Positions 1-64,000 of a DNA stretch of 64,000 nucleotides are shown piece after piece; the first letter of the stretch is position 1, and the number at the start of each line of letters is the position of its first letter. The stretch comes from Roseobacter insulae. GTDB lineage: Bacteria > Pseudomonadota > Alphaproteobacteria > Rhodobacterales > Rhodobacteraceae. Under the pieces are notes generated by a model that did not search any database, was not told the DNA's origin, and saw nothing but the letters and a program-made list of their open reading frames with translations. The stretch covers positions 248,001 to 312,000 of the forward strand of contig NZ_JAHXDN010000006.1 of NCBI RefSeq assembly GCF_019375555.1. The letters run 5' to 3'. The translations under genes were made by a program, and so were the position numbers.

Positions 1-1
1 C

Positions 2-691
2 GGGGCGCTGGTGGAACTGGTGGTGATCCGCAGGCTTTATGACCGGGATCATCTGGATCAGGTTCTGGCGACCTTCGCGCTGATCCTGATCTTTTCCGAA
101 GGCACCCGCTGGCTGTTCGGCTCCTTCCCGCTGTTTCTGGACATCCCCGCGGCCCTGTCGGGGCCGGTGACCTTGCCCGGCGGCATTCAGTACCCCGCCT
201 ACCGGTTGCTGATCATCGCCGTCGGACTGCTGATCGCCTTTGGGCTTTTTCAGCTGATCGCGCGCACCCGCATCGGCATTCAGATCCGGGCCGGGGAAAG
301 CGACCGCGAGATGATCGCGGCGCTCGGCGTCGATATCTCCAGGCTTTACACCATCGTCTTTGCGCTGGGGGCCGCCCTGGCCGGGCTTGCAGGGGCGCTG
401 GTGGGGGCGATCCAGTCGGTGCAGGTCGGCATGGGAGAGCCGGTGCTGATCCTCGCCTTCGTCGTCATCGTCATCGGTGGCATCGGCTCGATCAGGGGCG
501 CGCTGGTGGGGGCCTTGCTGGTGGGGCTGACGGACACGCTGGGCGGGGTGCTGCTGCCGGGGCTATTCGCCACCTTCATGGAGCCTTCGGCCGCCACCGC
601 CGTCGGCTCCTCGCTGGCGTCGATGTCGATTTATATCCTGATGGCCGGGGTGCTGCTCTTCCGGCCCACCGGCCTTTACGGGACCACCTGA
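2..691 (+). CDS. livH: Branched-chain amino acid ABC transporter permease LivH, 5'-truncated by the window edge
   Basis: Inner-membrane permease of a LivHMGF-type importer for branched-chain or related amino acids. The reading frame is open to the left edge. The codons before the first in-window GTG (position 11) read GAL-VEL, as expected inside LivH, so that GTG is not taken as a start and the N-terminus lies outside. About 229 codons remain. They are mostly hydrophobic, with the conserved cytoplasmic stretch GVDISRLY followed by ALAGLAGALVG and VVIVIGGIGS. The livM start follows after one base, so the subunits are probably co-transcribed. The substrate cannot be read from a permease. A urea or amide importer of the same superfamily is the main alternative. 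Confidence 0.93.
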   Translation, partial: GALVELVVIRRLYDRDHLDQVLATFALILIFSEGTRWLFGSFPLFLDIPAALSGPVTLPGGIQYPAYRLLIIAVGLLIAFGLFQLIARTRIGIQIRAGESDREMIAALGVDISRLYTIVFALGAALAGLAGALVGAIQSVQVGMGEPVLILAFVVIVIGGIGSIRGALVGALLVGLTDTLGGVLLPGLFATFMEPSAATAVGSSLASMSIYILMAGVLLFRPTGLYGTT

Positions 692-692
692 C

Positions 693-1676
693 ATGACCCG
701 CGAAGCGCTCATCAACCTGTTCCTCTTCCTGCTGCTGCCGGTGACCGCCGGGGCGGCGTGGCTGCTGGAGGAACCTTTCATCATCACGCTGACCACCAAG
801 GTCGCGATTCTGGCGCTGGCCGGGGTGGGGCTGAACATCGCGCTGGGGCTGGGCGGATTGGTCAGCCTCGGGCATGCGGCGTTTTTCGGGATCGGTGGCT
901 ATGCCATGGGCATCTTGGCGGCGCATGCACAGAGCTTTGACCCGCTGATGGAGGTGACGTTCCTGATTGAGGGCACCAAGTCGATGCCGGTCATCTGGCT
1001 GGTCGCGGTGATCGCCGGTGCGCTGGCGGCTTTGGCCATCGGGGCGCTCTCTCTGCGTACTTCGGGGGTCTATTTCATCATGATCACGCTCGCCTTCGGG
1101 CAGATGCTGTATTATTTCGCGATCAGCTGGCCCGCCTACGGCGGGGAAGACGGGCTGTCGATCTATGTGCGCAACGGGTTTCCCGGCCTGAATACGCTGG
1201 ACCCTATCCAGTTTTTCAGCCTCGCCTTCGGGGTGCTGGCCCTGGTGCTGTGGTTTGCCGGGCGCCTGGCGGCGGCGCCCTTCGGGCTGGCGCTGTCTGC
1301 CGCACGGCAAAACGCCGAACGGGTCGAGACGGTGGGCATGTCGCCCTATCGGCTGCGGTTGCTGGCTTTCGTGATCTCGGGGGCCATCACCGCGCTGGCC
1401 GGGGCGCTTTTTGCCGACCTCAACCGCTTTGTCAGCCCCACGATGCTCAGCTGGCAGATGTCGGGGGAGATCATGATCTTCGTCATTCTGGGCGGCGTGG
1501 GGCGTCTTTATGGCCCGGTGGCGGGGGCGGCGCTGTTCATCCTGCTGGAACATATTCTTGGGGGGCTGTCGGATTTCTGGCACGTCTACCTGGGCATTCT
1601 GCTGCTGCTGGTGGTGCTTTTCGCCCGCGGCGGCATGATCGGGTCGCTGGCCGGGCGGGCGGTGGCGCATGACTGA
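693..1676 (+). CDS. livM: Branched-chain amino acid ABC transporter permease LivM
   Basis: Second transmembrane subunit of the Liv-type importer, 327 residues, multi-spanning. Family hallmarks are VGLNIALGLGGLVSLGHAAF near the N-terminus, ALSLRTSGVYFIMITLAFGQM in the middle, and a LivM-like C-terminal region with FVILGGVGRLYGPVAG. The ATG lies one base after the livH stop, and its end overlaps livG by 8 bases, so translation is probably coupled. It should pair with LivH in the membrane and with LivG/LivF ATPases inside. No substrate-binding protein gene is seen on this side of the cluster. It may lie left of the window. Confidence 0.93.
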   Translation: MTREALINLFLFLLLPVTAGAAWLLEEPFIITLTTKVAILALAGVGLNIALGLGGLVSLGHAAFFGIGGYAMGILAAHAQSFDPLMEVTFLIEGTKSMPVIWLVAVIAGALAALAIGALSLRTSGVYFIMITLAFGQMLYYFAISWPAYGGEDGLSIYVRNGFPGLNTLDPIQFFSLAFGVLALVLWFAGRLAAAPFGLALSAARQNAERVETVGMSPYRLRLLAFVISGAITALAGALFADLNRFVSPTMLSWQMSGEIMIFVILGGVGRLYGPVAGAALFILLEHILGGLSDFWHVYLGILLLLVVLFARGGMIGSLAGRAVAHD

Positions 1677-2424
1677 CGCCCTGTTGCAGATCAAGGGCCT
1701 GAACAAGGCCTTCGGCGCATTGGTGGCCACCGACGATGTGTCGCTGACGCTGGAGCCGGGGGAAATTCATGCGCTGATCGGACCCAATGGCGCGGGTAAA
1801 TCGACACTGATCAAGCAGATCGCGGGCGGGCTGAAGCCCGATGCGGGCGAGATCCGGTTCAACGGGCAGGACATCACCGCCCTGAGCACCGTGGCGCGGG
1901 CCCGGGCCGGGTTGGGGCGGACCTTCCAGATCTCCTCGCTGGCGATGGAATACACGGTGCTGCAAAACGCGGTTCTGGGTGCCCTCGGTCACCGCGGCAC
2001 GGTGTGGCGGTTTTTTGCGCCGGTGATGAAAAACGCCGATCTGCGCGCCGCCGCCCTCACGGCGCTGGAGCGGGTCGGCCTTGCGGATCAGGCGGGCAAA
2101 CGCACTGCCGACCTCAGCCACGGGCAGCGCCGGTTGCTGGAAGTGGCCGTTGCCCTCACCCTGCACCCGAAGGTCTTTCTGATGGACGAACCGATGGCCG
2201 GGCTGGGGGCCAGCGGGTCCAAACGACTGACCGGGTTTCTTGACGGGTTGCGCCGGGAAGCGCCGATCCTTCTGGTGGAGCATGACATGGATGCGGTTTT
2301 CGCGCTGGCGGACCGCATTTCGGTGCTGGTCTACGGCAAGATCATCGCGACGGGCACCGCACAGGAGATCAGGGCCCACCCGGAGGTGCGCGAGGCCTAC
2401 CTGGGCGATGAGGTGCCGGCATGA
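1669..2424 (+). CDS. livG: Branched-chain amino acid ABC transporter ATP-binding protein LivG
   Basis: Cytoplasmic ATPase powering the upstream permeases, 251 residues, normal LivG length. It has Walker A GPNGAGKST (about residues 38-46), ABC signature LSHGQ (149-153), Walker B VFLMDEP and switch histidine in LLVEHDMD. The EHDMD form with the C-terminal ...EAYLGDE ending is characteristic of LivG rather than LivF. The start overlaps livM by 8 bases, and the stop overlaps livF by four bases in an ATGA arrangement. All catalytic motifs are intact. The importer's substrate is not determined by this subunit. Confidence 0.93.
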   Translation: MTDALLQIKGLNKAFGALVATDDVSLTLEPGEIHALIGPNGAGKSTLIKQIAGGLKPDAGEIRFNGQDITALSTVARARAGLGRTFQISSLAMEYTVLQNAVLGALGHRGTVWRFFAPVMKNADLRAAALTALERVGLADQAGKRTADLSHGQRRLLEVAVALTLHPKVFLMDEPMAGLGASGSKRLTGFLDGLRREAPILLVEHDMDAVFALADRISVLVYGKIIATGTAQEIRAHPEVREAYLGDEVPA

Positions 2425-3110
2425 GCTTTCTTCGCCTTGAAGGTATCGAGGCTTTTTACGGCCCCAGCCAGGCGCTGTTCGGCGTGGATCTGGCGCTGGC
2501 CGAGGGAGAGGTCTGTGCCCTGATGGGACGCAACGGCATGGGCAAATCCTCCACCATCAAGGTCATTTGCAGGCTGCTGGCCCATTCCGGTGGCAGGGTC
2601 ACGTTCGACGGGCAGGATCTGGCGCCCCTGCCGCCCTACAGGGCGGCGCGGGCGGGGCTGGGGCTTGTGCCGGAAGGGCGGCGGTGTTTTCCAAATCTCA
2701 CGGTGTATGAAAACCTGATCGCGGCGGCGCGGCCCGGGCATTGGGATTTTGGCCGCGTCGCGGATCTTTTCCCGCGCCTGCGGGAGCGCCGGGACCAATC
2801 CGCCGCTTCCCTGTCGGGGGGAGAGCAACAGATGCTTGCGGTGGGACGTGCGTTGATGACGAACCCGCGGCTGCTGCTGCTGGACGAGGCGACCGAGGGG
2901 CTGGCCCCCGTCGTGCGGCAGGAAATCTGGGCAGCGGTTCAGCGCCTGAAATCCGAGACCGGCATGGCCCTTCTGGTGGTGGACAAATCGCTGGCCGAAC
3001 TGCGGCAGGTCGCGGACCATGCCGTCATACTGGAGCGCGGCGCAACCGTCTGGTCCGGTCCGATGGCGGGTGTTTCGGCCACGGTTGCGGATCAATTTCT
3101 CGGCGTGTGA
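2421..3110 (+). CDS. livF: Branched-chain amino acid ABC transporter ATP-binding protein LivF
   Basis: Second ATPase of the importer, 229 residues. Walker A is GRNGMGKSS (about 36-44), the signature is LSGGEQQ, and Walker B is LLLLDEATEGL, a LivF hallmark. The usual LivF segment LLVEQN reads LLVVDKS here, so the position normally holding the switch residue is altered. LivF proteins often lack a histidine there, so function is still expected. The start overlaps livG by four bases. A RidA-type gene follows 26 bases downstream, which suggests that imported amino acids or amines are catabolised by enzymes forming reactive enamines. Confidence 0.92.
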   Translation: MSFLRLEGIEAFYGPSQALFGVDLALAEGEVCALMGRNGMGKSSTIKVICRLLAHSGGRVTFDGQDLAPLPPYRAARAGLGLVPEGRRCFPNLTVYENLIAAARPGHWDFGRVADLFPRLRERRDQSAASLSGGEQQMLAVGRALMTNPRLLLLDEATEGLAPVVRQEIWAAVQRLKSETGMALLVVDKSLAELRQVADHAVILERGATVWSGPMAGVSATVADQFLGV

Positions 3111-3136
3111 GAGCGCCGCTTTGGAGAGGACATATC

Positions 3137-3535
3137 ATGGCGCATCAGATCATTCATCCGGCGGGCTGGAAGCCGGCAAAAGGCTATGCGAACGGCATGC
3201 TCTGCGATGATGGCACGCTGTATGTGGGCGGGCAGATCGGCTGGACTGCCGATCAGGTGTTCGAGGCGCATGATTTCATCGGCCAGATGCGGCAGGCGCT
3301 GAGCAACATCCTTGCCGTGGTCGCGGCGGCGGGCGGGCAGGCGGAGGACATCACCCGGCTGACATGGTACGTGACCGATAAATCGGAATATGTCGCGCAT
3401 CAGGCCGAGGTCGGCGCCGCCTACCGGGACATCCTGGGACGGAACTTCCCGGCGATGACCATGGTGGTTGTCGCCGGCCTGATCGAAGATGCAGCACGCG
3501 TGGAGATCGAGGCGACCGCGGTGATCCGCCGTTAG
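3137..3535 (+). CDS. RidA/YjgF-family protein (probable enamine/imine deaminase)
   Basis: A 132-residue protein of the RidA/YER057c/UK114 superfamily. Members hydrolyse reactive enamine/imine intermediates released by PLP enzymes or act in amino-acid catabolism. Visible features are LYVGGQIG early, MRQALSNI..VVAAAGG in the centre and the terminal FPAMTMVVVAGL..AARVEIEATAV strand-helix pattern. The ATG at 3137 is chosen because GGAGAGGA lies just upstream and the family motif begins shortly after. It belongs to the livHMGF run by strand and spacing. Its last four bases overlap the convergent znuB gene. The canonical catalytic Arg of RidA is not obvious here, so it may be a Rid2-7 type protein. 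Confidence 0.85.
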   Translation: MAHQIIHPAGWKPAKGYANGMLCDDGTLYVGGQIGWTADQVFEAHDFIGQMRQALSNILAVVAAAGGQAEDITRLTWYVTDKSEYVAHQAEVGAAYRDILGRNFPAMTMVVVAGLIEDAARVEIEATAVIRR

Positions 3536-4320
3536 CCGCGGGCGGCCTGCAGGCTGCGCGTCAGGGCGAATATCGCGGCGGCGACGCTGACGATGGTGGG
3601 GCCGGTTGGCGTATCGAGGGCGAATGAGACCAGCAGGCCGCCAAGTGCCGCGGCCGCGCCGATCGCCATGGCGGCGGCGGCCATCGTCTCCGGCCCGCGC
3701 GACAGCGGGCGGGCGGCGGCCGCAGGGATGATCAGCAGGGCGGCGATCAGCAGGGCGCCCACGACCTTGATCGCCACGGCAACGGTGATTGCCAGCGCAA
3801 GGGTCAGGATGAACTGCTCCCGCTGCGGGTCGACGCCGGCCGCCCGCGCCATGTCGGGGCTGAGGGTCGCGGACAACAGCGCGGACCACCGCCATGACAG
3901 CAGCATCAGAACCGCCAGCGCGCCCGTCCAGATGACGACCAGATCGGTGCCGGACACCGCGAGAATATCGCCCACGAGATAGCTCAAGAGGTCCACGCGG
4001 ACACTGGGCAGGAAGGAGACGGCCACAAGCCCCAGCGCCAGCGCGGTATGCGCCAGAACACCCAGCGCTGCATCTCCGCCCATGCCGCGCCCGGTCAGCG
4101 CCGTCAGCAGCAGCGCCATGACCAGCGCGATCACTAGCACGCCGCCGAAGACCGGCAGGTCGAGCGCCAGCGCGAGCGCAACGCCGAGGATGGCCGCATG
4201 CGAGGTGGCATCGCCGAAATAGGCCATGCGCCGCCAGACGACAAAACATCCCAGCGGGGCTGCCGCGATCGCCACGCCAAGCCCGGCAAGCGCCGCGCGC
4301 ACCAGGAAATCATCCAGCAT
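3532..4320 (-). CDS. znuB: Zinc ABC transporter permease ZnuB
   Basis: Inner-membrane permease of the ZnuABC high-affinity zinc importer, 262 residues of the ABC-3 family with roughly eight hydrophobic segments. Recognisable pieces are WRRMAYFGDATSHAAILG near the N-terminus and KVVGALLIAALLIIPAAAAR, the family's central motif. It is the third gene of zur-znuC-znuB. Its ATG overlaps the znuC stop in a TAATG junction, so translation is probably coupled. The gene should be Zur-repressed from the operator near 5579. Manganese or iron transport is possible in this family, but the Zur neighbour and His-rich ZnuA favour zinc. Confidence 0.93.
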   Translation of the reverse strand: MLDDFLVRAALAGLGVAIAAAPLGCFVVWRRMAYFGDATSHAAILGVALALALDLPVFGGVLVIALVMALLLTALTGRGMGGDAALGVLAHTALALGLVAVSFLPSVRVDLLSYLVGDILAVSGTDLVVIWTGALAVLMLLSWRWSALLSATLSPDMARAAGVDPQREQFILTLALAITVAVAIKVVGALLIAALLIIPAAAARPLSRGPETMAAAAMAIGAAAALGGLLVSFALDTPTGPTIVSVAAAIFALTRSLQAARG

Positions 4321-5072
4321 TACTCCGCCGCCTCGTGGCCGTGGTCGTGGTCGCAGTCGGGCCCGTGGCTGTGGGTGTGTTCGTGCCGGTACAGCGCCAG
4401 CGCGCCCTGCGTGCCGGTGCCGAACAAAGCGCGGTATTCAGGGGCGCTTGCCACGATCTCGGGGGTGCCTTCGCAACAGATATGGCCGTTCAGGCACAGC
4501 ACCCGGTCTGACGCCGCCATCACCACGTGCAAATCATGGCTGACCATCAGCACCGCACATCCCTTTTGCCGCCGGACCGCCTCGATCTGCCGGTAGAACT
4601 GCGCCGCCCCGGGCTGGTCGAGCCCCTGCGTGGCCTCGTCGAGGATCAGGATGTCCGGCTCGCTCAGCAAGGCGCGGGCCAGCAGGACGCGTTGGAACTG
4701 TCCCCCGGACAGCGCGGTCATCTGGTGCTGGGCGAGGTCGGGCACACCCGCCTGGCGCAGCGCCTCGGCCACGCGGCCCGCCCCGATGCGGCGAGGCAGG
4801 TTCAGGAACCGCGCCACCGTCAGGGGCAGGGTCGGGTCGATCGCAAGGGACTGTGGCACGTAGCCGATTTTCAGCCCGCGTTTGCGTGTCACATGTCCCT
4901 GAGCCGGGGGCAGCGCCCCGATCAGCGCGCGAATGAGGCTGGATTTGCCCGAGCCGTTTGGCCCGACAATCGTGACGATTTCCCCCGGCGCGAGGCTCAG
5001 GTTGACGTCCCGCAACACGGTGCGCCCGTGGTAGGCCAGCGTCAGGTCGCGCGTGTCGATCAGGGTTGTCAC
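4320..5072 (-). CDS. znuC: Zinc ABC transporter ATP-binding protein ZnuC
   Basis: ATPase of the zinc importer, 250 residues. It has Walker A GPNGSGKSS, signature LSGGQFQR, Walker B ILILDEATQGLD and switch His in VLMVSHDLHVV. The C-terminus is a His/Asp-rich tail (HEHTHSHGPDCDHDHGHE), a common ZnuC trait thought to bind or sense zinc. The GTG at 5072 is taken as start. It overlaps the zur stop as GTGA, and the ABC domain begins immediately after it. The open frame extends further upstream, but only antiparallel to zur coding sequence and without family similarity. Confidence 0.93.
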   Translation of the reverse strand: MTTLIDTRDLTLAYHGRTVLRDVNLSLAPGEIVTIVGPNGSGKSSLIRALIGALPPAQGHVTRKRGLKIGYVPQSLAIDPTLPLTVARFLNLPRRIGAGRVAEALRQAGVPDLAQHQMTALSGGQFQRVLLARALLSEPDILILDEATQGLDQPGAAQFYRQIEAVRRQKGCAVLMVSHDLHVVMAASDRVLCLNGHICCEGTPEIVASAPEYRALFGTGTQGALALYRHEHTHSHGPDCDHDHGHEAAE

Positions 5073-5557
5073 GCCGCAACGTCCTGACAGGCGGGGCACA
5101 CCCCCTGCGCCTCGACAACCGTGTGTTCGATCTTGAACCCGACGGCGCGGGCGGTGTCGCCCAACCGGCCCGAGGCCAAGGTCGTATCGGCTTCGGCCAC
5201 GGCGTTGCATTTGCGACAGATCAGAAAGGCCGGGGTATGGTCCGCGCCTGAATGGGAGCAGGCAATATAGGCGTTCAGTGCTTCGATCTTGTGGGCCAGT
5301 CCCGCTTTGACAAGGAAATCCAGTGCCCGGTACGCGACGGGCGGCTGCGAGCCCAGCCCATCCTCGGCCAGTTGCGCAAGCAGGTCGTAGGCGCCCAAGG
5401 CCCGGTGTTCGCGCAGCAGAATTTCCAGCGCACGCTGGCGGACAGGGGTGAAATTCAGACCGTCCCGACGACACAGATCGCGGGCATGGGTCATCCTGTC
5501 TGCCACGCAGGCGGCATGATCATGAGCGCAAAAGCCAATGGCGGACATCGGGGGCAC
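5069..5557 (-). CDS. zur: Zinc uptake regulator Zur (Fur family)
   Basis: Zinc-responsive repressor of zinc-import genes, 162 residues. It has a winged-helix DNA-binding half (around TPVRQRALEILLREHRALGAYDLL) and a dimerisation half with two Cys pairs, CRKC (C114/C117) and CPAC (C154/C157), that form the structural zinc site. The N-terminal HDHAAC adds possible metal ligands. It is the first gene of the minus-strand operon zur-znuC-znuB and divergent from znuA. The palindrome at 5579-5590 lies 22 bases upstream of its ATG, so it probably regulates itself. Gene context distinguishes it from Fur or Mur. Confidence 0.92.
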   Translation of the reverse strand: MPPMSAIGFCAHDHAACVADRMTHARDLCRRDGLNFTPVRQRALEILLREHRALGAYDLLAQLAEDGLGSQPPVAYRALDFLVKAGLAHKIEALNAYIACSHSGADHTPAFLICRKCNAVAEADTTLASGRLGDTARAVGFKIEHTVVEAQGVCPACQDVAA

Positions 5558-5578
5558 CTTCGCAGGAGGGGTATTGAT

Positions 5579-5590
5579 ATGTTATAACAT
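5579..5590. promoter_or_regulatory. Zur operator in the zur-znuA divergent promoter region
   Basis: The perfect 12-base palindrome ATGTTATAACAT sits between divergent zur and znuA. It matches the GTTATAAC-centred Zur boxes known from alphaproteobacteria. One site could repress both arms: it is 22 bases from the zur start and 41 from the znuA start. Binding is inferred from motif and context. Confidence 0.82.
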
Positions 5591-5630
5591 CCCTGTTAGC
5601 AGAGCGTGAATGTCAACACAAGGTGGATAA

Positions 5631-6563
5631 ATGCGCTTCTTTCTCTCACTTCTACTGGCGGCCTGGAGCGTACAGCCCGCCCGGGCGGATGTGCCCAACG
5701 TCGTCACCGATATCGCGCCGGTGCACGGTCTGGTCAGCCGCGTCATGCAGGGCATCGGGACACCCGATCTTATTCTGCCGCCCGGTGCGTCGCCGCATGG
5801 CTACGCGATGCGCCCGTCTGAGGCGCGCGCCCTCTCTGCGGCGGATGTCGTCTTTTGGGTCGGGCCGGCGTTGTCGCCATGGCTGGCCGAACCTTTGGAG
5901 ACGCTGGCGCCCGATGCGGAGCATGTGGCCTTCATGGAGGGCGCCGGTGTCGCCCTTCTGCCGTTCCGGGAAGGGGCGTTGTTCGAGGCGCATGCAGAGC
6001 ATGATCACGGCAATCACGGCCATGACGATCATGACGCGGAAACCGAGGCGCGCGATCCGCATGTCTGGCTCGATCCGCATAACGCGGTCGCCTTTGTGGG
6101 CATGGTGGCAACCCATCTCGGCACGGCAGATCCGGCGAACGCGGAAGGCTACAAGACCAATGCAGCGCAGGCCCGCGCAGAAATACTGGAGGCCGAAGCC
6201 CGCATTGCCAGCCTGCTGGCGCAGGTCACCGACACGCCCTTCGTCGTCTTTCATGATGCCTACCACTATTTCGAGTCGCATTTCGGGATCGAAGCCTCGG
6301 CCGCGATCAGCCTTGCGGATGGCGGGGGTGCCAGCGCGGCGCGTCTGGCGGAGGTGCGAGACAGGATCGCGTCGCTGGGCGTATCCTGTGTGCTGACCGA
6401 ACCGCAGGCGCAGAACGGGCTGGTGGATGCCGTCATGGAAACGCAGGTCGCGACGATACGCGAGGTTGACCCTCTGGGGCGGGAAATCCCTTTGGGGTCA
6501 GATTTCTACACGGCTTTGTTAAACCATGTGGCGGGGGCGTTTCACGACTGCCTTGCCAAGTGA
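5631..6563 (+). CDS. znuA: Periplasmic zinc-binding protein ZnuA
   Basis: Substrate-binding protein that delivers Zn2+ to ZnuBC, 310 residues. An N-terminal signal peptide probably ends at ARA-DVPN. Zinc ligands fit the family: His in SPHGY (H56), then the charged His/Asp loop (about 121-134, with HDHGNHGHDDHD), followed by DPHVWLDPHN and FHDAYHYFE. The ATG at 5631 is preceded by AAGGTGG. The gene is divergent from zur-znuCB and should be derepressed under zinc starvation. A hairpin terminator follows 13 bases after the stop. Confidence 0.94.
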   Translation: MRFFLSLLLAAWSVQPARADVPNVVTDIAPVHGLVSRVMQGIGTPDLILPPGASPHGYAMRPSEARALSAADVVFWVGPALSPWLAEPLETLAPDAEHVAFMEGAGVALLPFREGALFEAHAEHDHGNHGHDDHDAETEARDPHVWLDPHNAVAFVGMVATHLGTADPANAEGYKTNAAQARAEILEAEARIASLLAQVTDTPFVVFHDAYHYFESHFGIEASAAISLADGGGASAARLAEVRDRIASLGVSCVLTEPQAQNGLVDAVMETQVATIREVDPLGREIPLGSDFYTALLNHVAGAFHDCLAK

Positions 6564-6576
6564 GACGGCATGAAAA

Positions 6577-6601
6577 AGGCCCTGCGGGGGGCGCAGGGCC
6601 T
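6577..6601 (+). terminator. Terminator after znuA
   Basis: Perfect 10-bp inverted repeat AGGCCCTGCG / CGCAGGGCCT with a five-base G loop just after the znuA stop, followed by GTTTG. The U-tract is weak, but the stem is strong. The 230 bases from here to the next gene hold nothing recognised. Confidence 0.75.
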
Positions 6602-6831
6602 GTTTGCTGCTGAAATGTCTTTAACAATGTCCCTGTCTGCGGTCGCGTTGTCCATTCGCACGGCGCGACCTTGGGAAGTCACGCGTTCACATCAGCCTTG
6701 GCATGATCTGAAACCGATCGGCTGACGCGCGAAAATGGCCACCTGAGCACGCCCGTTCTTTGCCTGCCGCGTGTAACATGGGTGTGACAAATTCCCGGTT
6801 TCACAGCGATACGATGTGGCAGGGTCAGATT

Positions 6832-8034
6832 TCAATTCAGGCGCGCAATCAGGTCCGGGATGGCCTTCCTGAAACCAAAAAATCCCGTCGTCGCATGTGG
6901 CCAGGCGGCCTGATCGTATGGCCTGCGTAACGGCCGTAGCAGTGGCGCGTCGGGGTGCGTGGCCAACCTGTCCATGAATGCGGCGACGGGACCGACAGGC
7001 GGTTCCGTCATGACGATCTGCCCCAGCCTTTCCCGCGCCGCCCAGGACAGGATGTCGTCAAGGCTCCGCGCCTCGGTGACGGTATCGACCCGGTGCTGGT
7101 ATCGGGCGACGGAATCCCGGGTTGCTGCGGTGCGAAAATCCCCGACGTGGGGGGCGGGCAGCAGCGGGCTGATCCCGTTTTCCACAGCGACGTGGCACAG
7201 GCTGACCGGTGCTGCCTGATCGAACACGTAGCCCGGGCTCAAATCATCGTGGTGCAGCAGCAGCCCGGTTTTCAGCCCCCTGTCGACAGGGGGCAATGCG
7301 CGCAGAGCTTGGGGCGGCGGCACGGGCTGGCCGCTGCGCGGGGCGGCGGTCTGTGCCAGCTGGCCCCTGGGTCTGAACCGTCCGTTCGTGTATTTGGCGA
7401 TATTGTCGGCGCGGGCCTGATAGGTCTTGCCAACCGTCTGAAGACCGGCCACCCAGCGCCAGCTCAGCGTGTTGCAGGCCGGGTCGCCATCCAGCAGGTG
7501 CCGCAGGAAGAAATCCGCGCCCAGCTGCCATGGCAGCTCCAGCGTGAACACCCAGATCGACGCGAACCACATCCGCGCATGGTTGTGAAGATATCCCATG
7601 GAAACAAGCTCTTGCGCCCAGTTATTAAAGCACTCGATATCGGTGTTTCCAAGGCAGGCGCAGGTCCATCGGTCGCGCAGACCGGTTTGCGACTGCACCG
7701 CGTCCCAGGCCTGGCGCAGGTCGTGCTGATAGGCCTCCCACACGGTCGGGCGGCGTTCCAGCCAGCCTTTCCAATAGGTGCGCCAGAACACCTCCTGAAT
7801 GAATTTCTCTGCCGATTTTTCGGAATGCCGCCCCAGAACCGCGGTGAGGATTTCCGCCTCGGTGATCAGGCGGCAGCGCACGTAGGGCGACAGGGTGGAG
7901 ACATCGCCATGCTGGCCCGGGCCGTGATCGTAATTGCGCCGCGCCGCATAGGCACGGCCCGCTTTCGGCACGAATGCCGACAGCCGTTCAAGCGCTGCGG
8001 TTCTGGTGGGCGGGAAGAGGTCCAATGCCGTCAT
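6832..8034 (-). CDS. Photolyase/cryptochrome-family protein with N-terminal FAD domain and C-terminal alpha/beta domain
   Basis: A 400-residue relative of DNA photolyases and cryptochromes. Residues about 60-235 match the family's FAD-binding helical domain: EVFWRTYWKGWLE, NHARMWFASIWV (151-162), then LLDGDPACNTLSWRWVAG (181-197). The canonical N-terminal antenna alpha/beta domain is missing. Instead residues about 250-400 form an alpha/beta-looking segment starting with the strand TGLLLHHDDL, followed by a second strand PVSLCHVAV. The order is therefore FAD domain first, alpha/beta domain second. Such a protein could repair DNA or sense light, and I cannot say which. The gene is single, minus strand, between the znuA terminator and clpP. 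Confidence 0.75.
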   Translation of the reverse strand: MTALDLFPPTRTAALERLSAFVPKAGRAYAARRNYDHGPGQHGDVSTLSPYVRCRLITEAEILTAVLGRHSEKSAEKFIQEVFWRTYWKGWLERRPTVWEAYQHDLRQAWDAVQSQTGLRDRWTCACLGNTDIECFNNWAQELVSMGYLHNHARMWFASIWVFTLELPWQLGADFFLRHLLDGDPACNTLSWRWVAGLQTVGKTYQARADNIAKYTNGRFRPRGQLAQTAAPRSGQPVPPPQALRALPPVDRGLKTGLLLHHDDLSPGYVFDQAAPVSLCHVAVENGISPLLPAPHVGDFRTAATRDSVARYQHRVDTVTEARSLDDILSWAARERLGQIVMTEPPVGPVAAFMDRLATHPDAPLLRPLRRPYDQAAWPHATTGFFGFRKAIPDLIARLN

Positions 8035-8185
8035 GACCCGCGAACTAGCCCGGCCCCTGTGCAGAGCAACGTCAGCATCGAAGTTTCGGCCGGCCCCCCT
8101 TGCAGCCCCCCGGTGGCAATACTAAGCTTTGAGTAACGGTTCAGCGGGTATGGTCCCGTCGAACACCAACGAACAGGCTTCCCAC

Positions 8186-8815
8186 ATGAATGATCCAATC
8201 GACACTTACATGAATACCCTTGTCCCTATGGTGGTGGAACAAACCAGCCGGGGCGAGCGCGCGTATGATATTTTCTCGCGCCTGCTAAAAGAGCGGATCA
8301 TCTTTCTGTCCGGGCCGGTTCATGATGGTATGTCCTCGTTGATCGTGGCGCAGTTGCTGCACCTTGAGGCGGATAATCCCTCCAAGGAGATTTCCATGTA
8401 CATCAACTCGCCGGGTGGTGTTGTGACCTCCGGCCTGTCGATTTACGACACGATGCAATACATCAAGCCCAAGGTGTCCACGCTGGTGATCGGTCAGGCG
8501 GCCTCCATGGGGTCGCTGCTGTTGACGGCGGGCGAAGCGGGCATGCGGTTTTCCCTGCCCAACAGCCGCGTGATGGTGCACCAGCCTTCCGGCGGGTACC
8601 AGGGGCAGGCGACGGACATCATGATCCACGCACAGGAAACCCAGAAACTGAAGACCCGTTTGAACGAAATCTATGTGAAACACACCGGACAGACCCTCAA
8701 AAAGGTGGAAGAAGCCTTGGAACGCGACAATTTCATGTCTCCCGAAGAAGCCAAGAAATGGGGGCTGATCGACGAGATTGTGGAGAGCCGGAGCAAAGAC
8801 GACAGCGACAGCTAA
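8186..8815 (+). CDS. clpP: ATP-dependent Clp protease proteolytic subunit ClpP
   Basis: Serine peptidase that forms the double-heptamer barrel of the ClpXP/ClpAP proteases, 209 residues. The catalytic Ser108 is in GQAASMGS, His132 is in MVHQPSGG, and the GGVVTSG substrate strand precedes them. The ATG at 8186 ([10 protein letters not shown]) gives the standard length and N-terminus. Earlier in-frame starts from 8129 would add 19 unrelated residues. clpX follows 138 bases downstream on the same strand, the usual pairing for this group. Confidence 0.96.
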
Positions 8816-8953
8816 AGGACACGACAGGCGCACAGTCAGTTTACCATTTTGCGATTGTGGACCTGTCAGCGCTGGCCTAAGCTGGCATAAGCTTAACAGG
8901 CGCTCTGATTTGCGGGGCGCACCAGACGACACCCAGGACCTGAAAGGGTTGAT

Positions 8954-10219
<1,266 letters not shown>

Positions 10220-10243
10220 TGCGCGGCCGTAATCGTGATGAAT

Positions 10244-10262
10244 GGCGGGTCTTGCACCCGCC
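10244..10262 (+). terminator. Rho-independent terminator after clpX
   Basis: Inverted repeat GGCGGGT / ACCCGCC with the five-base loop CTTGC, followed by TTCTCTTT. It lies 25 bases after the clpX stop and closes the clp region. Confidence 0.75.
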
Positions 10263-10348
10263 TTCTCTTTGCCGGTTCGCGTTTTCTTGATCGCAGACCG
10301 GCTGTTCAGAGACCTGACTTTGATGTGCCGCGGCGCGAAGGGGGCTTT

Positions 10349-10711
10349 TTGACCATCAAACGCATTCATTCAGGCGGCGAATTCGAGCCGAAAGTCGGTT
10401 ACTGCCGGGCGGTTGTTGCCGGTGGCTGGGTACATGTCGCCGGCACCGTGGGCCATGGCACAACGGCCGTTGAGCAATGCCGGTCCGCGCTTGAGATCAT
10501 CGGCAAGGCGCTGGCGGACGCCGGCAGCGATTTTGCGCATGTTGTGCGCGTGACCTACATGCTGCCCGACAGATCCGAGTTTGACGCCTGCTGGCCGATG
10601 CTGCGCGACGCGTTTGGCGAGAATCCACCCGCGGCGACAATGATCGAATGCGGTCTGATCACGCCTGAGGATCGGATCGAGATCGAGGTGACTGCCCTGG
10701 TGCCCGATTAA
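10349..10711 (+). CDS. RidA-family protein, second paralogue
   Basis: A 120-residue Rid-superfamily protein. Family signs are the opening [43 protein letters not shown], and the end [26 protein letters not shown]. No ATG lies near the domain start. TTG at 10349 (TTG-ACC-ATC-AAA) is chosen because GAAGGGGG lies just upstream. Other in-frame start codons further upstream, from 10235, would add an arginine-rich stretch unlike the family. It probably deaminates enamine/imine intermediates. It is only distantly similar to the paralogue at 3137. Confidence 0.8.
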
Positions 10712-10803
10712 CGCCCCGAAAGGCGCCGCAGGTTGCGCATCCATCTGGACGTTTCTTCCGCAATCCTGCATATGTGGATCAGCAATGCGACCGGAGGCAT
10801 TTC

Positions 10804-11187
10804 ATGGGAATTCTCACTTCTATTCTGCGCGCAGTCACCTGGTGGAATGGCCAGACGTTGAACACGCAGCTTTGGACGTGGCGCAAGGGTGTCAAGGTCG
10901 GCGAAGATAGCCAGGGCAATGTCTTCTACGAAAACAAGGATAAATCACGCCGCTGGGTGATCTATAACGGCGAGGCGGAGGCCAGCCGCGTGGATCCCGA
11001 CTGGCACGGCTGGCTGCATCACACATGGGATGCGGCACCAACCGACGCCCCGCTGCCGCACAAGGCTTGGGAAAAACCACATCAGGAAAACCTGACAGGT
11101 ACCGCGCTCGCTTATGCGCCCAAAGGATCGTTGCGCCGCGCCGATCCCGCGCCGCGCAGCGACTACGAGGCCTGGTCGCCGGAGTAA
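10804..11187 (+). CDS. NADH:ubiquinone oxidoreductase 17.2 kDa-type accessory subunit (NDUFA12 family)
   Basis: A 127-residue homologue of the mitochondrial complex I accessory subunit NDUFA12 (B17.2), which alphaproteobacterial complex I shares with mitochondria. Diagnostic pieces are [20 protein letters not shown] and [17 protein letters not shown], the strongest family signature. The ATG at 10804 follows CGGAGG. The gene stands outside any nuo operon, as is usual in Rhodobacterales, and is followed eight bases later by mlaD. The product should bind the peripheral arm of complex I on the cytoplasmic side. Confidence 0.9.
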
Positions 11188-11195
11188 CGATTCAT

Positions 11196-11642
11196 ATGTC
11201 TGAAAACACCACCGAAGTCATCGTCGGCGCGGGCGTGCTAGCCGTTGCCGTGGCCTTTGTTGTCTATGCCGGGCAAGTCTCCGATTTCTCCGGCGGCGGG
11301 GCGACCTACCCGTTGGAGGCAAGCTTTCGCAGCCTTGAAGGCGTGGGCGTCGGCACGGACGTCCGTCTGGCCGGGGTCAAGGTTGGCACGGTTGCCGATG
11401 TGACGCTGAACCCCGAAACCTACCGCGCGGACACAACGGTGTCGCTGAACCGTGGCATCGAGGTGCCCGATGACAGTGCGATCATCATCTCCTCCGAAGG
11501 GCTTCTGGGCGGTAATTTCGTGGAGATCGTGCCCGGCGGTTCCCCCTTCTATTTCGAGGCGGGGGACACCATCACCGATACGCAGGGCGCGGTCAGCCTC
11601 GTGTCGTTGTTGCTGAAATTCGTGAGCGGCTCAACCGAATGA
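11196..11642 (+). CDS. mlaD: Outer-membrane lipid asymmetry protein MlaD (MCE domain)
   Basis: A 148-residue inner-membrane-anchored MCE protein that binds phospholipid in the periplasm and moves lipids between the membranes with MlaEFB. It has one N-terminal hydrophobic anchor (VIVGAGVLAVAVAFVVYAG), then an MCE domain with YPLEASFRSLEGVGVGTDVRL and AGVKVGTVADVTL, and the end SSEGLLGGNFVEIVPGG. The ATG at 11196 is preceded by a GGAG that overlaps the stop of the upstream gene. The stop overlaps the next start as ATGA. The mlaEF genes are not here, which is normal in this group. Confidence 0.92.
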   Translation: MSENTTEVIVGAGVLAVAVAFVVYAGQVSDFSGGGATYPLEASFRSLEGVGVGTDVRLAGVKVGTVADVTLNPETYRADTTVSLNRGIEVPDDSAIIISSEGLLGGNFVEIVPGGSPFYFEAGDTITDTQGAVSLVSLLLKFVSGSTE

Positions 11643-11995
11643 TCTTCCGTGCGGCTGCGATGCTTGCCGTTCTCGCCTCTGCGGCCGGGGCGCAGCAGGT
11701 GAGCGAAGCCCAAGGGGTGATCCTGCGCGGTCTCGATAAGATCAGCGGCCAGGTCTATGATATTGAAATGAAATCCGGGCAGACCGCGACGTTCGAACGG
11801 CTGCGGATCACGCTCAATTCATGCCGCTATCCGGTGGGCAACCCGGCGGGCGATGCCTTTGCCGCCCTGGAAGTATCGGATGCAACCGACGGCACGGAAC
11901 TGTTCTCGGGATGGATGATTGCCTCCGCCCCGGCGCTGTCGGCGATGGACCATGCGCGCTATGACCTTTGGGTCATGCGCTGCACCACTTCCTGA
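11639..11995 (+). CDS. Secreted DUF2155-domain protein
   Basis: A 118-residue protein of the DUF2155 family, common in alphaproteobacteria and of unknown function. A signal peptide probably ends near AGA-QQV. The mature part is a small beta-rich domain with GLDKISGQVYDIEM, LRITLNSCRYP and the closing HARYDLWVMRC. Two cysteines (NSCRYP, VMRC) may form a disulfide. It overlaps mlaD by four bases and is probably co-transcribed, which hints at an envelope role. Its 3' end overlaps the convergent aat gene by 37 bases. Confidence 0.82.
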   Translation: MIFRAAAMLAVLASAAGAQQVSEAQGVILRGLDKISGQVYDIEMKSGQTATFERLRITLNSCRYPVGNPAGDAFAALEVSDATDGTELFSGWMIASAPALSAMDHARYDLWVMRCTTS

Positions 11996-12591
11996 GGTGA
12001 GCGCAGCACGGGGGCGGTAAAATCCGCAGGCAGTGCCTTGGCCGCCTGCAACGCCGTGCGGTACGCGGCCCGGCTGATCTCGATACCGCCCAGCGACGCC
12101 AGATGATCCGTGAGGAACTGCGTGTCAAAAAGCCTGAACCCGGCGTCGAGCAGCCGGTTGACCAGGCAGGCCAGCGCAATCTTGGATGCATCGGTACGCC
12201 GCGAAAACATGCTTTCCCCGAAGAAGGCCGCACCCAGCGTGACCCCGTAGACACCGCCGACCAAAGCCGACCCGTCCCAGACCTCCAGCGAATGGGCCTG
12301 ACCGCGTTTGTGCAAGGCGATGTAAAGGCTGCGGATTTCAGTGCTGATCCAGGTATCCGCGCGGTCCGCACAGCCGTCAACGACACCTGCGAAATCCTGA
12401 TTGATGCTCACCTCAAAGCGGGTGTTGCGCATCGCCCGCCGCAGGGAACGCGAGGCGTGGAACCCGGTCAGCGGCATCACGCCGCGACGCTGCGGGTCCA
12501 CCCAGAAGACCTCCGGATCGTCGCGATGCTCTGCCATCGGAAATATGCCGGTGGCGTAGCCTTGCATCAACACGTCCGGGGTCAGATGCAT
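11959..12591 (-). CDS. aat: Leucyl/phenylalanyl-tRNA-protein transferase Aat
   Basis: N-end-rule enzyme that transfers Leu or Phe from aminoacyl-tRNA to proteins with N-terminal Arg or Lys, marking them for ClpAP via ClpS. The product has 210 residues, beginning LTPDVLMQGYATGIFPM, with the conserved WVDPQRRGVMPL, HSLEVWDG..LVGGVYGV..AAFFGESMFS and LFDTQFLTDHLASLGG. The ATG at 12591 is chosen because the family N-terminus begins there. The longer open frame would read into accC. It lies 13 bases after the accC stop on the same strand. The last 37 bases overlap the convergent DUF2155 gene. Confidence 0.94.
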   Translation of the reverse strand: MHLTPDVLMQGYATGIFPMAEHRDDPEVFWVDPQRRGVMPLTGFHASRSLRRAMRNTRFEVSINQDFAGVVDGCADRADTWISTEIRSLYIALHKRGQAHSLEVWDGSALVGGVYGVTLGAAFFGESMFSRRTDASKIALACLVNRLLDAGFRLFDTQFLTDHLASLGGIEISRAAYRTALQAAKALPADFTAPVLRSPQEVVQRMTQRS

Positions 12592-12604
12592 GACGCCCCG
12601 CGGG

Positions 12605-13957
12605 TCAGCTTTCGCCGAGATTGGTTTCCAGCCAATGCTCCAGCCAGTGGATGTTGTACCCGCCGGACAGAACGTCCTCTTCTTCCAGAAGCGCGTGGAA
12701 AAGCGGCACGGTGGTGTCGACGCCATCGACGATCAACTCGCCCAGGGCGCGTTTGAGACGGGCCAGGGCCTCGGGCCGGTCGCGCCCATGCACGATCAGC
12801 TTGCCGATCAGGCTGTCGTAATAGGGCGGGATGGAATACCCGTCATAAAGGGCGGAATCCATGCGCACGCCAAGCCCGCCCGGCGCGTGGTACTGCGTGA
12901 TCCGGCCCGGGCAGGGCGCGAAATTCGGCAGCTTTTCGGCATTGATCCGTACCTCGATCGCATGGCCGGTGATCTTCAGGTCTTCCTGATGGAAGGACAG
13001 CTCCATGCCGGAGGCGACGCGAATTTGCTCGCGCACCAGATCGACGTTGAAAATCGCCTCCGTCACCGGGTGTTCGACCTGCAAGCGCGTGTTCATCTCG
13101 ATGAAATAGAATTCACCGTTCTCGTAGAGGAATTCGATGGTGCCCGCGCCGATGTAGTTGATCCGCGCCACGGCGTCGGCACAGGTCTTGCCGATCGCAG
13201 CACGCTCTTCGGCGGAAATCGCGGGGCCGGGGGCTTCTTCGAAAACCTTCTGGTGGCGGCGCTGCAGCGAACAGTCCCGCTCGCCCAGGTGCACCGCGCG
13301 GCCCTTGCCGTCGCCAAAGACCTGAATTTCGATGTGGCGCGGGGTGGTGAGGTACTTTTCGATATAGACTTCATCGTTGCCGAAGTTGGATTTGCCTTCG
13401 GCGCGCGCCGTGTGGAACGCTTTTTCCATATCCGCCGCGGTCTGTGCCACCTTCATGCCGCGCCCGCCGCCGCCTGCCGTGGCCTTGACGATCACGGGGT
13501 AGCCGATCTCTTCACCGATCCGCTTGGCGTCCGCCAGTGTTTCGACACCGCCGTCCGAGCCGGGCACACAGGGCACCCCGAGCTTCTTCATCGTATCCTT
13601 GGCGGTAATCTTGTCGCCCATGATGCGAATGTGTTCGGCGGTGGGGCCGATGAAGGTGAGGTCATGATCCTCGACCACCTGTACGAACCCGGCGTTCTCG
13701 CTCAGGAAACCATAGCCGGGGTGGATCGCCTCGGCACCCGTGATCTCGCAGGCGGAGATGATGGCGGGCACCGAGAGGTAGCTTTGCGTCCCGGCGGGAG
13801 GGCCGATGCAGACGCTTTCATCGGCCATGCGTACATGCATCGCGTCGCTGTCGGCAGTGGAATGCACCGCGACCGTGGCGATGCCCATCTCGCGCGCGGC
13901 ACGCACCACGCGCAGGGCAATTTCACCGCGGTTGGCGATCAGGATTTTGTTGAACAT
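12605..13957 (-). CDS. accC: Acetyl-CoA carboxylase biotin carboxylase subunit AccC
   Basis: ATP-dependent carboxylation of the biotin on AccB, the first half of the acetyl-CoA carboxylase reaction in fatty-acid synthesis. The product has 450 residues, the normal length. It has N-terminal [19 protein letters not shown]-grasp glycine loop [34 protein letters not shown], and active-site [14 protein letters not shown]. It is encoded 12 bases downstream of accB and followed by aat, a conserved order in Rhodobacterales. All recognisable catalytic residues are present. Confidence 0.96.
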
Positions 13958-13969
13958 CGCGCGGGCCTC

Positions 13970-14464
13970 CTATTCGAGGATCACAAGCGGTGTGCCAAAT
14001 TCGACGGCAGCGCCATCCTCGACGACGATACGCTTGATTGTACCGGACCGCGGCGCGGGAATGTGGTTCATGGTCTTCATCGCTTCGACGATGAGCAGCG
14101 TGTCGCCTTCCGAGACGCTGGCGCCCACGGAAATGAACGGATCGGCGCCGGGTTCGGCCTGCATGTAAACCGTGCCGACCATCGGCGAGGTCACCGCACC
14201 CGGGTGTTCCGCCGGATCATCGCTGCCACCGGACGCGGCAGGGGCCGCTGCAGGCGCGGCCGCCGGTGCCGGGCCAGGGGCGGCCGCCGGTGGCGATACC
14301 TGCGTGACGACCTGCTGTTGCACGTGCCGGCTGACGCGCACATTCAGGCTGTCATCTGCACCGTAGTCGCGCTTGACCTGCAATTCTGTCAGGTCGTTTT
14401 CACGCAGCAATTCCGCCAGGGCCTGAATAAAGGCCACATCAGCGTCATGGTTCTTCTTTGTCAT
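13970..14464 (-). CDS. accB: Acetyl-CoA carboxylase biotin carboxyl carrier protein AccB
   Basis: Carrier protein of acetyl-CoA carboxylase, 164 residues. An N-terminal helical part (DVAFIQALAELLRENDLTEL) is followed by a flexible Ala/Pro-rich linker (about residues 58-78), then the biotinyl domain with EAMKTMN, where K130 is the biotinylation site. The ATG at 14464 (MTKKNHDADV) gives the family N-terminus. The open frame continues upstream through non-coding sequence. It is the first gene of the minus-strand accB-accC-aat group. About 150 bases separate it from the divergent acyl-CoA synthetase, so both promoters should lie there. Confidence 0.95.
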   Translation of the reverse strand: MTKKNHDADVAFIQALAELLRENDLTELQVKRDYGADDSLNVRVSRHVQQQVVTQVSPPAAAPGPAPAAAPAAAPAASGGSDDPAEHPGAVTSPMVGTVYMQAEPGADPFISVGASVSEGDTLLIVEAMKTMNHIPAPRSGTIKRIVVEDGAAVEFGTPLVILE

Positions 14465-14618
14465 GTAAGTCCTCGACCGTTCGGGGAGCCTTGTTGCGTT
14501 CGGCCCTTGTTCCTGCGCGACTGTTATAGGCCAAGGGTTACGCCATGGAAACCCGCCTATTGCGTGGGGGTGTTCTTTGGCTAACATCGCGGCGGAGACG
14601 GTTTTTTCAGGAGTGATC

Positions 14619-16121
14619 ATGAATCTTGCGCATTGGCTGGAGCGGCAGGCAGGAACCGCGCCTGAGCGCCCTGCGCTCTTTCTCGGGCGCGACTGCGTGG
14701 CCGATTATGGAACCTTCTGGTCTGACGCCTGCGCCATCGGGGGCTGGCTGGCCGCGCAGGGTGTGACCGCCGGTGACCGCGTGGCGATCTTCATGAAGAA
14801 CTGCCCTGAATACCTGACGGTGTTTTACGGGATCTGGGCGGCCGGCGCGGCCGTTGTGCCGATCAACTCGAAACTGCACGGACGCGAGGCCGCCTTCATC
14901 CTTGAAGACAGCGGCGCGCATCACGTCTTTGCCACCGCCGATCTGGCACCGGGCCTGCGCACGGCGGGCGTGGCGGCGCAGATCACAATCGCGCCGGGCG
15001 CGGACTTCGAGGCGCTGCGCCGCCATGCGCCGCTGAAAAGCGTGGTGCGTCGGCAGGCGGACGATCTCGCATGGCTCTTTTACACCTCCGGCACGACGGG
15101 CAAGCCCAAGGGGGTGATCATGACCCACCGCATGCTGGCCAATATGAGCCTGTGCTACACTATCGATGTCGATACGGTCACGGCAGCCGACAGTACGCTT
15201 TATGCCGCACCAATGAGCCATGCCGCGGGCATCTACAACATGCTGCACGTGCGCGCGGGCGCGCGCCATGTCTGTCCGGTGTCAGGGGGCTTCGAGCCCG
15301 CCGAGATATTTGACCTTGCCGGTCACTTCGGAAGCATGCAGCTCTTCGCGGCGCCGACGATGGTGCAGCGCATGACACAGGTGGCGAGGCAGAGTGGTGC
15401 GCGCGGAAAGGGATTGCGCACGGTGATCTACGCCGGTGGCCCGATGTACAACGCGGACATCATCGAGGCGGTGGATCACTTCGGCCCTGTTTTCGCGCAG
15501 ATCTATGGGCAGGGAGAATGCCCGATGGGCATTACCGCGCTGTCCCGCGGCGATGTCGCCGACCGTGATCACGAAAACTGGGCCGCGCGTTTGCAATCGG
15601 TGGGCCGCGCGCAGTCTGTGGTGGAGGTCGCCATCGGCGATGAAGAGGGTCATCTTGTCCCGCCCGGCACCCATGGCGAGATCATGGTGCGCGGCGATAC
15701 CGTCATGCCGGGCTACTGGCAAAACCGCGATGCCACCGCAAAGACACTGGTAAACGGCTGGCTGATGACCGGCGATATGGGGTTCATGGATGCGGACGGC
15801 TATGTCACGTTGCGTGACCGGTCCAGGGACATGATCATCACCGGTGGCTCCAACGTCTATCCGCGCGAAGTGGAAGAGGTTTTGTTGACCGATCCTGACG
15901 TGCAGGAGGTGTCGGTAGTGGGCCGCGCGCATGCTGAATGGGGCGAGGAGGTTGTGGCCTTCATCGTCGGGCAGGCGGATCCGGATCGTCTCGACCGTCT
16001 GTGCCTTGAGAATATTGCACGCTTCAAGCGGCCCAAGGAATACATCGCGATCGACGCTCTGCCAAAGAACAACTACGGCAAGGTGTTGAAGACAGAGCTG
16101 CGTCGGTTGCTGCAGGACTGA
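14619..16121 (+). CDS. Acyl-CoA synthetase, AMP-binding (ANL superfamily)
   Basis: Activates a carboxylic acid to its CoA thioester via an acyl-adenylate. The product has 500 residues, with the P-loop-like YTSGTTGKPKGV (from residue 155), IYGQGECPM (A5 region), WLMTGDMGFMDADGYVTLRDRSRDMIITGG (A7-A8) and the C-terminal catalytic Lys region PKNNYGKVLKTEL. The ATG at 14619 follows CAGGAG. An upstream TTG at 14577 has no such site. Sequence alone does not separate fatty, aromatic or branched-chain acid substrates. The convergent membrane-protein gene and the second Liv operon follow on the opposite strand. Confidence 0.88.
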   Translation: MNLAHWLERQAGTAPERPALFLGRDCVADYGTFWSDACAIGGWLAAQGVTAGDRVAIFMKNCPEYLTVFYGIWAAGAAVVPINSKLHGREAAFILEDSGAHHVFATADLAPGLRTAGVAAQITIAPGADFEALRRHAPLKSVVRRQADDLAWLFYTSGTTGKPKGVIMTHRMLANMSLCYTIDVDTVTAADSTLYAAPMSHAAGIYNMLHVRAGARHVCPVSGGFEPAEIFDLAGHFGSMQLFAAPTMVQRMTQVARQSGARGKGLRTVIYAGGPMYNADIIEAVDHFGPVFAQIYGQGECPMGITALSRGDVADRDHENWAARLQSVGRAQSVVEVAIGDEEGHLVPPGTHGEIMVRGDTVMPGYWQNRDATAKTLVNGWLMTGDMGFMDADGYVTLRDRSRDMIITGGSNVYPREVEEVLLTDPDVQEVSVVGRAHAEWGEEVVAFIVGQADPDRLDRLCLENIARFKRPKEYIAIDALPKNNYGKVLKTELRRLLQD

Positions 16122-16692
16122 GCCGTCGTTCTGGTGTTCGGGGATTTCGGCGGAGGCGGTGCCGCGCAGCTGCGCGCGAAACGCATCCGCTGTCATGGGT
16201 GGTTTCCACGCGCCGGTCCAAAACACGTAACCGACCCCGCCGATCAGAAAGATCAGGCCCGCGATGACAAGGCGGCGGGCGTTTTTCCGTGCCTGCCGGA
16301 AAACGGCTGCCGGGCGTCAGAGCCAAAAATAAAACAATCGCGAAAGGCGCGGCAAGGACCAGAACGAGGTGGTCGATGGCCCAGGCCCGGACCATCGGCA
16401 CGGCGTTTTCAGAGATCACCAGCGGCAGGATGACAAAGCCAGCCGTCACGACGAAGAGCCAGGCGGCGTTGTGCCGCGGGGTTGTCGCGGTCGCCTCTCC
16501 CTCTTTCGCGAGAGAGCCGGTCGGCAAATAAAAGATGTAACAGCCCGCAGCGCCGATCAGCGCCATGGTGCTGAGCCCGGCCAGTATCGCAGCGCCGCTC
16601 CCCGCCGGTCCGGTAACACGCATCAGTACCAACCCGGCAAGCGCCGCGGTGAGTAGGAAGATCGCGGGACCTGAGGGCGCAAAACGTGTCAT
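16024..16692 (-). CDS. Multi-pass membrane protein of unknown function, probably frameshifted
   Basis: The first 130 or so codons encode four convincing hydrophobic segments (GPAIFLLTAALAGLVLM, GLSTMALIGAAGCYIFYL, WLFVVTAGFVILPLVI, HLVLVLAAPFAIVLFLAL). Beyond about position 16315 the frame turns into Arg/Pro-rich sequence without domain character. The +1 frame there reads RQARKNARRLVIAGLIFLIGG, a good fifth membrane segment with no start codon of its own. This pattern suggests one extra base between 16290 and 16317, either a mutation or a read error. The 3' end runs 98 bases into the convergent acyl-CoA synthetase. ATG 16692 is one of three possible starts (also 16704, 16722). I do not recognise the family. 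Confidence 0.45.
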   Translation of the reverse strand: MTRFAPSGPAIFLLTAALAGLVLMRVTGPAGSGAAILAGLSTMALIGAAGCYIFYLPTGSLAKEGEATATTPRHNAAWLFVVTAGFVILPLVISENAVPMVRAWAIDHLVLVLAAPFAIVLFLALTPGSRFPAGTEKRPPPCHRGPDLSDRRGRLRVLDRRVETTHDSGCVSRAAARHRLRRNPRTPERRLSPAATDAALSSTPCRSCSLAERRSRCIPWAA

Positions 16693-16806
16693 GTGCCTGA
16701 TCATCCGGGCGAAAAGCGGCATTTTCAGGCAAACGGCAGACCCGGCCCGTGCCACGCCCGTCCGAACGTGCGGGTGGTTTCAGGGGCCGCTGGAAACTGT
16801 TCGGCG

Positions 16807-17562
16807 TCAGATGGCGAGGTATTCTTCGCGCAGTTCCTGATTTTCCAGAACTTCGGCCGCGGTGCCGTCAAAGACGATCCCGCCGGTGTCGAGGATCACG
16901 GCGCGATCCGCCAGTTGCAGCGCGCGCACGGCGTTCTGTTCCACAAGGATGGTCGTGATCCCCTGTTCCTTGATGATGCGCAGGGTTTTTTCGATCTCGT
17001 CGACGATCACCGGGGCCAGACCCTCGTAAGGTTCATCCAGCAGCAGCACCTTGATGTCCCGGCAGAGCGCGCGGGCAATGGCCAGCATCTGCTGTTCGCC
17101 GCCCGACAGGGTCACGCCTTCCTGCGTGCGCCGTTCGCGCAGACGCGGGAACAGGTCGTACACCCTGTCGAGTGACCAGCCGATAGGCGGCGCGATCTGC
17201 GCCAGCTTGAGGTTTTCCTCGACCGTCAGGCCCGCAATGATACGGCGATCTTCGGGGACCAGCCCCAAGCCCACCTGCGCGGCCTGATGGCTGGCCATGT
17301 TGTGCAATGGCTGGTGGTCAAGCCAGATTTCGCCCTTGCGCACCTCCGGGTCGCCCAGTCGCGCGATGGCGCGCAGGGTCGATGTCTTGCCCGCGCCGTT
17401 GCGGCCGAGCAGTGCGAGGATTTCGCCTTCGTGCACGTTGAAGGTCACGCCCTGCACGATGTAGCTTTCGCCGTAATAGGCGTGCACGTCCCAGACGGAC
17501 AGGAAGGCGGGCGCCGTGGCCGCCTGGTTGGCATGTTTGGAGAAGTCCGGTTTGACGTTCAT
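16807..17562 (-). CDS. livF: Branched-chain amino acid-type ABC transporter ATP-binding protein LivF
   Basis: ATPase of the second Liv-type importer, 251 residues. It has Walker A GRNGAGKTS, signature LSGGEQQ, Walker B VLLLDEPYEGLAP, and the LivF-type TILVEQN in place of the switch His. An N-terminal extension of about 20 residues precedes the ABC domain. It is the last gene of SBP-livH-livM-livG-livF on the minus strand, 55 bases after livG. The YEGLAP form of Walker B is the usual LivF one. The importer's substrate is unknown. Branched-chain amino acids are the default for the family. Confidence 0.93.
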   Translation of the reverse strand: MNVKPDFSKHANQAATAPAFLSVWDVHAYYGESYIVQGVTFNVHEGEILALLGRNGAGKTSTLRAIARLGDPEVRKGEIWLDHQPLHNMASHQAAQVGLGLVPEDRRIIAGLTVEENLKLAQIAPPIGWSLDRVYDLFPRLRERRTQEGVTLSGGEQQMLAIARALCRDIKVLLLDEPYEGLAPVIVDEIEKTLRIIKEQGITTILVEQNAVRALQLADRAVILDTGGIVFDGTAAEVLENQELREEYLAI

Positions 17563-17617
17563 GTCGGTGTCCTCGCATCTTGCGGGTGGGGGGCGTCATA
17601 CCGGCCCCGGAATGAAT

Positions 17618-18382
17618 TTATGCAGCCGTCTGTGTTTCGCCGAGGTAGGCCTCGCGCACTTTCGGATGCCCCTTGATGTTGTCGGGCGTATCTTCCACCA
17701 GCGGGGTGCCCTGCGCCAGCACGGTGATGCGCTCCGCGAGCGAGAAGACCACGTGCATGTCATGTTCGATGATGGCGATGGTGATGTCGCGCTCATCGCT
17801 GATCTGTTTCAGCAGGTCGATGGTGTTGTTGGTATCCGCCCGGGCCATGCCTGCGGTGGGCTCATCGAGAAGCAACAGGCGCGGCTCCTGACTGAGGCAC
17901 ATGCCGATCTCAAGACGCCGTTTGTCACCCCGTGACAGCGCGGCCGCATGCATATCGCGCTTGTCCGCCATGTTCATGTCTTCCAGCATGTGTTCTGCGC
18001 GTTCCACGATGTCGCGTTGCGATGCCACGCTGGCGATTGCATTCATCTCGAACGCGCCGTCCCGTTTCGCAAAACAGGGGATCATCATGTTTTCCATCAC
18101 CGTCAGATCGCCAAAGATTTCCGGGGTCTGAAAAACACGGCTGATGCCCATCTGGTTGATCTCATGCGGTTTGCGCCCGAGCACGGACTGCCCGTCAAAC
18201 ATCACCGACCCGGTATCCGGGATCAGTTTGCCAACCAGACAGTTGAGCAGCGTGGATTTGCCCGCCCCGTTGGGCCCGATGATCGCGTGCACGGAATTTT
18301 CCGCAATGCTGAGGTTCACATCCCCCAGAGCCTGCAGACCGCCAAAGCGCTTGCCGACGTTTTTGACTTCGAGAATACCCAT
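17618..18382 (-). CDS. livG: Branched-chain amino acid-type ABC transporter ATP-binding protein LivG
   Basis: ATPase of the second importer, 254 residues. It has Walker A GPNGAGKST, FQTPEIFGDLTVMENMM, the signature region LSRGDKRRLEIG (LSRGD in place of LSGGQ), Walker B LLLLDEPTAGMA and switch His in IIEHDMHVV. The signature is unusual in carrying Arg and Asp where Gly and Gln are typical, a variation also seen in LivG proteins. The ATG at 18382 follows AAGGAGACGGCT. Ten bases separate it from livM. The open frame extends upstream but loses similarity. Confidence 0.92.
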   Translation of the reverse strand: MGILEVKNVGKRFGGLQALGDVNLSIAENSVHAIIGPNGAGKSTLLNCLVGKLIPDTGSVMFDGQSVLGRKPHEINQMGISRVFQTPEIFGDLTVMENMMIPCFAKRDGAFEMNAIASVASQRDIVERAEHMLEDMNMADKRDMHAAALSRGDKRRLEIGMCLSQEPRLLLLDEPTAGMARADTNNTIDLLKQISDERDITIAIIEHDMHVVFSLAERITVLAQGTPLVEDTPDNIKGHPKVREAYLGETQTAA

Positions 18383-18392
18383 AGCCGTCTCC

Positions 18393-19592
18393 TTATTCCG
18401 CAGGCGTGGTTTTGCCGTCAGCGGCATCGTCGGATGGTTTTTTGCGTTTGAACAGGCGGCCGATGCGCTGCCCGCCTTCGACCAGACCGCCGGGCAGGAA
18501 GATCACCACAAGCATGAACAGAATGCCGAGCGTCAGGTGCCAGCCCTTGCCGATGAACGGGTAGACGATGGCGATCAGGAAATCCTCGATACCGTCGGGC
18601 ATGAAGGCAAACCACTGTTCCAGCACCGACTTGTTGATCTTGGAGACGATGTTTTCCATGTATTTGATGAAACCCGCGCCCAGAACCGGACCGATCAGCG
18701 TGCCGGCCCCGCCAAGGATCGTCATCAGGACGACCTCGCCCGAGGCTGTCCAGAACATGCGTTCCGCGCCCACCTGCGTGTCCATCGCCACCAGCAGGCC
18801 CCCGGCCAGACCGGCATACATGCCGGAGATGACAAAGGCGGCCAGCGTGTAGGGCTTGGCGTTCAGGCCCGTGTAATTGACCCGTTGCTGGTTTGATTTC
18901 ACAGCCCTCAGCATCATGCCGAAAGGCGACCGGAAGATACGGATCGACAGGTAGAAGGCCAGGATCATGACAATCGCCGCGATGTAGTAGCCCGCGTTGA
19001 AGGTAAAGATCCAGTTGCCCAATTCCAGTTCGTAGCTGGTGCCCATCTCGAGCCCGAAGAAGTTGGCGCGTGGTGTCTGACCGGCGGCAAGGGCGCCGTC
19101 GAGGATGCGCGGATCATCGACTTTTGGCTGAAGGCCCGTCTCACCGCCGGTGATCGGGGTCAGCACCGAATAGGCAAGCGAGTAAGACATCTGCGCGAAG
19201 GCCAGCGTCAGGATCGAGAAGTAGATGCCGGAGCGGCGCAGCGATATCCACCCCACGAGCAGCGAGAAGAGACCGGCGACGACGACCGAAATGATGATCG
19301 CGGGGACAACGTTCATTGTCAGCAGCTTCATCATCCAGATGGCGGCGTAAGACCCGACACCCAGAAAGGCCGCATGACCGAAGCTGAGATAGCCCGTTAG
19401 GCCGAAGAGAATGTTGAACCCGATGGCGAAGATGCCGAAGATCACCAGCCGCTGCATCAGGTCCGGGTAGCCCGCGTTGAACTGCGCCATTGCCGAGCCT
19501 TCGGGGAAGGGGTTGAGGATGAAGGGCGCGAGGACGGTCAGCAGGATCACGATGATCAGCAGGGTGGAGTCGCGTTTTGTCAATCCGAACAT
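18393..19592 (-). CDS. livM: Branched-chain amino acid-type ABC transporter permease LivM
   Basis: Large LivM permease of the second importer, 399 residues, longer than the first copy because of a central insertion (about residues 115-150, [20 protein letters not shown]) and a charged tail after the last membrane segment. Family motifs are [41 protein letters not shown] and [17 protein letters not shown]. The ATG at 19592 follows GGAGGAATAGGATC. It lies four bases after livH. The long insertion and tail are typical of a LivM subgroup found beside this kind of SBP in roseobacters, as far as I recall. Confidence 0.92.
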
Positions 19593-19596
19593 GATC

Positions 19597-20628
19597 CTAT
19601 TCCTCCATCACGCCCCGGCGGCCCATCAGGCCACGCGGACGTGTCAGCAAGATAATAATGGCGACCAGATAGATGATGATCTGGTTGATGCCGGGCAGGA
19701 TCTCGAGCACCACCGCCATCGAGGCGAAGCTTTCCAGAATCCCCAGAAGGAACCCTGCGAGCACAGCGCCGGGCAGAGAGCCCATGCCGCCCACGACGAC
19801 CACCACGAAGCTCAGCACCAGAAAGTCCATGCCCATGTGGTAATTGGGCGAGTTGATGGGGGTGTACATCACGCCGGCGAGCCCGGCGACGGCGGCGGCG
19901 ATGCCGAACATGATGGTGAAGCGTTTGTCGATGTTGATGCCCAGCAGCCCCACGGTTTCGCGGTCGGCCATGCCCGCGCGTACCACCATGCCGAAGGTGG
20001 TGAATTGCAGAAAGGCAAAGACCGCGCCGATGATCACGGCGGCGAAGGCGAAATACACCAGACGCCAGTAGGGGTAGATGATGGTGTTGGGGTCAAAGCC
20101 CAGCATCGCGCCGAAGTCGAACGAGCCGCGAAAGGCATCCGGAGCCGGGGTGGGGATCGGGTTTGCACCGTAGAAATATTTGATGATCTCCTGCAGCACG
20201 ATGGCGAGACCGAAGGTGACGAGGATCTGATCCGCATGGGGACGCTTGTAGAAATGCTTGATCAGCCCACGCTCCATGATGAAGCCGATACCGATCATCA
20301 CCGGGATCGCAAAGAGGATCGACAAGGGCACCGCCCAGTCGATGATCGCGTCACCGGTCTGTTGTCCGAAGATGTCGTAGATGTAAGGCACATCCACTTT
20401 CAGCGGATTGCCCAGGAAGTCCTTTTGTGTCTCGTCAATGATCGTGTGGCTGAGCGTCAGGATACGGCTGAGGGTGACGGCACAGAATGCGCCGATCATG
20501 AACAGGGCACCATGTGCGAAGTTCACAACCCCCAGGGTGCCGAAGATCAGTGTCAGGCCGAGGGCGATCAGCGCATAGGCTGAGCCCTTGTCGAGGCCGT
20601 TGAGGATTTGCAGGATGATTGCGTCCAT
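19597..20628 (-). CDS. livH: Branched-chain amino acid-type ABC transporter permease LivH
   Basis: Permease of the second importer, 343 residues. The N-terminal [23 protein letters not shown] and [16 protein letters not shown] are LivH signatures, as are [12 protein letters not shown] and [20 protein letters not shown] 40-residue insertion after the second membrane segment ([18 protein letters not shown]) makes it longer than the usual 290-300. It lies 117 bases downstream of the substrate-binding protein gene, with a strong hairpin in between, so its expression is probably lower than that of the SBP. Confidence 0.92.
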
Positions 20629-20671
20629 GGTCCCACCTTCATGAAGCGATTGTCGCCCGGGTGCCGGGAGA

Positions 20672-20698
20672 GGCGCGTGGCAGCATCTGCCACGCGCC
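20672..20698 (-). terminator. Intercistronic hairpin between the SBP gene and livH
   Basis: Perfect 12-bp inverted repeat GGCGCGTGGCAG / CTGCCACGCGCC with a three-base loop, 48 bases downstream of the SBP stop and upstream of livH. No U-tract follows, so it more likely protects the SBP mRNA 3' end or partly attenuates read-through. That arrangement is common after binding-protein genes. Confidence 0.7.
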
Positions 20699-20745
20699 GT
20701 GTTTGAGGGGTGCGGGTGGCGCGGTCACGCCACCCGACGGGTCGC

Positions 20746-22095
20746 TTACGCGCCCGGGTTACACGTGCCCAGGTTGCCACCCGAGAACTGCGGGTGATCG
20801 GGATCGTAGGTAACCTGCGCAACCGGCGTGACTTCGACGATTTCGAGAAGGTCGAACTCGGACTGCGGGTTCTCTTTCCCTTTCACGACCAGCACGTCCT
20901 TGAAGCACTGGTGGTCGGCGCCACGATAGAGCGTCTTGCCATTGCCCATGCCGTCGAACTCGAAATCTTCGAGCGCTTCGACAACCGCGCAGGGGTTGAA
21001 CGATCCGGCCCGCTCCACCGCATCCGCATAAAGCAGCGTCTGCACGTAGCAGGTATGCGCTGCCTGGCTGGGCGGGAAGCCGTATTTGGTGCCGAAGGAC
21101 TGCACGAAGGCCTTCGAGCCTTCGTCCTGCAGCGACCAGTGCCAGTTGGTAGAGCCGAAGATGCCTTTCACGTTGGCCCCCGCACCCTTCGCCATCAGGC
21201 GCGAGTAAAGCGGCACGACGATCTCGAAGTTCTTGTCGTTGACCAGCTTGTCGCGCAGGCCGAACTGAACCGCGTTGGTCAGCGAGTTCACCATGTTGCC
21301 GCCGTAGTGGTTCAGAACCAGCACATCGGCACCGGATTGCAGAACAGGCGCGATGTAAGAGGAGAAATCGGTCTGTGTCAGGGGTGTTTTCACCGCGTTC
21401 ACAGTTTCCCAGCCCATCGCTTCGGTCGAGGAGCGCACCGCTTCTTCGGTGGTGTAGCCCCAGTTGTAGTCGGCGGTCAGGTGATAGGCTTTGCGGTCCG
21501 TTCCGTAATTCGCCGCCAGCACCGGCGCGAGCGCTGCACCGGACATGTAGGAGTTGAAGAAGTGACGGAAGCCGTTGGCTTTCTTGTCCTTGCCTGTTGT
21601 GTCATTGGAGTGCGTGAGACCGGCCATGAAGATGATGCCTGCCTCCTGGCAGAGCGCTTGCACGGCAACCGCCACACCCGAAGACGAGCCACCCGTGATC
21701 ATCACCGCGCCGTCTTTTTCGATCATCGAGCGGGCGGAGGCGCGCGCTGCGTCAGATTTGGTTTGCGTGTCGCCGGTAACGTATTCGACTTTCTTTCCCA
21801 GAATGCCGTTGCCCTGCAGCGCCTTGGATGAAAACGTGTTCATCATCCCGCCATCGCCGCCACCGTTCAGGTGTTCGACAGCCAGTTCGTAGGCGCGCAA
21901 TTCATCTGCGCCCTCGTCGGCGTAGGGTCCGGATTGCGGTACGTTGAAGCCAAGCGTCACCGTGTCGCCTGTCGGGGCGTTGGTAAAGCCCGCGTGCCCG
22001 TCAGCACGCAGATACGTCGGCAACGTCAGGCCGGCGGCGCCAGCGACGGCGCCAGTCTTGATCAGACCACGACGCGTAAGTTTCGAATTGGACAT
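20746..22095 (-). CDS. Tat-exported ABC transporter substrate-binding protein (Leu/Ile/Val-binding family)
   Basis: Periplasmic ligand-binding protein of the second Liv importer, 449 residues. The N-terminus MSNSKLTRRGLIKTGAVAG is a twin-arginine-type signal (TRRGLIK), unusual but known for such proteins, with likely cleavage near LRA-DGH. The mature type I periplasmic fold has LGFNVPQSGPYADEGADELRAYELAV, VMITGGSSSGVAVAVQALC, and YHLTADYNWGYTTEEAV. The ATG at 22095 follows GGGAGGATATTC. It is the first gene of SBP-livHMGF and divergent from the XRE regulator, which may control it. The ligand is not predictable and need not be a branched-chain amino acid. Confidence 0.9.
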   Translation of the reverse strand: MSNSKLTRRGLIKTGAVAGAAGLTLPTYLRADGHAGFTNAPTGDTVTLGFNVPQSGPYADEGADELRAYELAVEHLNGGGDGGMMNTFSSKALQGNGILGKKVEYVTGDTQTKSDAARASARSMIEKDGAVMITGGSSSGVAVAVQALCQEAGIIFMAGLTHSNDTTGKDKKANGFRHFFNSYMSGAALAPVLAANYGTDRKAYHLTADYNWGYTTEEAVRSSTEAMGWETVNAVKTPLTQTDFSSYIAPVLQSGADVLVLNHYGGNMVNSLTNAVQFGLRDKLVNDKNFEIVVPLYSRLMAKGAGANVKGIFGSTNWHWSLQDEGSKAFVQSFGTKYGFPPSQAAHTCYVQTLLYADAVERAGSFNPCAVVEALEDFEFDGMGNGKTLYRGADHQCFKDVLVVKGKENPQSEFDLLEIVEVTPVAQVTYDPDHPQFSGGNLGTCNPGA

Positions 22096-22230
22096 GAATA
22101 TCCTCCCAGTTGTTAAAACGCCGCGCCCGACGATTTCCTCCCCGACGGGTGCGCGCGGCACAAAGGTGCAAAGAACTTATCACCCGGCGACAGAAAATTT
22201 CGCAACAAGTGCCTTGAAATGAACAACTAT

Positions 22231-22242
22231 TTTGTAAACAAA
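22231..22242. promoter_or_regulatory. Candidate operator in the SBP-regulator divergent region
   Basis: The inverted repeat TTTGT-AA-ACAAA lies in an AT-rich patch between the divergent SBP and XRE-regulator genes, followed ten bases on by another CACAAA half-site. It contains the octamer TTTGTAAA, also found as an inverted pair upstream of the ScfR/RamB-like gene near 39.6 kb. It resembles the TTTGCAAA-type sites of RamB. Regulator identity is inferred. Confidence 0.5.
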
Positions 22243-22331
22243 TGCACAAATGGAAATGGTTATCTGTAAATTAAGTGATATTGCAGTGCAGAAAGCCATT
22301 GAAAAGACGGTAGATTGTTTATGGGGGTGAC

Positions 22332-23621
22332 ATGGCACGCGAAGGATTGACAGGCAGTCGCATCCGCGAGCGCCGATCCGTGACGGGCATGCGCCAGGCC
22401 GATCTTGCGCGCGCGCTGGGAATTTCGGCATCCTACCTGAACCTGATCGAACACAACCGCCGCAGAATCGGCGGCAAGCTGCTGCTCGACATTGCGCGCA
22501 TTCTAAACGTGGAACCCTCAACGCTCACCGAAGGGGCCGAGGCCGCCTTGATCGCGACGCTGCGCGAAGCGGCGAATGCCGCCAATATGCCGCGCGCCGA
22601 AGTGGCTCGTGCGGATGAGCTTGCGGGCCGGTTTCCGGGCTGGGCGGAGGTATTGGCCGCCGGGCATCGGCGCATCGCGAGCCTTGAACGGACGGTTGAA
22701 ACCCTGTCGGACCGGTTGACCCATGATCCGCATCTGGCGTCCTCCGTGCACGAACTCCTGTCCACCGCGGCGGCGATCCGGTCGACGGCCGCCATTCTCG
22801 CGGATGAAACGGATTTGACCGACGAATGGCGTGACCGCTTCCACGCCAATATCAATCAGGACAGCCGCCGCCTTGCGGAAAGCTCCAAGGCGCTGGTTGA
22901 CTACCTTGATGCCGGGCAGGGCGTCGAAGATGCGGCGACCAGTCCACAGGATGAGCTGGAAGCTTTTCTGACGGAGAATAAATTCTGCTTCGACGCGCTG
23001 GAAACCGGCAGCAAATCCGTCGACCAGGTCATTGACGATGCGCCAAGCCTGCGGACGGGCGCGGCGCGTCACATGGCAAAGTCCATCCTCGACCGTGTGG
23101 CAGAAGATGCAGGCGCGGTGTCGGCGGAGAGCCTGCGCGGCGCGCTGCAGGATATGGGCCCCGACCCGGTGAAACTGGCGCGCCGCTTCGCTGCGCCCAT
23201 TGGCAGGATATTGCGGCGTCTTGCCAGCCTGCCGGAACTGGAAGCGGGTCTGGTGGTCTGTGACCGCGCGGGCAGCCTGCTGTTTCGCAAACCAACGCAG
23301 GGCTTTGTCATTCCGAGGTTCGGGTCCGCCTGTGCGTTATGGCCACTCTTTGCCGTGCTGGGACAGCCGGGTCAGGTATTGCGGACGCCGCTGGTGCAAT
23401 TGGGTCGGGGGCGGGCAGCGTTCGACTGCATTGCCGTCGCCGAAGTTGTCGGCGGGCCAACCTACAACCAGGCGCCGCTGGTGCAGGCGAGCATGCTGGT
23501 GCTCCCGAGTTCCGCGCGGGACACCACGGATGCAACCGAGGTCGGGGCCACTTGCGGCGTTTGTCCCCGGACCGGTTGCCCGGGCCGCCGCGAGCCATCG
23601 ATTTTAAGCACCGGATTGTAA
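22332..23621 (+). CDS. XRE-family transcriptional regulator with C-terminal Cys motif (ScfR/RamB-like family)
   Basis: A 429-residue regulator. The N-terminal helix-turn-helix (IRERRSVTGMRQADLARALGIS.SYLNLIEHNRR, about residues 10-50) is of XRE type. A helical middle follows (about 90-200), and a C-terminal domain ends in GATCGVCPRTGCPGRREPS, the Cys-rich motif seen in short-chain acyl-CoA-responsive regulators of the RamB/ScfR type. No HExxH of the ImmA/IrrE peptidase domain is seen. ATG 22332 follows GGGGGTG. It is divergent from the SBP-livHMGF operon, the most likely target, with a TTTGTAAA site between them. The ligand may be an acyl-CoA produced from the imported compound. Confidence 0.82.
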   Translation: MAREGLTGSRIRERRSVTGMRQADLARALGISASYLNLIEHNRRRIGGKLLLDIARILNVEPSTLTEGAEAALIATLREAANAANMPRAEVARADELAGRFPGWAEVLAAGHRRIASLERTVETLSDRLTHDPHLASSVHELLSTAAAIRSTAAILADETDLTDEWRDRFHANINQDSRRLAESSKALVDYLDAGQGVEDAATSPQDELEAFLTENKFCFDALETGSKSVDQVIDDAPSLRTGAARHMAKSILDRVAEDAGAVSAESLRGALQDMGPDPVKLARRFAAPIGRILRRLASLPELEAGLVVCDRAGSLLFRKPTQGFVIPRFGSACALWPLFAVLGQPGQVLRTPLVQLGRGRAAFDCIAVAEVVGGPTYNQAPLVQASMLVLPSSARDTTDATEVGATCGVCPRTGCPGRREPSILSTGL

Positions 23622-23785
23622 GCCTGTTCGGGGCGGATTATGGGACCGGAACCGCCGGTTGAAATGTGCCCCGCGCCCGTTGAGGGTTTTGACACCGCAG
23701 GCAAAACCGACAATAGTTCAACCTCACCCCTGAGGGAGACGGACTGCGGGTCCGGCGGGGTGGGCACCTTTGGGAGGAGGGCGCA

Positions 23786-24169
23786 ATGGGCAAGCATGTG
23801 CTTTTGGTAGAAGATGAGCTGAACATCATCGAAGCCATTCGATTCCTGCTCAGCCGTGAGGGCTGGCAGGTTGACACGCACTCCAACGGCACGGATGCGG
23901 CGCAAATCATCCGGGAAAGAAAACCGGATCTGGTGGTGCTGGACGTCATGTTGCCCGGAAAAAGCGGCTTTGACATACTGGAGGAGTTGCGGGGCCATGA
24001 AGAGACGGAGGATTTGCCGGTGTTGATGTTGACCGCCCGCGGCCAGAGCCGGGATCGGGAAATGGCGGAGAAGGCGGGCGTGAGCCGCTTCATGACCAAG
24101 CCGTTCTCGAACACCGAAGTGCTGACCGCCGTGCGCGACCTGCTCTACGTTCACGGACAAAGGACCTGA
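23786..24169 (+). CDS. Single-domain response regulator (CheY-like receiver)
   Basis: A 127-residue receiver domain without an output domain. The acidic pocket is VEDE (9-11), the phosphoacceptor is D53 in VVLDVMLPG, the conserved Thr is in LMLTARG, and Lys is in MTKPF. It lies three bases before a small membrane-protein gene and just upstream of the symporter-histidine kinase, its most likely phosphodonor. The ATG at 23786 follows GGGAGGAGGGCGCA. Without a DNA-binding domain it probably acts by protein contact or as a phosphate relay. Confidence 0.9.
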   Translation: MGKHVLLVEDELNIIEAIRFLLSREGWQVDTHSNGTDAAQIIRERKPDLVVLDVMLPGKSGFDILEELRGHEETEDLPVLMLTARGQSRDREMAEKAGVSRFMTKPFSNTEVLTAVRDLLYVHGQRT

Positions 24170-24172
24170 GCC

Positions 24173-24451
24173 TTGGCCGCGCCCGGCACACCGCTGTTTC
24201 TGGAGCGTGACGGGTACCGCCAGCGGCGGATGATGGATGCGGTGCGTCTGCTGGTCATTCTTGGTGCCGGTTTGTGGATGATCCCCTTGCTGTGGCCCTC
24301 TGACGGCGCGTCCGAAGCGGAGGCGGTGTCCACATCCAGGGCGCTGCTGTATGTGTTCGGTGTCTGGTGGTTCCTGATTGTCGGGTCGGCGTTTCTGGCT
24401 CGGGGCATCCGGCGCATGCCGTCGCGGACGGACGATAGCGGAGCCGCGTGA
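24173..24451 (+). CDS. Small membrane protein, probable symporter-kinase accessory subunit
   Basis: A 92-residue protein with two hydrophobic segments (AVRLLVILGAGLWMIPLLW, ALLYVFGVWWFLIVGSAFLA) and short charged ends. It starts with TTG at 24173 after AAAGGA, three bases after the response-regulator stop, and its TGA overlaps the kinase start. The size and position recall the small two-helix subunits that accompany some sodium:solute symporters, so a role in assembling or tuning the next gene product is plausible. I do not recognise a named family. Confidence 0.72.
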   Translation: MAAPGTPLFLERDGYRQRRMMDAVRLLVILGAGLWMIPLLWPSDGASEAEAVSTSRALLYVFGVWWFLIVGSAFLARGIRRMPSRTDDSGAA

Positions 24452-27144
24452 TGGCGTCCCTCAACGCGCTCATCGCTGTTTGTCTCGTTTATGTTTTCCT
24501 GCTGTTCTGTGTTGCGTTTCTGGCCGAACGCGCGGGTATGAAGGGCCGGGCCGGATGGCTGTTGCGCTCACCGCTTGTCTACACGCTCTCCCTGTCGATC
24601 TACTGCACGGCATGGACATTTTACGGGGCCGTCGGCTACGCGGCGCGGTCCGGTCTGGAGTATGTCACGATCTACCTCGGACCCAGTCTGGTGATCGTCG
24701 GGTGGTGGTGGATATTGCGGCGTCTGGTGCGGATCGGCCGTAGTCACAAGGTGACGTCGATCGCGGATCTGATCTCCTCGCGATACGGCAAATCCAATGC
24801 GCTGGCGATCGTGGTGACGGTCATGGCCGTGATCGGCGTCACACCTTATATTGCGCTTCAGCTTCAATCAGTTACATCGTCTCTTTCCATCTTTGCCGCA
24901 GCCGAGCAAGGGGGCTTCAATCAAGGGACGGAGGCTGCCTCTGCCGCGCTCTGGATCGCCATCGGGCTTGCGCTCTTCACCGTGCTTTTCGGGACCCGCA
25001 ATCTCAACGTGAATGAACGCCACCATGGTGTGGTGATCGCCGTCGCGGTGGAGGCCGTTGTCAAGCTGATCGCCTTGCTGGCCGTGGGCGTCTTCGTCGT
25101 CTGGGGGATCGCCGGCGGTGTGTCGGAGACGCTGGCGCGCATCGACGCCTCGGCGCTCGGGACATGGCAGATCGACGGGAGCCGCTGGGCCGGGCTGACC
25201 TTCGTGTCCGCCGCTGCCTTTCTCTGCCTGCCCCGGATGTTTCAGGTCATGGTGGTGGAGAACGACGACGAACGGCACCTGCAAATCGCCAGCTGGGCCT
25301 TTCCGCTCTACCTGATGCTGATGAGCCTTTTCGTGGTGCCCATTGCGGTCATCGGTCTGGACCTTCTGCCAAAGGGATCGAACCCGGATTTCTTCGTGCT
25401 CAGTCTGCCGCTCAGCCAGGGGCGGGAGGGATTGGCGACGCTGAGCTTTCTGGGCGGATTTTCCTCGGCCACCTCCATGGTGATCGTGGCGACGCTGGCA
25501 TTGTCGACGATGGTGTCGAACCATGTGGTCATGCCCATCTTCCTGTATCTGCGTCAGGGCGGGGCCACGCAATCCGGTGACGTACGCAATGTCGTATTGT
25601 TATCGCGGCGCCTGTCCATTCTGGGCATCATCGGGTTGGGCTACGTCTATTACCAGGCCTCGGGAGGCTCCGGCGCGCTGGCCGCGATTGGTCTGATTTC
25701 CTTTGCAGGTGTCGCCCAGTTCCTGCCGGCGATGCTGGGCGGTATCTTCTGGCGTGGCGCCACGCGGATCGGGGCCCTGGCGGGGCTTGGTGTTGGCTTC
25801 GCCCTGTGGGTGTTCACGATGCTGCTGCCCAGTTTTGGCCCGGATGTGTTCCTCAGCGCCGCGACCTTTGATAACGGGCTGCTCGGTGTCGGCTGGCTGC
25901 GCCCGCAAGCGCTTTTTGGCATTCCGGGCATGGATCCGACCATACATGCCATTTTCTGGAGCCTGCTGCTGAACGCGGTGAGCTTTGCGCTGGTGTCGCT
26001 GATGACCTTCCCGCATCCGCTGGAACGGTTGCAGGGTGCCCAGTTCGTCAACGTGTTCGAACACTCCGCACAGACCCGTGGCTGGCAGGCGTCCGTTGCG
26101 GAAAGCGAGGATCTGATGATCATGGCGCAGCGGATATTGGGGGCCTCCGAAGCGCAGCGGTTGTTTCAGGCAGAGGCCGCGGGGCAGGGGCGCAGGGGCT
26201 ATCTGCCCGAACCGACGCCGGATTTCCTGCAACGGCTGGAGCGCGAGCTGGCCGGGTCGGTCGGGGCGGCAACGGCGCATGCCATGATCGGGCAGATTGT
26301 CGGAGGGTCCTCGGTCTCGGTGCAGGATCTGCTGGCGGTGGCAGACGAATCCGCGCAGATGCTTGAATACTCAAGCCAGCTTGAAGTGAAGTCGCGCGAA
26401 TTGAGCCAGACCGCCGCCCAGTTGCGCAACGCCAATGCCAAGCTCACCCAGCTCAGCCACCAGAAAGATGCTTTTCTCAGTCAGATCAGCCACGAGTTGA
26501 GAACGCCGATGACCTCGATCCGCGCCTTTTCGGAAATCCTGCGGGACACAGACGGCCTGGGGGCTATCGAAAAGGCGAAATATGCAAACATCATCCATGT
26601 TGAAGCCATCCGTCTGACACGCCTCCTGGATGATCTGCTCGATCTCAGCGTGCTGGAAAACGGACAGGTGACGCTGAACATGCAAACCGGCAGCCTCGTC
26701 GATCTGCTGGACCGTGCGATCGCCACCGCGCAGGCCAGCGAGGCGCGCAACATCAGGATTGACCGACGACGGCTGGAAGAAACCGTCGAACTGCACACCG
26801 ATCTGGACCGTCTGGGGCAGGTGTTCATCAACCTGATCACCAATGCCCAGAAGTACTGCGGCGCCGATGATCCGGTCCTGAAAATCGCCGTCTCCCGCCA
26901 GGGTGAGGCTGTGGTGGTTGATTTCATGGACAATGGTCCCGGTATCCCGCGTGCATCGCGTGATGTGATGTTCGAAAAGTTCAGTCGCATCGGGGCCGAA
27001 GACAGTAATGGCGCGGGGCTGGGACTGGCGATTTGTCGGGAGATCATGACACGTCTGGGTGGCGATGTGACCTATCTGGACGGGACCGGGGGCACGGCGT
27101 TTCGCGTGGTGCTGCCCCAGGCGCAGGCCCTTGCTGCACAATAA
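24451..27144 (+). CDS. Sodium:solute symporter-histidine kinase hybrid (CbrA-like)
   Basis: An 897-residue sensor. Residues 1 to about 490 form a multi-pass SSS-family symporter domain (for example ASLNALIAVCLVYVFLLF, SLSIYCTAWTFYGAVGYAA, PRMFQVMVVENDDERHL). A linker with a coiled coil (about 640-672) leads to a HisKA domain, H681 in ISHELRTPMTS, and an HATPase domain with N box VFINLITNAQKYC, G1 DNGPGIP and G2 GAGLGLAI. The ATG at 24451 overlaps the upstream TGA. A GTG three bases earlier is the alternative. The likely partner is the receiver protein two genes upstream. By analogy with CbrA it may couple solute transport to signalling. The solute is unknown. Confidence 0.9.
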   Translation: MASLNALIAVCLVYVFLLFCVAFLAERAGMKGRAGWLLRSPLVYTLSLSIYCTAWTFYGAVGYAARSGLEYVTIYLGPSLVIVGWWWILRRLVRIGRSHKVTSIADLISSRYGKSNALAIVVTVMAVIGVTPYIALQLQSVTSSLSIFAAAEQGGFNQGTEAASAALWIAIGLALFTVLFGTRNLNVNERHHGVVIAVAVEAVVKLIALLAVGVFVVWGIAGGVSETLARIDASALGTWQIDGSRWAGLTFVSAAAFLCLPRMFQVMVVENDDERHLQIASWAFPLYLMLMSLFVVPIAVIGLDLLPKGSNPDFFVLSLPLSQGREGLATLSFLGGFSSATSMVIVATLALSTMVSNHVVMPIFLYLRQGGATQSGDVRNVVLLSRRLSILGIIGLGYVYYQASGGSGALAAIGLISFAGVAQFLPAMLGGIFWRGATRIGALAGLGVGFALWVFTMLLPSFGPDVFLSAATFDNGLLGVGWLRPQALFGIPGMDPTIHAIFWSLLLNAVSFALVSLMTFPHPLERLQGAQFVNVFEHSAQTRGWQASVAESEDLMIMAQRILGASEAQRLFQAEAAGQGRRGYLPEPTPDFLQRLERELAGSVGAATAHAMIGQIVGGSSVSVQDLLAVADESAQMLEYSSQLEVKSRELSQTAAQLRNANAKLTQLSHQKDAFLSQISHELRTPMTSIRAFSEILRDTDGLGAIEKAKYANIIHVEAIRLTRLLDDLLDLSVLENGQVTLNMQTGSLVDLLDRAIATAQASEARNIRIDRRRLEETVELHTDLDRLGQVFINLITNAQKYCGADDPVLKIAVSRQGEAVVVDFMDNGPGIPRASRDVMFEKFSRIGAEDSNGAGLGLAICREIMTRLGGDVTYLDGTGGTAFRVVLPQAQALAAQ

Positions 27145-27270
27145 TTTTTTGGCCTGATGGGCCACGCAGTCACAGCCATAAAGGCAATCGTAACCATTGG
27201 CCCTTATTCCCTGACTGAACGAAGCCTCGCGCGGCGGGATCAGTGCGGGCTATTTTGACAAGGGCCGAAG

Positions 27271-28449
27271 ATGTCAGTTTTGCAGCGCAAGGCGCAGGCA
27301 GGTAAACAGGAACATCAGGCGCGGGCTATGACCGTGCCCAAAGCTTTGCGCGTGGGTGTCGCCAAAATCGCCGACCAGCTGTTTGACATGGCCCTTGTGG
27401 TCATCGGGATCACGCAAGAACGCTGCGAAGGCGATACGATTGCTGAAAAACTGGACGAGTCGGCATTGCTTGTGCTTCTGGACGGGCCGACGGAGTGTTC
27501 TGGCGGCGCGATGATCGGTCCGGAACTGGTGGGCGCGATGATCCAGCAGCAGACCACCGGCAAAGTGTCCAAGGAGCCGGCGACCGAGCGGCCCCTCACG
27601 TCAACCGATGCAGCGCTCTGCGCGCCCTTGCTTGATGCGCTTTTTCAACGGGCGCATGATATGCTCGAAACGGAGAAGGACCGTGACATGTTCCCGGTCT
27701 TCAAATTCGGGGCGCGCGTTGAAAACACCCGGCTTTTCGGCCTGGCCCTGGAAGCGACGGAATATCAGGTTTTCAAGCTGACCATTGATGTCTCGGGAGG
27801 GGCTTTCCAGTCCAGCCTGACCCTGTTGTTGCCGGTGATTGAAAAACGCGCTGATCTCATGGTGCCGGACCGGCCGGATGAGGCGCCCGCTCCGGTGACG
27901 CTCGAAAAAACCGTGATGAGCATTCAGGCTGACCTGACCGCGGTCCTGGGGCGCGTCAAGCTGCCGCTGTCGAAGCTGGGCCAGATGTCCGCGGGAGACG
28001 TGCTGACCCTGCGCCCTGATGCGTTTGACGCGGTGGAGGTGATCACACGGCAAGGCCGGGTGGTCAGTCGTGGCTCAATGGGGCAGGTGGATGGGCAGCG
28101 CGCTGTCCAGTTACAGTCAAACCCCGCAACGCCGCAAAACCCAAAGCGACGGGCCGCGGATCGCGATGGCCTTGATTTGCCGGAGGTTGCCCCGGTTGAA
28201 TCGTCGCTGTCCCCCAGAATGTCCGCCGACCCCCTGAACACCATCGATATGCCAACCGATATGCCGACGGATTTGGACGCTGCCGGCGAATTGCCCGATC
28301 TGCCCGATCTGCCGGACCTTCCGGACCTTGACGAGGCAGCCACGTTGCCGGACCTGCCCGATCTACCGGAGTTGCCCGATTTGCCGGACCTGGACAACGA
28401 TGGTGACCTGCCGCCTCTTGACGGGCTGCCGGACATTAAAATTGCCTGA
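27271..28449 (+). CDS. Orphan FliM/FliN-like protein with SpoA domain and LPD-repeat tail
   Basis: A 392-residue protein. Residues about 65-190 resemble the FliM middle domain (LLDGPTECSGGAMIGPELVGA, RPLTSTDAALCAPLLDALF). Residues about 209-282 are a SpoA/FliN-type C-terminal domain (VTLEKTVMSIQADLTAVLGRV, LPLSKLGQMSAGDVLTLRPD). The CheY-binding N-terminal motif of FliM is not evident. The end (341-389) is an acidic tract of LPD repeats. No flagellar gene lies within 64 kb of window, so it is an orphan. It could be a flagellar motor switch variant or a remnant adapted to another secretion apparatus. ATG 27271 is the only good start. Confidence 0.72.
   Translation: MSVLQRKAQAGKQEHQARAMTVPKALRVGVAKIADQLFDMALVVIGITQERCEGDTIAEKLDESALLVLLDGPTECSGGAMIGPELVGAMIQQQTTGKVSKEPATERPLTSTDAALCAPLLDALFQRAHDMLETEKDRDMFPVFKFGARVENTRLFGLALEATEYQVFKLTIDVSGGAFQSSLTLLLPVIEKRADLMVPDRPDEAPAPVTLEKTVMSIQADLTAVLGRVKLPLSKLGQMSAGDVLTLRPDAFDAVEVITRQGRVVSRGSMGQVDGQRAVQLQSNPATPQNPKRRAADRDGLDLPEVAPVESSLSPRMSADPLNTIDMPTDMPTDLDAAGELPDLPDLPDLPDLDEAATLPDLPDLPELPDLPDLDNDGDLPPLDGLPDIKIA
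28291..28434 (+). repeat. LPD codon repeat tract in the FliM/FliN-like gene
   Basis: In-frame nine-base repeats encoding Leu-Pro-Asp (LPD/LPE), interrupted by short acidic spacers (LDEAAT, LDNDGD). At least nine LPD or LPE units are visible. Codon use varies between units (ctg/ttg, ccc/ccg), so the tract looks old rather than freshly expanded. Confidence 0.85.
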
Positions 28450-28455
28450 CCGCTT

Positions 28456-28887
28456 TCAGCGGGCCTGCCCGGCAATCGCCGTTAATGTGCCGCGCAGATT
28501 TTCCAGATCGTAGCCTCCGGCGCGCGCCGCCTGAATGATCTCCTCGGCGGGGCGGTCACGCGCGGCAGCCAGGGCCCAGGCAATTGTCGAGCGTGTACCG
28601 GATGCGCAATAGGCCAGCACAGGGCCATTCGCGTCATCCATCACCCCGCGGTTTGCGGCAATCACCTCGGGTGTCATCGATTGATGGGTGAGGGGACGAT
28701 ACGCAAAATCGAGCCCGGCGGCGGCTGCGGCTTCTTCGATCGCGGCACATTGATGGCTGGGCGGCACTTCGGCATCGGGCCGGTTGCACAGCACAAGCTT
28801 GATACCGATGGCGGCAATGTCGGCCATGTCTTCGGCACAAATCTGCGGTGCGGCGTAAAAATCGGGTGTAATCTGGCGGATATCCAT
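28456..28887 (-). CDS. TIGR01244/DUF442 family phosphatase-like protein (Blh N-domain type)
   Basis: A 143-residue protein of the DUF442 (TIGR01244) family with a tyrosine-phosphatase-like fold. The active-site loop is YCASGTRS with C94 and R99, and the start IRQITPDFYAAPQI is characteristic. In the bacterial Blh sulfur-metabolism protein this domain is fused to an ETHE1-like beta-lactamase fold. Here such a hydrolase is the next gene upstream on the same strand (29026-29889), so the pair looks like a split Blh. A sulfurtransferase-type role is therefore possible. Substrate unknown. The 138 bases between them hold no gene. Confidence 0.8.
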   Translation of the reverse strand: MDIRQITPDFYAAPQICAEDMADIAAIGIKLVLCNRPDAEVPPSHQCAAIEEAAAAAGLDFAYRPLTHQSMTPEVIAANRGVMDDANGPVLAYCASGTRSTIAWALAAARDRPAEEIIQAARAGGYDLENLRGTLTAIAGQAR

Positions 28888-29025
28888 GCGTTTAGGCTTA
28901 AATTCAGCTGGCGGAACTGTCCAGATGGCTTCGCGGATCAGCGCTCATCGAAAAGGTAATGGTACGCCAGGAAGGCTTTACTACCAGCGACACTATGGTC
29001 GGCGCGGTGCCGCCTAACGCGCGGC

Positions 29026-29889
29026 TCACAGTTTATTGATGGGCAGTTTCAGCATCACATCGCCATCCGCGTCGGGTTCGGGCATGTGGCCCGCGCGCAT
29101 GTTGACCTGCAAAGAGGGCAGGATCAGTTTCGGCATGCCAAGGGTGGCATCCCGCGCCTCTCGCATCTCGACAAAACTGTCTTCATCCAGACCCTTGCCT
29201 ATATGAACATTGCGTGCCTTCTGCGCGCCCACAGTTGTCTCCCACGCGAATTCTTCGCGTCCGGGTGCCTTGTAATCATGGCCGACAAAAATGCGGGTCT
29301 CGTCGGGCAGGCTGAGAATGCGCTGGATGGAGCGGTAGAGATCATGCGCAGACCCACCCGGGAAATCGCATCGGGCGGTGCCAAAATCCGGCATGAACAG
29401 CGTATCGCCTACAAAGGCCGCGTCGCCGACAACATAGGTCATGCACGCGGGTGTGTGACCGGGCGTGTGCATGACATCCGCGCGCATCTGGCCGATGTGA
29501 AAACTGTCACCGTCACAAAAGAGCCGGTCAAACTGGCTGCCGTCGCGCTGAAATTCCGTGCCTTCATTGAAGACTTTGCCAAAAGTGTCCTGAACTGTCG
29601 TGATCTGATCACCGATGCCGATCTGTCCCCCCAGTTTTTCCTGCAGATAGGGGGCTGCCGACAGGTGATCTGCATGCACATGTGTCTCCAGTATCCATTG
29701 GACCTGAAGCTCCTCGGAGTGCACGTGGGCGATGATTTCATCGGCAGATGCGGTGTTGGTGCGCCCTGAGGCGTGATCGAAATCCAGAACCGAATCGACA
29801 ATCGCACAGGCCGCGCCTTGCGGGTCCTGAACGATATAGCTGACCGTGTTTGTTGCCGTGTCGAAAAAGGCGGTTACATGCGGGGACAT
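29026..29889 (-). CDS. MBL-fold hydrolase, ETHE1/Blh-like (probable persulfide dioxygenase)
   Basis: A 287-residue metallo-beta-lactamase-fold protein. The metal motif THVHADHLSA gives H70, H72, D74, H75, followed by MHTPGHTPACMTYVVGD, VGDTLFMPDFGTARCDFPGG and FVGHDY. The MPDFGTARCDFPGGSA signature is that of ETHE1/Blh-type enzymes, which oxidise glutathione persulfide to sulfite using one Fe(II). Start ATG 29889 follows GGGAG. An earlier in-frame ATG at 29931 adds 14 residues without family similarity. It precedes the DUF442 gene and follows a small membrane-protein gene on the same strand. No sulfite exporter or BigR-type regulator is nearby. Confidence 0.85.
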   Translation of the reverse strand: MSPHVTAFFDTATNTVSYIVQDPQGAACAIVDSVLDFDHASGRTNTASADEIIAHVHSEELQVQWILETHVHADHLSAAPYLQEKLGGQIGIGDQITTVQDTFGKVFNEGTEFQRDGSQFDRLFCDGDSFHIGQMRADVMHTPGHTPACMTYVVGDAAFVGDTLFMPDFGTARCDFPGGSAHDLYRSIQRILSLPDETRIFVGHDYKAPGREEFAWETTVGAQKARNVHIGKGLDEDSFVEMREARDATLGMPKLILPSLQVNMRAGHMPEPDADGDVMLKLPINKL

Positions 29890-29952
29890 TGCGAGGCTCC
29901 CTTGAAGTTTTCCAAGTGTAAGCTGGCGCATGAAGCTGTGGCAAGCGTCTTG

Positions 29953-30195
29953 CTAGGCCAGAAAGATACCCAGAATAACCAGCATCAGCCCGATCACGGA
30001 CAGGAAAAGGGCCGCGAGGTTCATGGGCAGCGCTTTTTGCAACTTGGCACGCATGGCCTCATCTTCGAGATTGGCGCGCCGCGCGCGCGCAACGTAGACG
30101 ATACACCAGATCAAGCCGAGAAACCCGGTGAGCGTCAGCAAGGCGCCGCCCCAGATCAGCAGGTCGAATACCGAATATGCCGCAGTGATTTCCAT
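29953..30195 (-). CDS. Small two-helix membrane protein, unknown function
   Basis: An 80-residue protein with hydrophobic segments LLIWGGALLTLTGFLGLIWC and LAALFLSVIGLMLVILGIFL joined by a positively charged loop (ARARRANLEDEAMRAK). Both ends should be periplasmic if the positive-inside rule holds. The family is common in Rhodobacterales in my experience but has no assigned role. It lies 63 bases upstream of the MBL hydrolase gene on the same strand, perhaps in one transcript. Confidence 0.7.
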   Translation of the reverse strand: MEITAAYSVFDLLIWGGALLTLTGFLGLIWCIVYVARARRANLEDEAMRAKLQKALPMNLAALFLSVIGLMLVILGIFLA

Positions 30196-30411
30196 GGTGC
30201 CGGGCTATCGAATGAATCCATATCGTGCAAGAGGAAGCCCTTGACCGCCGCGGGGGCAGAGCAGCGTGCCGTTGACTTTTGGACGCGCACGCTGGCCTGT
30301 GCCGGTGCCCCCTGCGCAACGCAACAATTGTCGTCAAACCCGCTTGCGGCGCAGGGAACGGGAGGCTAGTCAGGTGCCGACCCGATATCTGCAACCCGCA
30401 AGGAGCTTTTC

Positions 30412-30696
30412 ATGAGTGACACCGCAACCGACCCTGCCGTTGTAGAAACCCCCGGCGACGCAACTTACCGCGTGACGGCAAACGAATTGCGACAATTCGT
30501 GGAACGGATTGAACGGCTGGACGCGGAAAAGAAAGACCTTGCGGAGCAGCAGAAGGAAGTCATGGCGGAGGCCAAGGCCCGTGGGTATGACACCAAGGTC
30601 ATGCGCAAGGTCATTGCGCTGCGCAAACGGGACGCGGACGACATCGCAGAAGAAGAAGCGGTGCTTGAGATGTATAAAGAAGCCCTGGGTATGTAA
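30412..30696 (+). CDS. gapR: GapR-family nucleoid-associated protein (DUF2312)
   Basis: A 94-residue DUF2312 protein. In Caulobacter, GapR binds AT-rich, overtwisted DNA ahead of replication and transcription and helps topoisomerases. Visible features are the N-terminal acidic leader, ANELRQFVERIERLDAEKKDLAEQQKEV (two pieces of a long helix), AKARGYDTKVMRKVIALRKRD and the end LEMYKEALGM, all standard for the family. The ATG follows AAGGAG. It is monocistronic and closed by a U-rich terminator. Highly conserved in alphaproteobacteria. Confidence 0.93.
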   Translation: MSDTATDPAVVETPGDATYRVTANELRQFVERIERLDAEKKDLAEQQKEVMAEAKARGYDTKVMRKVIALRKRDADDIAEEEAVLEMYKEALGM

Positions 30697-30705
30697 GCCT
30701 TTCCG

Positions 30706-30734
30706 CAGCTTGCCCCGGTCGGGCGGCTGTTTTT
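30706..30734 (+). terminator. Rho-independent terminator after gapR
   Basis: Stem CAGC-tt-GCCC / GGGC-g-GCTG with loop CGGTC, followed by TTTTT, ten bases after the gapR stop. Confidence 0.75.
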
Positions 30735-30746
30735 GGGTGTGACAGG

Positions 30747-31145
30747 TCAGGTGGCCGCTGGCGATTGGGCCGGGGTGTCCTGACTGAACACGCCGATCCA
30801 GGTATCACCCTCGCGCCGCCAGATGGAGCTGACGAACATCTGTTCGGGTGTTTCCCGCGTTACCCGCTGATATATTGCCAGATAGGATAATAGGGCGAAC
30901 CCTTGGCCCAAAGCCATCGACCGCGCGTCGGTTATGCTGAACCAGCGGATGGTGGGACCGTTCGCCAGTTGCGCCACATGTTCGTGTTTTGTTGCAAACC
31001 CGTCGGGATAGACGCCGAGAAACGTTTCATCCAGCGCCGCCGCATCCTGCGCCGCGTCACCCTTGACCAACGCCTCCCAGACCGCCGTTTCGCAAGGCAA
31101 AAGCGTTTGCGTCAAAAGGGTATCGGCCGATGTGTCGCTGGGCAT
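30747..31145 (-). CDS. SnoaL/NTF2-like small protein (DUF4440 type)
   Basis: A 132-residue protein that fits the NTF2-like fold. It starts with LLPCETAVWEALVKGDAAQDAAALDE, followed by FLGVYPDGFATKHEHVAQLA, then strands LLSYLAIYQRVTR and MFVSSIWRREGDTWIGVFSQ. Members bind small hydrophobic ligands or act as isomerases, but no catalytic residue can be assigned. It is single on the minus strand and convergent with gapR. The region upstream (31146-31311) contains no recognised element. Confidence 0.7.
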   Translation of the reverse strand: MPSDTSADTLLTQTLLPCETAVWEALVKGDAAQDAAALDETFLGVYPDGFATKHEHVAQLANGPTIRWFSITDARSMALGQGFALLSYLAIYQRVTRETPEQMFVSSIWRREGDTWIGVFSQDTPAQSPAAT

Positions 31146-31311
31146 TGGCAGCCTTTCAGATAGTTGGTGGCGGTGGCGTCGGGCCTAGGTACGCGTGGCG
31201 TCACACGCCTGGCAAGCCGGGGACACCGATTTTACCGCCGCTCAGTTACCATTGACTCCTACACATTGGATGCCGGGGTGTCAGCGGGGTCATATCGCAT
31301 TCTCTTTGAGC

Positions 31312-31340
31312 TTGACATGATGTAAAGTATTTCCTATTTC
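31312..31340 (+). promoter_or_regulatory. Sigma-70-type promoter upstream of the NAD(P)-binding protein gene
   Basis: TTGACA at 31312-31317, a 17-base spacer, then TATTTC at 31335-31340. It lies about 50 bases before the ATG. The -35 is perfect and the -10 is weak. Confidence 0.5.
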
Positions 31341-31351
31341 GCCATCAGAAG

Positions 31352-31368
31352 CTTTACACTGAGTAAAG
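31352..31368. promoter_or_regulatory. Candidate repressor operator CTTTAC-N5-GTAAAG
   Basis: Perfect inverted repeat CTTTAC / GTAAAG with a five-base spacer just downstream of the -10 element, and a third GTAAAG half-site at 31322-31327 between -35 and -10. Its position suits a repressor of the HxlR, MarR or TetR type. No regulator gene is adjacent. Confidence 0.55.
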
Positions 31369-31391
31369 TGATTTGATGAAAGGACGCCGAA

Positions 31392-32021
31392 ATGAAAGTC
31401 ATTGTTATTGGAGCCACCGGCACGGTGGGAAGCCTGGCGGTTGAGCGGATGCTGGAGGACGGCCACGAGGTGACGGCATTTGCACGCAACCCGGATCACC
31501 TGCGCGTGACGCACCGCAATCTGAGATCTTTCGCGGGCGATGCAACGGATCTGTCGACTGTTTCCACGGCAGTGGCCGGGCATGATGTTGTCGTCGTGAC
31601 GTTGGGCGCCGGGATGTCGCGCAAAAACCTGATCCGCTCGACGGGCACGCTGGCCGTTATACAAGCCATGCAGGAGCAGGGGATCGACCGCCTGATTTGT
31701 CAATCCACCCTCGGAGCCCATGAAAGCTGGAGCAATCTGAACTTCTTCTGGAAGCGGATCATGTTCGGCGCTCTGCTCAAACCGGTCTTCCGCGACCACG
31801 AGTTGCAGGAGGCACTGGTCCGCGCCAGCGGGCTGGATTGGACAATTGTGCGCCCCGGCGCTTTCACGAATGGTCCGGCTGACGGTCAGTTTAAGGAGAA
31901 CTTCGGCCCGCTGGAGCGGGGTCTTTCGTTGAAAATCACCCGTGCCAATGTGGCCGCATTCCTCGCCCGGCAGGTGTCAGAGATGACCTATCTGCGGGCC
32001 GCCGTCGGTATTTCAAACTGA
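31392..32021 (+). CDS. NAD(P)-binding protein, NmrA/atypical SDR family
   Basis: A 209-residue Rossmann protein. It has nucleotide-binding VIVIGATGTVGSLAVERML at the N-terminus, FARNPDHLR marking NADP preference, and WTIVRPGAFTNGPADG near the C-terminus, typical of atypical short-chain dehydrogenases/NmrA-like sensors. The catalytic Tyr-X3-Lys motif is not seen, so it may be a redox sensor or epimerase-like enzyme. The ATG follows GAAAGGA. A DUF1772 gene follows 14 bases downstream, so the pair is probably an operon under the CTTTAC operator. Confidence 0.85.
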   Translation: MKVIVIGATGTVGSLAVERMLEDGHEVTAFARNPDHLRVTHRNLRSFAGDATDLSTVSTAVAGHDVVVVTLGAGMSRKNLIRSTGTLAVIQAMQEQGIDRLICQSTLGAHESWSNLNFFWKRIMFGALLKPVFRDHELQEALVRASGLDWTIVRPGAFTNGPADGQFKENFGPLERGLSLKITRANVAAFLARQVSEMTYLRAAVGISN

Positions 32022-32035
32022 TCCGGGGGAGAGCC

Positions 32036-32539
32036 ATGATCGTGTCGATATCTCCTCTGATCGCCGGGCTGGTTGGCATGTCGATGGCCTGCGGTCTGGT
32101 GGCGGGCGTGCTCCTCGCCTTCTCAGATTTCGTGATGAAGTCTCTGGTGGCCGCGCACCCCGCGGCCGGGACGCAAGCCATGCAGATCATCAACCGCAAG
32201 GTCTACAGATCGCTGTTCATGCTGCTGTTCGTCGGCCTCATTCCGGTGTCACTTGGCCTCGCGCTTGTCGGGGCTTATTTTCTGGACGGTCCCGCTCAAT
32301 CCAGCCTGGTTGTTGCGGCATCCCTCTATGTTCTGGGCGTATTTGGCGTATCCGCGGTCGGCAACGTCCCGATGAACCAAAAGCTTGCGGCGTGCGCCGA
32401 TGGCAGTGAGGACGCGCAGGCCTATTGGCCCGCCTACGCGAACGCGTGGGTTTTGTGTAATCACGTGAGGTGGATCGCGGCCCTGGGGGCAACCGGCTGT
32501 TACATGCTGGCCGCTCTCCATCTAGCGCAAACGAGTTGA
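32036..32539 (+). CDS. DUF1772 (anthrone oxygenase-like) membrane protein
   Basis: A 167-residue membrane protein with four hydrophobic segments (about 8-30, 58-80, 88-110, 145-162). Family hallmarks are GVLLAFSDFVMKSL, AMQIINRKVYRS, and FGVSAVGNVPMNQKLA, the DUF1772/anthrone-oxygenase signature. Fungal members oxidise anthrones. The bacterial role is unknown. It is co-oriented with the NAD(P)-binding protein 14 bases upstream, which suggests a shared response, perhaps to quinone-like or electrophilic compounds. That is inference from pairing only. Confidence 0.82.
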   Translation: MIVSISPLIAGLVGMSMACGLVAGVLLAFSDFVMKSLVAAHPAAGTQAMQIINRKVYRSLFMLLFVGLIPVSLGLALVGAYFLDGPAQSSLVVAASLYVLGVFGVSAVGNVPMNQKLAACADGSEDAQAYWPAYANAWVLCNHVRWIAALGATGCYMLAALHLAQTS

Positions 32540-32563
32540 TCCGCATGAAGACGTGGGCGTGGC

Positions 32564-33565
32564 TCAGCCATGCGGAAAGGCGTTTTCCAGTGCGGATTGA
32601 TAGGCAAAGAGCGACGCCAGACCGCCCGTATGAACGAAAAGGACCCGTGCGCCCGCGGCAATTTCACCGCTTTTGACCATCGCTGGCACGGCGGCGAAAA
32701 CCTTTGCGGTGTAAACCGGATCCAGAACGATACCTTCGGAGCGTGCCATCATCGCCATCGCCTGTGCCGCTTGCGGCCCGAGGCGTCCGTAACCCGGCGA
32801 CAGCGCGCCATCCCAGATATCGATGTCATCGTGCGATACCGGTACCGGTGACCCCAACAGGCGGGATAATGCCTCCAGCACCGTCGCGATCCGGTGCCGT
32901 TGCTGTTCCGCGTCGCGGCGCACGCAACTGCCGATAACACGTACGGAATGACCAGCGTTCCGCAACCCGGCCAACATACCGGCATGTGTCAGACCGCTGC
33001 CGGAGGCGATGACAACCACATCGAAATCAGGGTCCTGATGGATAACTTCTTCTGCCGCGCGCATGTATCCCAGCGCGCCGAGCGGCGGATTGCCCAGTGC
33101 AAGCGGTATCACATAGGGCGTTCGGCCCGCGGCTTCCTCGGCCTCAGCTCGGGCGCGCAGGGCCGCATCCGCACCGGCTTCGTCCTCTCCCACCGGGTAA
33201 TGCATGACCTCCACCCCCAGCAGCCGGGACAATAGAACATTGCCGTTGGACCCATAAAGCGCATCGACATCCGGAACCCGGGCTTCCAGCTGAACGATTG
33301 TCTTCATGCCCAGCTTGGCTGCGGAGGCTGCAGCTGTGCGCACGAAATTTGACTGTACCGCACCGGTGATCAGCACGGTCTGCGCATTCTTTTGCTGTGC
33401 CGCTCCCAGGTAATACTCCAGCTGACGGGACTTGTTGCCGCCCATCGTGGTCCCGGCGAGATCATCGCGTTTGATGTGCAAGTCTATGCCAAGCAATGCG
33501 GACAGGTTCGGCAGAGGCTCAATCGGCGTCGCGGCACTGACAAGGTCGGCACGGGCAAAGGTCAT
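32564..33565 (-). CDS. D-cysteine desulfhydrase/ACC deaminase-family PLP enzyme
   Basis: A 333-residue fold-type II PLP enzyme. PLP Lys45 is in GGNKSRQLEYYLG, preceded by HIKRDDLAG. TGAVQSNFVRTAAASAAKLGM and the phosphate-binding IASGSGLTHAGML follow, with a C-terminal LFVHTGGLASLFAY. These fit D-cysteine desulfhydrase (D-Cys to pyruvate, H2S and NH3). ACC deaminase and L-cuC-type enzymes share them. The residues separating the activities cannot be assigned with certainty. Start ATG 33565 (MTFARADLV). Upstream in-frame ATGs add unrelated sequence. Single gene, convergent with DUF1772. Confidence 0.83.
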   Translation of the reverse strand: MTFARADLVSAATPIEPLPNLSALLGIDLHIKRDDLAGTTMGGNKSRQLEYYLGAAQQKNAQTVLITGAVQSNFVRTAAASAAKLGMKTIVQLEARVPDVDALYGSNGNVLLSRLLGVEVMHYPVGEDEAGADAALRARAEAEEAAGRTPYVIPLALGNPPLGALGYMRAAEEVIHQDPDFDVVVIASGSGLTHAGMLAGLRNAGHSVRVIGSCVRRDAEQQRHRIATVLEALSRLLGSPVPVSHDDIDIWDGALSPGYGRLGPQAAQAMAMMARSEGIVLDPVYTAKVFAAVPAMVKSGEIAAGARVLFVHTGGLASLFAYQSALENAFPHG

Positions 33566-33700
33566 AATAACTCCGGACTGGGTGAAGGCTGCTCGGGACA
33601 GCGTGCCCGATGAATGATCGCGGGCGTCAGTGTAACACGACGCAAGGCGGGCGTCGGACATTAAAAGCCATCCCGCACAGATGGCCACGTTCCAACGAAA

Positions 33701-33727
33701 ACACCCGCAACCAACGGCTGCGGGTGT
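33701..33727 (-). terminator. Rho-independent terminator after the lipoprotein gene
   Basis: Inverted repeat ACACCCGCA / TGCGGGTGT with a nine-base loop. On the minus strand it is followed by TTTTCG, 24 bases after the stop of the lipoprotein gene. Confidence 0.7.
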
Positions 33728-33751
33728 GTTGTGAGGCGCAGGCCGTCATGG

Positions 33752-34786
33752 CTAGCGCGTGTTGACAATCGGCGGGAAGTCGCACCGCCCGAGGCAATAG
33801 GAGACACCGCCGGTGTACCCCTGCAGGTCGGAGGGCGGTGGCCCAAGGAACAGCATGTCGATGCAGGCTTCGGGATCGAGCGCGAAAAACGCCTTGATGC
33901 GCTGCGGTGCATTGGTCGGCGGCGCGCCGTTGGACTGGCGCGCGTACTTCTGATTGTTGTCCCAAATCGGGTCACCGTTTGCGTCGGCCTTGGTCGTTTC
34001 CCAATAGTTCATGACCCGGATCGCCTCGCCCCATGCATAGAGCTTGTGGGTAAGCGGCGGCGTGAAGCTGTCCGGCAGGGATTGCGGGATTTTCAGCTTG
34101 GTCGCCGCGGCTGCCTTGGGGAAGGCATTATCGGCGCTGCCACCCGCGCCATCGTCGACGCCAACGTTTTTCCGCGCTGCCACGTGAAAGTACTGGTAGA
34201 GCGTTTCAGGGTCTTTCTGCGCCGTGAAAGCGTTCACACCGGGATGTTCGATCGTTGTTTTCACGATCACGCAGATATGCATTTTTGCGTTCCGGGCGTC
34301 ATATGCATAGCCACGCTTCTTGCTGTCGTGAAGGCAGTAAGGGGTAATCTGCCCCTTGATCGTGACGTTGGCGCGCCGAAAGCGGCCACCCTCTTTGATC
34401 GTGCTTTGCCCGACGCGCAGAAAGGTGCGCCCGGTCAGCCCGGCGACCCCCTGGAAAAGCCCGTTGGCCTTGTCGTTTTCCTCGTTGCGCAGCCTTTGCA
34501 GGCAGGTGCCCAGCTTGTCTTCTTCGGAGCACAGCTCGGGGGCCAGGCTGGTCAGCGCCTGACGGAACTCCCGGGCATTTTTGAAGTCATTGACATTGCG
34601 CGGACCTTCTTCGCGGTTAGTGGAAAACCCGCCCACTTTCAGGTTCAGCGGATGCGGCCCGTAGACCTCGTCAACCTCCGCATCAACGGTATGTGCTTCT
34701 TTGAGTGGACTATAAATTTCATCACAAGAGGCGAGAACGAATGCAAATGGAACTGCAATTGCTAATGTCTTAAAACGTGAAAGCAT
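33752..34786 (-). CDS. Lipoprotein of unknown function
   Basis: A 344-residue predicted lipoprotein. The signal sequence is MLSRFKTLAIAVPFAF with the lipobox LASC, so Cys21 would be acylated. The mature part is about 320 residues with several Cys (ELCSEEDKLGTCLQ, YCLHD, HICV, EACI, YCLGRC) suggestive of disulfides, and no domain I recognise. ATG 34786 follows GGGAG. It is 83 bases downstream of the cyclase-ATPase gene on the same strand and could share its transcript. A terminator closes it. Orphan-like and Rhodobacterales-specific is my guess. A search is needed. Confidence 0.75.
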   Translation of the reverse strand: MLSRFKTLAIAVPFAFVLASCDEIYSPLKEAHTVDAEVDEVYGPHPLNLKVGGFSTNREEGPRNVNDFKNAREFRQALTSLAPELCSEEDKLGTCLQRLRNEENDKANGLFQGVAGLTGRTFLRVGQSTIKEGGRFRRANVTIKGQITPYCLHDSKKRGYAYDARNAKMHICVIVKTTIEHPGVNAFTAQKDPETLYQYFHVAARKNVGVDDGAGGSADNAFPKAAAATKLKIPQSLPDSFTPPLTHKLYAWGEAIRVMNYWETTKADANGDPIWDNNQKYARQSNGAPPTNAPQRIKAFFALDPEACIDMLFLGPPPSDLQGYTGGVSYCLGRCDFPPIVNTR

Positions 34787-34869
34787 AATAAACTCCCTAC
34801 AACCCTTGGTTAGTGTGTGTTCAGGAATGGTTTTGTGTCAAGCCTGCCTTTACTTAGCGTCAGCCAGGG

Positions 34870-37800
34870 TCAATCTTGCGAAGACGGCTGATCATTCAGC
34901 GCGTGGCTGACTTTTTGGGCGATCATTTCCGTCAGGCCCACGTGAAACCGAATGGGCGAGCGCTCAAGCGTGGTTTGCACTTCCCGGATCAGCGCTTCGG
35001 CTGTTTCAGGCTGATGCGCTGCCAGATGCGCGTCGGCCAGCAGGGTTTTCGCATAGGTGATAATCTGTGCCGAGCCGGTACTGATGTAGCCCTTCAGCCC
35101 TGCCTTGAGCGTCTCTGTCCCAATCGTCGGCTCCCCCGTGCGGGCCAGCGCCCAGCCCAGGATGATACTGCACCAGGCTTCCCAATACTCGAACTTGATC
35201 TTCTGGCTGATCGCATATGCTGCCTGGGCGAACTGAAGGGCGCGCTCCGGATCGTCAAGCGTCTGGAATATATTGGCAATAATGCTCAGCGAATAACATC
35301 TCGAAAAGTCGCTGGGTTCCGACTGCGCCGTGGCGATCGCCGTATCGATTTCGACCTCCAGCGCCGCTCTGTCGTTCTGGTTGAGCGCTCCCGCCCAGCA
35401 CCGCATCACCCTGTCGATGGTGGCAGGGTCCGCGGCATAATAGCGGTTGATCTGCGCAATCTCGGCGTGTTGCCGGTAGTCCAGCGCCTTGTCGAAATGC
35501 CGGATTGCCTTATCAAATCGCCCCAGGAAAAGCGAGGTGACAGCGGTATTGTGTTCGCGCAGCGTCAGCATGGCGGGCGGGGCGTCCTCGCCCACCAGGT
35601 CGTTCATCTGGTCGCAATAATCCTGCGCAAGGTCCGGGCGTCCGCCGATCAGATGGGTGCCGCACAGCCCATGCAACACCAGAAACACGTCGCTGGGCGT
35701 CCCGGTTTTCATCTGCAAAATGCGCAGCCGGTCGAGGTTGGTCGCAATTTCCGGCGCGCCCCAGGACCGGATTTCAAGGGCGACACTCAGCATTTCGCGC
35801 AGTTCGATCTCTTGTCTTTCGCCTTCCTCGCCAAGATCTGCCGCCGTGTTGGCCTCAATGGCGGCCTCCAGATGCCCCATTGCTTCCTGACCGGCGTAGC
35901 TTCTCAGCGCGATTTCGGCGGCTTCGCGCCACTTGTCGCGCGCCTTGTCGAAAACATTCGCGCGCCAATAGTGCTGCGCGACCACCTCCGGGCTGCGTTC
36001 GGCAAAGGCCGGAAAGCTCTGCACCAGTGTGTCCGCAATTTGACCATGCAGGTTGCTGGCACGCCGTGGCAGCATCGATTCGTAGGCTGCATCCTGGATC
36101 AGGGCGTGCCGAAACGAATGGCTGCGCCCGTCGTCATGGGCTGTCAGAATCTGTGCCTGCACGAGGATATCGAGGTGCCGTTCGGTGGACTCCCGGTCTG
36201 TCTTGCAGATGGCGGAAACCACCTCGGTCGAGATCTCCCTGCCCAGGGCCGCACAGACAAAGACGATGTCGCGCGTGCTGGGCAGGTGGTCGATTTTCGC
36301 GCGAAGCAGGTCTTTCAGGTTCGACGGCAGCTCCAGCCCGTTGCGAATAAGGTCATCCTGTGCCGTCATGCGTTGCCGACGCTGCACCATGCGCACCATT
36401 TCTTCGACAAACAGCGGCACGCCCTCGGCCCGGTCGGCAATCTTCTGCACCAGTTCAGGCGCCATCTGCAGTTCCTGCGACAGCTCGGAGACAAGCGATT
36501 TACACTGTCGCGTGTCAAGCCGCGCCAGAGACAGGGTTGTGACATGGGATTGCCCGCCCCAGCGTCTTATGTAGTCCGGGCGGTAGGTGCCGATCAGCAA
36601 CAGGTTGATCCGGTCCAGCTGGTCGACAAGAAGCCCAAGCAACTCTTCGGTCGAAGGGTCGATCCAGTGCAGATCCTCGAAAAGCACAAGGGCCGGATGG
36701 GTGGCGGAAGCCCGTTCGAAATACCTGATCAGCGTCTCGAAAGTCTTCTCTTTTAACTCTTCCGGTGTCATCGCAGCCGTGATGCCGGAGGTGTCTTCCG
36801 ACAGCAGGTTGGCAAAGATGGCCTGCGTCAGAGGCGCACGCACCGGGTCTGCAATGGTTGCCACGAAAGCGTCGATCTTGGCGTTGCGAGCATCCGTTGC
36901 GTCGTCTTCGCGCAGTTTGATGGCATGGTTGAGGTGCGATGTGACCGGGTAGAACGCACTTGTCTGGTGGTAGGGAGAGCATTGAAAACTCATCCGCACC
37001 GCCTCCGTGGCGCGCAGTTTGTCATGCAAGGCCTGTGCAAGGCGCGATTTGCCCAGACCGGCTTCGCCAGTCAGGAAAACAGCGTGCCCGCTTCCCTGGC
37101 GCGCATTGCTCCATCGCCCCTCAAGCAGACGCAATTCGTCTTCGCGACCGACCAGGCGGGAAAGCTTGCCGTGCTGGCGTTTCTCAAACCTCAATTCCGT
37201 GTCGCGGGCAGACTTGGCGATCCAGACACCAACGGGTTCGGAAAACCCTTTCAACTGGTGCTGGCCGATGGATGTGCAGCTGAAATTCGCCCCAAGCCTG
37301 ATTTTCGTCTGATCGCTGATTGCCACCTGACCGGGTTCCGCGAGTGACTGCAACCGGGCTGCCAGATTGGGAATATCGCCAAGCGCCAGATGATCGGCTG
37401 TCTTGTCGTCACGTGGGAGGTCGTCGATCAGCACGTCGCCGGTGGCAATGCCGACACGCGCCTGCAGGCGGGTGTCCAGATCGGGCGCCGCGTCCGCGAT
37501 CGTGCGCTGAATATCCAACGCCGCCAGAACCGCGCGTTCCGCGTCATCCTCCTCGGCGATGGGATAGCCGAAATAGGCCACCACTCCATCCCCCACGAAC
37601 TGCGCGAAATAGCCGAAATGATTGCGGATCGCGGTGAGGCAACAGCGCTGAAAGCCGGCCAGCACGTCGTGATACTGTTCTAGATCCAACTGGTTTGACA
37701 GCTTGGTGGACCCGACCAGATCGACAAACATCAGCGTCAGCTGGCGCAGCTCCACGGCGTTGGACGGGGGCAAGTTCTTTGTCGGATCGGCCGCCTCGGC

Positions 37801-38019
37801 GCGGTCGGCCTGCGCATGTGCTGCGGGCATGCCGTCGGGGCGGGCCAGTTTCGCTGTGGCCTGTTTGATCCGTTTGCGATCCCCCAGCGATACCCCGAGG
37901 TCCGCCAGATCCTGCTCGGTCAGGTCCGCGATGATGTCGAGATCAACGGAATTGGCCTCGAAAGTCTCAAGATACTTTTCGAGGTTCAGAGACTGCAACC
38001 AGGCCTCTAGTGACTTCAT
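34870..38019 (-). CDS. SAM domain-class III adenylate cyclase-AAA ATPase-TPR protein
   Basis: A 1049-residue signalling protein. Residues 1-60 are a SAM domain (LEAWLQSLNLEKYLETFEAN). Residues about 93-270 are a class III cyclase domain with metal Asp in LMFVDLVGST and in VGDGVVAYFG, plus GIATGDVLIDD. An AAA/STAND ATPase follows, with Walker A FLTGEAGLGKSR, Walker B-like LVLFEDLHWID and the Arg-rich winged region. The C-terminal third is TPR-like helices (for example RFDKAIRHFDKALDYRQHAE). The layout is that of soluble, multidomain cyclases common in rhizobia and roseobacters. The product, cAMP or cGMP, is not predictable. ATG 38019. The gene downstream is a lipoprotein. Confidence 0.88.
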   Translation of the reverse strand: MKSLEAWLQSLNLEKYLETFEANSVDLDIIADLTEQDLADLGVSLGDRKRIKQATAKLARPDGMPAAHAQADRAEAADPTKNLPPSNAVELRQLTLMFVDLVGSTKLSNQLDLEQYHDVLAGFQRCCLTAIRNHFGYFAQFVGDGVVAYFGYPIAEEDDAERAVLAALDIQRTIADAAPDLDTRLQARVGIATGDVLIDDLPRDDKTADHLALGDIPNLAARLQSLAEPGQVAISDQTKIRLGANFSCTSIGQHQLKGFSEPVGVWIAKSARDTELRFEKRQHGKLSRLVGREDELRLLEGRWSNARQGSGHAVFLTGEAGLGKSRLAQALHDKLRATEAVRMSFQCSPYHQTSAFYPVTSHLNHAIKLREDDATDARNAKIDAFVATIADPVRAPLTQAIFANLLSEDTSGITAAMTPEELKEKTFETLIRYFERASATHPALVLFEDLHWIDPSTEELLGLLVDQLDRINLLLIGTYRPDYIRRWGGQSHVTTLSLARLDTRQCKSLVSELSQELQMAPELVQKIADRAEGVPLFVEEMVRMVQRRQRMTAQDDLIRNGLELPSNLKDLLRAKIDHLPSTRDIVFVCAALGREISTEVVSAICKTDRESTERHLDILVQAQILTAHDDGRSHSFRHALIQDAAYESMLPRRASNLHGQIADTLVQSFPAFAERSPEVVAQHYWRANVFDKARDKWREAAEIALRSYAGQEAMGHLEAAIEANTAADLGEEGERQEIELREMLSVALEIRSWGAPEIATNLDRLRILQMKTGTPSDVFLVLHGLCGTHLIGGRPDLAQDYCDQMNDLVGEDAPPAMLTLREHNTAVTSLFLGRFDKAIRHFDKALDYRQHAEIAQINRYYAADPATIDRVMRCWAGALNQNDRAALEVEIDTAIATAQSEPSDFSRCYSLSIIANIFQTLDDPERALQFAQAAYAISQKIKFEYWEAWCSIILGWALARTGEPTIGTETLKAGLKGYISTGSAQIITYAKTLLADAHLAAHQPETAEALIREVQTTLERSPIRFHVGLTEMIAQKVSHALNDQPSSQD

Positions 38020-38199
38020 GCCCGTGCAACTCGGCAGATCAGCAACCTGCTTCCCCTACATTCCAAAACTCCCCGAACGCAGACTACCACCGGTCGTGTT
38101 AATGTCGACAGGAAACACCGGGACGAGGCGGTGAAGCGCCCAGAGCGGCCCCGGCGGGGCCAGCAAGAGCATTTTTGGGGACCGCGCGCTGGCGTGCGG

Positions 38200-39603
38200 C
38201 TAACTTGCATACCGCGTCGCGCCCCGCCGCCGCATGTCCAGCGGATCGGACAAGACCACCGCATGATGCGCGCGCTGGTCGCAGTTCACGCGCGGGCATA
38301 TCCGGCAGTTGATCCCGATGGGGGTCATGCGCACCGCTGACAGGCTGCGGCCCTCCGCGTATCCGATGGCGCCGATGTGCTCGGTACTGCATCCCATGGC
38401 GACGGCCAGCCGGACATCCTGGGCAAAGCGGGACACATTGGGACGATCCACGGTACGGGCAAAGACGAAAAACTGGCTCCCGTCCGGCATTTCGACAAAT
38501 TGCGGAACGATCCGCCCCGGTGTGCGAAAGGACGTGTGCACATCCAGCCTCGGACAGGCCCCGCCATATTCGGCCAGCTGGAAATCGGTGGAATTGAACC
38601 TTTTGGAGACGTTGCCCGCCTTGTCGATCCTGAGAAAGAAGAATGGCACCCCGCGCATCCCCGGACGTTGCAGGGTGGTGGCCCGGTGACAGGCCTGTTC
38701 GAAACTGACACCGAACCGCGTGGCAACGTGATCGAAGTCATATTCGCTGGCCAGCGCCTCGTCCAGAAATGGCTCATAGGGCATCAGCACGGCCGCGGCG
38801 AAGTAATTTGCCAGTTCGACACGGCATCTTGCTCGGCCGAGTGTGTCGTCAATACCTGACTTGGCCAGCAGATCGTCGAGCACCTGCCGCTGTTCGATCA
38901 GGCCTGAGACATGCACCAGCTGAAAGACCCGGTTGGTGTGATCAAGCGCTTCGGACATCACGACTTCGCGGCGTTCTTCGCTGTATTCGCGCAGTGTTTC
39001 CGGCAATTCCGATACAGGTACGACACGCACGCGCAGGTCCAGTTTTTCGCGCAACCTGTCTTTCAGCGCCGCGTAGATATCATCCGTGGCCACCTTCCTG
39101 CCGCCCCAGAAAGCTTCGGCCGCCAGCTCAAGGCTATCGAAGTAATTATCGTTCTCGCGAAAGAAGTTATGAACCGACGCTTCTGTTGATGTGGGCAGTT
39201 TTGTCTGGGCGCCGTCTCCGGCCTGGGCCACGCTCATCAACTGGTCGGTCGCGGCCAGATAGGCGCGGTGCAGGCGCAAAAAGCACGCGGCCAGATCGGG
39301 GCTGTGGGTCAACGCGCCGCGCAACTGCGTGAGGTCGGGGCGATCCGATTCAAAAAGCGGGTCCTGCAGCACGCCACGCAAGTCTGCCAGCTTTGCGGTG
39401 TCATCGTCTTCCACGAGATCACGCCAGTCGACCCCGTAGACTTCGAGCAGCCGCAACAGGACCGGCACGGATACCGAGCGTTCGTTTTTCTCCAACAGAT
39501 TGACATAAGACGTGCTGATCCCAAGGGCCTTGCCCATTTGTCCCTGGGTCTGTGCACTGTCGGTACGAAGTCGCCGTAATTTTGGCCCGATGAATGTCTT
39601 CAT
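38200..39603 (-). CDS. RamB/ScfR-type XRE transcriptional regulator with degenerate ImmA/IrrE domain
   Basis: A 467-residue regulator. The N-terminal XRE helix-turn-helix (LRRLRTDSAQTQGQMGKALGIS, about 8-63) is followed by a long middle with an ImmA/IrrE-like segment in which the metalloprotease HExxH position reads FQLVHVSGLIE, so the peptidase is inactive. Then comes ARCRVELANYFAAAVLMPYEPFL, and a C-terminal domain ends INCRICPRVNCDQRAH. This is the architecture of RamB-type regulators of acetate and glyoxylate metabolism in Corynebacterium and of propionyl-CoA regulators. It is divergent from sgaA-mcl-mtkAB with TTTACAAA...TTTGTAAA in the gap, so those genes are its likely targets. ATG 39603. 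Confidence 0.87.
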   Translation of the reverse strand: MKTFIGPKLRRLRTDSAQTQGQMGKALGISTSYVNLLEKNERSVSVPVLLRLLEVYGVDWRDLVEDDDTAKLADLRGVLQDPLFESDRPDLTQLRGALTHSPDLAACFLRLHRAYLAATDQLMSVAQAGDGAQTKLPTSTEASVHNFFRENDNYFDSLELAAEAFWGGRKVATDDIYAALKDRLREKLDLRVRVVPVSELPETLREYSEERREVVMSEALDHTNRVFQLVHVSGLIEQRQVLDDLLAKSGIDDTLGRARCRVELANYFAAAVLMPYEPFLDEALASEYDFDHVATRFGVSFEQACHRATTLQRPGMRGVPFFFLRIDKAGNVSKRFNSTDFQLAEYGGACPRLDVHTSFRTPGRIVPQFVEMPDGSQFFVFARTVDRPNVSRFAQDVRLAVAMGCSTEHIGAIGYAEGRSLSAVRMTPIGINCRICPRVNCDQRAHHAVVLSDPLDMRRRGATRYAS

Positions 39604-39631
39604 AATTGCACTTTACTGAAAAGTTCACAAA

Positions 39632-39655
39632 TTTACAAAAATTATTGTTTGTAAA
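39632..39655. promoter_or_regulatory. Candidate operator: inverted TTTACAAA / TTTGTAAA pair
   Basis: Two perfect 8-base half-sites, TTTACAAA (39632-39639) and TTTGTAAA (39648-39655), face each other across eight bases in the AT-rich gap between the ScfR/RamB-like gene and sgaA. A related TTCACAAA lies just before the first. The same octamer occurs upstream of the XRE regulator near 22.2 kb. Probably the regulator's own site, controlling sgaA too. Confidence 0.6.
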
Positions 39656-39741
39656 ATTTTGCATACACAGCAGGACGCGGTTCCGTTTTGCGGATGTGCC
39701 CGATGGTTGCATGGTCCGGGAAACCAGCAAGGAGACCTCGC

Positions 39742-40944
39742 ATGCGCACCGGCCACACCCACCTGTTCATTCCCGGCCCGACCAACGTGCCCGAAACCGT
39801 TCGACAGGCGATGAATCTGCCCATGCAGGACATGCGCGCGCCGGATTTTGGTGACCTGACGCGGCGCCTTTTCGACGACCTCAAATCGGTTTTCCGCACG
39901 CAAAGCGGCACCGTCATGATGTTTCCGGGGTCCGGCACCTCTGCGTGGGAGGCGGCGATCACCAACACCCTCAACCCCGGCGACCGGGTGCTGATGGCGC
40001 GTCATGGCCAGTTTTCGACCCTGTGGGTGGAGATGGCGCAGCGCCTTGGGCTCGATGTGCAGGTGGTCGATGTTCCCTGGGGTGCAGGGGCACCGGTGCG
40101 TGAATTCAACCGCCTGCTGGCCGCCGACACCAACGATGAGATCAAGGCGGTTTTCGTGACCCACAACGAGACGGCAACAGGTGTCACATCCGATGTCGCG
40201 GGGGTGCGCCGCGCGTTGGATGAAAACTTTCATGATGCGCTTTTGTTCGTGGACGGCGTCTCCTCCATCGGATCGCTGGAGTTCCGCATGGACGAATGGG
40301 GGGTCGATCTGGCGATCACCGGCAGCCAGAAAGGGCTGATGCTGCCTGCCGGGCTGGGCATTCTGGCCGCCAGCGAAAAGGCGATGCTGATGTCGCGCAC
40401 ATCGACGATGCGCCGCGCCTACCATGACTTTGCCGATATGGTGGCCATGAATGCCGACGGGTACTTTCCCTACACCCCGCCAACGCAGTTGTTGCATGGT
40501 CTGCGTCAATCGCTGGACCGGATCGCGACGGAGGGTCTGGATAACGTGATCGCCCGCCACAGGCGCCTCGCGGAAGGTGTCCGGCACGGCGTGGCGGCCT
40601 GGGGTCTCGATCTGGTGGCAGAGCATCCGTCGCTTTACTCGAACACCGTGTCGGCCATCCGGACACCGCCCCACGTAGACGCCCGTGAGGTGATCCGCAT
40701 TGCCTATGAAGACTACAACACGTCGCTGGGCTCCGGCTTGGCGCGTCTTGCGGGCAAGGTTTTTCGCATCGGGCATATTGGCGACCTGAATGAAGGCATG
40801 TGCCTCACCGCACTGTCGGTTGCCGAAATGGCCTTGATGCGGGCCGGTACCCGTCTTGACCTGGGGGCCGGCGTTGCGGCCGCGCAAAGCTGGTTCATGT
40901 CCGAACACCTCGCGCAGCGCGACTTTCGGGTCGCCGCAGAATAA
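39742..40944 (+). CDS. sgaA: Serine-glyoxylate aminotransferase
   Basis: PLP enzyme that converts serine and glyoxylate to hydroxypyruvate and glycine, a serine-cycle step. The product has 400 residues, class V aminotransferase. It has the N-terminal FIPGPTNVPETVRQAM, the substrate loop GSGTSAWEAA, VDGVSSIGS, and K197 in TGSQKGLMLP as the PLP Schiff-base lysine. The C-terminus FRIGHIGDLNE is a family hallmark. ATG 39742 follows AAGGAG, and the open frame extends upstream without similarity. First gene of sgaA-mcl-mtkA-mtkB. Alanine-glyoxylate or aspartate activity is possible, but the serine-cycle neighbours favour serine. Confidence 0.9.
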   Translation: MRTGHTHLFIPGPTNVPETVRQAMNLPMQDMRAPDFGDLTRRLFDDLKSVFRTQSGTVMMFPGSGTSAWEAAITNTLNPGDRVLMARHGQFSTLWVEMAQRLGLDVQVVDVPWGAGAPVREFNRLLAADTNDEIKAVFVTHNETATGVTSDVAGVRRALDENFHDALLFVDGVSSIGSLEFRMDEWGVDLAITGSQKGLMLPAGLGILAASEKAMLMSRTSTMRRAYHDFADMVAMNADGYFPYTPPTQLLHGLRQSLDRIATEGLDNVIARHRRLAEGVRHGVAAWGLDLVAEHPSLYSNTVSAIRTPPHVDAREVIRIAYEDYNTSLGSGLARLAGKVFRIGHIGDLNEGMCLTALSVAEMALMRAGTRLDLGAGVAAAQSWFMSEHLAQRDFRVAAE

Positions 40945-40971
40945 TCACCACCAAACAAAGGAAATTGCCCC

Positions 40972-41913
40972 GTGTCCCACACGCTTTATCCGCTCAACAA
41001 GCAACGTCTGCAACGCTCGGAACTGGCCGTTCCCGCGTCTAACCCGACGATGATCGACAAGGCCGCCGAAAGCGGCGCGGATTACGTCTTTCTCGACCTT
41101 GAGGATGCGGTTGCGCCGCCCGAAAAGACACAGGCGCGCCGCAATGCCATTCAGGCGTTGAATGACATCGACTGGGCGGCGAAAGGCAAGACCGTGTCTG
41201 TACGGATCAATGGTCTGGACACGCATTACATGTACCGCGACGTGGTGGATGTGATGGAACAGGCCGGGGACCGCGTGCACACGCTTCTGGTGCCGAAAGT
41301 GGGTGTGCTGGCGGATCTCTACATGGTTGATGCGATGGTCAACCAGATCGAACAGGGGCGCGGGCTTGCAACGCGTGTCGGTCTCGAAGCGCTTATCGAA
41401 ACTGCCCTCGGCATGGCAAATGTCGAGGCCGTGGCGCAGTTTGGCGGCCGTCTTGAGGCGCTGCATTTCGGGGTCGCGGACTATGCCGCCTCGATGCGCG
41501 CGCGGACGGTTAACATTGGCGGGCTCAACCCGGACTATCCCGGGGATCAGTGGCATGCCTCTATCACGCGCATGGTAATCGCGTGCCGCGCCTACGGGTT
41601 GCGCGCGATCGACGGACCGTTTGGCGACTTCTCTGATCCGGAAGGGTACAAGGCGGGCGCGCGCCGGGCCGCCGCTCTTGGCTGCGAGGGCAAATGGGCG
41701 ATCCACCCCAGTCAGGTTGCAATGGCAAACGAAGTGTTCAGCCCGCCGGAGACCGAAATCTCCAAGGCGGAGCGGATCATCGAAGAGCTCAAGAAGGCCG
41801 AAGACGAGGGCCGCGGGGCGGCGTCGCTCGACGGCAAGATGATCGACGCGGCATCCGAGAAGATGGCGCGCAACGTCATCGAGGTGGCGCAGGCGATTGC
41901 TGAAAAGGTCTGA
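40972..41913 (+). CDS. mcl1: L-malyl-CoA/beta-methylmalyl-CoA lyase (CitE family)
   Basis: Reversible cleavage of L-malyl-CoA to acetyl-CoA and glyoxylate, and often of beta-methylmalyl-CoA. The product has 313 residues of a Mg-dependent CitE-type TIM barrel. It has RSELAVPASNPTMIDKAAES, DYVFLDLEDAVAP with the metal-binding acidic residues, RINGLDT, and LEALIETALGMANVEAV with conserved Glu residues. The GTG start at 40972 follows AAAGGAA. It lies 27 bases after sgaA and 15 before mtkA. The presence of mtkAB implies the malate-to-glyoxylate direction of the serine cycle. Operation in the ethylmalonyl-CoA pathway is also possible. Confidence 0.9.
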   Translation: MSHTLYPLNKQRLQRSELAVPASNPTMIDKAAESGADYVFLDLEDAVAPPEKTQARRNAIQALNDIDWAAKGKTVSVRINGLDTHYMYRDVVDVMEQAGDRVHTLLVPKVGVLADLYMVDAMVNQIEQGRGLATRVGLEALIETALGMANVEAVAQFGGRLEALHFGVADYAASMRARTVNIGGLNPDYPGDQWHASITRMVIACRAYGLRAIDGPFGDFSDPEGYKAGARRAAALGCEGKWAIHPSQVAMANEVFSPPETEISKAERIIEELKKAEDEGRGAASLDGKMIDAASEKMARNVIEVAQAIAEKV

Positions 41914-41928
41914 TTTCAGGAGGACGAT

Positions 41929-43104
41929 ATGGACATTCACGAACATCAGGCCAAGGAAATTCTGGCGGGCTTCGGCGTGCCTGTGCCGCGCGGCGGCGTG
42001 GCCTATTCGCCGGAGCAGGCCGGGTATCGCGCGCGCGAACTGGGCGGTGCTGCATGGGTTGTCAAAGCGCAGATACACTCCGGGGGCCGCGGCGAGGCGG
42101 GCGGCGTGAAATTCTGCCAAACAGAAGAGGAAGTGCGGGACTGTGCCGCCGAGCTGTTCGGCAAGCAACTGGTGACCAAGCAGACCGGCGCGGCGGGCAA
42201 GGGCGTCTACCGCCTGTGGGTCGAAGAAGCTTCGGACATCCAGCGGGAGTTGTACCTGGGGTTCGTGCTGGATCGCAAAACCGAGCGGATCATGATCGTG
42301 GCGTCCGCGCATGGCGGAATGGAGATCGAGGACCTCGCGGAGAAGGATCCGGACAGCCTGCGGCGCATGGTCGTCGACCCCGCGGTTGGGCTGGCCGAAT
42401 TCCAGGCCCGCGAACTGGCCTTTTCCCTCGGGCTGACCGGCGGGCAGATTGCGCAGATGGTGAATGTGCTGCGGGCCTGTTATCGCGCGTACCGCGATCT
42501 TGACGCGATGATGGTCGAGATCAACCCGCTGGTCATCCGAGGCGGGGGTGATCTGGTGGCGCTGGATGCCAAGATGAGCTTTGATACCAATGCGCTTTAT
42601 CGCCGTCCTCAGGTGTCGGCCCTGCGTGACCCCAGCCAGGAAGACCCCCGCGAGGCGATGGCGGCTGACCATGGTCTGGCCTACGTGGGGCTGGAGGGCG
42701 ACATCGGCTGCATCATCAACGGTGCCGGGCTGGCGATGGCCACGATGGATATGATCAAGCTTGCTGGCGGTGAGCCTGCGAATTTTCTTGATATTGGCGG
42801 TGGCGCAAGCCCGGATCGTGTGTGCAAGGCCTTCCGGACTGTCTTGTCCGATCCGAATGTCAGTGTGATCCTCGTGAACATCTTCGCTGGTATCAACCGC
42901 TGCGACTGGATCGCCGAGGGGGTTGTGCAGGCCTACCGTGACCTTGGGCTCCACCTGCCGGTCGTGGTGCGGCTGGCAGGCACGAATGTGGCAGAGGGTC
43001 AGCAGATCCTGCAGGCCTCGGGCCTGCCGATCGTCACACCGGACACATTGGCAGAAGCCGCTGACGCCGCGGTTTCACTGCGGCCCCAACCGGCCGCCGC
43101 ATAG
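41929..43104 (+). CDS. mtkA: Malate thiokinase (malate-CoA ligase) beta subunit
   Basis: Large subunit of the ADP-forming malate-CoA ligase, 391 residues, homologous to SucC. It has the ATP-grasp N-terminus [32 protein letters not shown], and C-terminal [29 protein letters not shown] and [13 protein letters not shown]. SucC-type sequence alone does not distinguish succinate from malate ligase. The assignment to mtkA rests on its place between mcl and mtkB in the serine-cycle cluster and the absence of sucAB here. ATG 41929 follows CAGGAGG. The 12-base gap to mtkB implies co-expression. Confidence 0.87.
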
Positions 43105-43116
43105 GGAGAACCATCC

Positions 43117-44013
43117 ATGGCGATTTTGATAGATGAGAGCACCAAAGTGGTGGTGCAGGGCATGTCCGGACGCATTGGCCAATTCCACGCGGAGGAGATG
43201 ATCGAGAACGGCACCCGCGTTGTGGCCGGTGTGACCCCGGGCAAGGGCGGCACGACCGTTCTGGGGCGCCCGGTATTCAATACAGTGCGCGAGGCGGTCG
43301 CCGCCACCGGCGCGGAGGCCAGCCTGATGTTCGTGCCACCGCCCTTTGCCGCCGACGCGATGATGGAGGCGGCAGATGCGGGTATCCGCACCGCTGTTTG
43401 CGTGGCTGATGGCATTCCGGCGCAGGACATGATGCGGGTGAAACGGTTTCTCAAACGCTACCCAAGAGAGCGCAAAATGCGTCTGATCGGTCCGAATTGC
43501 GCGGGCGTGATCTCTCCGGGAAAAGGGTTTATGGGGATTATGCCGCCGCATATCTACACACCGGGCCGGGTCGGTATCGTGGGGCGCTCCGGCACGCTGG
43601 GGTATGAGGCGGCCAGCCAGATGCAGGCCCTGGGGATTGGGGTTTCCACCTCGGTCGGTATTGGTGGCGACCCGATCAACGGATCCTCATTTCGAGACAT
43701 ACTGGCGCTTTTCGAAGCCGATCCGGAGACCGACGCCGTCATGATGATCGGCGAAATCGGCGGGCCGCAGGAAGCGGAGGCGGCTGCTTTCGTGTCCGAG
43801 CACATGACGAAACCGGTTATTGCCTATGTGGCTGGCCTTTCCGCGCCCAAGGGCCGTCAGATGGGACATGCGGGGGCGATCATCTCCGCCTTCGGGGAGA
43901 GCGCGCAGGAGAAAGTGGAGATGTTGAGCGCTGTCGGGATTACGGTTGCGCCAAACCCATCGGCGATGGGGGCGACGGTTGCGGATGTTCTCGGGTTGCA
44001 GAAGGCCGCGTGA
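43117..44013 (+). CDS. mtkB: Malate thiokinase (malate-CoA ligase) alpha subunit
   Basis: Small subunit of malate-CoA ligase, 298 residues, homologous to SucD. It has a CoA-binding Rossmann N-terminus (KVVVQGMSGRIGQFHAEEMI, VTPGKGG), IGPNCAGVISPGK, and the phosphohistidine H251 in GHAGAIIS. MtkB couples ATP hydrolysis through this phospho-His to malyl-CoA formation, which Mcl then cleaves. ATG 43117 follows GGGAGAACC. Last gene of sgaA-mcl-mtkA-mtkB. A clear terminator follows 38 bases later. Distinguishing it from SucD depends on context as for mtkA. Confidence 0.87.
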   Translation: MAILIDESTKVVVQGMSGRIGQFHAEEMIENGTRVVAGVTPGKGGTTVLGRPVFNTVREAVAATGAEASLMFVPPPFAADAMMEAADAGIRTAVCVADGIPAQDMMRVKRFLKRYPRERKMRLIGPNCAGVISPGKGFMGIMPPHIYTPGRVGIVGRSGTLGYEAASQMQALGIGVSTSVGIGGDPINGSSFRDILALFEADPETDAVMMIGEIGGPQEAEAAAFVSEHMTKPVIAYVAGLSAPKGRQMGHAGAIISAFGESAQEKVEMLSAVGITVAPNPSAMGATVADVLGLQKAA

Positions 44014-44051
44014 TCCTCCGCTTTGAGGATGCATATCGGGGCAAGATGCGA

Positions 44052-44082
44052 AAACCCGCAGCAATCGGATCGCTGCGGGTTT
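44052..44082 (+). terminator. Rho-independent terminator after mtkB
   Basis: Perfect 11-bp inverted repeat AAACCCGCAGC / GCTGCGGGTTT with a nine-base loop, followed by CCTTTAAAT, 38 bases after the mtkB stop. Confidence 0.82.
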
Positions 44083-44085
44083 CCT

Positions 44086-44391
44086 TTAAATGATTAGGTA
44101 CTCTTAAATTCAAAACCGAGCGTGCAAGCGCGTTGCAACCAGCAATGTGACCCCGGTTGCAACGCTGTTCCGGACTGTCCAAGCAACGTGTACTCGAAAC
44201 CAATTTCCGGATGCGAAAAAAACTTTTTACGAGTTGCTCACCAAATCGGAACTCGGTCACTCACTAACAGCTTGCACAAAACTGTGCTCACGGTTCCCAA
44301 CACTCAACACTCACATTGTGCCGGAAGTATGCTGGATGGGGGGAGCCCCGTAAATTCGTGTAACTACGTAGGTAATTTTGCCTATGCCGGA
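44086..44391. other. Intergenic stretch with repeats, no gene recognised
   Basis: This 306-base gap between the mtkB terminator and the convergent response-regulator gene contains no credible CDS. It is richer in A+T than its surroundings and carries an 11-bp inverted repeat, GCGTTGCAACC (44130-44140) and GGTTGCAACGC (44155-44165), each with the palindrome GTTGCAAC. Further on is the palindrome CTACGTAG (44364-44371), followed by GTAATTTTGCCTATG, reminiscent of FixJ-type sites. A small RNA transcript is conceivable but unproven. Confidence 0.45.
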
Positions 44392-45027
44392 TTAGCGTCT
44401 TTCGAAAAGCCGTGTGCTGATCGACAGATCGACCAGTTCGGCCACGGAATTCACCCGCATTTTTTCAAGAATACGGGCCCTGTGGTGGTCCACCGTCCGG
44501 GGGCTGATGTCGAGGTGACGCGCCACGTCCTTGCTCGATGCGCTGGAAGGGTTGGAGACCAGCAACTCGGCTATTTCCTTTTCCCGGTCGGTCAGGTTGG
44601 TGAACCGCTCCTTGGCGTTTCTGGCCCGGTCGCGGCCACGTCGCCCCTTGGCGTCAAGTTCAAGCGCTGCATCAATCTGCTTGATTAACACTTCCTGCCG
44701 AAACGGTTTTTCCAGAAAGTCGATTGCCCCCAGCTTCATTGCACGCACCGATTCCGGCACACCACCGTGCCCGGTGATGAAGATGATGGGCAATGAAATC
44801 CCCTTGGTGACAAGCAGCTCCTGAAGTTCGAGGCCGGACATGGCCGGCATGCCGTAGTCCAGTATCAGGCACCCGGATTGCTCCGGGTGATAGGCATCCA
44901 GAAACGCCTGTGCGGAGGCAAAAGCCTCGGTCGCGTAGCCGCGGGTGCGCAAGGCGCGCGACAGCGAGGCACGGATATCTTCATCGTCGTCGACGATGAA
45001 GATGCAGGGCTCAGGCGCTGAGTTCAT
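44392..45027 (-). CDS. FixJ-family response regulator (receiver plus LuxR-type helix-turn-helix)
   Basis: A 211-residue transcription factor. The receiver has acidic pocket DDDED, D57 in CLILDYGMPAMSG, Thr in IFITGHGG and Lys in LEKPFRQE. The LuxR/FixJ-type output domain follows, with LTDREKEIAELLVS and SSKDVARHLDISPRTVDHHRARIL. The FITGHGGVPESVRAMKLGA segment is FixJ/TtrR-like. It overlaps the upstream histidine kinase gene by 17 bases, so the two form a pair with coupled translation. Its targets are unknown. Confidence 0.92.
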   Translation of the reverse strand: MNSAPEPCIFIVDDDEDIRASLSRALRTRGYATEAFASAQAFLDAYHPEQSGCLILDYGMPAMSGLELQELLVTKGISLPIIFITGHGGVPESVRAMKLGAIDFLEKPFRQEVLIKQIDAALELDAKGRRGRDRARNAKERFTNLTDREKEIAELLVSNPSSASSKDVARHLDISPRTVDHHRARILEKMRVNSVAELVDLSISTRLFERR

Positions 45028-47356
45028 TCTGGATCTCTGGCACCGATTTCGGGATCAGGGCGGGCAGGGTAAAGCAGAACCGCGAATTGCCGTTTTCGTC
45101 CTCCTGATACCAGAGCTTTCCGCCGTGCGATTCCACAATCGTGCGGCAGATCGACAGGCCAAGCCCCATGCCGTCCTCCTTCGTGGTTTCAAACTGTTCG
45201 AAGAGGTCGCTTGTCGGGTCAAAGCCCGGCCCGGTGTCGAGGACGTCCACCATCAGCCCATTGTCCGTATTCATGGCCTTCAGTTTCACTAACCGCTCTT
45301 CCACATCGCTATCTGCAATCGCCTCAATGGCGTTTCTAAGCAGGTTCACAAGGACCTGCGCAATCTGAACCCGCGATCCGTAAACCGGATCGAGGTCAAC
45401 CGCGTCGGTGCTGATGTGAATCCCATGCTCCTTCGCTTCAGAACGCACCAGCTGCAGCGTTTGTTCCAACAGCTCCTGAAAATCGAATTCGGCCTTTTCA
45501 ACCCCATCTTTTTTGACAAAGCCCCGCAGCGCCTTGATGATATCGCCTGCGCGATGGGCCTGACGGTCGGTTTCCTGCAGAATGGTCTTCAGTTCTTCGA
45601 TGTCGCAGGTGCTTTGCTGCAGGTTGAACAACGCGCTGTCCATGTTTTGCGTGATCGCGAGAAGCGGCTGGTTCAACTCGTGTGCGAGGCTGGTAGCCAT
45701 TTGGCCCATCACATTGACGCGCGCCGAATGGGACAGGTCCCAGCTGAGTTGCTGTATCTTGCGCTCGGAGGCTTTCCGTTCGGTGATGTCATCCACGGTC
45801 ACGACGGCATGCAGCGGGTTGCCCGCGTCGTCCCGGATCACGATAACGTTCTCGCTGACCCAGATCACGCTGCGGTCTTTGCGCAAAAGCCGCTTTTCAT
45901 GCAGATATTCCGACCCGGTGTTCCCGCCGTCCTCGAAGAAGAAAGCGGCAACCGGATCGTCGGGGTGAGAGATGTCATGCGCCGTCAGTTGCAGCACTTC
46001 GTCGTTGGTATATCCCAGCATATCCGCGAATTTTGTGTTTACGCGCATCAGCTTTCCGGTTTTGGCCTGAATTTGTGCCATACCCCGCGATGCAAGGTCG
46101 AAGGTGCGTCCGAATTCAGCTTCGGATTTCTTGCGCTCGGCGATGGCCTGCACAAGCGTTTCATTCGCGCGTTCAAGTTCGCGGTAGGTTTTCGGCAGGG
46201 GTTCGGATGCGGAAACCTCCCCCTGCGAGACAAGCGATGACCGCACGGCAAAAGCGCGCACCGGCTTATGGATGTAGTTGGCCAGCACCAGTCCGAAAAT
46301 GCCCGAGATCAGGGCGATGGAGGCCGCAATCCAGACATTCTGCGAGCGGTTGGCTTTGATTTCACCGGTGAAATCGGCCTCGGGGGCGTAAACGGCGATG
46401 GTCCAGGGCAATTCCTCGCTGATCACCGGCATCAGGGTGGACACGAAGGTCGAGTCGCCAAGGCCGAAGCGCGACGAGACCTCGCGCTCCACGGAGACCT
46501 CGGCGGTGCTGTCCAGGTGTCCGAAGGCGGCCCGTGCCACCGGATCGCCGATTTCCGCGATATTGACAAAGCGGAACGTACCATCAGTGTTCTGTGTTCG
46601 GATCAGTTCCTGGTTGGGATGCGCAATCACATCACCATTTCGGTTGAGGATCAGCGCCTTACCGCTGTCGCCGACATTCAACCGCGACAAAAACTCGGAA
46701 ATTGCGTCGATCCCGATGTCCACCCCCACAACGCCCCGAATACCGCCAAAGGGATCAAAAACCGGCGAGGCTGCGGTGATGCCCGGCTTTTGCGACGTGA
46801 AGAAGATGTAGGGGTCGGTCCAGATGCTTGTCAGCTTTTCGCTGGCCGTCTGGTACCAGAGCCGTTCGCGCGGGTCGTAGGTGTCGGTCGGGTCCGCGCG
46901 TTCTTCGACAATGGCATAGCGATCATCGCGCCAGATCAGGTCGGTTGTCCGCTGGCCGTCTTCCCACATGACGATCTTTGACCGGAAGGGCCCGGGGCCA
47001 TCGCTGCGCATGACGTAGACGAAGTTGCCCGTCTCATCGCCGTAAAACACGCCGGCGAACTGGGGCGAGATCTGAAGTTGCTGAAACAGCAGTTTTTCCA
47101 GCTGTTCGAAGTTGTCGCTGGCAATGACCTCGTTCTCTGCAAGGCGCGTGGCCAGTTCGGCTGCCCCGCGCGCCGGTTTGAGAAACCCCTTGGAGTGTTC
47201 GATGGTATTGGTGCCGACATCGCGCAGCAGGTCGCGCGCATGTGCGAGCAGCACTTTTTCAGACGTCAAAAAGGACGAAAAGACAACAAAGGTAACCGCG
47301 ACAAACTGCAATCCGGCAAGGCAAAGGGCCAGAACCATTCCGAGTGAAATTTTCAT
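45011..47356 (-). CDS. Membrane sensor histidine kinase with Cache and PAS domains (FixL/DctB-like)
   Basis: A 781-residue sensor. The first membrane segment is LALCLAGLQFVAVTFVVF. A long periplasmic region with dCache character follows (about 40-330: FAGVFYGDETGNFVYVMR, DPRERLWYQTASEKL, GVVGVDIGIDAISEFL), then a second membrane segment (VWIAASIALISGIFGLVLA). After that come a coiled linker, a PAS domain (GMAQIQAKTGKLMRVNTKFAD), HisKA with H559 in SLAHELNQPLLAITQ, and HATPase (VLVNLLRNAIEAI, GMGLGLSICRTI). The HELNQPL H-box is that of FixL/DctB/TodS-type kinases. Ligands of dCache sensors are small organic acids or amino acids. It is paired with the FixJ-type regulator downstream. Confidence 0.9.
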   Translation of the reverse strand: MKISLGMVLALCLAGLQFVAVTFVVFSSFLTSEKVLLAHARDLLRDVGTNTIEHSKGFLKPARGAAELATRLAENEVIASDNFEQLEKLLFQQLQISPQFAGVFYGDETGNFVYVMRSDGPGPFRSKIVMWEDGQRTTDLIWRDDRYAIVEERADPTDTYDPRERLWYQTASEKLTSIWTDPYIFFTSQKPGITAASPVFDPFGGIRGVVGVDIGIDAISEFLSRLNVGDSGKALILNRNGDVIAHPNQELIRTQNTDGTFRFVNIAEIGDPVARAAFGHLDSTAEVSVEREVSSRFGLGDSTFVSTLMPVISEELPWTIAVYAPEADFTGEIKANRSQNVWIAASIALISGIFGLVLANYIHKPVRAFAVRSSLVSQGEVSASEPLPKTYRELERANETLVQAIAERKKSEAEFGRTFDLASRGMAQIQAKTGKLMRVNTKFADMLGYTNDEVLQLTAHDISHPDDPVAAFFFEDGGNTGSEYLHEKRLLRKDRSVIWVSENVIVIRDDAGNPLHAVVTVDDITERKASERKIQQLSWDLSHSARVNVMGQMATSLAHELNQPLLAITQNMDSALFNLQQSTCDIEELKTILQETDRQAHRAGDIIKALRGFVKKDGVEKAEFDFQELLEQTLQLVRSEAKEHGIHISTDAVDLDPVYGSRVQIAQVLVNLLRNAIEAIADSDVEERLVKLKAMNTDNGLMVDVLDTGPGFDPTSDLFEQFETTKEDGMGLGLSICRTIVESHGGKLWYQEDENGNSRFCFTLPALIPKSVPEIQNELSA

Positions 47357-48070
47357 GGGAAATACAACTTTTTATACCTGCCGCGTTTTTGCAGGGTGAT
47401 GGTGCAGGCGAATAGGGTCTCGATCAATAGATTTCCATCGCTGTCGTGCGTCCTGAAAGACAAAGGTCGCGGAAAAGTGCGATTATGTCTCGCAAGTTAT
47501 TGGCGGCTCTTCTGTCACACTGTGGCATGTTTCGTCAGTTGCTTTGCATGGCACTTTCGATTTGAGCAACAATTCGCTGCATCGGCGTGATGTCGCAGCT
47601 GTGAAAGCTTTCGCGACATTGGGACGGTTTTGCCCGTCCACGGGTTCCAAGGCAGGCGGACGCTAGGCTATCTGCCCCGTTGTGGCGGAAAATGCGGTGT
47701 GTGGCTTTGTGCTGGCACCATTCGGCAAAAGCGTCTGTTTTGGCTTGAGACACCTGATCAAATTGACGCCGCGGTGGTTCAGGCAGAGACGCGATTATGG
47801 ATCAAACATAATGCCCGACATTGCCGTGATCTTCCCCGGGACAATCTCCGCCCCCGGCCATCAGAAGCCTGTTTTAAAAGACTACTGTTAAGCCTCAATG
47901 CGGGCAGGCTGGACGAAACCGGCGCAGGCAGAGCGCGGCAGGCAAAACGCCATGATCCTGACCTTCCGGAACGCTGACGACCCGTTAAAAACAGCCAGAG
48001 CTGTGCCCAGGCGCCGTTGTCTCGCAGTCCTCGCCGGTTCCGCGCGAAAATCGGGGTGCGCCGCGAGGTT
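47357..48070. other. 714-base intergenic stretch, nothing recognised
   Basis: The region between the sensor-kinase gene start and the end of the GGDEF-EAL gene, both minus-strand. I see no convincing CDS, RNA gene or repeat. Short open frames lack ribosome-binding sites or family character. It should hold the kinase promoter (near 47360-47450) and the 3' UTR of the GGDEF-EAL gene. Confidence 0.5.
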
Positions 48071-50197
48071 CTACCGGGTGGCGCGTGCCGGTATCCGGTG
48101 AGCCTCGGGAGCGTCTCCGGCATCGATTGAAAACCCGTTTTCGTTCAGGCGTCGGGTTGTTTCCTCGAAGGCCTCCAGCGGCACGGGCTTGGTGAAGTAA
48201 TACCCCTGAACCTGTTCACACCCTGAAACCGCAAGCTGTTCGATCTGTTCGGCGGTTTCAACACCTTCCGCAACAGTGGTGACGCCGATCTGAGCCGCCA
48301 TTGTCAAGATCAGCTGGATGATCGGAATGGTGTCGGGCAGCTGGTCGACGAAGGACTTGTCGATCTTCAGGCAGTTTAGCGGAAAGCGTGTGATGTAGGA
48401 GAGGTTTGAATAGCCTGTGCCGAAGTCGTCAATCGCGATGCGAAACCCAAGGTCGGTGATTGCCCGCAGCTTCTGTGCGATCATCTCCAGATCACCGATC
48501 AGGGCTGTCTCGGTGATCTCCAACTCGACGTAACCATTGGGGAAATCGGGCCTTTGAGAGAATGCGCGCAGTGTTTCCATCAGTTTATCGCCAGAGAACT
48601 GACGGGGAGAGACATTGATGGACAATCCGATGTCCAGACCTCTGCGATGCCACTCAATGGCCTGATTGCAGCCTTCTTCCAGAACGAACTGCCCCAACTC
48701 CTCGATGATACCGGTTTCTTCACAAATCGGAATGAACTTGCCCGGCATTACCAGCCCGCGCACCGGATGACGCCACCGCACCAGCGCCTCGGCAGATACA
48801 ACCTGGTTGCTTCTCAGATCGTAGCGGGGCTGGAAATACAGGACGAATTCACGCTTTTCCAAGGCGCGCATGAGCTCCACTTCCAGCTGATTGCGCTCCG
48901 AGGCTTCGGCCCCCATTTCGGAATCAAAGAACAGGAAGCGGTTCCGGCCACGCTGTTTTGAGGCATAAAGAGCGATGTCCGCCCGCTGGATCGCATCCAT
49001 GACGGTCTGGTCATTGGGTTCGATCAGCGCGACCCCGATGCTGATCGTCACGTTCAGCAGGATCGCATCATACACCATCGGCTTGTTGATCGCGAGCCTC
49101 AGCCTTTCGATCTTTTCAATAAGATCAGACTCTTGTGACGCATTCTTGATCAGGATGACGAACTCGTCGCCGCCCATGCGCGCGAGCGTATCATCCTCCG
49201 ATAACTCGGCGTCGAACCGTGACACCAGCTCTTTCAGGACAGCGTCACCCATCTCGTGACCGAAGCGGTCATTGATTTGTTTGAACCGGTCCACGTCCAG
49301 ATACAAAAGCGCATAGGTCGTGGAGGTATTCTTGGCTTCGAGCGCTTCGAGCCGGGATTGTACGAAAGAGCGGTTGAAACAGCCGGTCAGCTGGTCGCGC
49401 TCGGCAAGGTAATGCGCCTGATCGCGTGCATTTTTAAGCTCACTCACATCAATGGCGGTGACCAGAACCGCGGGACTGCCGGTTACCGCGTCAGAACAGC
49501 GTTTGGCGGAGATGTCATACCAATGTGGCTCCGTCGCGGTTTCCACCAGGGCGACGCACCTGTGCTCGCCATGTTGCTCCAGCATTTTTTCCAGAGCCAC
49601 AAAGTCGGCGTGATCCGTAAAAATCTCAGCAAAGCTGTCCAGGGATCGGGGGGTGGCTTTGCGGGCTGCCGGGTTCATATACAGCGCCGGGCCGTCCAGA
49701 TCAAAGAGCATGATCATCACATCGGTATGCAACAATGCCTCGGCGCTGCGCAGGTTTTCGGGCAGATCGTCAACGCTTCCGGTGGCCTCGCATCGCATGG
49801 CCATCCGCCCGTCGGGCAGGCGAAAACCGGAAAAGACCACCATGGCGGTTTCCGGTTCTCCGTTAGGGTACAAGGTCCAGAGTTCATTGAAGACGGAATT
49901 ACGTTCTTCAAAGTCGATTTGATACTGTTTGAGACGGGCCGCAACTGTCGACGACATGCCTTCAGACAAATCGCGCGCGCACAGCAGGTCCTCGTTGTCG
50001 GCCTGCCACAGTTTGCATGCGGATTCATTCGCGTGGAGAATGCAGGAATTGTCGATGTCAAAAATCCAGACAGCCGTGCGTAATTGCCGGGCTGCCTGGA
50101 ACGGGTCAAATTCCGGGCCGGAAGGGTCGGGGGCGTTGGACAAAGGTATCAATGACCTTTCACTGCGGGCAGCGGACGTGATTTTGCCTTCTCCCAT
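48071..50197 (-). CDS. PAS-GGDEF-EAL cyclic-di-GMP turnover protein
   Basis: A 708-residue protein. The N-terminal half has one or two PAS-like domains (WIFDIDNSCILHANESACKLW, MIMLFDLDGPALYMNPAA). The GGDEF domain is intact (ARMGGDEFVIL). The inhibitory RxxD site before it reads SEDD, so product inhibition is probably lost. The EAL domain is intact (EALVRWRHP, NVSPRQF, ELEITETALIGD, DDFGTGYSNLSY, AEGVETAEQ). It may make or degrade c-di-GMP, and EAL completeness suggests a phosphodiesterase. No transmembrane segment is seen. ATG 50197 has GGAG eight bases upstream. GTG 50206 is the alternative. Confidence 0.9.
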   Translation of the reverse strand: MGEGKITSAARSERSLIPLSNAPDPSGPEFDPFQAARQLRTAVWIFDIDNSCILHANESACKLWQADNEDLLCARDLSEGMSSTVAARLKQYQIDFEERNSVFNELWTLYPNGEPETAMVVFSGFRLPDGRMAMRCEATGSVDDLPENLRSAEALLHTDVMIMLFDLDGPALYMNPAARKATPRSLDSFAEIFTDHADFVALEKMLEQHGEHRCVALVETATEPHWYDISAKRCSDAVTGSPAVLVTAIDVSELKNARDQAHYLAERDQLTGCFNRSFVQSRLEALEAKNTSTTYALLYLDVDRFKQINDRFGHEMGDAVLKELVSRFDAELSEDDTLARMGGDEFVILIKNASQESDLIEKIERLRLAINKPMVYDAILLNVTISIGVALIEPNDQTVMDAIQRADIALYASKQRGRNRFLFFDSEMGAEASERNQLEVELMRALEKREFVLYFQPRYDLRSNQVVSAEALVRWRHPVRGLVMPGKFIPICEETGIIEELGQFVLEEGCNQAIEWHRRGLDIGLSINVSPRQFSGDKLMETLRAFSQRPDFPNGYVELEITETALIGDLEMIAQKLRAITDLGFRIAIDDFGTGYSNLSYITRFPLNCLKIDKSFVDQLPDTIPIIQLILTMAAQIGVTTVAEGVETAEQIEQLAVSGCEQVQGYYFTKPVPLEAFEETTRRLNENGFSIDAGDAPEAHRIPARATR

Positions 50198-50223
50198 GGT
50201 GCCCACTCCGGACCAGTCTGGTG

Positions 50224-50859
50224 TTAAGCGGCAGCTGACGCCACCTGTCCAAGCTCGGAAAGAGGACGGAAGTTTTCAGTCTGTGCAACGTCATCGATCC
50301 AGCGGGCGATGGCGGGGTAGTCTTCGAGTGTCAGCCCGGCCTCTTCGAGCACATGTGTGTAGCCAAAGAGGGCGATATCGGCGATCGAATATCCGCAGGA
50401 CAGGATGAATTTGCGCTGCGCAAGGTGCGCTTCGAGGCGCATCAGGCCGTTTAGCGCGTTGTCCTGCCAGACGCGGATGTCGGCTGCGCGCTCTTCGCGT
50501 TGCTGCGGCACAATCGTGGTGAAAAACCGGGCTGGCGAAATGAATGGCTCCAGCTTGGATTGTTCAAAAAACATCCACTGCAACGCTTCGGCGCGTTCCG
50601 CCAGCGACTGTGGCATGAGGTGGCTGCCGTCGGCAATGTACCAGAGCATCGCGTTGCTTTCGCCGATACCAAAACCGGTTTCTGTTTGCAGATAGGGGAC
50701 CACACCGAGGGGATTGACCTCTAAGAACGCGGGCGATTTCTGCTCACCGGCCAGAACATCGATAATTTGCAGGTCAAAAGACTGGTTAAGCTGATGGAAC
50801 GCTAGCCACGGTTTGAAACAATTGCCCGATCCCAGACAGGCATATAGTTTTTGTGTCAT
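50224..50859 (-). CDS. Glutathione S-transferase family protein
   Basis: A 211-residue soluble protein with a thioredoxin-like N-terminal domain (LYACLGSGNCFKPWLAF, NPLGVVPYLQTETGFGIGESNAML, where the GESNAML stretch binds the glutathione gamma-Glu) and an all-helical C-terminal domain (SIADIALFGYTHVLEEAG, the N-capping box). It is of the bacterial YfcG/Ure2p-like or beta-like type. Substrate unknown. ATG 50859 follows GGAGATCGAT. It lies upstream of the GGDEF-EAL gene on the minus strand with only 26 bases between them, so the two could be co-transcribed. Confidence 0.88.
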   Translation of the reverse strand: MTQKLYACLGSGNCFKPWLAFHQLNQSFDLQIIDVLAGEQKSPAFLEVNPLGVVPYLQTETGFGIGESNAMLWYIADGSHLMPQSLAERAEALQWMFFEQSKLEPFISPARFFTTIVPQQREERAADIRVWQDNALNGLMRLEAHLAQRKFILSCGYSIADIALFGYTHVLEEAGLTLEDYPAIARWIDDVAQTENFRPLSELGQVASAAA

Positions 50860-51084
50860 ATCGATCTCCAAGGTGCAAAGTCGGACATCACATATGAAAA
50901 ACTATCCCTAAAAATCCTTAAACAAGCGGCAAAACAGAGCGGGATGGTTAATGGCCCCTCAGAGGGATTTCACCATTCGATCCTGTAGGTTTCGGGGTGT
51001 GGGGCTGTCGTTTCCCAAATCCGAATTGCACGAAATCACGCCCTTTTGTCCGTCCAAAGAGCAACCAAGCTTGCGTCGCCGGTG

Positions 51085-51534
51085 TCATGCCGCCTGTTGC
51101 TGCATGACTTTCGCGAAGTTCGCGAAAAACTTCGCCGCCAGCTTCTTGGCCGTGCCCTGGATCAGCCGATTGCCCAGCTGCGCCAGTTTGCCGCCGATCT
51201 GTGCCTTTGCATCATACCGCAGAACAGTCTGATCCCCGAGTGTTTCAAGGGTGACATCGGCACCGCCCTTGGCATGTCCCGCCGCCCCGCCGTTGCCCTG
51301 ACCGGTCAGTGAAAACCGGGTGGGGGCGCCGGATTTATCCAGCGCGACCTCGCCTGAAAACCTTGCCTTCACCGGGCCGACCTTGAGCACGACCTTGGCC
51401 TCAAGCTGGGTGTCAGATGTCTGGACAAGTTCCTCGCAGCCGGGAATGCATTGCCTTAAGATCTCTGGATCGTTCAGCGCCGCATAGACATCTTCCATCG
51501 GCGCGTTGATGGTGATTTCATCGCTCAGTTCCAT
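51085..51534 (-). CDS. coxG: CoxG/SRPBCC-family protein
   Basis: A 149-residue CO dehydrogenase subunit G-type protein (SRPBCC fold). It opens with MELSDEITINAPMEDVYAAL and DPEILRQCIPGCEEL, the family hallmarks, with LEAKVVLKVGPVKARFSGEV following and a basic/amphipathic C-terminal helix. In Afipia (Oligotropha), CoxG recruits CO dehydrogenase to the membrane. More recent work shows CoxG binding a quinone for electron transfer, as I recall. Start ATG 51534 follows AAAGGAACCGTC. It is the last gene of the minus-strand cox cluster, 131 bases after coxF. Confidence 0.88.
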   Translation of the reverse strand: MELSDEITINAPMEDVYAALNDPEILRQCIPGCEELVQTSDTQLEAKVVLKVGPVKARFSGEVALDKSGAPTRFSLTGQGNGGAAGHAKGGADVTLETLGDQTVLRYDAKAQIGGKLAQLGNRLIQGTAKKLAAKFFANFAKVMQQQAA

Positions 51535-51665
51535 GACGGTTCCTTTGTTAACTGTATGGGGTTTTATTCCGGCGGGACGTGCGTCCGGATCGCCATTCAT
51601 CCGCCTGCGGGGGGTGTGGCAGTGCTGCACAACCCAAGTCTGCAGCGCGCCGGGCAACGGTGGCA

Positions 51666-52466
51666 TCACGCATCGGCGACGGCCCCGTGTCGCGCATGGC
51701 GTCTGACCTGCGTGAGTTCAGCGATGATGGAAAGCGCAATTTCCTCGGGCGTGACCGCGCCAATGTCGATGCCGGCGGGGGCACGGACGGCATTGATGCG
51801 GTTTTGCGAAATCCCTGATTGCCGGAGTTTTTCTGCCAGGGCGGCATATTTCTTTCGACTGCCGACGAAGGCTACATAATCGACCTCTGTGGCAAGCGCC
51901 TTTTCAAGTGCTGTGCGGTCGCCCTGGCCCTGGGTCGCGATCACGATCGCCCGCCTGCGGCCCGGCGCGGTCTGGGCAAAGCTGTCACCCGGCGCCAGAA
52001 CGGTCACCTCCCAGTCAAACCGGGGGGCAAGCTCGGCAAGCTCCGTGGCAACGGGCGATGCGCCGATGATCACCACCTCGGGGCGGGGCAGGCTGGGGTC
52101 GATAAATACGTCCACGGAGCCTTTCGACGGGCACCCGTTGCGGGCGAAATACACGCCCTCGACCTCGTCACCCGCCACCAGTCCCTTGTCCGAAAGAATG
52201 TCTTCCGGCGCGACCGAAACAAGCTGTGGTTTGCCCTGGGCTATGGCAACAAGGGCGGCTTTTTGCACCGCGGCCCGCGTGCAGCCGCCACCAAGCCAGC
52301 CGTGCAGTATCGTGCCGTCGGACCGGAGCAGCGCCTTGGCGCCGGGCTTGGCCGCTGTCGCCCCGGCCGTGCGGACAATGGTTGCCACGGCGAAGGGCTC
52401 GTCACGCAGCCGCAGCGCCTCCAGCGCGTCGGTCATCTGCGGGTCCAGCAACTCTTTGGGCATCAT
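51666..52466 (-). CDS. coxF: XdhC/CoxF-type molybdenum enzyme maturation factor
   Basis: A 266-residue XdhC/CoxF family protein. N-terminal VATIVRTAGATAAKPGAKAL and GWLGGGCTRAAVQ form the XdhC signature. The C-terminal Rossmann part has VVIIGASPVATELAEL and VDYVAFVGSRKKYAAL. XdhC proteins bind the molybdenum cofactor and guide its sulfuration and insertion into xanthine dehydrogenase-type enzymes, here CoxL. Its start overlaps the coxE stop by four bases. CoxF and CoxI of CO oxidisers are both of this type, so the letter assignment is by gene order. Confidence 0.85.
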   Translation of the reverse strand: MMPKELLDPQMTDALEALRLRDEPFAVATIVRTAGATAAKPGAKALLRSDGTILHGWLGGGCTRAAVQKAALVAIAQGKPQLVSVAPEDILSDKGLVAGDEVEGVYFARNGCPSKGSVDVFIDPSLPRPEVVIIGASPVATELAELAPRFDWEVTVLAPGDSFAQTAPGRRRAIVIATQGQGDRTALEKALATEVDYVAFVGSRKKYAALAEKLRQSGISQNRINAVRAPAGIDIGAVTPEEIALSIIAELTQVRRHARHGAVADA

Positions 52467-53644
52467 AGGCGCACCAGCTCCGGTTCCAGCCCGGCCAGCT
52501 CCTCCAGCGTGTTCGCCGCTTTGAACAGGTCAATGTAGGGCAGGGCGGCGGCCATTCCCTGTGCGGTCGCCTCATAATCCCGCCACCCTTTCAGCGGGTT
52601 GAGCCAGATCACCTTGCAGCCGCGTTTCCGAAGACGGCTCAGCGCCGCCGACATCGCGGCGGGCGGGTCGGTATCGAATCCGTCCGACAAGATCAGGACC
52701 ACGGTGCGCCCGTCGACGAATCTCTTGGCATGGGTGTCGGCGAAACGGCCGATGCTGTGGCTGATCTTGGATCCCCCGGCAAAACCATCGGCCATGAGCG
52801 ACATGCGCGCCAGTGCCCGCAGCGCATCCCGGTCGCGCAGGGCGTGGGTAATTCGCACAAGACGCGTGTGGAAGAGATAAGCATCCGCCGTCTGATCAGC
52901 ACGCATCAGCCCGGCCAGAAACGCCAGGAAGACCTGCGCGTAGACCGACATCGATCCCGAGACATCGCAGATCGCGGCAATCTTGCGCAGACGGTCCGGG
53001 CGGTGTTTTTTCGGCAGGTCAAACGGTTGGCCGCCGGTGGCAAGGCTTTGCCGGATCACGCGCCGGAAATGCAGCCTGTCGCCCTTGCGCGCGGCCTTGC
53101 GTCGCCGCGACCTGCGATCCCGCAACGCCGCGCCAAGGCGCAGCGCCACCCGCTCTGCTGCCAGTATATCCTCGGGTCGCACCAGATCGCGCAGGTCCTT
53201 TTTCATCAGGTTTGTGACCTCGGTCGCCATAAGCTTGCCCAGACCATCGCCTTCCGACGCGCCGCTGCCGCCATCCGGCGCGGTGGCCTCCCCGGCGCCG
53301 GTTGCCGGCGCGCCTTGCGCCACACGGGACGAGTGGACGTGATCCTTGGCCGTTTCGCCCTTGCTGGGAACAATCTTCTGTTTGACCCGCCCGCCGTTCA
53401 GCCAGAAACTGTCGAACAGGTCGTCAAAGCGGTCCGCGTCTTCCCTGCATCCGGTGCAAACCGCCCGCAGCGCCCGTTTGCTCTGCACCGGCACGGCGGC
53501 ATCGACCTGTGTCAGGGCGGTCAGGGCAAGCTCTGTCTCCGCCACGCCAAGGCGCAGCCCATTTTCGCGCAGATGCGCCAGAAAGCCGCTGACACGCGCG
53601 GCGGGGCCGGGGTCTCGTGCCGCAAATCTGGTCACGCGGCTCAT
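52463..53644 (-). CDS. coxE: CoxE-type VWA-domain protein
   Basis: A 393-residue VWA protein. The N-terminal half resembles the CoxE region (GFLAHLRENGLRLGVAETELAL). The C-terminal VWA domain has a MIDAS site, ICDVSGSMSVYAQ (DxSxS), and ends LPYIDLFKAANTLEELAGLEPEL, a CoxE signature. With the MoxR-type CoxD it is needed to assemble the Cu-Mo active site of CO dehydrogenase in Afipia. It overlaps both neighbours (coxD and coxF) by four bases, so the maturation genes are translationally coupled. All motifs are intact. Confidence 0.88.
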   Translation of the reverse strand: MSRVTRFAARDPGPAARVSGFLAHLRENGLRLGVAETELALTALTQVDAAVPVQSKRALRAVCTGCREDADRFDDLFDSFWLNGGRVKQKIVPSKGETAKDHVHSSRVAQGAPATGAGEATAPDGGSGASEGDGLGKLMATEVTNLMKKDLRDLVRPEDILAAERVALRLGAALRDRRSRRRKAARKGDRLHFRRVIRQSLATGGQPFDLPKKHRPDRLRKIAAICDVSGSMSVYAQVFLAFLAGLMRADQTADAYLFHTRLVRITHALRDRDALRALARMSLMADGFAGGSKISHSIGRFADTHAKRFVDGRTVVLILSDGFDTDPPAAMSAALSRLRKRGCKVIWLNPLKGWRDYEATAQGMAAALPYIDLFKAANTLEELAGLEPELVRL

Positions 53645-54516
53645 GCGGCGCGCCCGGCGATGCGCTGCGCCACTTCCGTCGTGATACTGGCCTGATCGCT
53701 CTGGGTTTTGAGCAGGGTGGTCAGCGTCGCTTGCAGCACCGCAGGATCATCGGTCAGATCGGCCACGCCCAGACCCATGAGGGCGGCCGCGAAATCCAGT
53801 GTCTCGGCGATGCCGGGGGCTTTCTCAAGCTCTTCTTTGCGCAGTTTCTGAACAAAACCAATGATCTGGCCTGCAAGCTTCATTTCGATCTCGGGGCAAC
53901 GCGCTGATAGGATCGCCAGTTCCGTGGCGCGGTCAGGGTAGTCCACGTAGGTGTAAAGGCAGCGTCGTCGCAATGCATCGGACAGATCACGTGTCCCATT
54001 GGCCGTCAGCACCACGATGGGCCGGGTCACGGCGCGGATCGTGCCCAGCTCGGGGATCGTGATCTGGTAATCCGCAAGGATCTCCAGCAGGTAGGCTTCG
54101 AATTCCTCGTCTGCCCGGTCAATTTCGTCGATCAAAAGGACAGGCGGTTTGTCCTGCCTGATGGCGGCGAGCAGCGGCCGCTCCAACAGGAAGTCTTCGG
54201 AAAAGATGCGCGCTTCGACGCTGGCGCCGGTTTCACCATCTTCCGCCGCCGCGCGGATCGACAACAACTGGCGCTGGTAGTTCCATTCATAGATTGCCTG
54301 TGCCGCATCCAGACCTTCGTAGCATTGCAGCCGCAGCAGTCGGGTGTCCTGAACCGCGGCCAGAACGCGCGCCACTTCGGTCTTGCCCACGCCCGCCGCG
54401 CCTTCCAGCAGGATGGGGCGCCCCAGCGACAGCGCAAGGTGCAGCGCCACCGACAGATCGTCGGAAGCGACATACCCATGCCCCGCCATTGCGTCTTGAA
54501 GATCGTTCCAGGCCAT
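53641..54516 (-). CDS. coxD: CoxD-type MoxR AAA+ ATPase
   Basis: A 291-residue MoxR-family AAA+ ATPase. It has Walker A EGAAGVGKTE, Walker B VLLIDEIDRADEEFEAYLLEIL, sensor-1 VLTANGTRDLSDALRRRCLY and the Arg finger in this stretch. CoxD is required for introduction of sulfur and copper at the CO dehydrogenase active site, working with CoxE. ATG 54516 (MAWNDLQDAM) is chosen. The upstream in-frame codons have no similarity. Four-base overlap with coxE. The MoxR sequence LLRLQCYEGLDAAQAIYEWNY (kept in two pieces) is characteristic of this subfamily. Confidence 0.9.
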   Translation of the reverse strand: MAWNDLQDAMAGHGYVASDDLSVALHLALSLGRPILLEGAAGVGKTEVARVLAAVQDTRLLRLQCYEGLDAAQAIYEWNYQRQLLSIRAAAEDGETGASVEARIFSEDFLLERPLLAAIRQDKPPVLLIDEIDRADEEFEAYLLEILADYQITIPELGTIRAVTRPIVVLTANGTRDLSDALRRRCLYTYVDYPDRATELAILSARCPEIEMKLAGQIIGFVQKLRKEELEKAPGIAETLDFAAALMGLGVADLTDDPAVLQATLTTLLKTQSDQASITTEVAQRIAGRAA

Positions 54517-54567
54517 TATCCGTCTCTTTGCCGTGCGGGCAGGTGCCATGACCCGCCCGGGGTCACT

Positions 54568-56985
54568 TTAGTCGTGCAGGCCCAGATCATTGGCGATCTG
54601 CCAGATGCGCCAGTGATCGTGCGGCATATGCGCTTGGCGCAGCCCAAAGGCCCGGAAGGCATCATGCACCGCATTGGAGAACGCCGGAACCCCGCCCACG
54701 TTAGGGCTCTCGCCCACACCCTTGGCCCCGATCGGATGGTGCGGCGAGGGCGTTTCGGTGTGATCGGTGACATAATTCGGCGTTTCCCACGCGGTGGGGA
54801 TGAAGAAATCCATCAACGTGCCGGTTTTGCAATTGCCCAGATCGTCATAGGCGATCTCCTGTCCCATCGCGATGGCCAGGGCTTCGGTCAGGCCGCCGTG
54901 TACCTGCCCCTCGATCACCATCGGGTTGATCCGCGTGCCGCAGTCATCCAGCGCGTAGAACTGGCGGATGTCCGTGGTGCCGGTGTCCACGTCCACGTCC
55001 ATCACGCAGACATAGGCCCCGAAGGGGTAGGTCATGTTCGGCGGGTCATAATAGCTGACCGCTTCCAGCCCCGGCTCGATCCCCGGAATGGCCTGATTAT
55101 AGGCGGCATAGGCGATCTCTTTCATCGTCTTGAACCGCTCCGGCGCACCCTTAAGGACAAAACGGTCCACATCGAACTCCACGTCATCGTCGTGCACTTC
55201 GAGCAGGTAGGCCGCAATCATCTGTGCCTTGGCGCGGATTTTCCGGCCTGCGAGCGCCGTGGCCGCCCCCGCCACCGGGGTGGAGCGCGACCCGTAGGTG
55301 CCCAGCCCGTAGGGCGCGGTGTCGGTATCGCCCTCCTCGATGGTGATCGAATCCGCCGGGATACCGGTTTCCGTCGCCAGAATCTGCGCGAAAGTCGTCG
55401 CGTGGCCTTGCCCCTGGCTGATGGTGCCAAGCCGCGCGATTGCCGATCCGGTGGGGTGGATCCTGATCTCGCAGCTGTCGAACATGCCCATGCCGAGGAT
55501 GTCGCAATTCTTGACGGGGCCCGCGCCCACGATCTCGGTGAAGAAGCTCAGCCCGATGCCCATCAGCTTGCGCGTCTCGCCCCGCTTGAAGGCTTCGACA
55601 CGTTCCGCCTGTTCACGGCGCAGATCGTCATAACCAACGGAGGTCAGCGCCTTGTCCCATGCGGTGTGGTAATCGCCGGAATCGTATTCCCATCCCAAGG
55701 CGGACTGATAGGGAAACTGCTCTTTTCTGATGAAATTGATCCGGCGCAGCTCGGCGGCATCCATGTTCAGCTCCATCGCCAGCACTTCGATCATGCGTTC
55801 AATGAAATAGGCAGCCTCGGTCACCCGAAAGGAACAGCGATAGGCAACGCCGCCCGGCGCCTTGTTGGTATAGACCCCATCGACCCCGACGTAAGCCACC
55901 GGAATGTCATAAGACCCGGTGCAGATGTGAAAGAAGCCCGCGGGGTACTTTGTAGGGTCCGCGCAGGCGTCAAAGGCACCGTGATCCGCCGTTACATGGC
56001 AATGCAGACCGGTGATCTTGCCTTCCTTGGTGGCGCTGATCTTGCCTTGCATCCAGTAATCGCGGGCAAAGGCCGTGGCCATCAGGTTTTCCATCCGGTC
56101 CTCGACCCATTTGACCGGCAAACCGGTCACGATGGAGGCAACGATGGAGCAGACATACCCGGGGTAGACGCCTACCTTGTTGCCAAAGCCGCCGCCGATG
56201 TCGGGGCTGACCACGCGGATGTTGTGCTCCTCGATGCCCGAGAGCAGCGAGGCGACGGTGCGCACCACGTGAGGCGCCTGAAACGTGCCGTAAAGCGTCA
56301 GCTTGCCATTCACCTTGTCCATCGAGGCCACCGCCCCGCAGGTTTCCAGCGGGCAGGGGTGGGTACGGTGATAATAGACCATCTCTTCGACAACCACCTC
56401 GGCGCTGTCGATCACCTCCTCGGTCGCCGCCTTGTCGCCTTCCTCCCAGAGGAAAATGTGGTTGTGGTGGCGGCGCGGGCCGTGCGCCCCATCCGCCCCA
56501 TCCTCAAGGTCTTCACGCAACACAGTGTCCGATTTCATCGCCTCGAAGGGATCGGTCAGAACCGGCAGTTCTTCGTAATCCACCTCCACGAGTTCCACCG
56601 CATCGGCGGCCACATAACGGTCGCGTGCAACGACAAAGGCCACTTCCTGCCCCTGGAACAGAACCTTGCCATCCGCGAGCACCATCTGCTTGTCGCCTGC
56701 GAGCGTCGGCATCCAGTGCAGCGAGAGGGGCTCCAGATCCTTGGCGGTCAGAACAGCGACCACGCCATCGAGCGCCATGGCGGCATCGATATTGATCGAT
56801 TTGACGCGCGCGTGCGCATAGGGCGAGCGCACGAAGTCGCCGTGCAGCATGCCGGGCAGTTTGATGTCATCGACGTAATTGCCCTTGCCTTGGGTGAACC
56901 GCACGTCTTCGACACGTTTGCGCGCCGATCCCAGGCCCTTGAGGTTGGCGACGCGGTCGTCGCGGCTTTCTACTTCGTCTTTCAT
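54568..56985 (-). CDS. coxL: Aerobic carbon monoxide dehydrogenase large subunit CoxL (form I)
   Basis: Molybdenum-hydroxylase subunit with the Mo-S-Cu site that oxidises CO to CO2, 805 residues. The active-site loop AYRCSFR (C384 in this numbering) is the diagnostic form I motif. Form II proteins carry AYRGAGR there. Other features are [23 protein letters not shown] at the start, [14 protein letters not shown], and the C-terminal [13 protein letters not shown] with the base-catalysis Glu of this family. ATG 56985 overlaps the coxS stop by four bases (ATGA). Flanked by coxS and coxD. CO oxidation supplies electrons rather than carbon in most roseobacters. Confidence 0.95.
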
Positions 56986-57476
56986 TCCGCGGCCTCCTGT
57001 GCGCCATTCATCTGTGCCGCAGCGGCAAGAATGGATTTCACGATGTTCTGATAGCCGGTGCAGCGGCACAGGTTACCCGCCATGCCGAACCGCACCTCTT
57101 CTTCGGTCGGATTGGGATTTTCCTCCAGCAGCTTGTGCGCCCGGGTGATCATGCCCGGTGTGCAGAATCCGCATTGCAGCCCATGGTGCTCGCGGAAGGT
57201 TTCCTGCAGTACGTGCAACGCATCCGGGCTGCCCAGCCCTTCGATTGTCGTGATCTCGGCACCATTGGCCTGACCCACGAACATCGTGCAGGATTTGACG
57301 GATTTGCCGTTCACGATCACCGTGCAGGCGCCGCAATGCGAGGTTTCGCAACCCACGTGCGGGCCGGTCAGGTTCAGCCGCTCGCGCAGGGCGTAGATCA
57401 GCAGTTCCCGAGGTTCGGCGAGGAACTCCTCATCCTGGCCGTTCACAGTCACTTTGATATGCATTTTATCTGGCAT
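56982..57476 (-). CDS. coxS: Carbon monoxide dehydrogenase small (2Fe-2S) subunit CoxS
   Basis: Iron-sulfur subunit with two [2Fe-2S] clusters, 164 residues. The N-terminal plant-ferredoxin-type set is C43, C48, C51 ([10 protein letters not shown]) and C63. The C-terminal set is C102/C105 (QCGFC) and C137/C139 (LCRC). It passes electrons from the Mo-Cu site to the FAD of CoxM. It lies between coxM and coxL, overlapping coxL by four bases. Starts with ATG 57476. All eight ligands are present. Confidence 0.95.
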
Positions 57477-57489
57477 CTTGGGTCCTCTA

Positions 57490-58344
57490 CTATGCGCGCG
57501 CCCAGGCGCTCTTGATCGCGCGGGTCAGGATCACGCCGGCCACATGGCGCTTGAACTTGACAGGGCCACGGTTGTCTTCGGTGGGATCGATATCGGCGAG
57601 CGCTGCGTCCACGGCTGCTTTGATCGCGCTGTCGTCAACGGGCGTGTCTGCCAAGGCCGCCCCTGCGGCAGGTGACCAGACCGGCACGTCGCTCAGGTTG
57701 GTCATGGCGATCGAGGCGGCGGCGCATGTGCTGCCCTCCCTGGTCAGTTGCACGGCGGCGGCAGCGGTCGCGTAATCCCCGATCTTGCGCTTTTGCTTTT
57801 CGTAGGCGGCGCCGCCCGGTTGCGCGGTGAAGGACACGCAGGTCAGAACCTCTTCATCCGTGCGCGCCGTCATGTAGGCGGCTTCATAGAAATCGCGCGC
57901 CGCGACGGTGCGTTCGCCATCCGGACCCACAAGCGTGAACTGCGCGTCCAGACACTGCATCAGCCCGGGCATGTCGTTGCCGGGATCGCCATTTGCCACA
58001 TTGCCCCCAACCGTGCCCATGTAGCGCACCTGCGGGTCTGCAATCTGCAGCGCCGCTTCCCGCAGAATGGGCGCGGCCGCCGCGAGGCCCTCGTGGTCGA
58101 TCAGATCGGCCTGCGTGGTCATCGCACCGATGCGAATTTCGCTGCCGTCAATCGTGATGCCGCCGAGCCCGGCGACATCCTGCAGGTCGATCAGATGTGG
58201 TATTTCGGCCATGCGCAGCTTCATCATCGGGATCAGGCTGTGCCCGCCCGCCATCACGCGCGCATCATCACCGTGTTCCTCCAGAAGGGCGATCACGCCC
58301 GCGATGTCCGTGGGCCGATAATAGTCGAACGGCGCTGGAATCAT
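57490..58344 (-). CDS. coxM: Carbon monoxide dehydrogenase medium (FAD) subunit CoxM
   Basis: Flavoprotein subunit, 284 residues. FAD-binding motifs are AGGHS (32-36) and TVGGN (111-115). The C-terminal domain has [22 protein letters not shown]. It takes electrons from CoxS and hands them to the respiratory chain. First structural gene of coxM-S-L-D-E-F-G. ATG 58344 follows GGAGG at an ideal spacing. Upstream, the gap to coxC carries three phased direct repeats (58424-58476), 80-132 bases before the ATG, where an activator would bind. Confidence 0.95.
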
Positions 58345-58423
58345 TGCTTGTCCTCCCTCGTGAGCAATTCGTCTGGCTGAGATAAAGGCTGCCTCGCCAG
58401 GCCGACATGCGCTTGCCTAATTC

Positions 58424-58476
58424 AACGAAAGGGGCGGAAATTTTCACGAAATGCGGCTGAGAGTGCACGAAATGCG
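58424..58476. promoter_or_regulatory. Three 21-bp-phased direct repeats upstream of coxM (candidate LytTR-type binding sites)
   Basis: Core ACGAAA occurs at 58425, 58446 and 58467, exactly 21 bases apart, that is two helical turns. The second and third copies share the longer CACGAAATGCG. The first is AACGAAAGGGG. On the coxM strand the core reads TTTCGT. LytTR proteins bind direct repeats with about this period, and a LytTR gene (coxC-like) is adjacent. I recall that RcoM, the CO-responsive LytTR regulator, also uses triplets of repeats at cox promoters. Confidence 0.75.
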
Positions 58477-58482
58477 AATGGC

Positions 58483-59610
58483 TCAGACGCCGAGCGCCTC
58501 ACGGACCGCCTTGAGGTTGGAGCGGCTCACGGGCACGGGCGGCAGGCCGGTGCCGGCAAACCGGCAAAGCCCGTTGTCCTTCAACCGTTCGAAATTCTCG
58601 ACCCGGGCGGGGTTGATCAGATAGCTGCGATGAACCTTGAGAAACCCGCGGGGGACAAGCCTTTTCGTGGCTTCGGTGATGGGCCAGACGCAGAAATGCT
58701 GGGCGTCATCGGTGTAGACATTCGTGTAATGCCCCTCGGCCCTGACAAAAGCGACCTGCGCGGGATCCACGAAAAGCGTGGTACCGTCTTTTTCACAGGG
58801 AATCCGCATTGGCAGTGGTGCAACCGGATCGGTCTGCGTCCGGGCGATGCCCTGCGACGGCGCGGCCTGTCTGCCTGTGTCGGATGGCCCGGTCGGCTGC
58901 GGCAACAGAAAGGTCACGCTCATCCACAGGAATGCGCCGAAGATCACGAAGCTGGAGAGTATGACACCCAGGGCCAACACCTCGTTGCTCATTACCGGAC
59001 CCAGCTCATTGAAGGAGGGCACCTGAACGAACCGCGTTCCGGTAATGGCCACGAAATGCACGGCAAATACGGCGATGCCAAAGCAGAGCGTGCCGAAAAG
59101 GATGTTCCTGTTGGTTCGGTGGCCATAGGCGATCCAGAAGGCGGCGATGCACAGGACGAAAGCAGAGACAACCGACAGCGCGATACCGACAGGCGTATAG
59201 ACGGCGCGACACAGTTGCAGACCGGCCATGCCGAGATAATGCATCGACAGGATCCCAAGCGCCACAAGTCCGCCCGCGAGAGTGACGGTTGTCGGGGAGC
59301 GGTCCGCAAAATGCAGGATGCTCAGGGCGGCCCCGACGATCAGGATCGCCAGCAGGGCGGATGCGAGTGTGACAGCGGAATCGTAATAGAACTGGATCGG
59401 CATCTGCATCCCGAGCATGGCCACGAAATGCATCGACCAGATGCCGCCACCAAGGGCCACCGCGGCCAGCGCAATGGCGAACTTGCGTTGCCTGATTGTT
59501 TTCTGCGAAAGGTCTTTCGTCAGCGTCAGCCCGGTAAATCCCGCAACAAGGGCGACGACAAGGGATGCAGCAATCAAACCGGCATTGTGACTAATGGCCA
59601 GATAATCCAT
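58483..59610 (-). CDS. coxC: CoxC-like MHYT-LytTR membrane sensor/regulator
   Basis: A 375-residue membrane-anchored regulator. The N-terminal MHYT sensor has seven or so membrane segments with SMHFVAMLGMQM, SMHYLGMAGLQL and VHFVAITGT repeats; these His/Met residues are proposed to bind metal and sense O2, CO or NO. After a linker, the C-terminal LytTR DNA-binding domain spans about 275-375 (FVRAEGHYTNVYTDD, FLKVHRSYLINPARVENF). This is the architecture of CoxC/CoxH in Afipia CO oxidisers. It lies immediately upstream of coxM on the same strand, and the phased repeats sit between. ATG 59610. Confidence 0.9.
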   Translation of the reverse strand: MDYLAISHNAGLIAASLVVALVAGFTGLTLTKDLSQKTIRQRKFAIALAAVALGGGIWSMHFVAMLGMQMPIQFYYDSAVTLASALLAILIVGAALSILHFADRSPTTVTLAGGLVALGILSMHYLGMAGLQLCRAVYTPVGIALSVVSAFVLCIAAFWIAYGHRTNRNILFGTLCFGIAVFAVHFVAITGTRFVQVPSFNELGPVMSNEVLALGVILSSFVIFGAFLWMSVTFLLPQPTGPSDTGRQAAPSQGIARTQTDPVAPLPMRIPCEKDGTTLFVDPAQVAFVRAEGHYTNVYTDDAQHFCVWPITEATKRLVPRGFLKVHRSYLINPARVENFERLKDNGLCRFAGTGLPPVPVSRSNLKAVREALGV

Positions 59611-59758
59611 GGCCCGAGAATGTCGTCAAAAAACCGGCAATGCAACGCGTGATGCATGCTGTTCCTTAATGTTTGATCATGCTTAAGCGCCCACGACCAC
59701 CGGAGCGGCAGGCGAGACGCGGTCAGGGCTGGCAAAGGCGACGGCGCTTTGCTGCATC

Positions 59759-62179
59759 TCAGCCCCTGACACGCAGGTTATCGGGGTCATAAGGACCGGT
59801 CGCAATGACCTGGCAGGCGACATTGTCCCCCAGCACATCGACCCAAAGGCTCTGGCCGGCCTCAGACAGCTCCGGGTCGATAAAGGCGAGGGCCAGATTG
59901 GCGGCCACACGGTGCCCCCAGTCGCCGGATGTCACGGTGCCCACGACCGCGCCACCTGACAGAACGGACGCGCCGCCATGCGCGGGTGCGTCAGCCGTAT
60001 CGAGATGCAGGGTGACAAGTTTCTTTGCCGGGCCGAGCGCCTTGCGTGCAAGCAGGGCCGTCTTGCCGATGAAATCCGCTTTGTCCAACGTCACAAAGCG
60101 GTGCAATCCGGTCTCGAAGGGGTCGAATTCTGTCAGGATGTCCGATTTCCAGTGCAGATATCCTTTTTCAATCCGCATGGACTCCACCGCGCGGCTGCCA
60201 AACAGCGTCAACCCATGCGCCTGACCTGCCTGTCGCAGCGCACGGTATGCGGCATAGAGATGCGCATTCGGCACGTGGAGTTCATAGGCGAGTTCGCCCG
60301 AAAAGCTGACCGACATCGCCACGGCAGGTGCGATACCGATAAAGCAGTCGCGCACGGCAAGCCATGGAAAGGCCGCCGCAGACCAGTTCGCGCGGCTGAC
60401 CGATGTCATGACATCGCGGGCTTTCGGACCGGCGAGCACCAGAATGGTGTGTTCGTTGGTGAGCGATTTTATCTGAACGTCGTCGTCGGGACGCAGATGG
60501 CTCAGCAACCAGTCCATGTCATGAAACTCTGCCGCGGCAGCGGAGCCATACCAGACACGGCCGTCGGGCAAATTGGCGATTGTCGCTTCGGACTTTAGCA
60601 TGCCGTCATGGGTAAGCAGATATCCCAGCCCGACCTTGGCAGGCTTGCGCGGCACGCGGCCACAGATCATCCGGTCCAGAAACTCATGCACGCCGTCTCC
60701 GGTCAGTTCAAACCTGTTGAACCCGCTTACTTCCGTCAGGCCGACGGCATTCTGCACGGCGGAAACCTCGGCGGCGACAATGTCGAAGACGTTGTTGAAC
60801 TTGAAGCTGTAGTCTTCGTGGAATGCCGCCTCCGGTTTGATGTACTCCAGCCGTTCCCAGCCGTTCACGACACCAAAAGCGGCCCCTTCGCCCGCCAGAA
60901 CGGGCGTCAGCGGCGTGGTTTTCATCGGCCGCCCGGCAGGCCGGTGTTCGTGCGGGAAATGAAAGCGGAATTCGTTCTGATAGTCTTCGACCGCCTTCAG
61001 GGCGGTCAGCTCCACGTTGGCATGACTGGTAAACCGGCGCGGGTCGATAACCCATGTGTCATAGCAGGCCTCGCCATGCACGATCTGCTGCGCCAGCAAC
61101 CAGCCGTGGCCACCGCCTTCGCCCAGCCCGGCGCGCAAGCCGATGATGCAATATGCATTGCGTTTGCCCGGGACAGGTCCGACGAGCGGCGCGCCATCGA
61201 TCGTATAGGTGATCGGGCCGTTGACCACCGTGTGAATGCCTGTCTCCATCAGGGCCGGCATCCGTGCAAACGCACCCTCCAGCACGTCGGTGACGCGGTC
61301 CAGATCATCCGGGCAGAGGGCGTTCACGAAATTCGGGTCGATGCCCTCCATGCCCCATGTCTTGCACTGCTGCTCGTAGAACCCCACGAGCAGGCCGTTT
61401 TTTTCCTGACGGCAGTAGTAATCGCTGATCGGGCACCGCAGCAGGGGCATCCGGTGGTCCGCGTCACGGATCGCGGGGATCTCCTCGGTCAGGAAGTACT
61501 GGTGCTCCATCGACATGACCGGATGGTGCACACCCATCATCGCGCCCACTTCATTCACGCGGTAGCCGCAGGCGTTGACCACGATCTCGGCGCGGATGTC
61601 GCCCTTGTCGGTGTGCACCGTCCAGCTGTCATCGGCGTGCTGGTGCAGCCCGGTCACCGGCGTATTGCGATGTACTTCGGCACCCGCCAGCCGCGCGCGC
61701 CGCGCCAGTGCCTGACAGAGCTGAGCCGGGTCAATGTCACCGTCCAGCGGATCCCACAAGCCGCCCAACAGGTTGTCCGTCGAGATCAGCGGGTGTCGGC
61801 AGGCGCATTCCGCCGCATCGATGATCTCAAAATGCACATCCATGCCCCGCGCCATCGAGGCGAAATGCCGGTACCCGTCCATTTGTTCCGGCGTGTTGGC
61901 CAATCGGATCCCGCCATCGGCATGGTGGTAGTTTATCGGGTAGTCAGGATCCTCTGCCAACGCCTTGTAGAGGGCGATGGAATGGGATTTCAGCCCCACC
62001 ATCGTCTGGTTCATGCCGAAATTGGTCACCTGGGCGGCGGAGTGCCATGTTGTGCCCGAGGTCAACTCGTTGCGCTCCAGCAGCATCACGTCGCTCCAGC
62101 CCTCCTGCGTGAGGTGATAGAGCGTTGAACAGCCCGCGATGCCGCCGCCGATCACAACGACGCGCGTTGACGATTTCAT
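59759..62179 (-). CDS. FAD-dependent GcvT-family oxidoreductase (dimethylglycine/sarcosine dehydrogenase-like)
   Basis: An 806-residue protein. The N-terminal DAO-type FAD domain has VVVIGGGIAGCSTLYHL and TSGTTWHSAA with H46 at the covalent-FAD position of dimethylglycine dehydrogenase. A linker follows, then a C-terminal GcvT-type, tetrahydrofolate-binding domain. Such enzymes demethylate dimethylglycine or sarcosine and pass formaldehyde to tetrahydrofolate. Substrate unproven. ATG 62179 gives the Rossmann motif within 15 residues. Divergent from the MttB-family gene, with a shared palindrome-bearing promoter region. It fits methylated-amine catabolism feeding glycine and one-carbon units to the serine-cycle genes elsewhere in the window. 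Confidence 0.88.
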   Translation of the reverse strand: MKSSTRVVVIGGGIAGCSTLYHLTQEGWSDVMLLERNELTSGTTWHSAAQVTNFGMNQTMVGLKSHSIALYKALAEDPDYPINYHHADGGIRLANTPEQMDGYRHFASMARGMDVHFEIIDAAECACRHPLISTDNLLGGLWDPLDGDIDPAQLCQALARRARLAGAEVHRNTPVTGLHQHADDSWTVHTDKGDIRAEIVVNACGYRVNEVGAMMGVHHPVMSMEHQYFLTEEIPAIRDADHRMPLLRCPISDYYCRQEKNGLLVGFYEQQCKTWGMEGIDPNFVNALCPDDLDRVTDVLEGAFARMPALMETGIHTVVNGPITYTIDGAPLVGPVPGKRNAYCIIGLRAGLGEGGGHGWLLAQQIVHGEACYDTWVIDPRRFTSHANVELTALKAVEDYQNEFRFHFPHEHRPAGRPMKTTPLTPVLAGEGAAFGVVNGWERLEYIKPEAAFHEDYSFKFNNVFDIVAAEVSAVQNAVGLTEVSGFNRFELTGDGVHEFLDRMICGRVPRKPAKVGLGYLLTHDGMLKSEATIANLPDGRVWYGSAAAAEFHDMDWLLSHLRPDDDVQIKSLTNEHTILVLAGPKARDVMTSVSRANWSAAAFPWLAVRDCFIGIAPAVAMSVSFSGELAYELHVPNAHLYAAYRALRQAGQAHGLTLFGSRAVESMRIEKGYLHWKSDILTEFDPFETGLHRFVTLDKADFIGKTALLARKALGPAKKLVTLHLDTADAPAHGGASVLSGGAVVGTVTSGDWGHRVAANLALAFIDPELSEAGQSLWVDVLGDNVACQVIATGPYDPDNLRVRG

Positions 62180-62264
62180 GTGAGTCCCCTTGCCACCGGT
62201 GTTCTGTTTCCGGGCCAACACATCCGGTCATAGCCTCGCGGGTCAAGCGCGCGCGCGGCTGTTT

Positions 62265-62293
62265 GAAAATTTTGAAACTGAGTTTCGATTTTC
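62265..62293. promoter_or_regulatory. Imperfect palindrome between divergent DMGDH-like and MttB-family genes
   Basis: GAAACT-G-AGTTTC (62274-62286) is a perfect core. The flanks GAAAAT...GATTTTC extend it to 29 bases with two unpaired bases. It is an AT-rich island in GC-rich DNA, central to the divergent promoter region, so it is a good operator candidate for both genes. The regulator is not in the window. Confidence 0.6.
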
Positions 62294-62384
62294 TCTTCAA
62301 GGGGCGCGACGTCCTTGTCAGGTTCCGGTCTGTCGCACCACGGTGGAAACCAGGGGCCTGATGCCCGGGCAGGAGTCGATAGCG

Positions 62385-63911
62385 GTGACGCAGGAAAACA
62401 CAGCTTCGCGGCGCGCCGGTCGATCCGCCCGGAGGGCCAGGCGTGCCGCGAAACCGGAGGTGAACCCGGCAGCACCCGGCCGCCGGGGCGGCGCCTACAG
62501 GCCGCTCTCCGAGCGCGACATGACGGCGATTTTCGACACCAGCCTGAGGCTGCTGGCAGAGCTTGGGATGGGCGAGGTGCCCGATCGTCTGCGCGGCGAT
62601 CTGGTGCGCGCCGGTGCGCGGTCGCGGCAGGACGGGCGCGTGGTTTTTTCGCGTGCGCTGGCCGAGGATGCGATTGCCCGCGCCGCAGGAAAATTCGTCC
62701 TGCACGGTCGGGACCCCGCGCGTTCCATCGAAGTGGGCGGCGACCGCGTCTTCTTTGGCACTGGCGGGGCCGCGGTGCAGACGCTGGACATCGATACCGC
62801 CGAATACCGGCCTTCGACCCTGCGGGACCTTCACGATTTCACCCGGCTTCAGGACGTTCTGACCAATGTCAGCTGGTTCACGCGCTGTTGCATTGCCACC
62901 GATGTCGCAGACCCGTTCGATCTGGATGTGAACACGGCCTACGCTCTGCTCCGCAACACGACCAAACCGGTTGCAACAGCCTTCACCCACGCCGATCACG
63001 TAGCGCCCATCGTCGGGCTGTTCGATCATATCGCCGGTGGTGCCGGGGCATTTTCCAGACGCCCCTTTGTCAAAGCGCATATCAGCCCGGTGATTTCCCC
63101 GATGCGCTATGGCGAGGATGCGGTTGATGTCACCTATGCCTGTCTCGCCCACAACATCCCGGTGTCCTGCATCACCGCTGCGCAGTCCGGGGCAACGGCC
63201 CCCGCGACCCTTGCCGGGTTTCTCGCGCAATCGCTTGCAGAGACCCTTGCCTCGCTGATGATGGTGGATGCCGTCAAACCGGGCCACCCGCTGGTGTTTT
63301 CCAACTGGCCGCTGGTCATTGACCTTCGGACGGGCGCTTTTGCCGGTGGCGGGGGCGAGATCACGGTCCTGAACGCCGCCTCGGCGCAGCTGAGCAATTG
63401 GCTGGGGCTGCCGTCCGGGGTTGCTGCCTCGATGACGGATGCCAAGGCGATCGACGCGCAATACGGCGTTGAAAAAGGCATGACGTCGCTGGCGGCCGCG
63501 CTGGCGGGGGGCAACCTGATCTACGAAAGCTCTGGCATGACCGCATCGCTGCTGGGGGCGAGTTTCGAGGCCTTTGTGCTCGACGATGAAATGCATTCCG
63601 CCACCTACCGGGCGCTGCGTGGAATAGAGGTGACTGAGGAAAATCTCGGCTTTGACGCAATCTGCGAGGCGGTTCTGGGCGAGGGCCATTTCCTGGGCGG
63701 TCAGCACACCTACGGCGCGATGGAACGGGACTATTTTTATCCAACCCTCGCAGACCGGAACCCACCCCGGACTTGGCAGGAAGGCGGTGCGCAGGATGCA
63801 TGGGCGCGGGCGCGCGACACGGCCCGTCGCATCTTGGAGACGCACCATCCGACCTACATAGATGCGGCGCAGGACGCCGCCATTCGAAACGCGTTCAGGA
63901 TTCTGAGCTGA
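62385..63911 (+). CDS. Trimethylamine methyltransferase (MttB) family protein, non-pyrrolysine type
   Basis: A 508-residue MttB-superfamily methyltransferase. Visible features are GGAYRPLSERDMTAIFDTSLR, NTAYALLRNTTKPVATAFTHAD, AAQSGATAPATLAGFLAQSLAE and GGGGEITVLNAASAQLSNWLGLP. No in-frame amber codon interrupts it, so it belongs to the non-pyrrolysine group, whose studied members (MtgB-like) demethylate glycine betaine or other quaternary amines to a corrinoid protein. No corrinoid protein gene is in the window. Start GTG 62385 follows AGGAG at ideal spacing. ATG 62361 is possible. Divergent from the DMGDH-like gene, a plausible next step. Confidence 0.87.
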   Translation: MTQENTASRRAGRSARRARRAAKPEVNPAAPGRRGGAYRPLSERDMTAIFDTSLRLLAELGMGEVPDRLRGDLVRAGARSRQDGRVVFSRALAEDAIARAAGKFVLHGRDPARSIEVGGDRVFFGTGGAAVQTLDIDTAEYRPSTLRDLHDFTRLQDVLTNVSWFTRCCIATDVADPFDLDVNTAYALLRNTTKPVATAFTHADHVAPIVGLFDHIAGGAGAFSRRPFVKAHISPVISPMRYGEDAVDVTYACLAHNIPVSCITAAQSGATAPATLAGFLAQSLAETLASLMMVDAVKPGHPLVFSNWPLVIDLRTGAFAGGGGEITVLNAASAQLSNWLGLPSGVAASMTDAKAIDAQYGVEKGMTSLAAALAGGNLIYESSGMTASLLGASFEAFVLDDEMHSATYRALRGIEVTEENLGFDAICEAVLGEGHFLGGQHTYGAMERDYFYPTLADRNPPRTWQEGGAQDAWARARDTARRILETHHPTYIDAAQDAAIRNAFRILS

Positions 63912-63999
63912 TCTCGGGCGCGTCCAGAAGCGTGAGCTTGCCGCGCAACCATGGAAGGCCGTGCGTGGCGGGCATCACCATATGCTGGTCGATCAGGGA
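63895..63999 (-). CDS. C-terminal end of an unidentified gene, truncated by the window edge
   Basis: On the minus strand a frame is open from the right edge to a TGA at 63895-63897, ending ...LRGKLTLLDAPEISSES. The last 34 residues include a hydrophobic/aromatic stretch (HMVMPATHGLPWLRGK). The frame overlaps the 3' end of the MttB-family gene by 17 bases, a normal convergent overlap in this dense genome. Too short to name a family. An alpha/beta-hydrolase C-terminus is one guess. Confidence 0.4.
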   Translation of the reverse strand, partial: SLIDQHMVMPATHGLPWLRGKLTLLDAPEISSES

Positions 64000-64000
64000 G

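Follow-up and report, generated by a model that had tools for sequence, protein, structure and literature searches.

The window analysed here, a stretch of 64,000 nucleotides from a contig of Roseobacter insulae, carries on its minus strand a cluster of genes for aerobic CO dehydrogenase (cox), headed by a gene for an MHYT-LytTR protein (positions throughout are those of the window):

58483..59610, minus strand: coxC-like open reading frame, 375 amino acid residues, MHYT in two stretches (PF03707, E 1.4e-31) and LytTR (PF04397, E 4.5e-16)
58352..58357, minus strand: coxM ribosome-binding sequence GGGAGG, from the sequence
57490..58344, minus strand: coxM open reading frame, FAD subunit with the FAD and C-terminal domains of CO dehydrogenase (PF00941, PF03450), the gene behind the triplet described below
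56982..57476, minus strand: coxS open reading frame, named by position; matches to related families alone, below cut-offs
54568..57009, minus strand: coxL, TIGR02416 (aerobic CO dehydrogenase, NCBIfam), 1381.8 bits against a cut-off of 991.15
51085..54549, minus strand: coxD, coxE, coxF and coxG-like open reading frames; the first two with MadB/MadC-like matches below cut-off

The initial annotation had placed an MHYT-LytTR gene beside coxM of a CO dehydrogenase; the Pfam matches confirm this and identify coxM as the FAD-type subunit. In the coxC-like protein the MHYT motifs read MHFV and MHYL, with VHFV replacing the third, and the LytTR domain is C-terminal, its PF04397 match lying above the cut-off. 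At E 0.001 MHYT and LytTR were the only Pfam families matched, and a heme-binding sensor domain as in RcoM was not among the hits. We take coxL to be of form I on account of its AYRCSFR stretch; the names coxD, coxE, coxF and coxG-like are likewise our assumption, based on position, and these genes are presumably on the same transcript as coxM. The genome encodes a second LytTR protein. A search of the same genome at E 1e-15 returned no coxB relative; the putative operator stands before coxM instead.

A gap of 138 nt separates the stop codon of the MHYT-LytTR gene from the coxM start (58344). It contains ACGAAA at 58425, 58446 and 58467, a period of 21 bp, and CACGAAATGCG at 58445 and 58466, exactly as the initial annotation had it. 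Read on the strand of coxM, the repeats form three half-sites that span 78 to 131 nt upstream of the start codon:

58464..58475, minus strand: half-site 1, GCATTTCGTGCA, from the sequence, matrix score 21.4, kept in related loci
58443..58454, minus strand: half-site 2, GCATTTCGTGAA, from the sequence, 21 bp from half-site 1, matrix score 20.1
58422..58433, minus strand: half-site 3, CCCTTTCGTTGA, weaker, 21 bp from half-site 2, core 7 of 7 letters

Half-site 1 contains TTCGTGCA, which fits the RcoM1/CoxC consensus TTCNNGCA / TTNNNGCN, from which half-sites 2 (TTCGTGAA) and 3 (TTCGTTGA) deviate. When the 138-nt gap was resampled by a first-order Markov model, any 6-mer occurring three times at equal spacing (12-39) was seen in 20 of 20,000 resamples, any 10-mer pair in 166, and both together in 2. 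Elsewhere in the window, equally spaced 6-mer triples are confined to one place near 28310, where a direct repeat of 36 bp is arranged in tandem (28310-28392, unit TGCCGGACCT); it serves as background in the triple count. A generic repeat finder with a minimum length of 10 reported no direct-repeat family within the gap. Two search patterns for the strong pair each matched once in the 4.88-Mb assembly, at the coxC-coxM gap; by these patterns, which degenerate sites would escape, the genome holds no further operator.

We searched 394 genomes of the family with the CoxC protein and found a homologue in 97 of them at a threshold of E 1e-30. Among the 90 CoxC loci fetched first, 88 have coxM directly downstream on the same strand, and a half-site matrix was learned from these 88 and used with leave-one-out scoring, each locus being excluded from its own matrix. 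The conserved half-site is CGCANTTCGTGCA, repeated at 20 bp in 44 loci and at 21 bp in 44; a third copy, less well matched, follows after roughly another 21 bp. The best phased pairs score from 16.5 to 42.8 (median 36.3), against maxima in same-sized controls of 11.1 on the reverse strand, 0.0 in coxM coding sequence, 6.1 in coxC coding sequence and 4.1 after shuffling; pairs at wrong spacing (15-17) in the same gaps have a median of 1.9 and a maximum of 22.2, which is above the weakest true pair. In the remaining nine CoxC-positive genomes, added later, the pair upstream of coxM scores 28.9 to 41.5 in eight (G328, G007, G279, G296, G186, G276, G321, G344) and 10.9 in G017. A phased pair of at least 16.5 thus lies upstream of coxM in 96 of the 97 CoxC-positive genomes, the R. 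insulae genome included. The initial annotation had proposed to look for the triplet in orthologous loci and would have taken its absence there as a refutation; both the repeat and its phasing prove to be kept.

Half-sites 1 and 2 share a 10-mer (CACGAAATGC when read on the plus strand) that occurs four times in the window, where 0.41 occurrences would be expected; two of these copies lie inside coxC (59050-59059 and 59422-59431), 372 bp apart, and encode HFV of the MHYT motifs. Binding sites inside coxC were considered and rejected, as these copies are unphased and phased pairs in coxC coding sequence do not exceed 6.1; being unphased, the copies are probably a codon coincidence. Similarly rejected was an operator for self-control before coxC, the best score in the 400 nt upstream of coxC over the 88 loci being 1.5.

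A second set of loci was drawn from a scan of named genomes (80 loci), a class-wide search that includes 10 full-length relatives from outside the family, and four plasmid loci. It comprises 94 loci and overlaps the first set in part (for example, L104 is the contig of G355). Within 300 nt of coxM, a pair above 15 is present in 83 of the 87 second-set loci with a downstream coxM; the misses are three loci of Granulosicoccaceae (6.5, 12.3 and 12.5) and L197, where a pair of 17.1 lies 349 nt away. On the reverse strand, whole loci of up to about 13 kb exceed 15 in 2 of 94 cases (15.2 and 19.3). Merging both sets gave 171 rows and 157 distinct loci, over which four positions of half-site 2 are close to invariant (first G in 156, T+5 in 157, T+8 in 155 and G+9 in 156) and the majority letters spell TTCGTGCA. 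The third copy keeps at least 5 of the 7 core letters in 126 of the 157 loci; when four other ranges of spacing were taken as controls, the count was 36 to 72 of 157. Three S. meliloti strains (AK83, BL225C and AK76) also have an MHYT-LytTR gene with a triplet (29.2) behind it, at 6191-6250 in L097 and near 5190-5250 in L227 and L229; coxM, coxS and coxL matches were absent from the 4 to 5 kb of sequence covered, and the gene that follows in AK83 carries the annotation of an EAL-domain protein. In these strains the module may control a different output.

The distance between half-site 2 and the start of coxM is 100 to 114 nt in 71 of the 88 loci, and half-site 1 ranges from 18 nt inside coxC to 232 nt past its stop. 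Where coxC lies elsewhere in the genome (G328, G007, G279) or on another contig (G296), the pair still stands before coxM. CoxC loci without coxM in the sequence covered have no pair above 3 (L111, L138, L139, L182, L183, L196, L064 and L008, of which L008 is the same contig as L111 and L182 stops at a contig end). The triplet therefore belongs to coxM, from which its distance is nearly fixed, and not to coxC. As a side observation, half-site 1 falls within the last codons of coxC in 23 of the 88 loci, for example in L012-L016 and other loci with gaps of 108-115 nt, so that the putative operator and the end of the protein share the same bases.

An orthologue of CoxC has been studied experimentally. 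According to a 2024 report (PMC11347149), the MHYT-LytTR protein CoxC of Afipia carboxidovorans OM5 binds a three-direct-repeat operator at PcoxB via its LytTR domain, with a binding concentration of about 25 nM; in assays in E. coli it represses PcoxB, and CO releases CoxC in a copper-dependent manner. The CoxC of the window is about 32% identical to this protein. We scored 13,176 bp of the Afipia cox locus, sequence that had not been used to train the matrix. Two pairs exceed 4, and each lies on the coding strand; the next pair scores 3.8 and the best on the other strand 0.0. One pair lies in the coxC-coxM gap (21.1; sites 7219 and 7239, weak third copy at 7259) and constitutes a predicted, unreported site before coxM. 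The other precedes coxB (19.8; sites 4179 and 4200, weak third at 4220, hence 21 and 20 bp apart). Alone, the third copies score below zero (-5.2 and -2.5). The family matrix thus recovers the published PcoxB operator region, in another register:

Afipia PcoxB, new register: site 1, TTCATGCG; site 2, first base G4200; site 3, TTTGGGCA
Afipia PcoxB, published repeat 3: TTGCGGCA

The published repeats start at 4195, 4224 and 4250, 29 and 26 bp apart, as deduced from the mutagenic oligonucleotides (PMC11347149). In the new register, the first published mutation alters two spacer bases and also G4200, with which half-site 2 begins; the second strikes three core bases of half-site 3; and the third, assayed solely in combination with the other two, falls outside the triplet. 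The results given there (very weak, very weak and no binding; PMC11347149) are compatible with both registers. The published probe, by its forward primer, starts at the second base of new-register half-site 1. The best promoter match before Afipia coxB, TTGATG-18-TATCGT, begins 39 bp after half-site 2, so that the new register puts it where many relatives have theirs, and roughly 7 bp separate the end of the triplet from the best -35 match downstream of it. The coxM gap of Afipia likewise has TTGAAT starting at +39, though four other promoter-like pairs in this gap score as high or higher. Loci for a comparison of PcoxB itself are scarce: weak coxB relatives alone were found, in 2 of 385 genomes, and among plasmids only two Afipia records exceed 60% identity.

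The geometry of the relatives was used to place the core promoter of coxM in the window:

58385..58415, minus strand: expected coxM core promoter, -35 near 58415-58410 and -10 near 58392-58385, inferred from relatives' geometry

At this place the sigma-70 score in the window is -3.61, and a scan of 58200-58600 showed no promoter-like site. Of 156 loci, 44 have their top-scoring -35 at +39 to +40. A conserved consensus promoter was rejected as a general feature, the best sigma-70 match downstream of the triplet averaging 3.34 against 3.72 after shuffling (156 loci). In a block scan the +80 to +91 block (1.72, 1.76) is higher than the +36 to +43 block (1.16); the likely cause is that the -10 of the +80 to +91 block coincides with the region of the coxM start. 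Together with the shuffling result, this makes the fixed promoter register a positional signal and not a proof of a promoter.

The loci divide along the phylogeny of CoxC. A quick tree of the 157 CoxC proteins, in which 50 of 154 branches are weak, places the CoxC of the window in a clade of 80 with support of 100. A promoter score above 0 at the expected place is reached by 22 of the 80 loci inside this clade and by 64 of the 77 outside it, while a third-copy core of at least 6 of 7 letters is present in 62 and 25 of them, respectively; the promoter contrast rests on an E. coli matrix and related sequences, and a promoter scored as poor may still work in alphaproteobacteria. A split by spacing alone was rejected. 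Among loci with 20-bp spacing, promoter scores above 0 occur in 5 of 11 inside the clade and 62 of 72 outside it; among those with 21-bp spacing, in 17 of 69 and 2 of 5, respectively. We therefore describe the difference as a clade difference.

Based on conservation, phasing, the fixed distance to coxM, co-occurrence with CoxC (see below) and recovery of the Afipia operator, we consider it very probable that the triplet serves the membrane protein CoxC as an operator for control of the coxM promoter. Binding of LytTR to three repeats, release by CO and the need for copper are taken from the orthologue (PMC11347149), and by analogy the same binding and CO response would apply in R. insulae. The LytTR domains of CoxC molecules would occupy all three half-sites from the same side of the helix; the two strong half-sites would anchor the complex and the third would adjoin the promoter. 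CO at the copper-dependent MHYT domain in the membrane would then alter the binding of CoxC to DNA, and the control presumably extends to coxMSLDEFG. Counted against the operator reading are the low identity between the two CoxC proteins, the second LytTR protein, a partial pair in a genome lacking a CoxC hit (G109, below), the S. meliloti triplets, the Granulosicoccaceae and L197 misses, the reverse-strand scores and the wrong-spacing value of 22.2.

The initial annotation had proposed that CoxC binds the triplet and activates coxM, which would link an MHYT gas/metal sensor to a CO-dehydrogenase promoter. The link between triplet, CoxC and cox genes stands on the phased conservation, the fixed coxM distance and the binding of three repeats by the Afipia orthologue; activation is unsupported. 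In assays in E. coli that orthologue acts as a repressor from which CO gives release (PMC11347149). The main idea, including a link of an MHYT gas sensor to a cox promoter, was published in 2024, with another organism, another promoter (PcoxB) and the opposite sign. By analogy with Afipia, repression relieved by CO is the likeliest single sign, and we give it about an even chance. With a probability somewhat short of that, the same CoxC operator could work in activation, the protein, bound beside a weak promoter, recruiting RNA polymerase in the presence of CO. The weak core promoter and the strong third copy leave this possible in the window's clade, where the third core is the better kept and the promoter the poorer scored, and where the window itself has no promoter-like site; the end of the new-register Afipia triplet so close to the best -35 match points the same way, and RcoM1 is described as activating cox genes (PMC11347149). 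On the other hand, the sole tested orthologue is reported there to repress, with relief by CO, a poor score by the E. coli matrix may conceal a working alphaproteobacterial promoter, and the loci of the clade are related, so that their counts are not independent. The stronger third site and poorer core promoter of the window's clade, compared with Afipia-like loci, could mean that the sign differs, which would fit an activator in the former and a repressor in the latter.

Control by CoxC is also favored over binding of the triplet by another protein, such as the second LytTR protein or a cox regulator encoded elsewhere, with CoxC merely adjacent; we regard this as improbable. CoxC is present in 97 of the 394 genomes, a close coxM in 100, and both in 95, a near-perfect co-occurrence. 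Five genomes have coxM and no CoxC hit (G008, G083, G109, G102 and G354, with little sequence for the last two). The strict coxM loci without CoxC also lack the pair at the promoter: in G008 the best score is -1.5, and in G083 a score of 8.1 occurs some 800 nt away. G109 (L217), which yields no CoxC match at the E 1e-30 threshold, has an incomplete pair (GCGTTTCGTGCT, GCATTTGCCGAA) scoring 12.7 about 104 nt upstream of coxM, perhaps a decaying operator whose regulator has been lost. The Afipia orthologue binds the same type of repeat (PMC11347149). The second LytTR protein would speak for another binder, as would the strict pair pattern, which matches 9 of 297 CoxC-negative genomes compared with 57 of 97 CoxC-positive ones; however, the one CoxC-negative match that was inspected, in G382, falls within a coding frame in phage-like sequence and is due to chance. 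The reversed pattern, as a control, matches 46 of 394 genomes by count of the listing, against 66 of 394 for the pattern itself. The pattern was therefore rejected as a genome-wide marker: by itself it proves little, and only the place of a match is informative.

Much less probable still is that the element acts in the mRNA leader, through RNA structure or masking of the ribosome-binding site, rather than as a DNA operator. The coxM leader (58345-58392 in the window) contains a stretch AGNNAGA...GGGAGGA that is kept in many relatives, and fold prediction pairs GGGAG in 53 of 65 leaders, compared with 175 of 325 after shuffling. Against a role in the leader, 70 aligned coxM leaders gave no consensus structure (a weak test, as the shuffled control likewise gave none), and the repeats are direct, helically phased and upstream of the likely start site. 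Finally, a chance repeat, for which the resampling of the gap alone would leave some room, is refuted by the way in which 157 distinct loci keep the sequence, its phasing and its distance, and has a negligible probability.

The operator thus proposed for CoxC has counterparts among known systems. Like the CoxC-PcoxB pair of Afipia (PMC11347149), the window has an MHYT-LytTR regulator within a cox cluster and three direct repeats at a cox promoter. Unlike PcoxB, it has the triplet before coxM and not coxB, its promoter is not recognisable whereas PcoxB has a good sigma-70 match, and its half-sites are 21 bp apart, in contrast to the spacings of 29 and 26 bp deduced for the published repeats. 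The half-sites of RcoM1 from Paraburkholderia xenovorans are three direct repeats TTCNNGCA with spacers of 12-13 bp (PMC11347149), which makes a period of 20-21 bp, the period and core found here. The two systems also share the LytTR domain and the control of cox genes; RcoM1 is described in the same text as an activator that senses CO by a heme domain, whereas the protein of the window has an MHYT domain. Canonical LytTR operators, for example of AgrA, also have direct repeats two helical turns apart; unlike the triplet, they usually comprise two 9-bp repeats, with another half-site (summarised in PMC11347149). The literature that we found contains no report of an operator at a coxM promoter or of CoxC sites in Roseobacter, and a term search of two recent surveys of marine CO dehydrogenases met neither coxC nor MHYT.

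Beyond the published work (PMC11347149), the present analysis adds a better motif, a new position, a testable correction to the published operator and a clade difference. A bolder combination of these, which we think unlikely to hold as a whole, is that the Afipia operator was misread, that its unit is a 20-21-bp phased GCANTTCGTGCA, that Afipia has a second operator before coxM, and that the CoxC family has divided into a repressing branch, with a good promoter and a weak third site, and an activating one, to which the window would belong, with a poor promoter and a strong third site. A single published operator is extended to a motif over 157 distinct loci, mostly of marine CO oxidisers of the Roseobacter type, and the coxM promoter is named as the usual target of CoxC. 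It becomes testable which bases CoxC reads in the operator already studied, and whether a membrane CO sensor represses in one lineage and activates in another.
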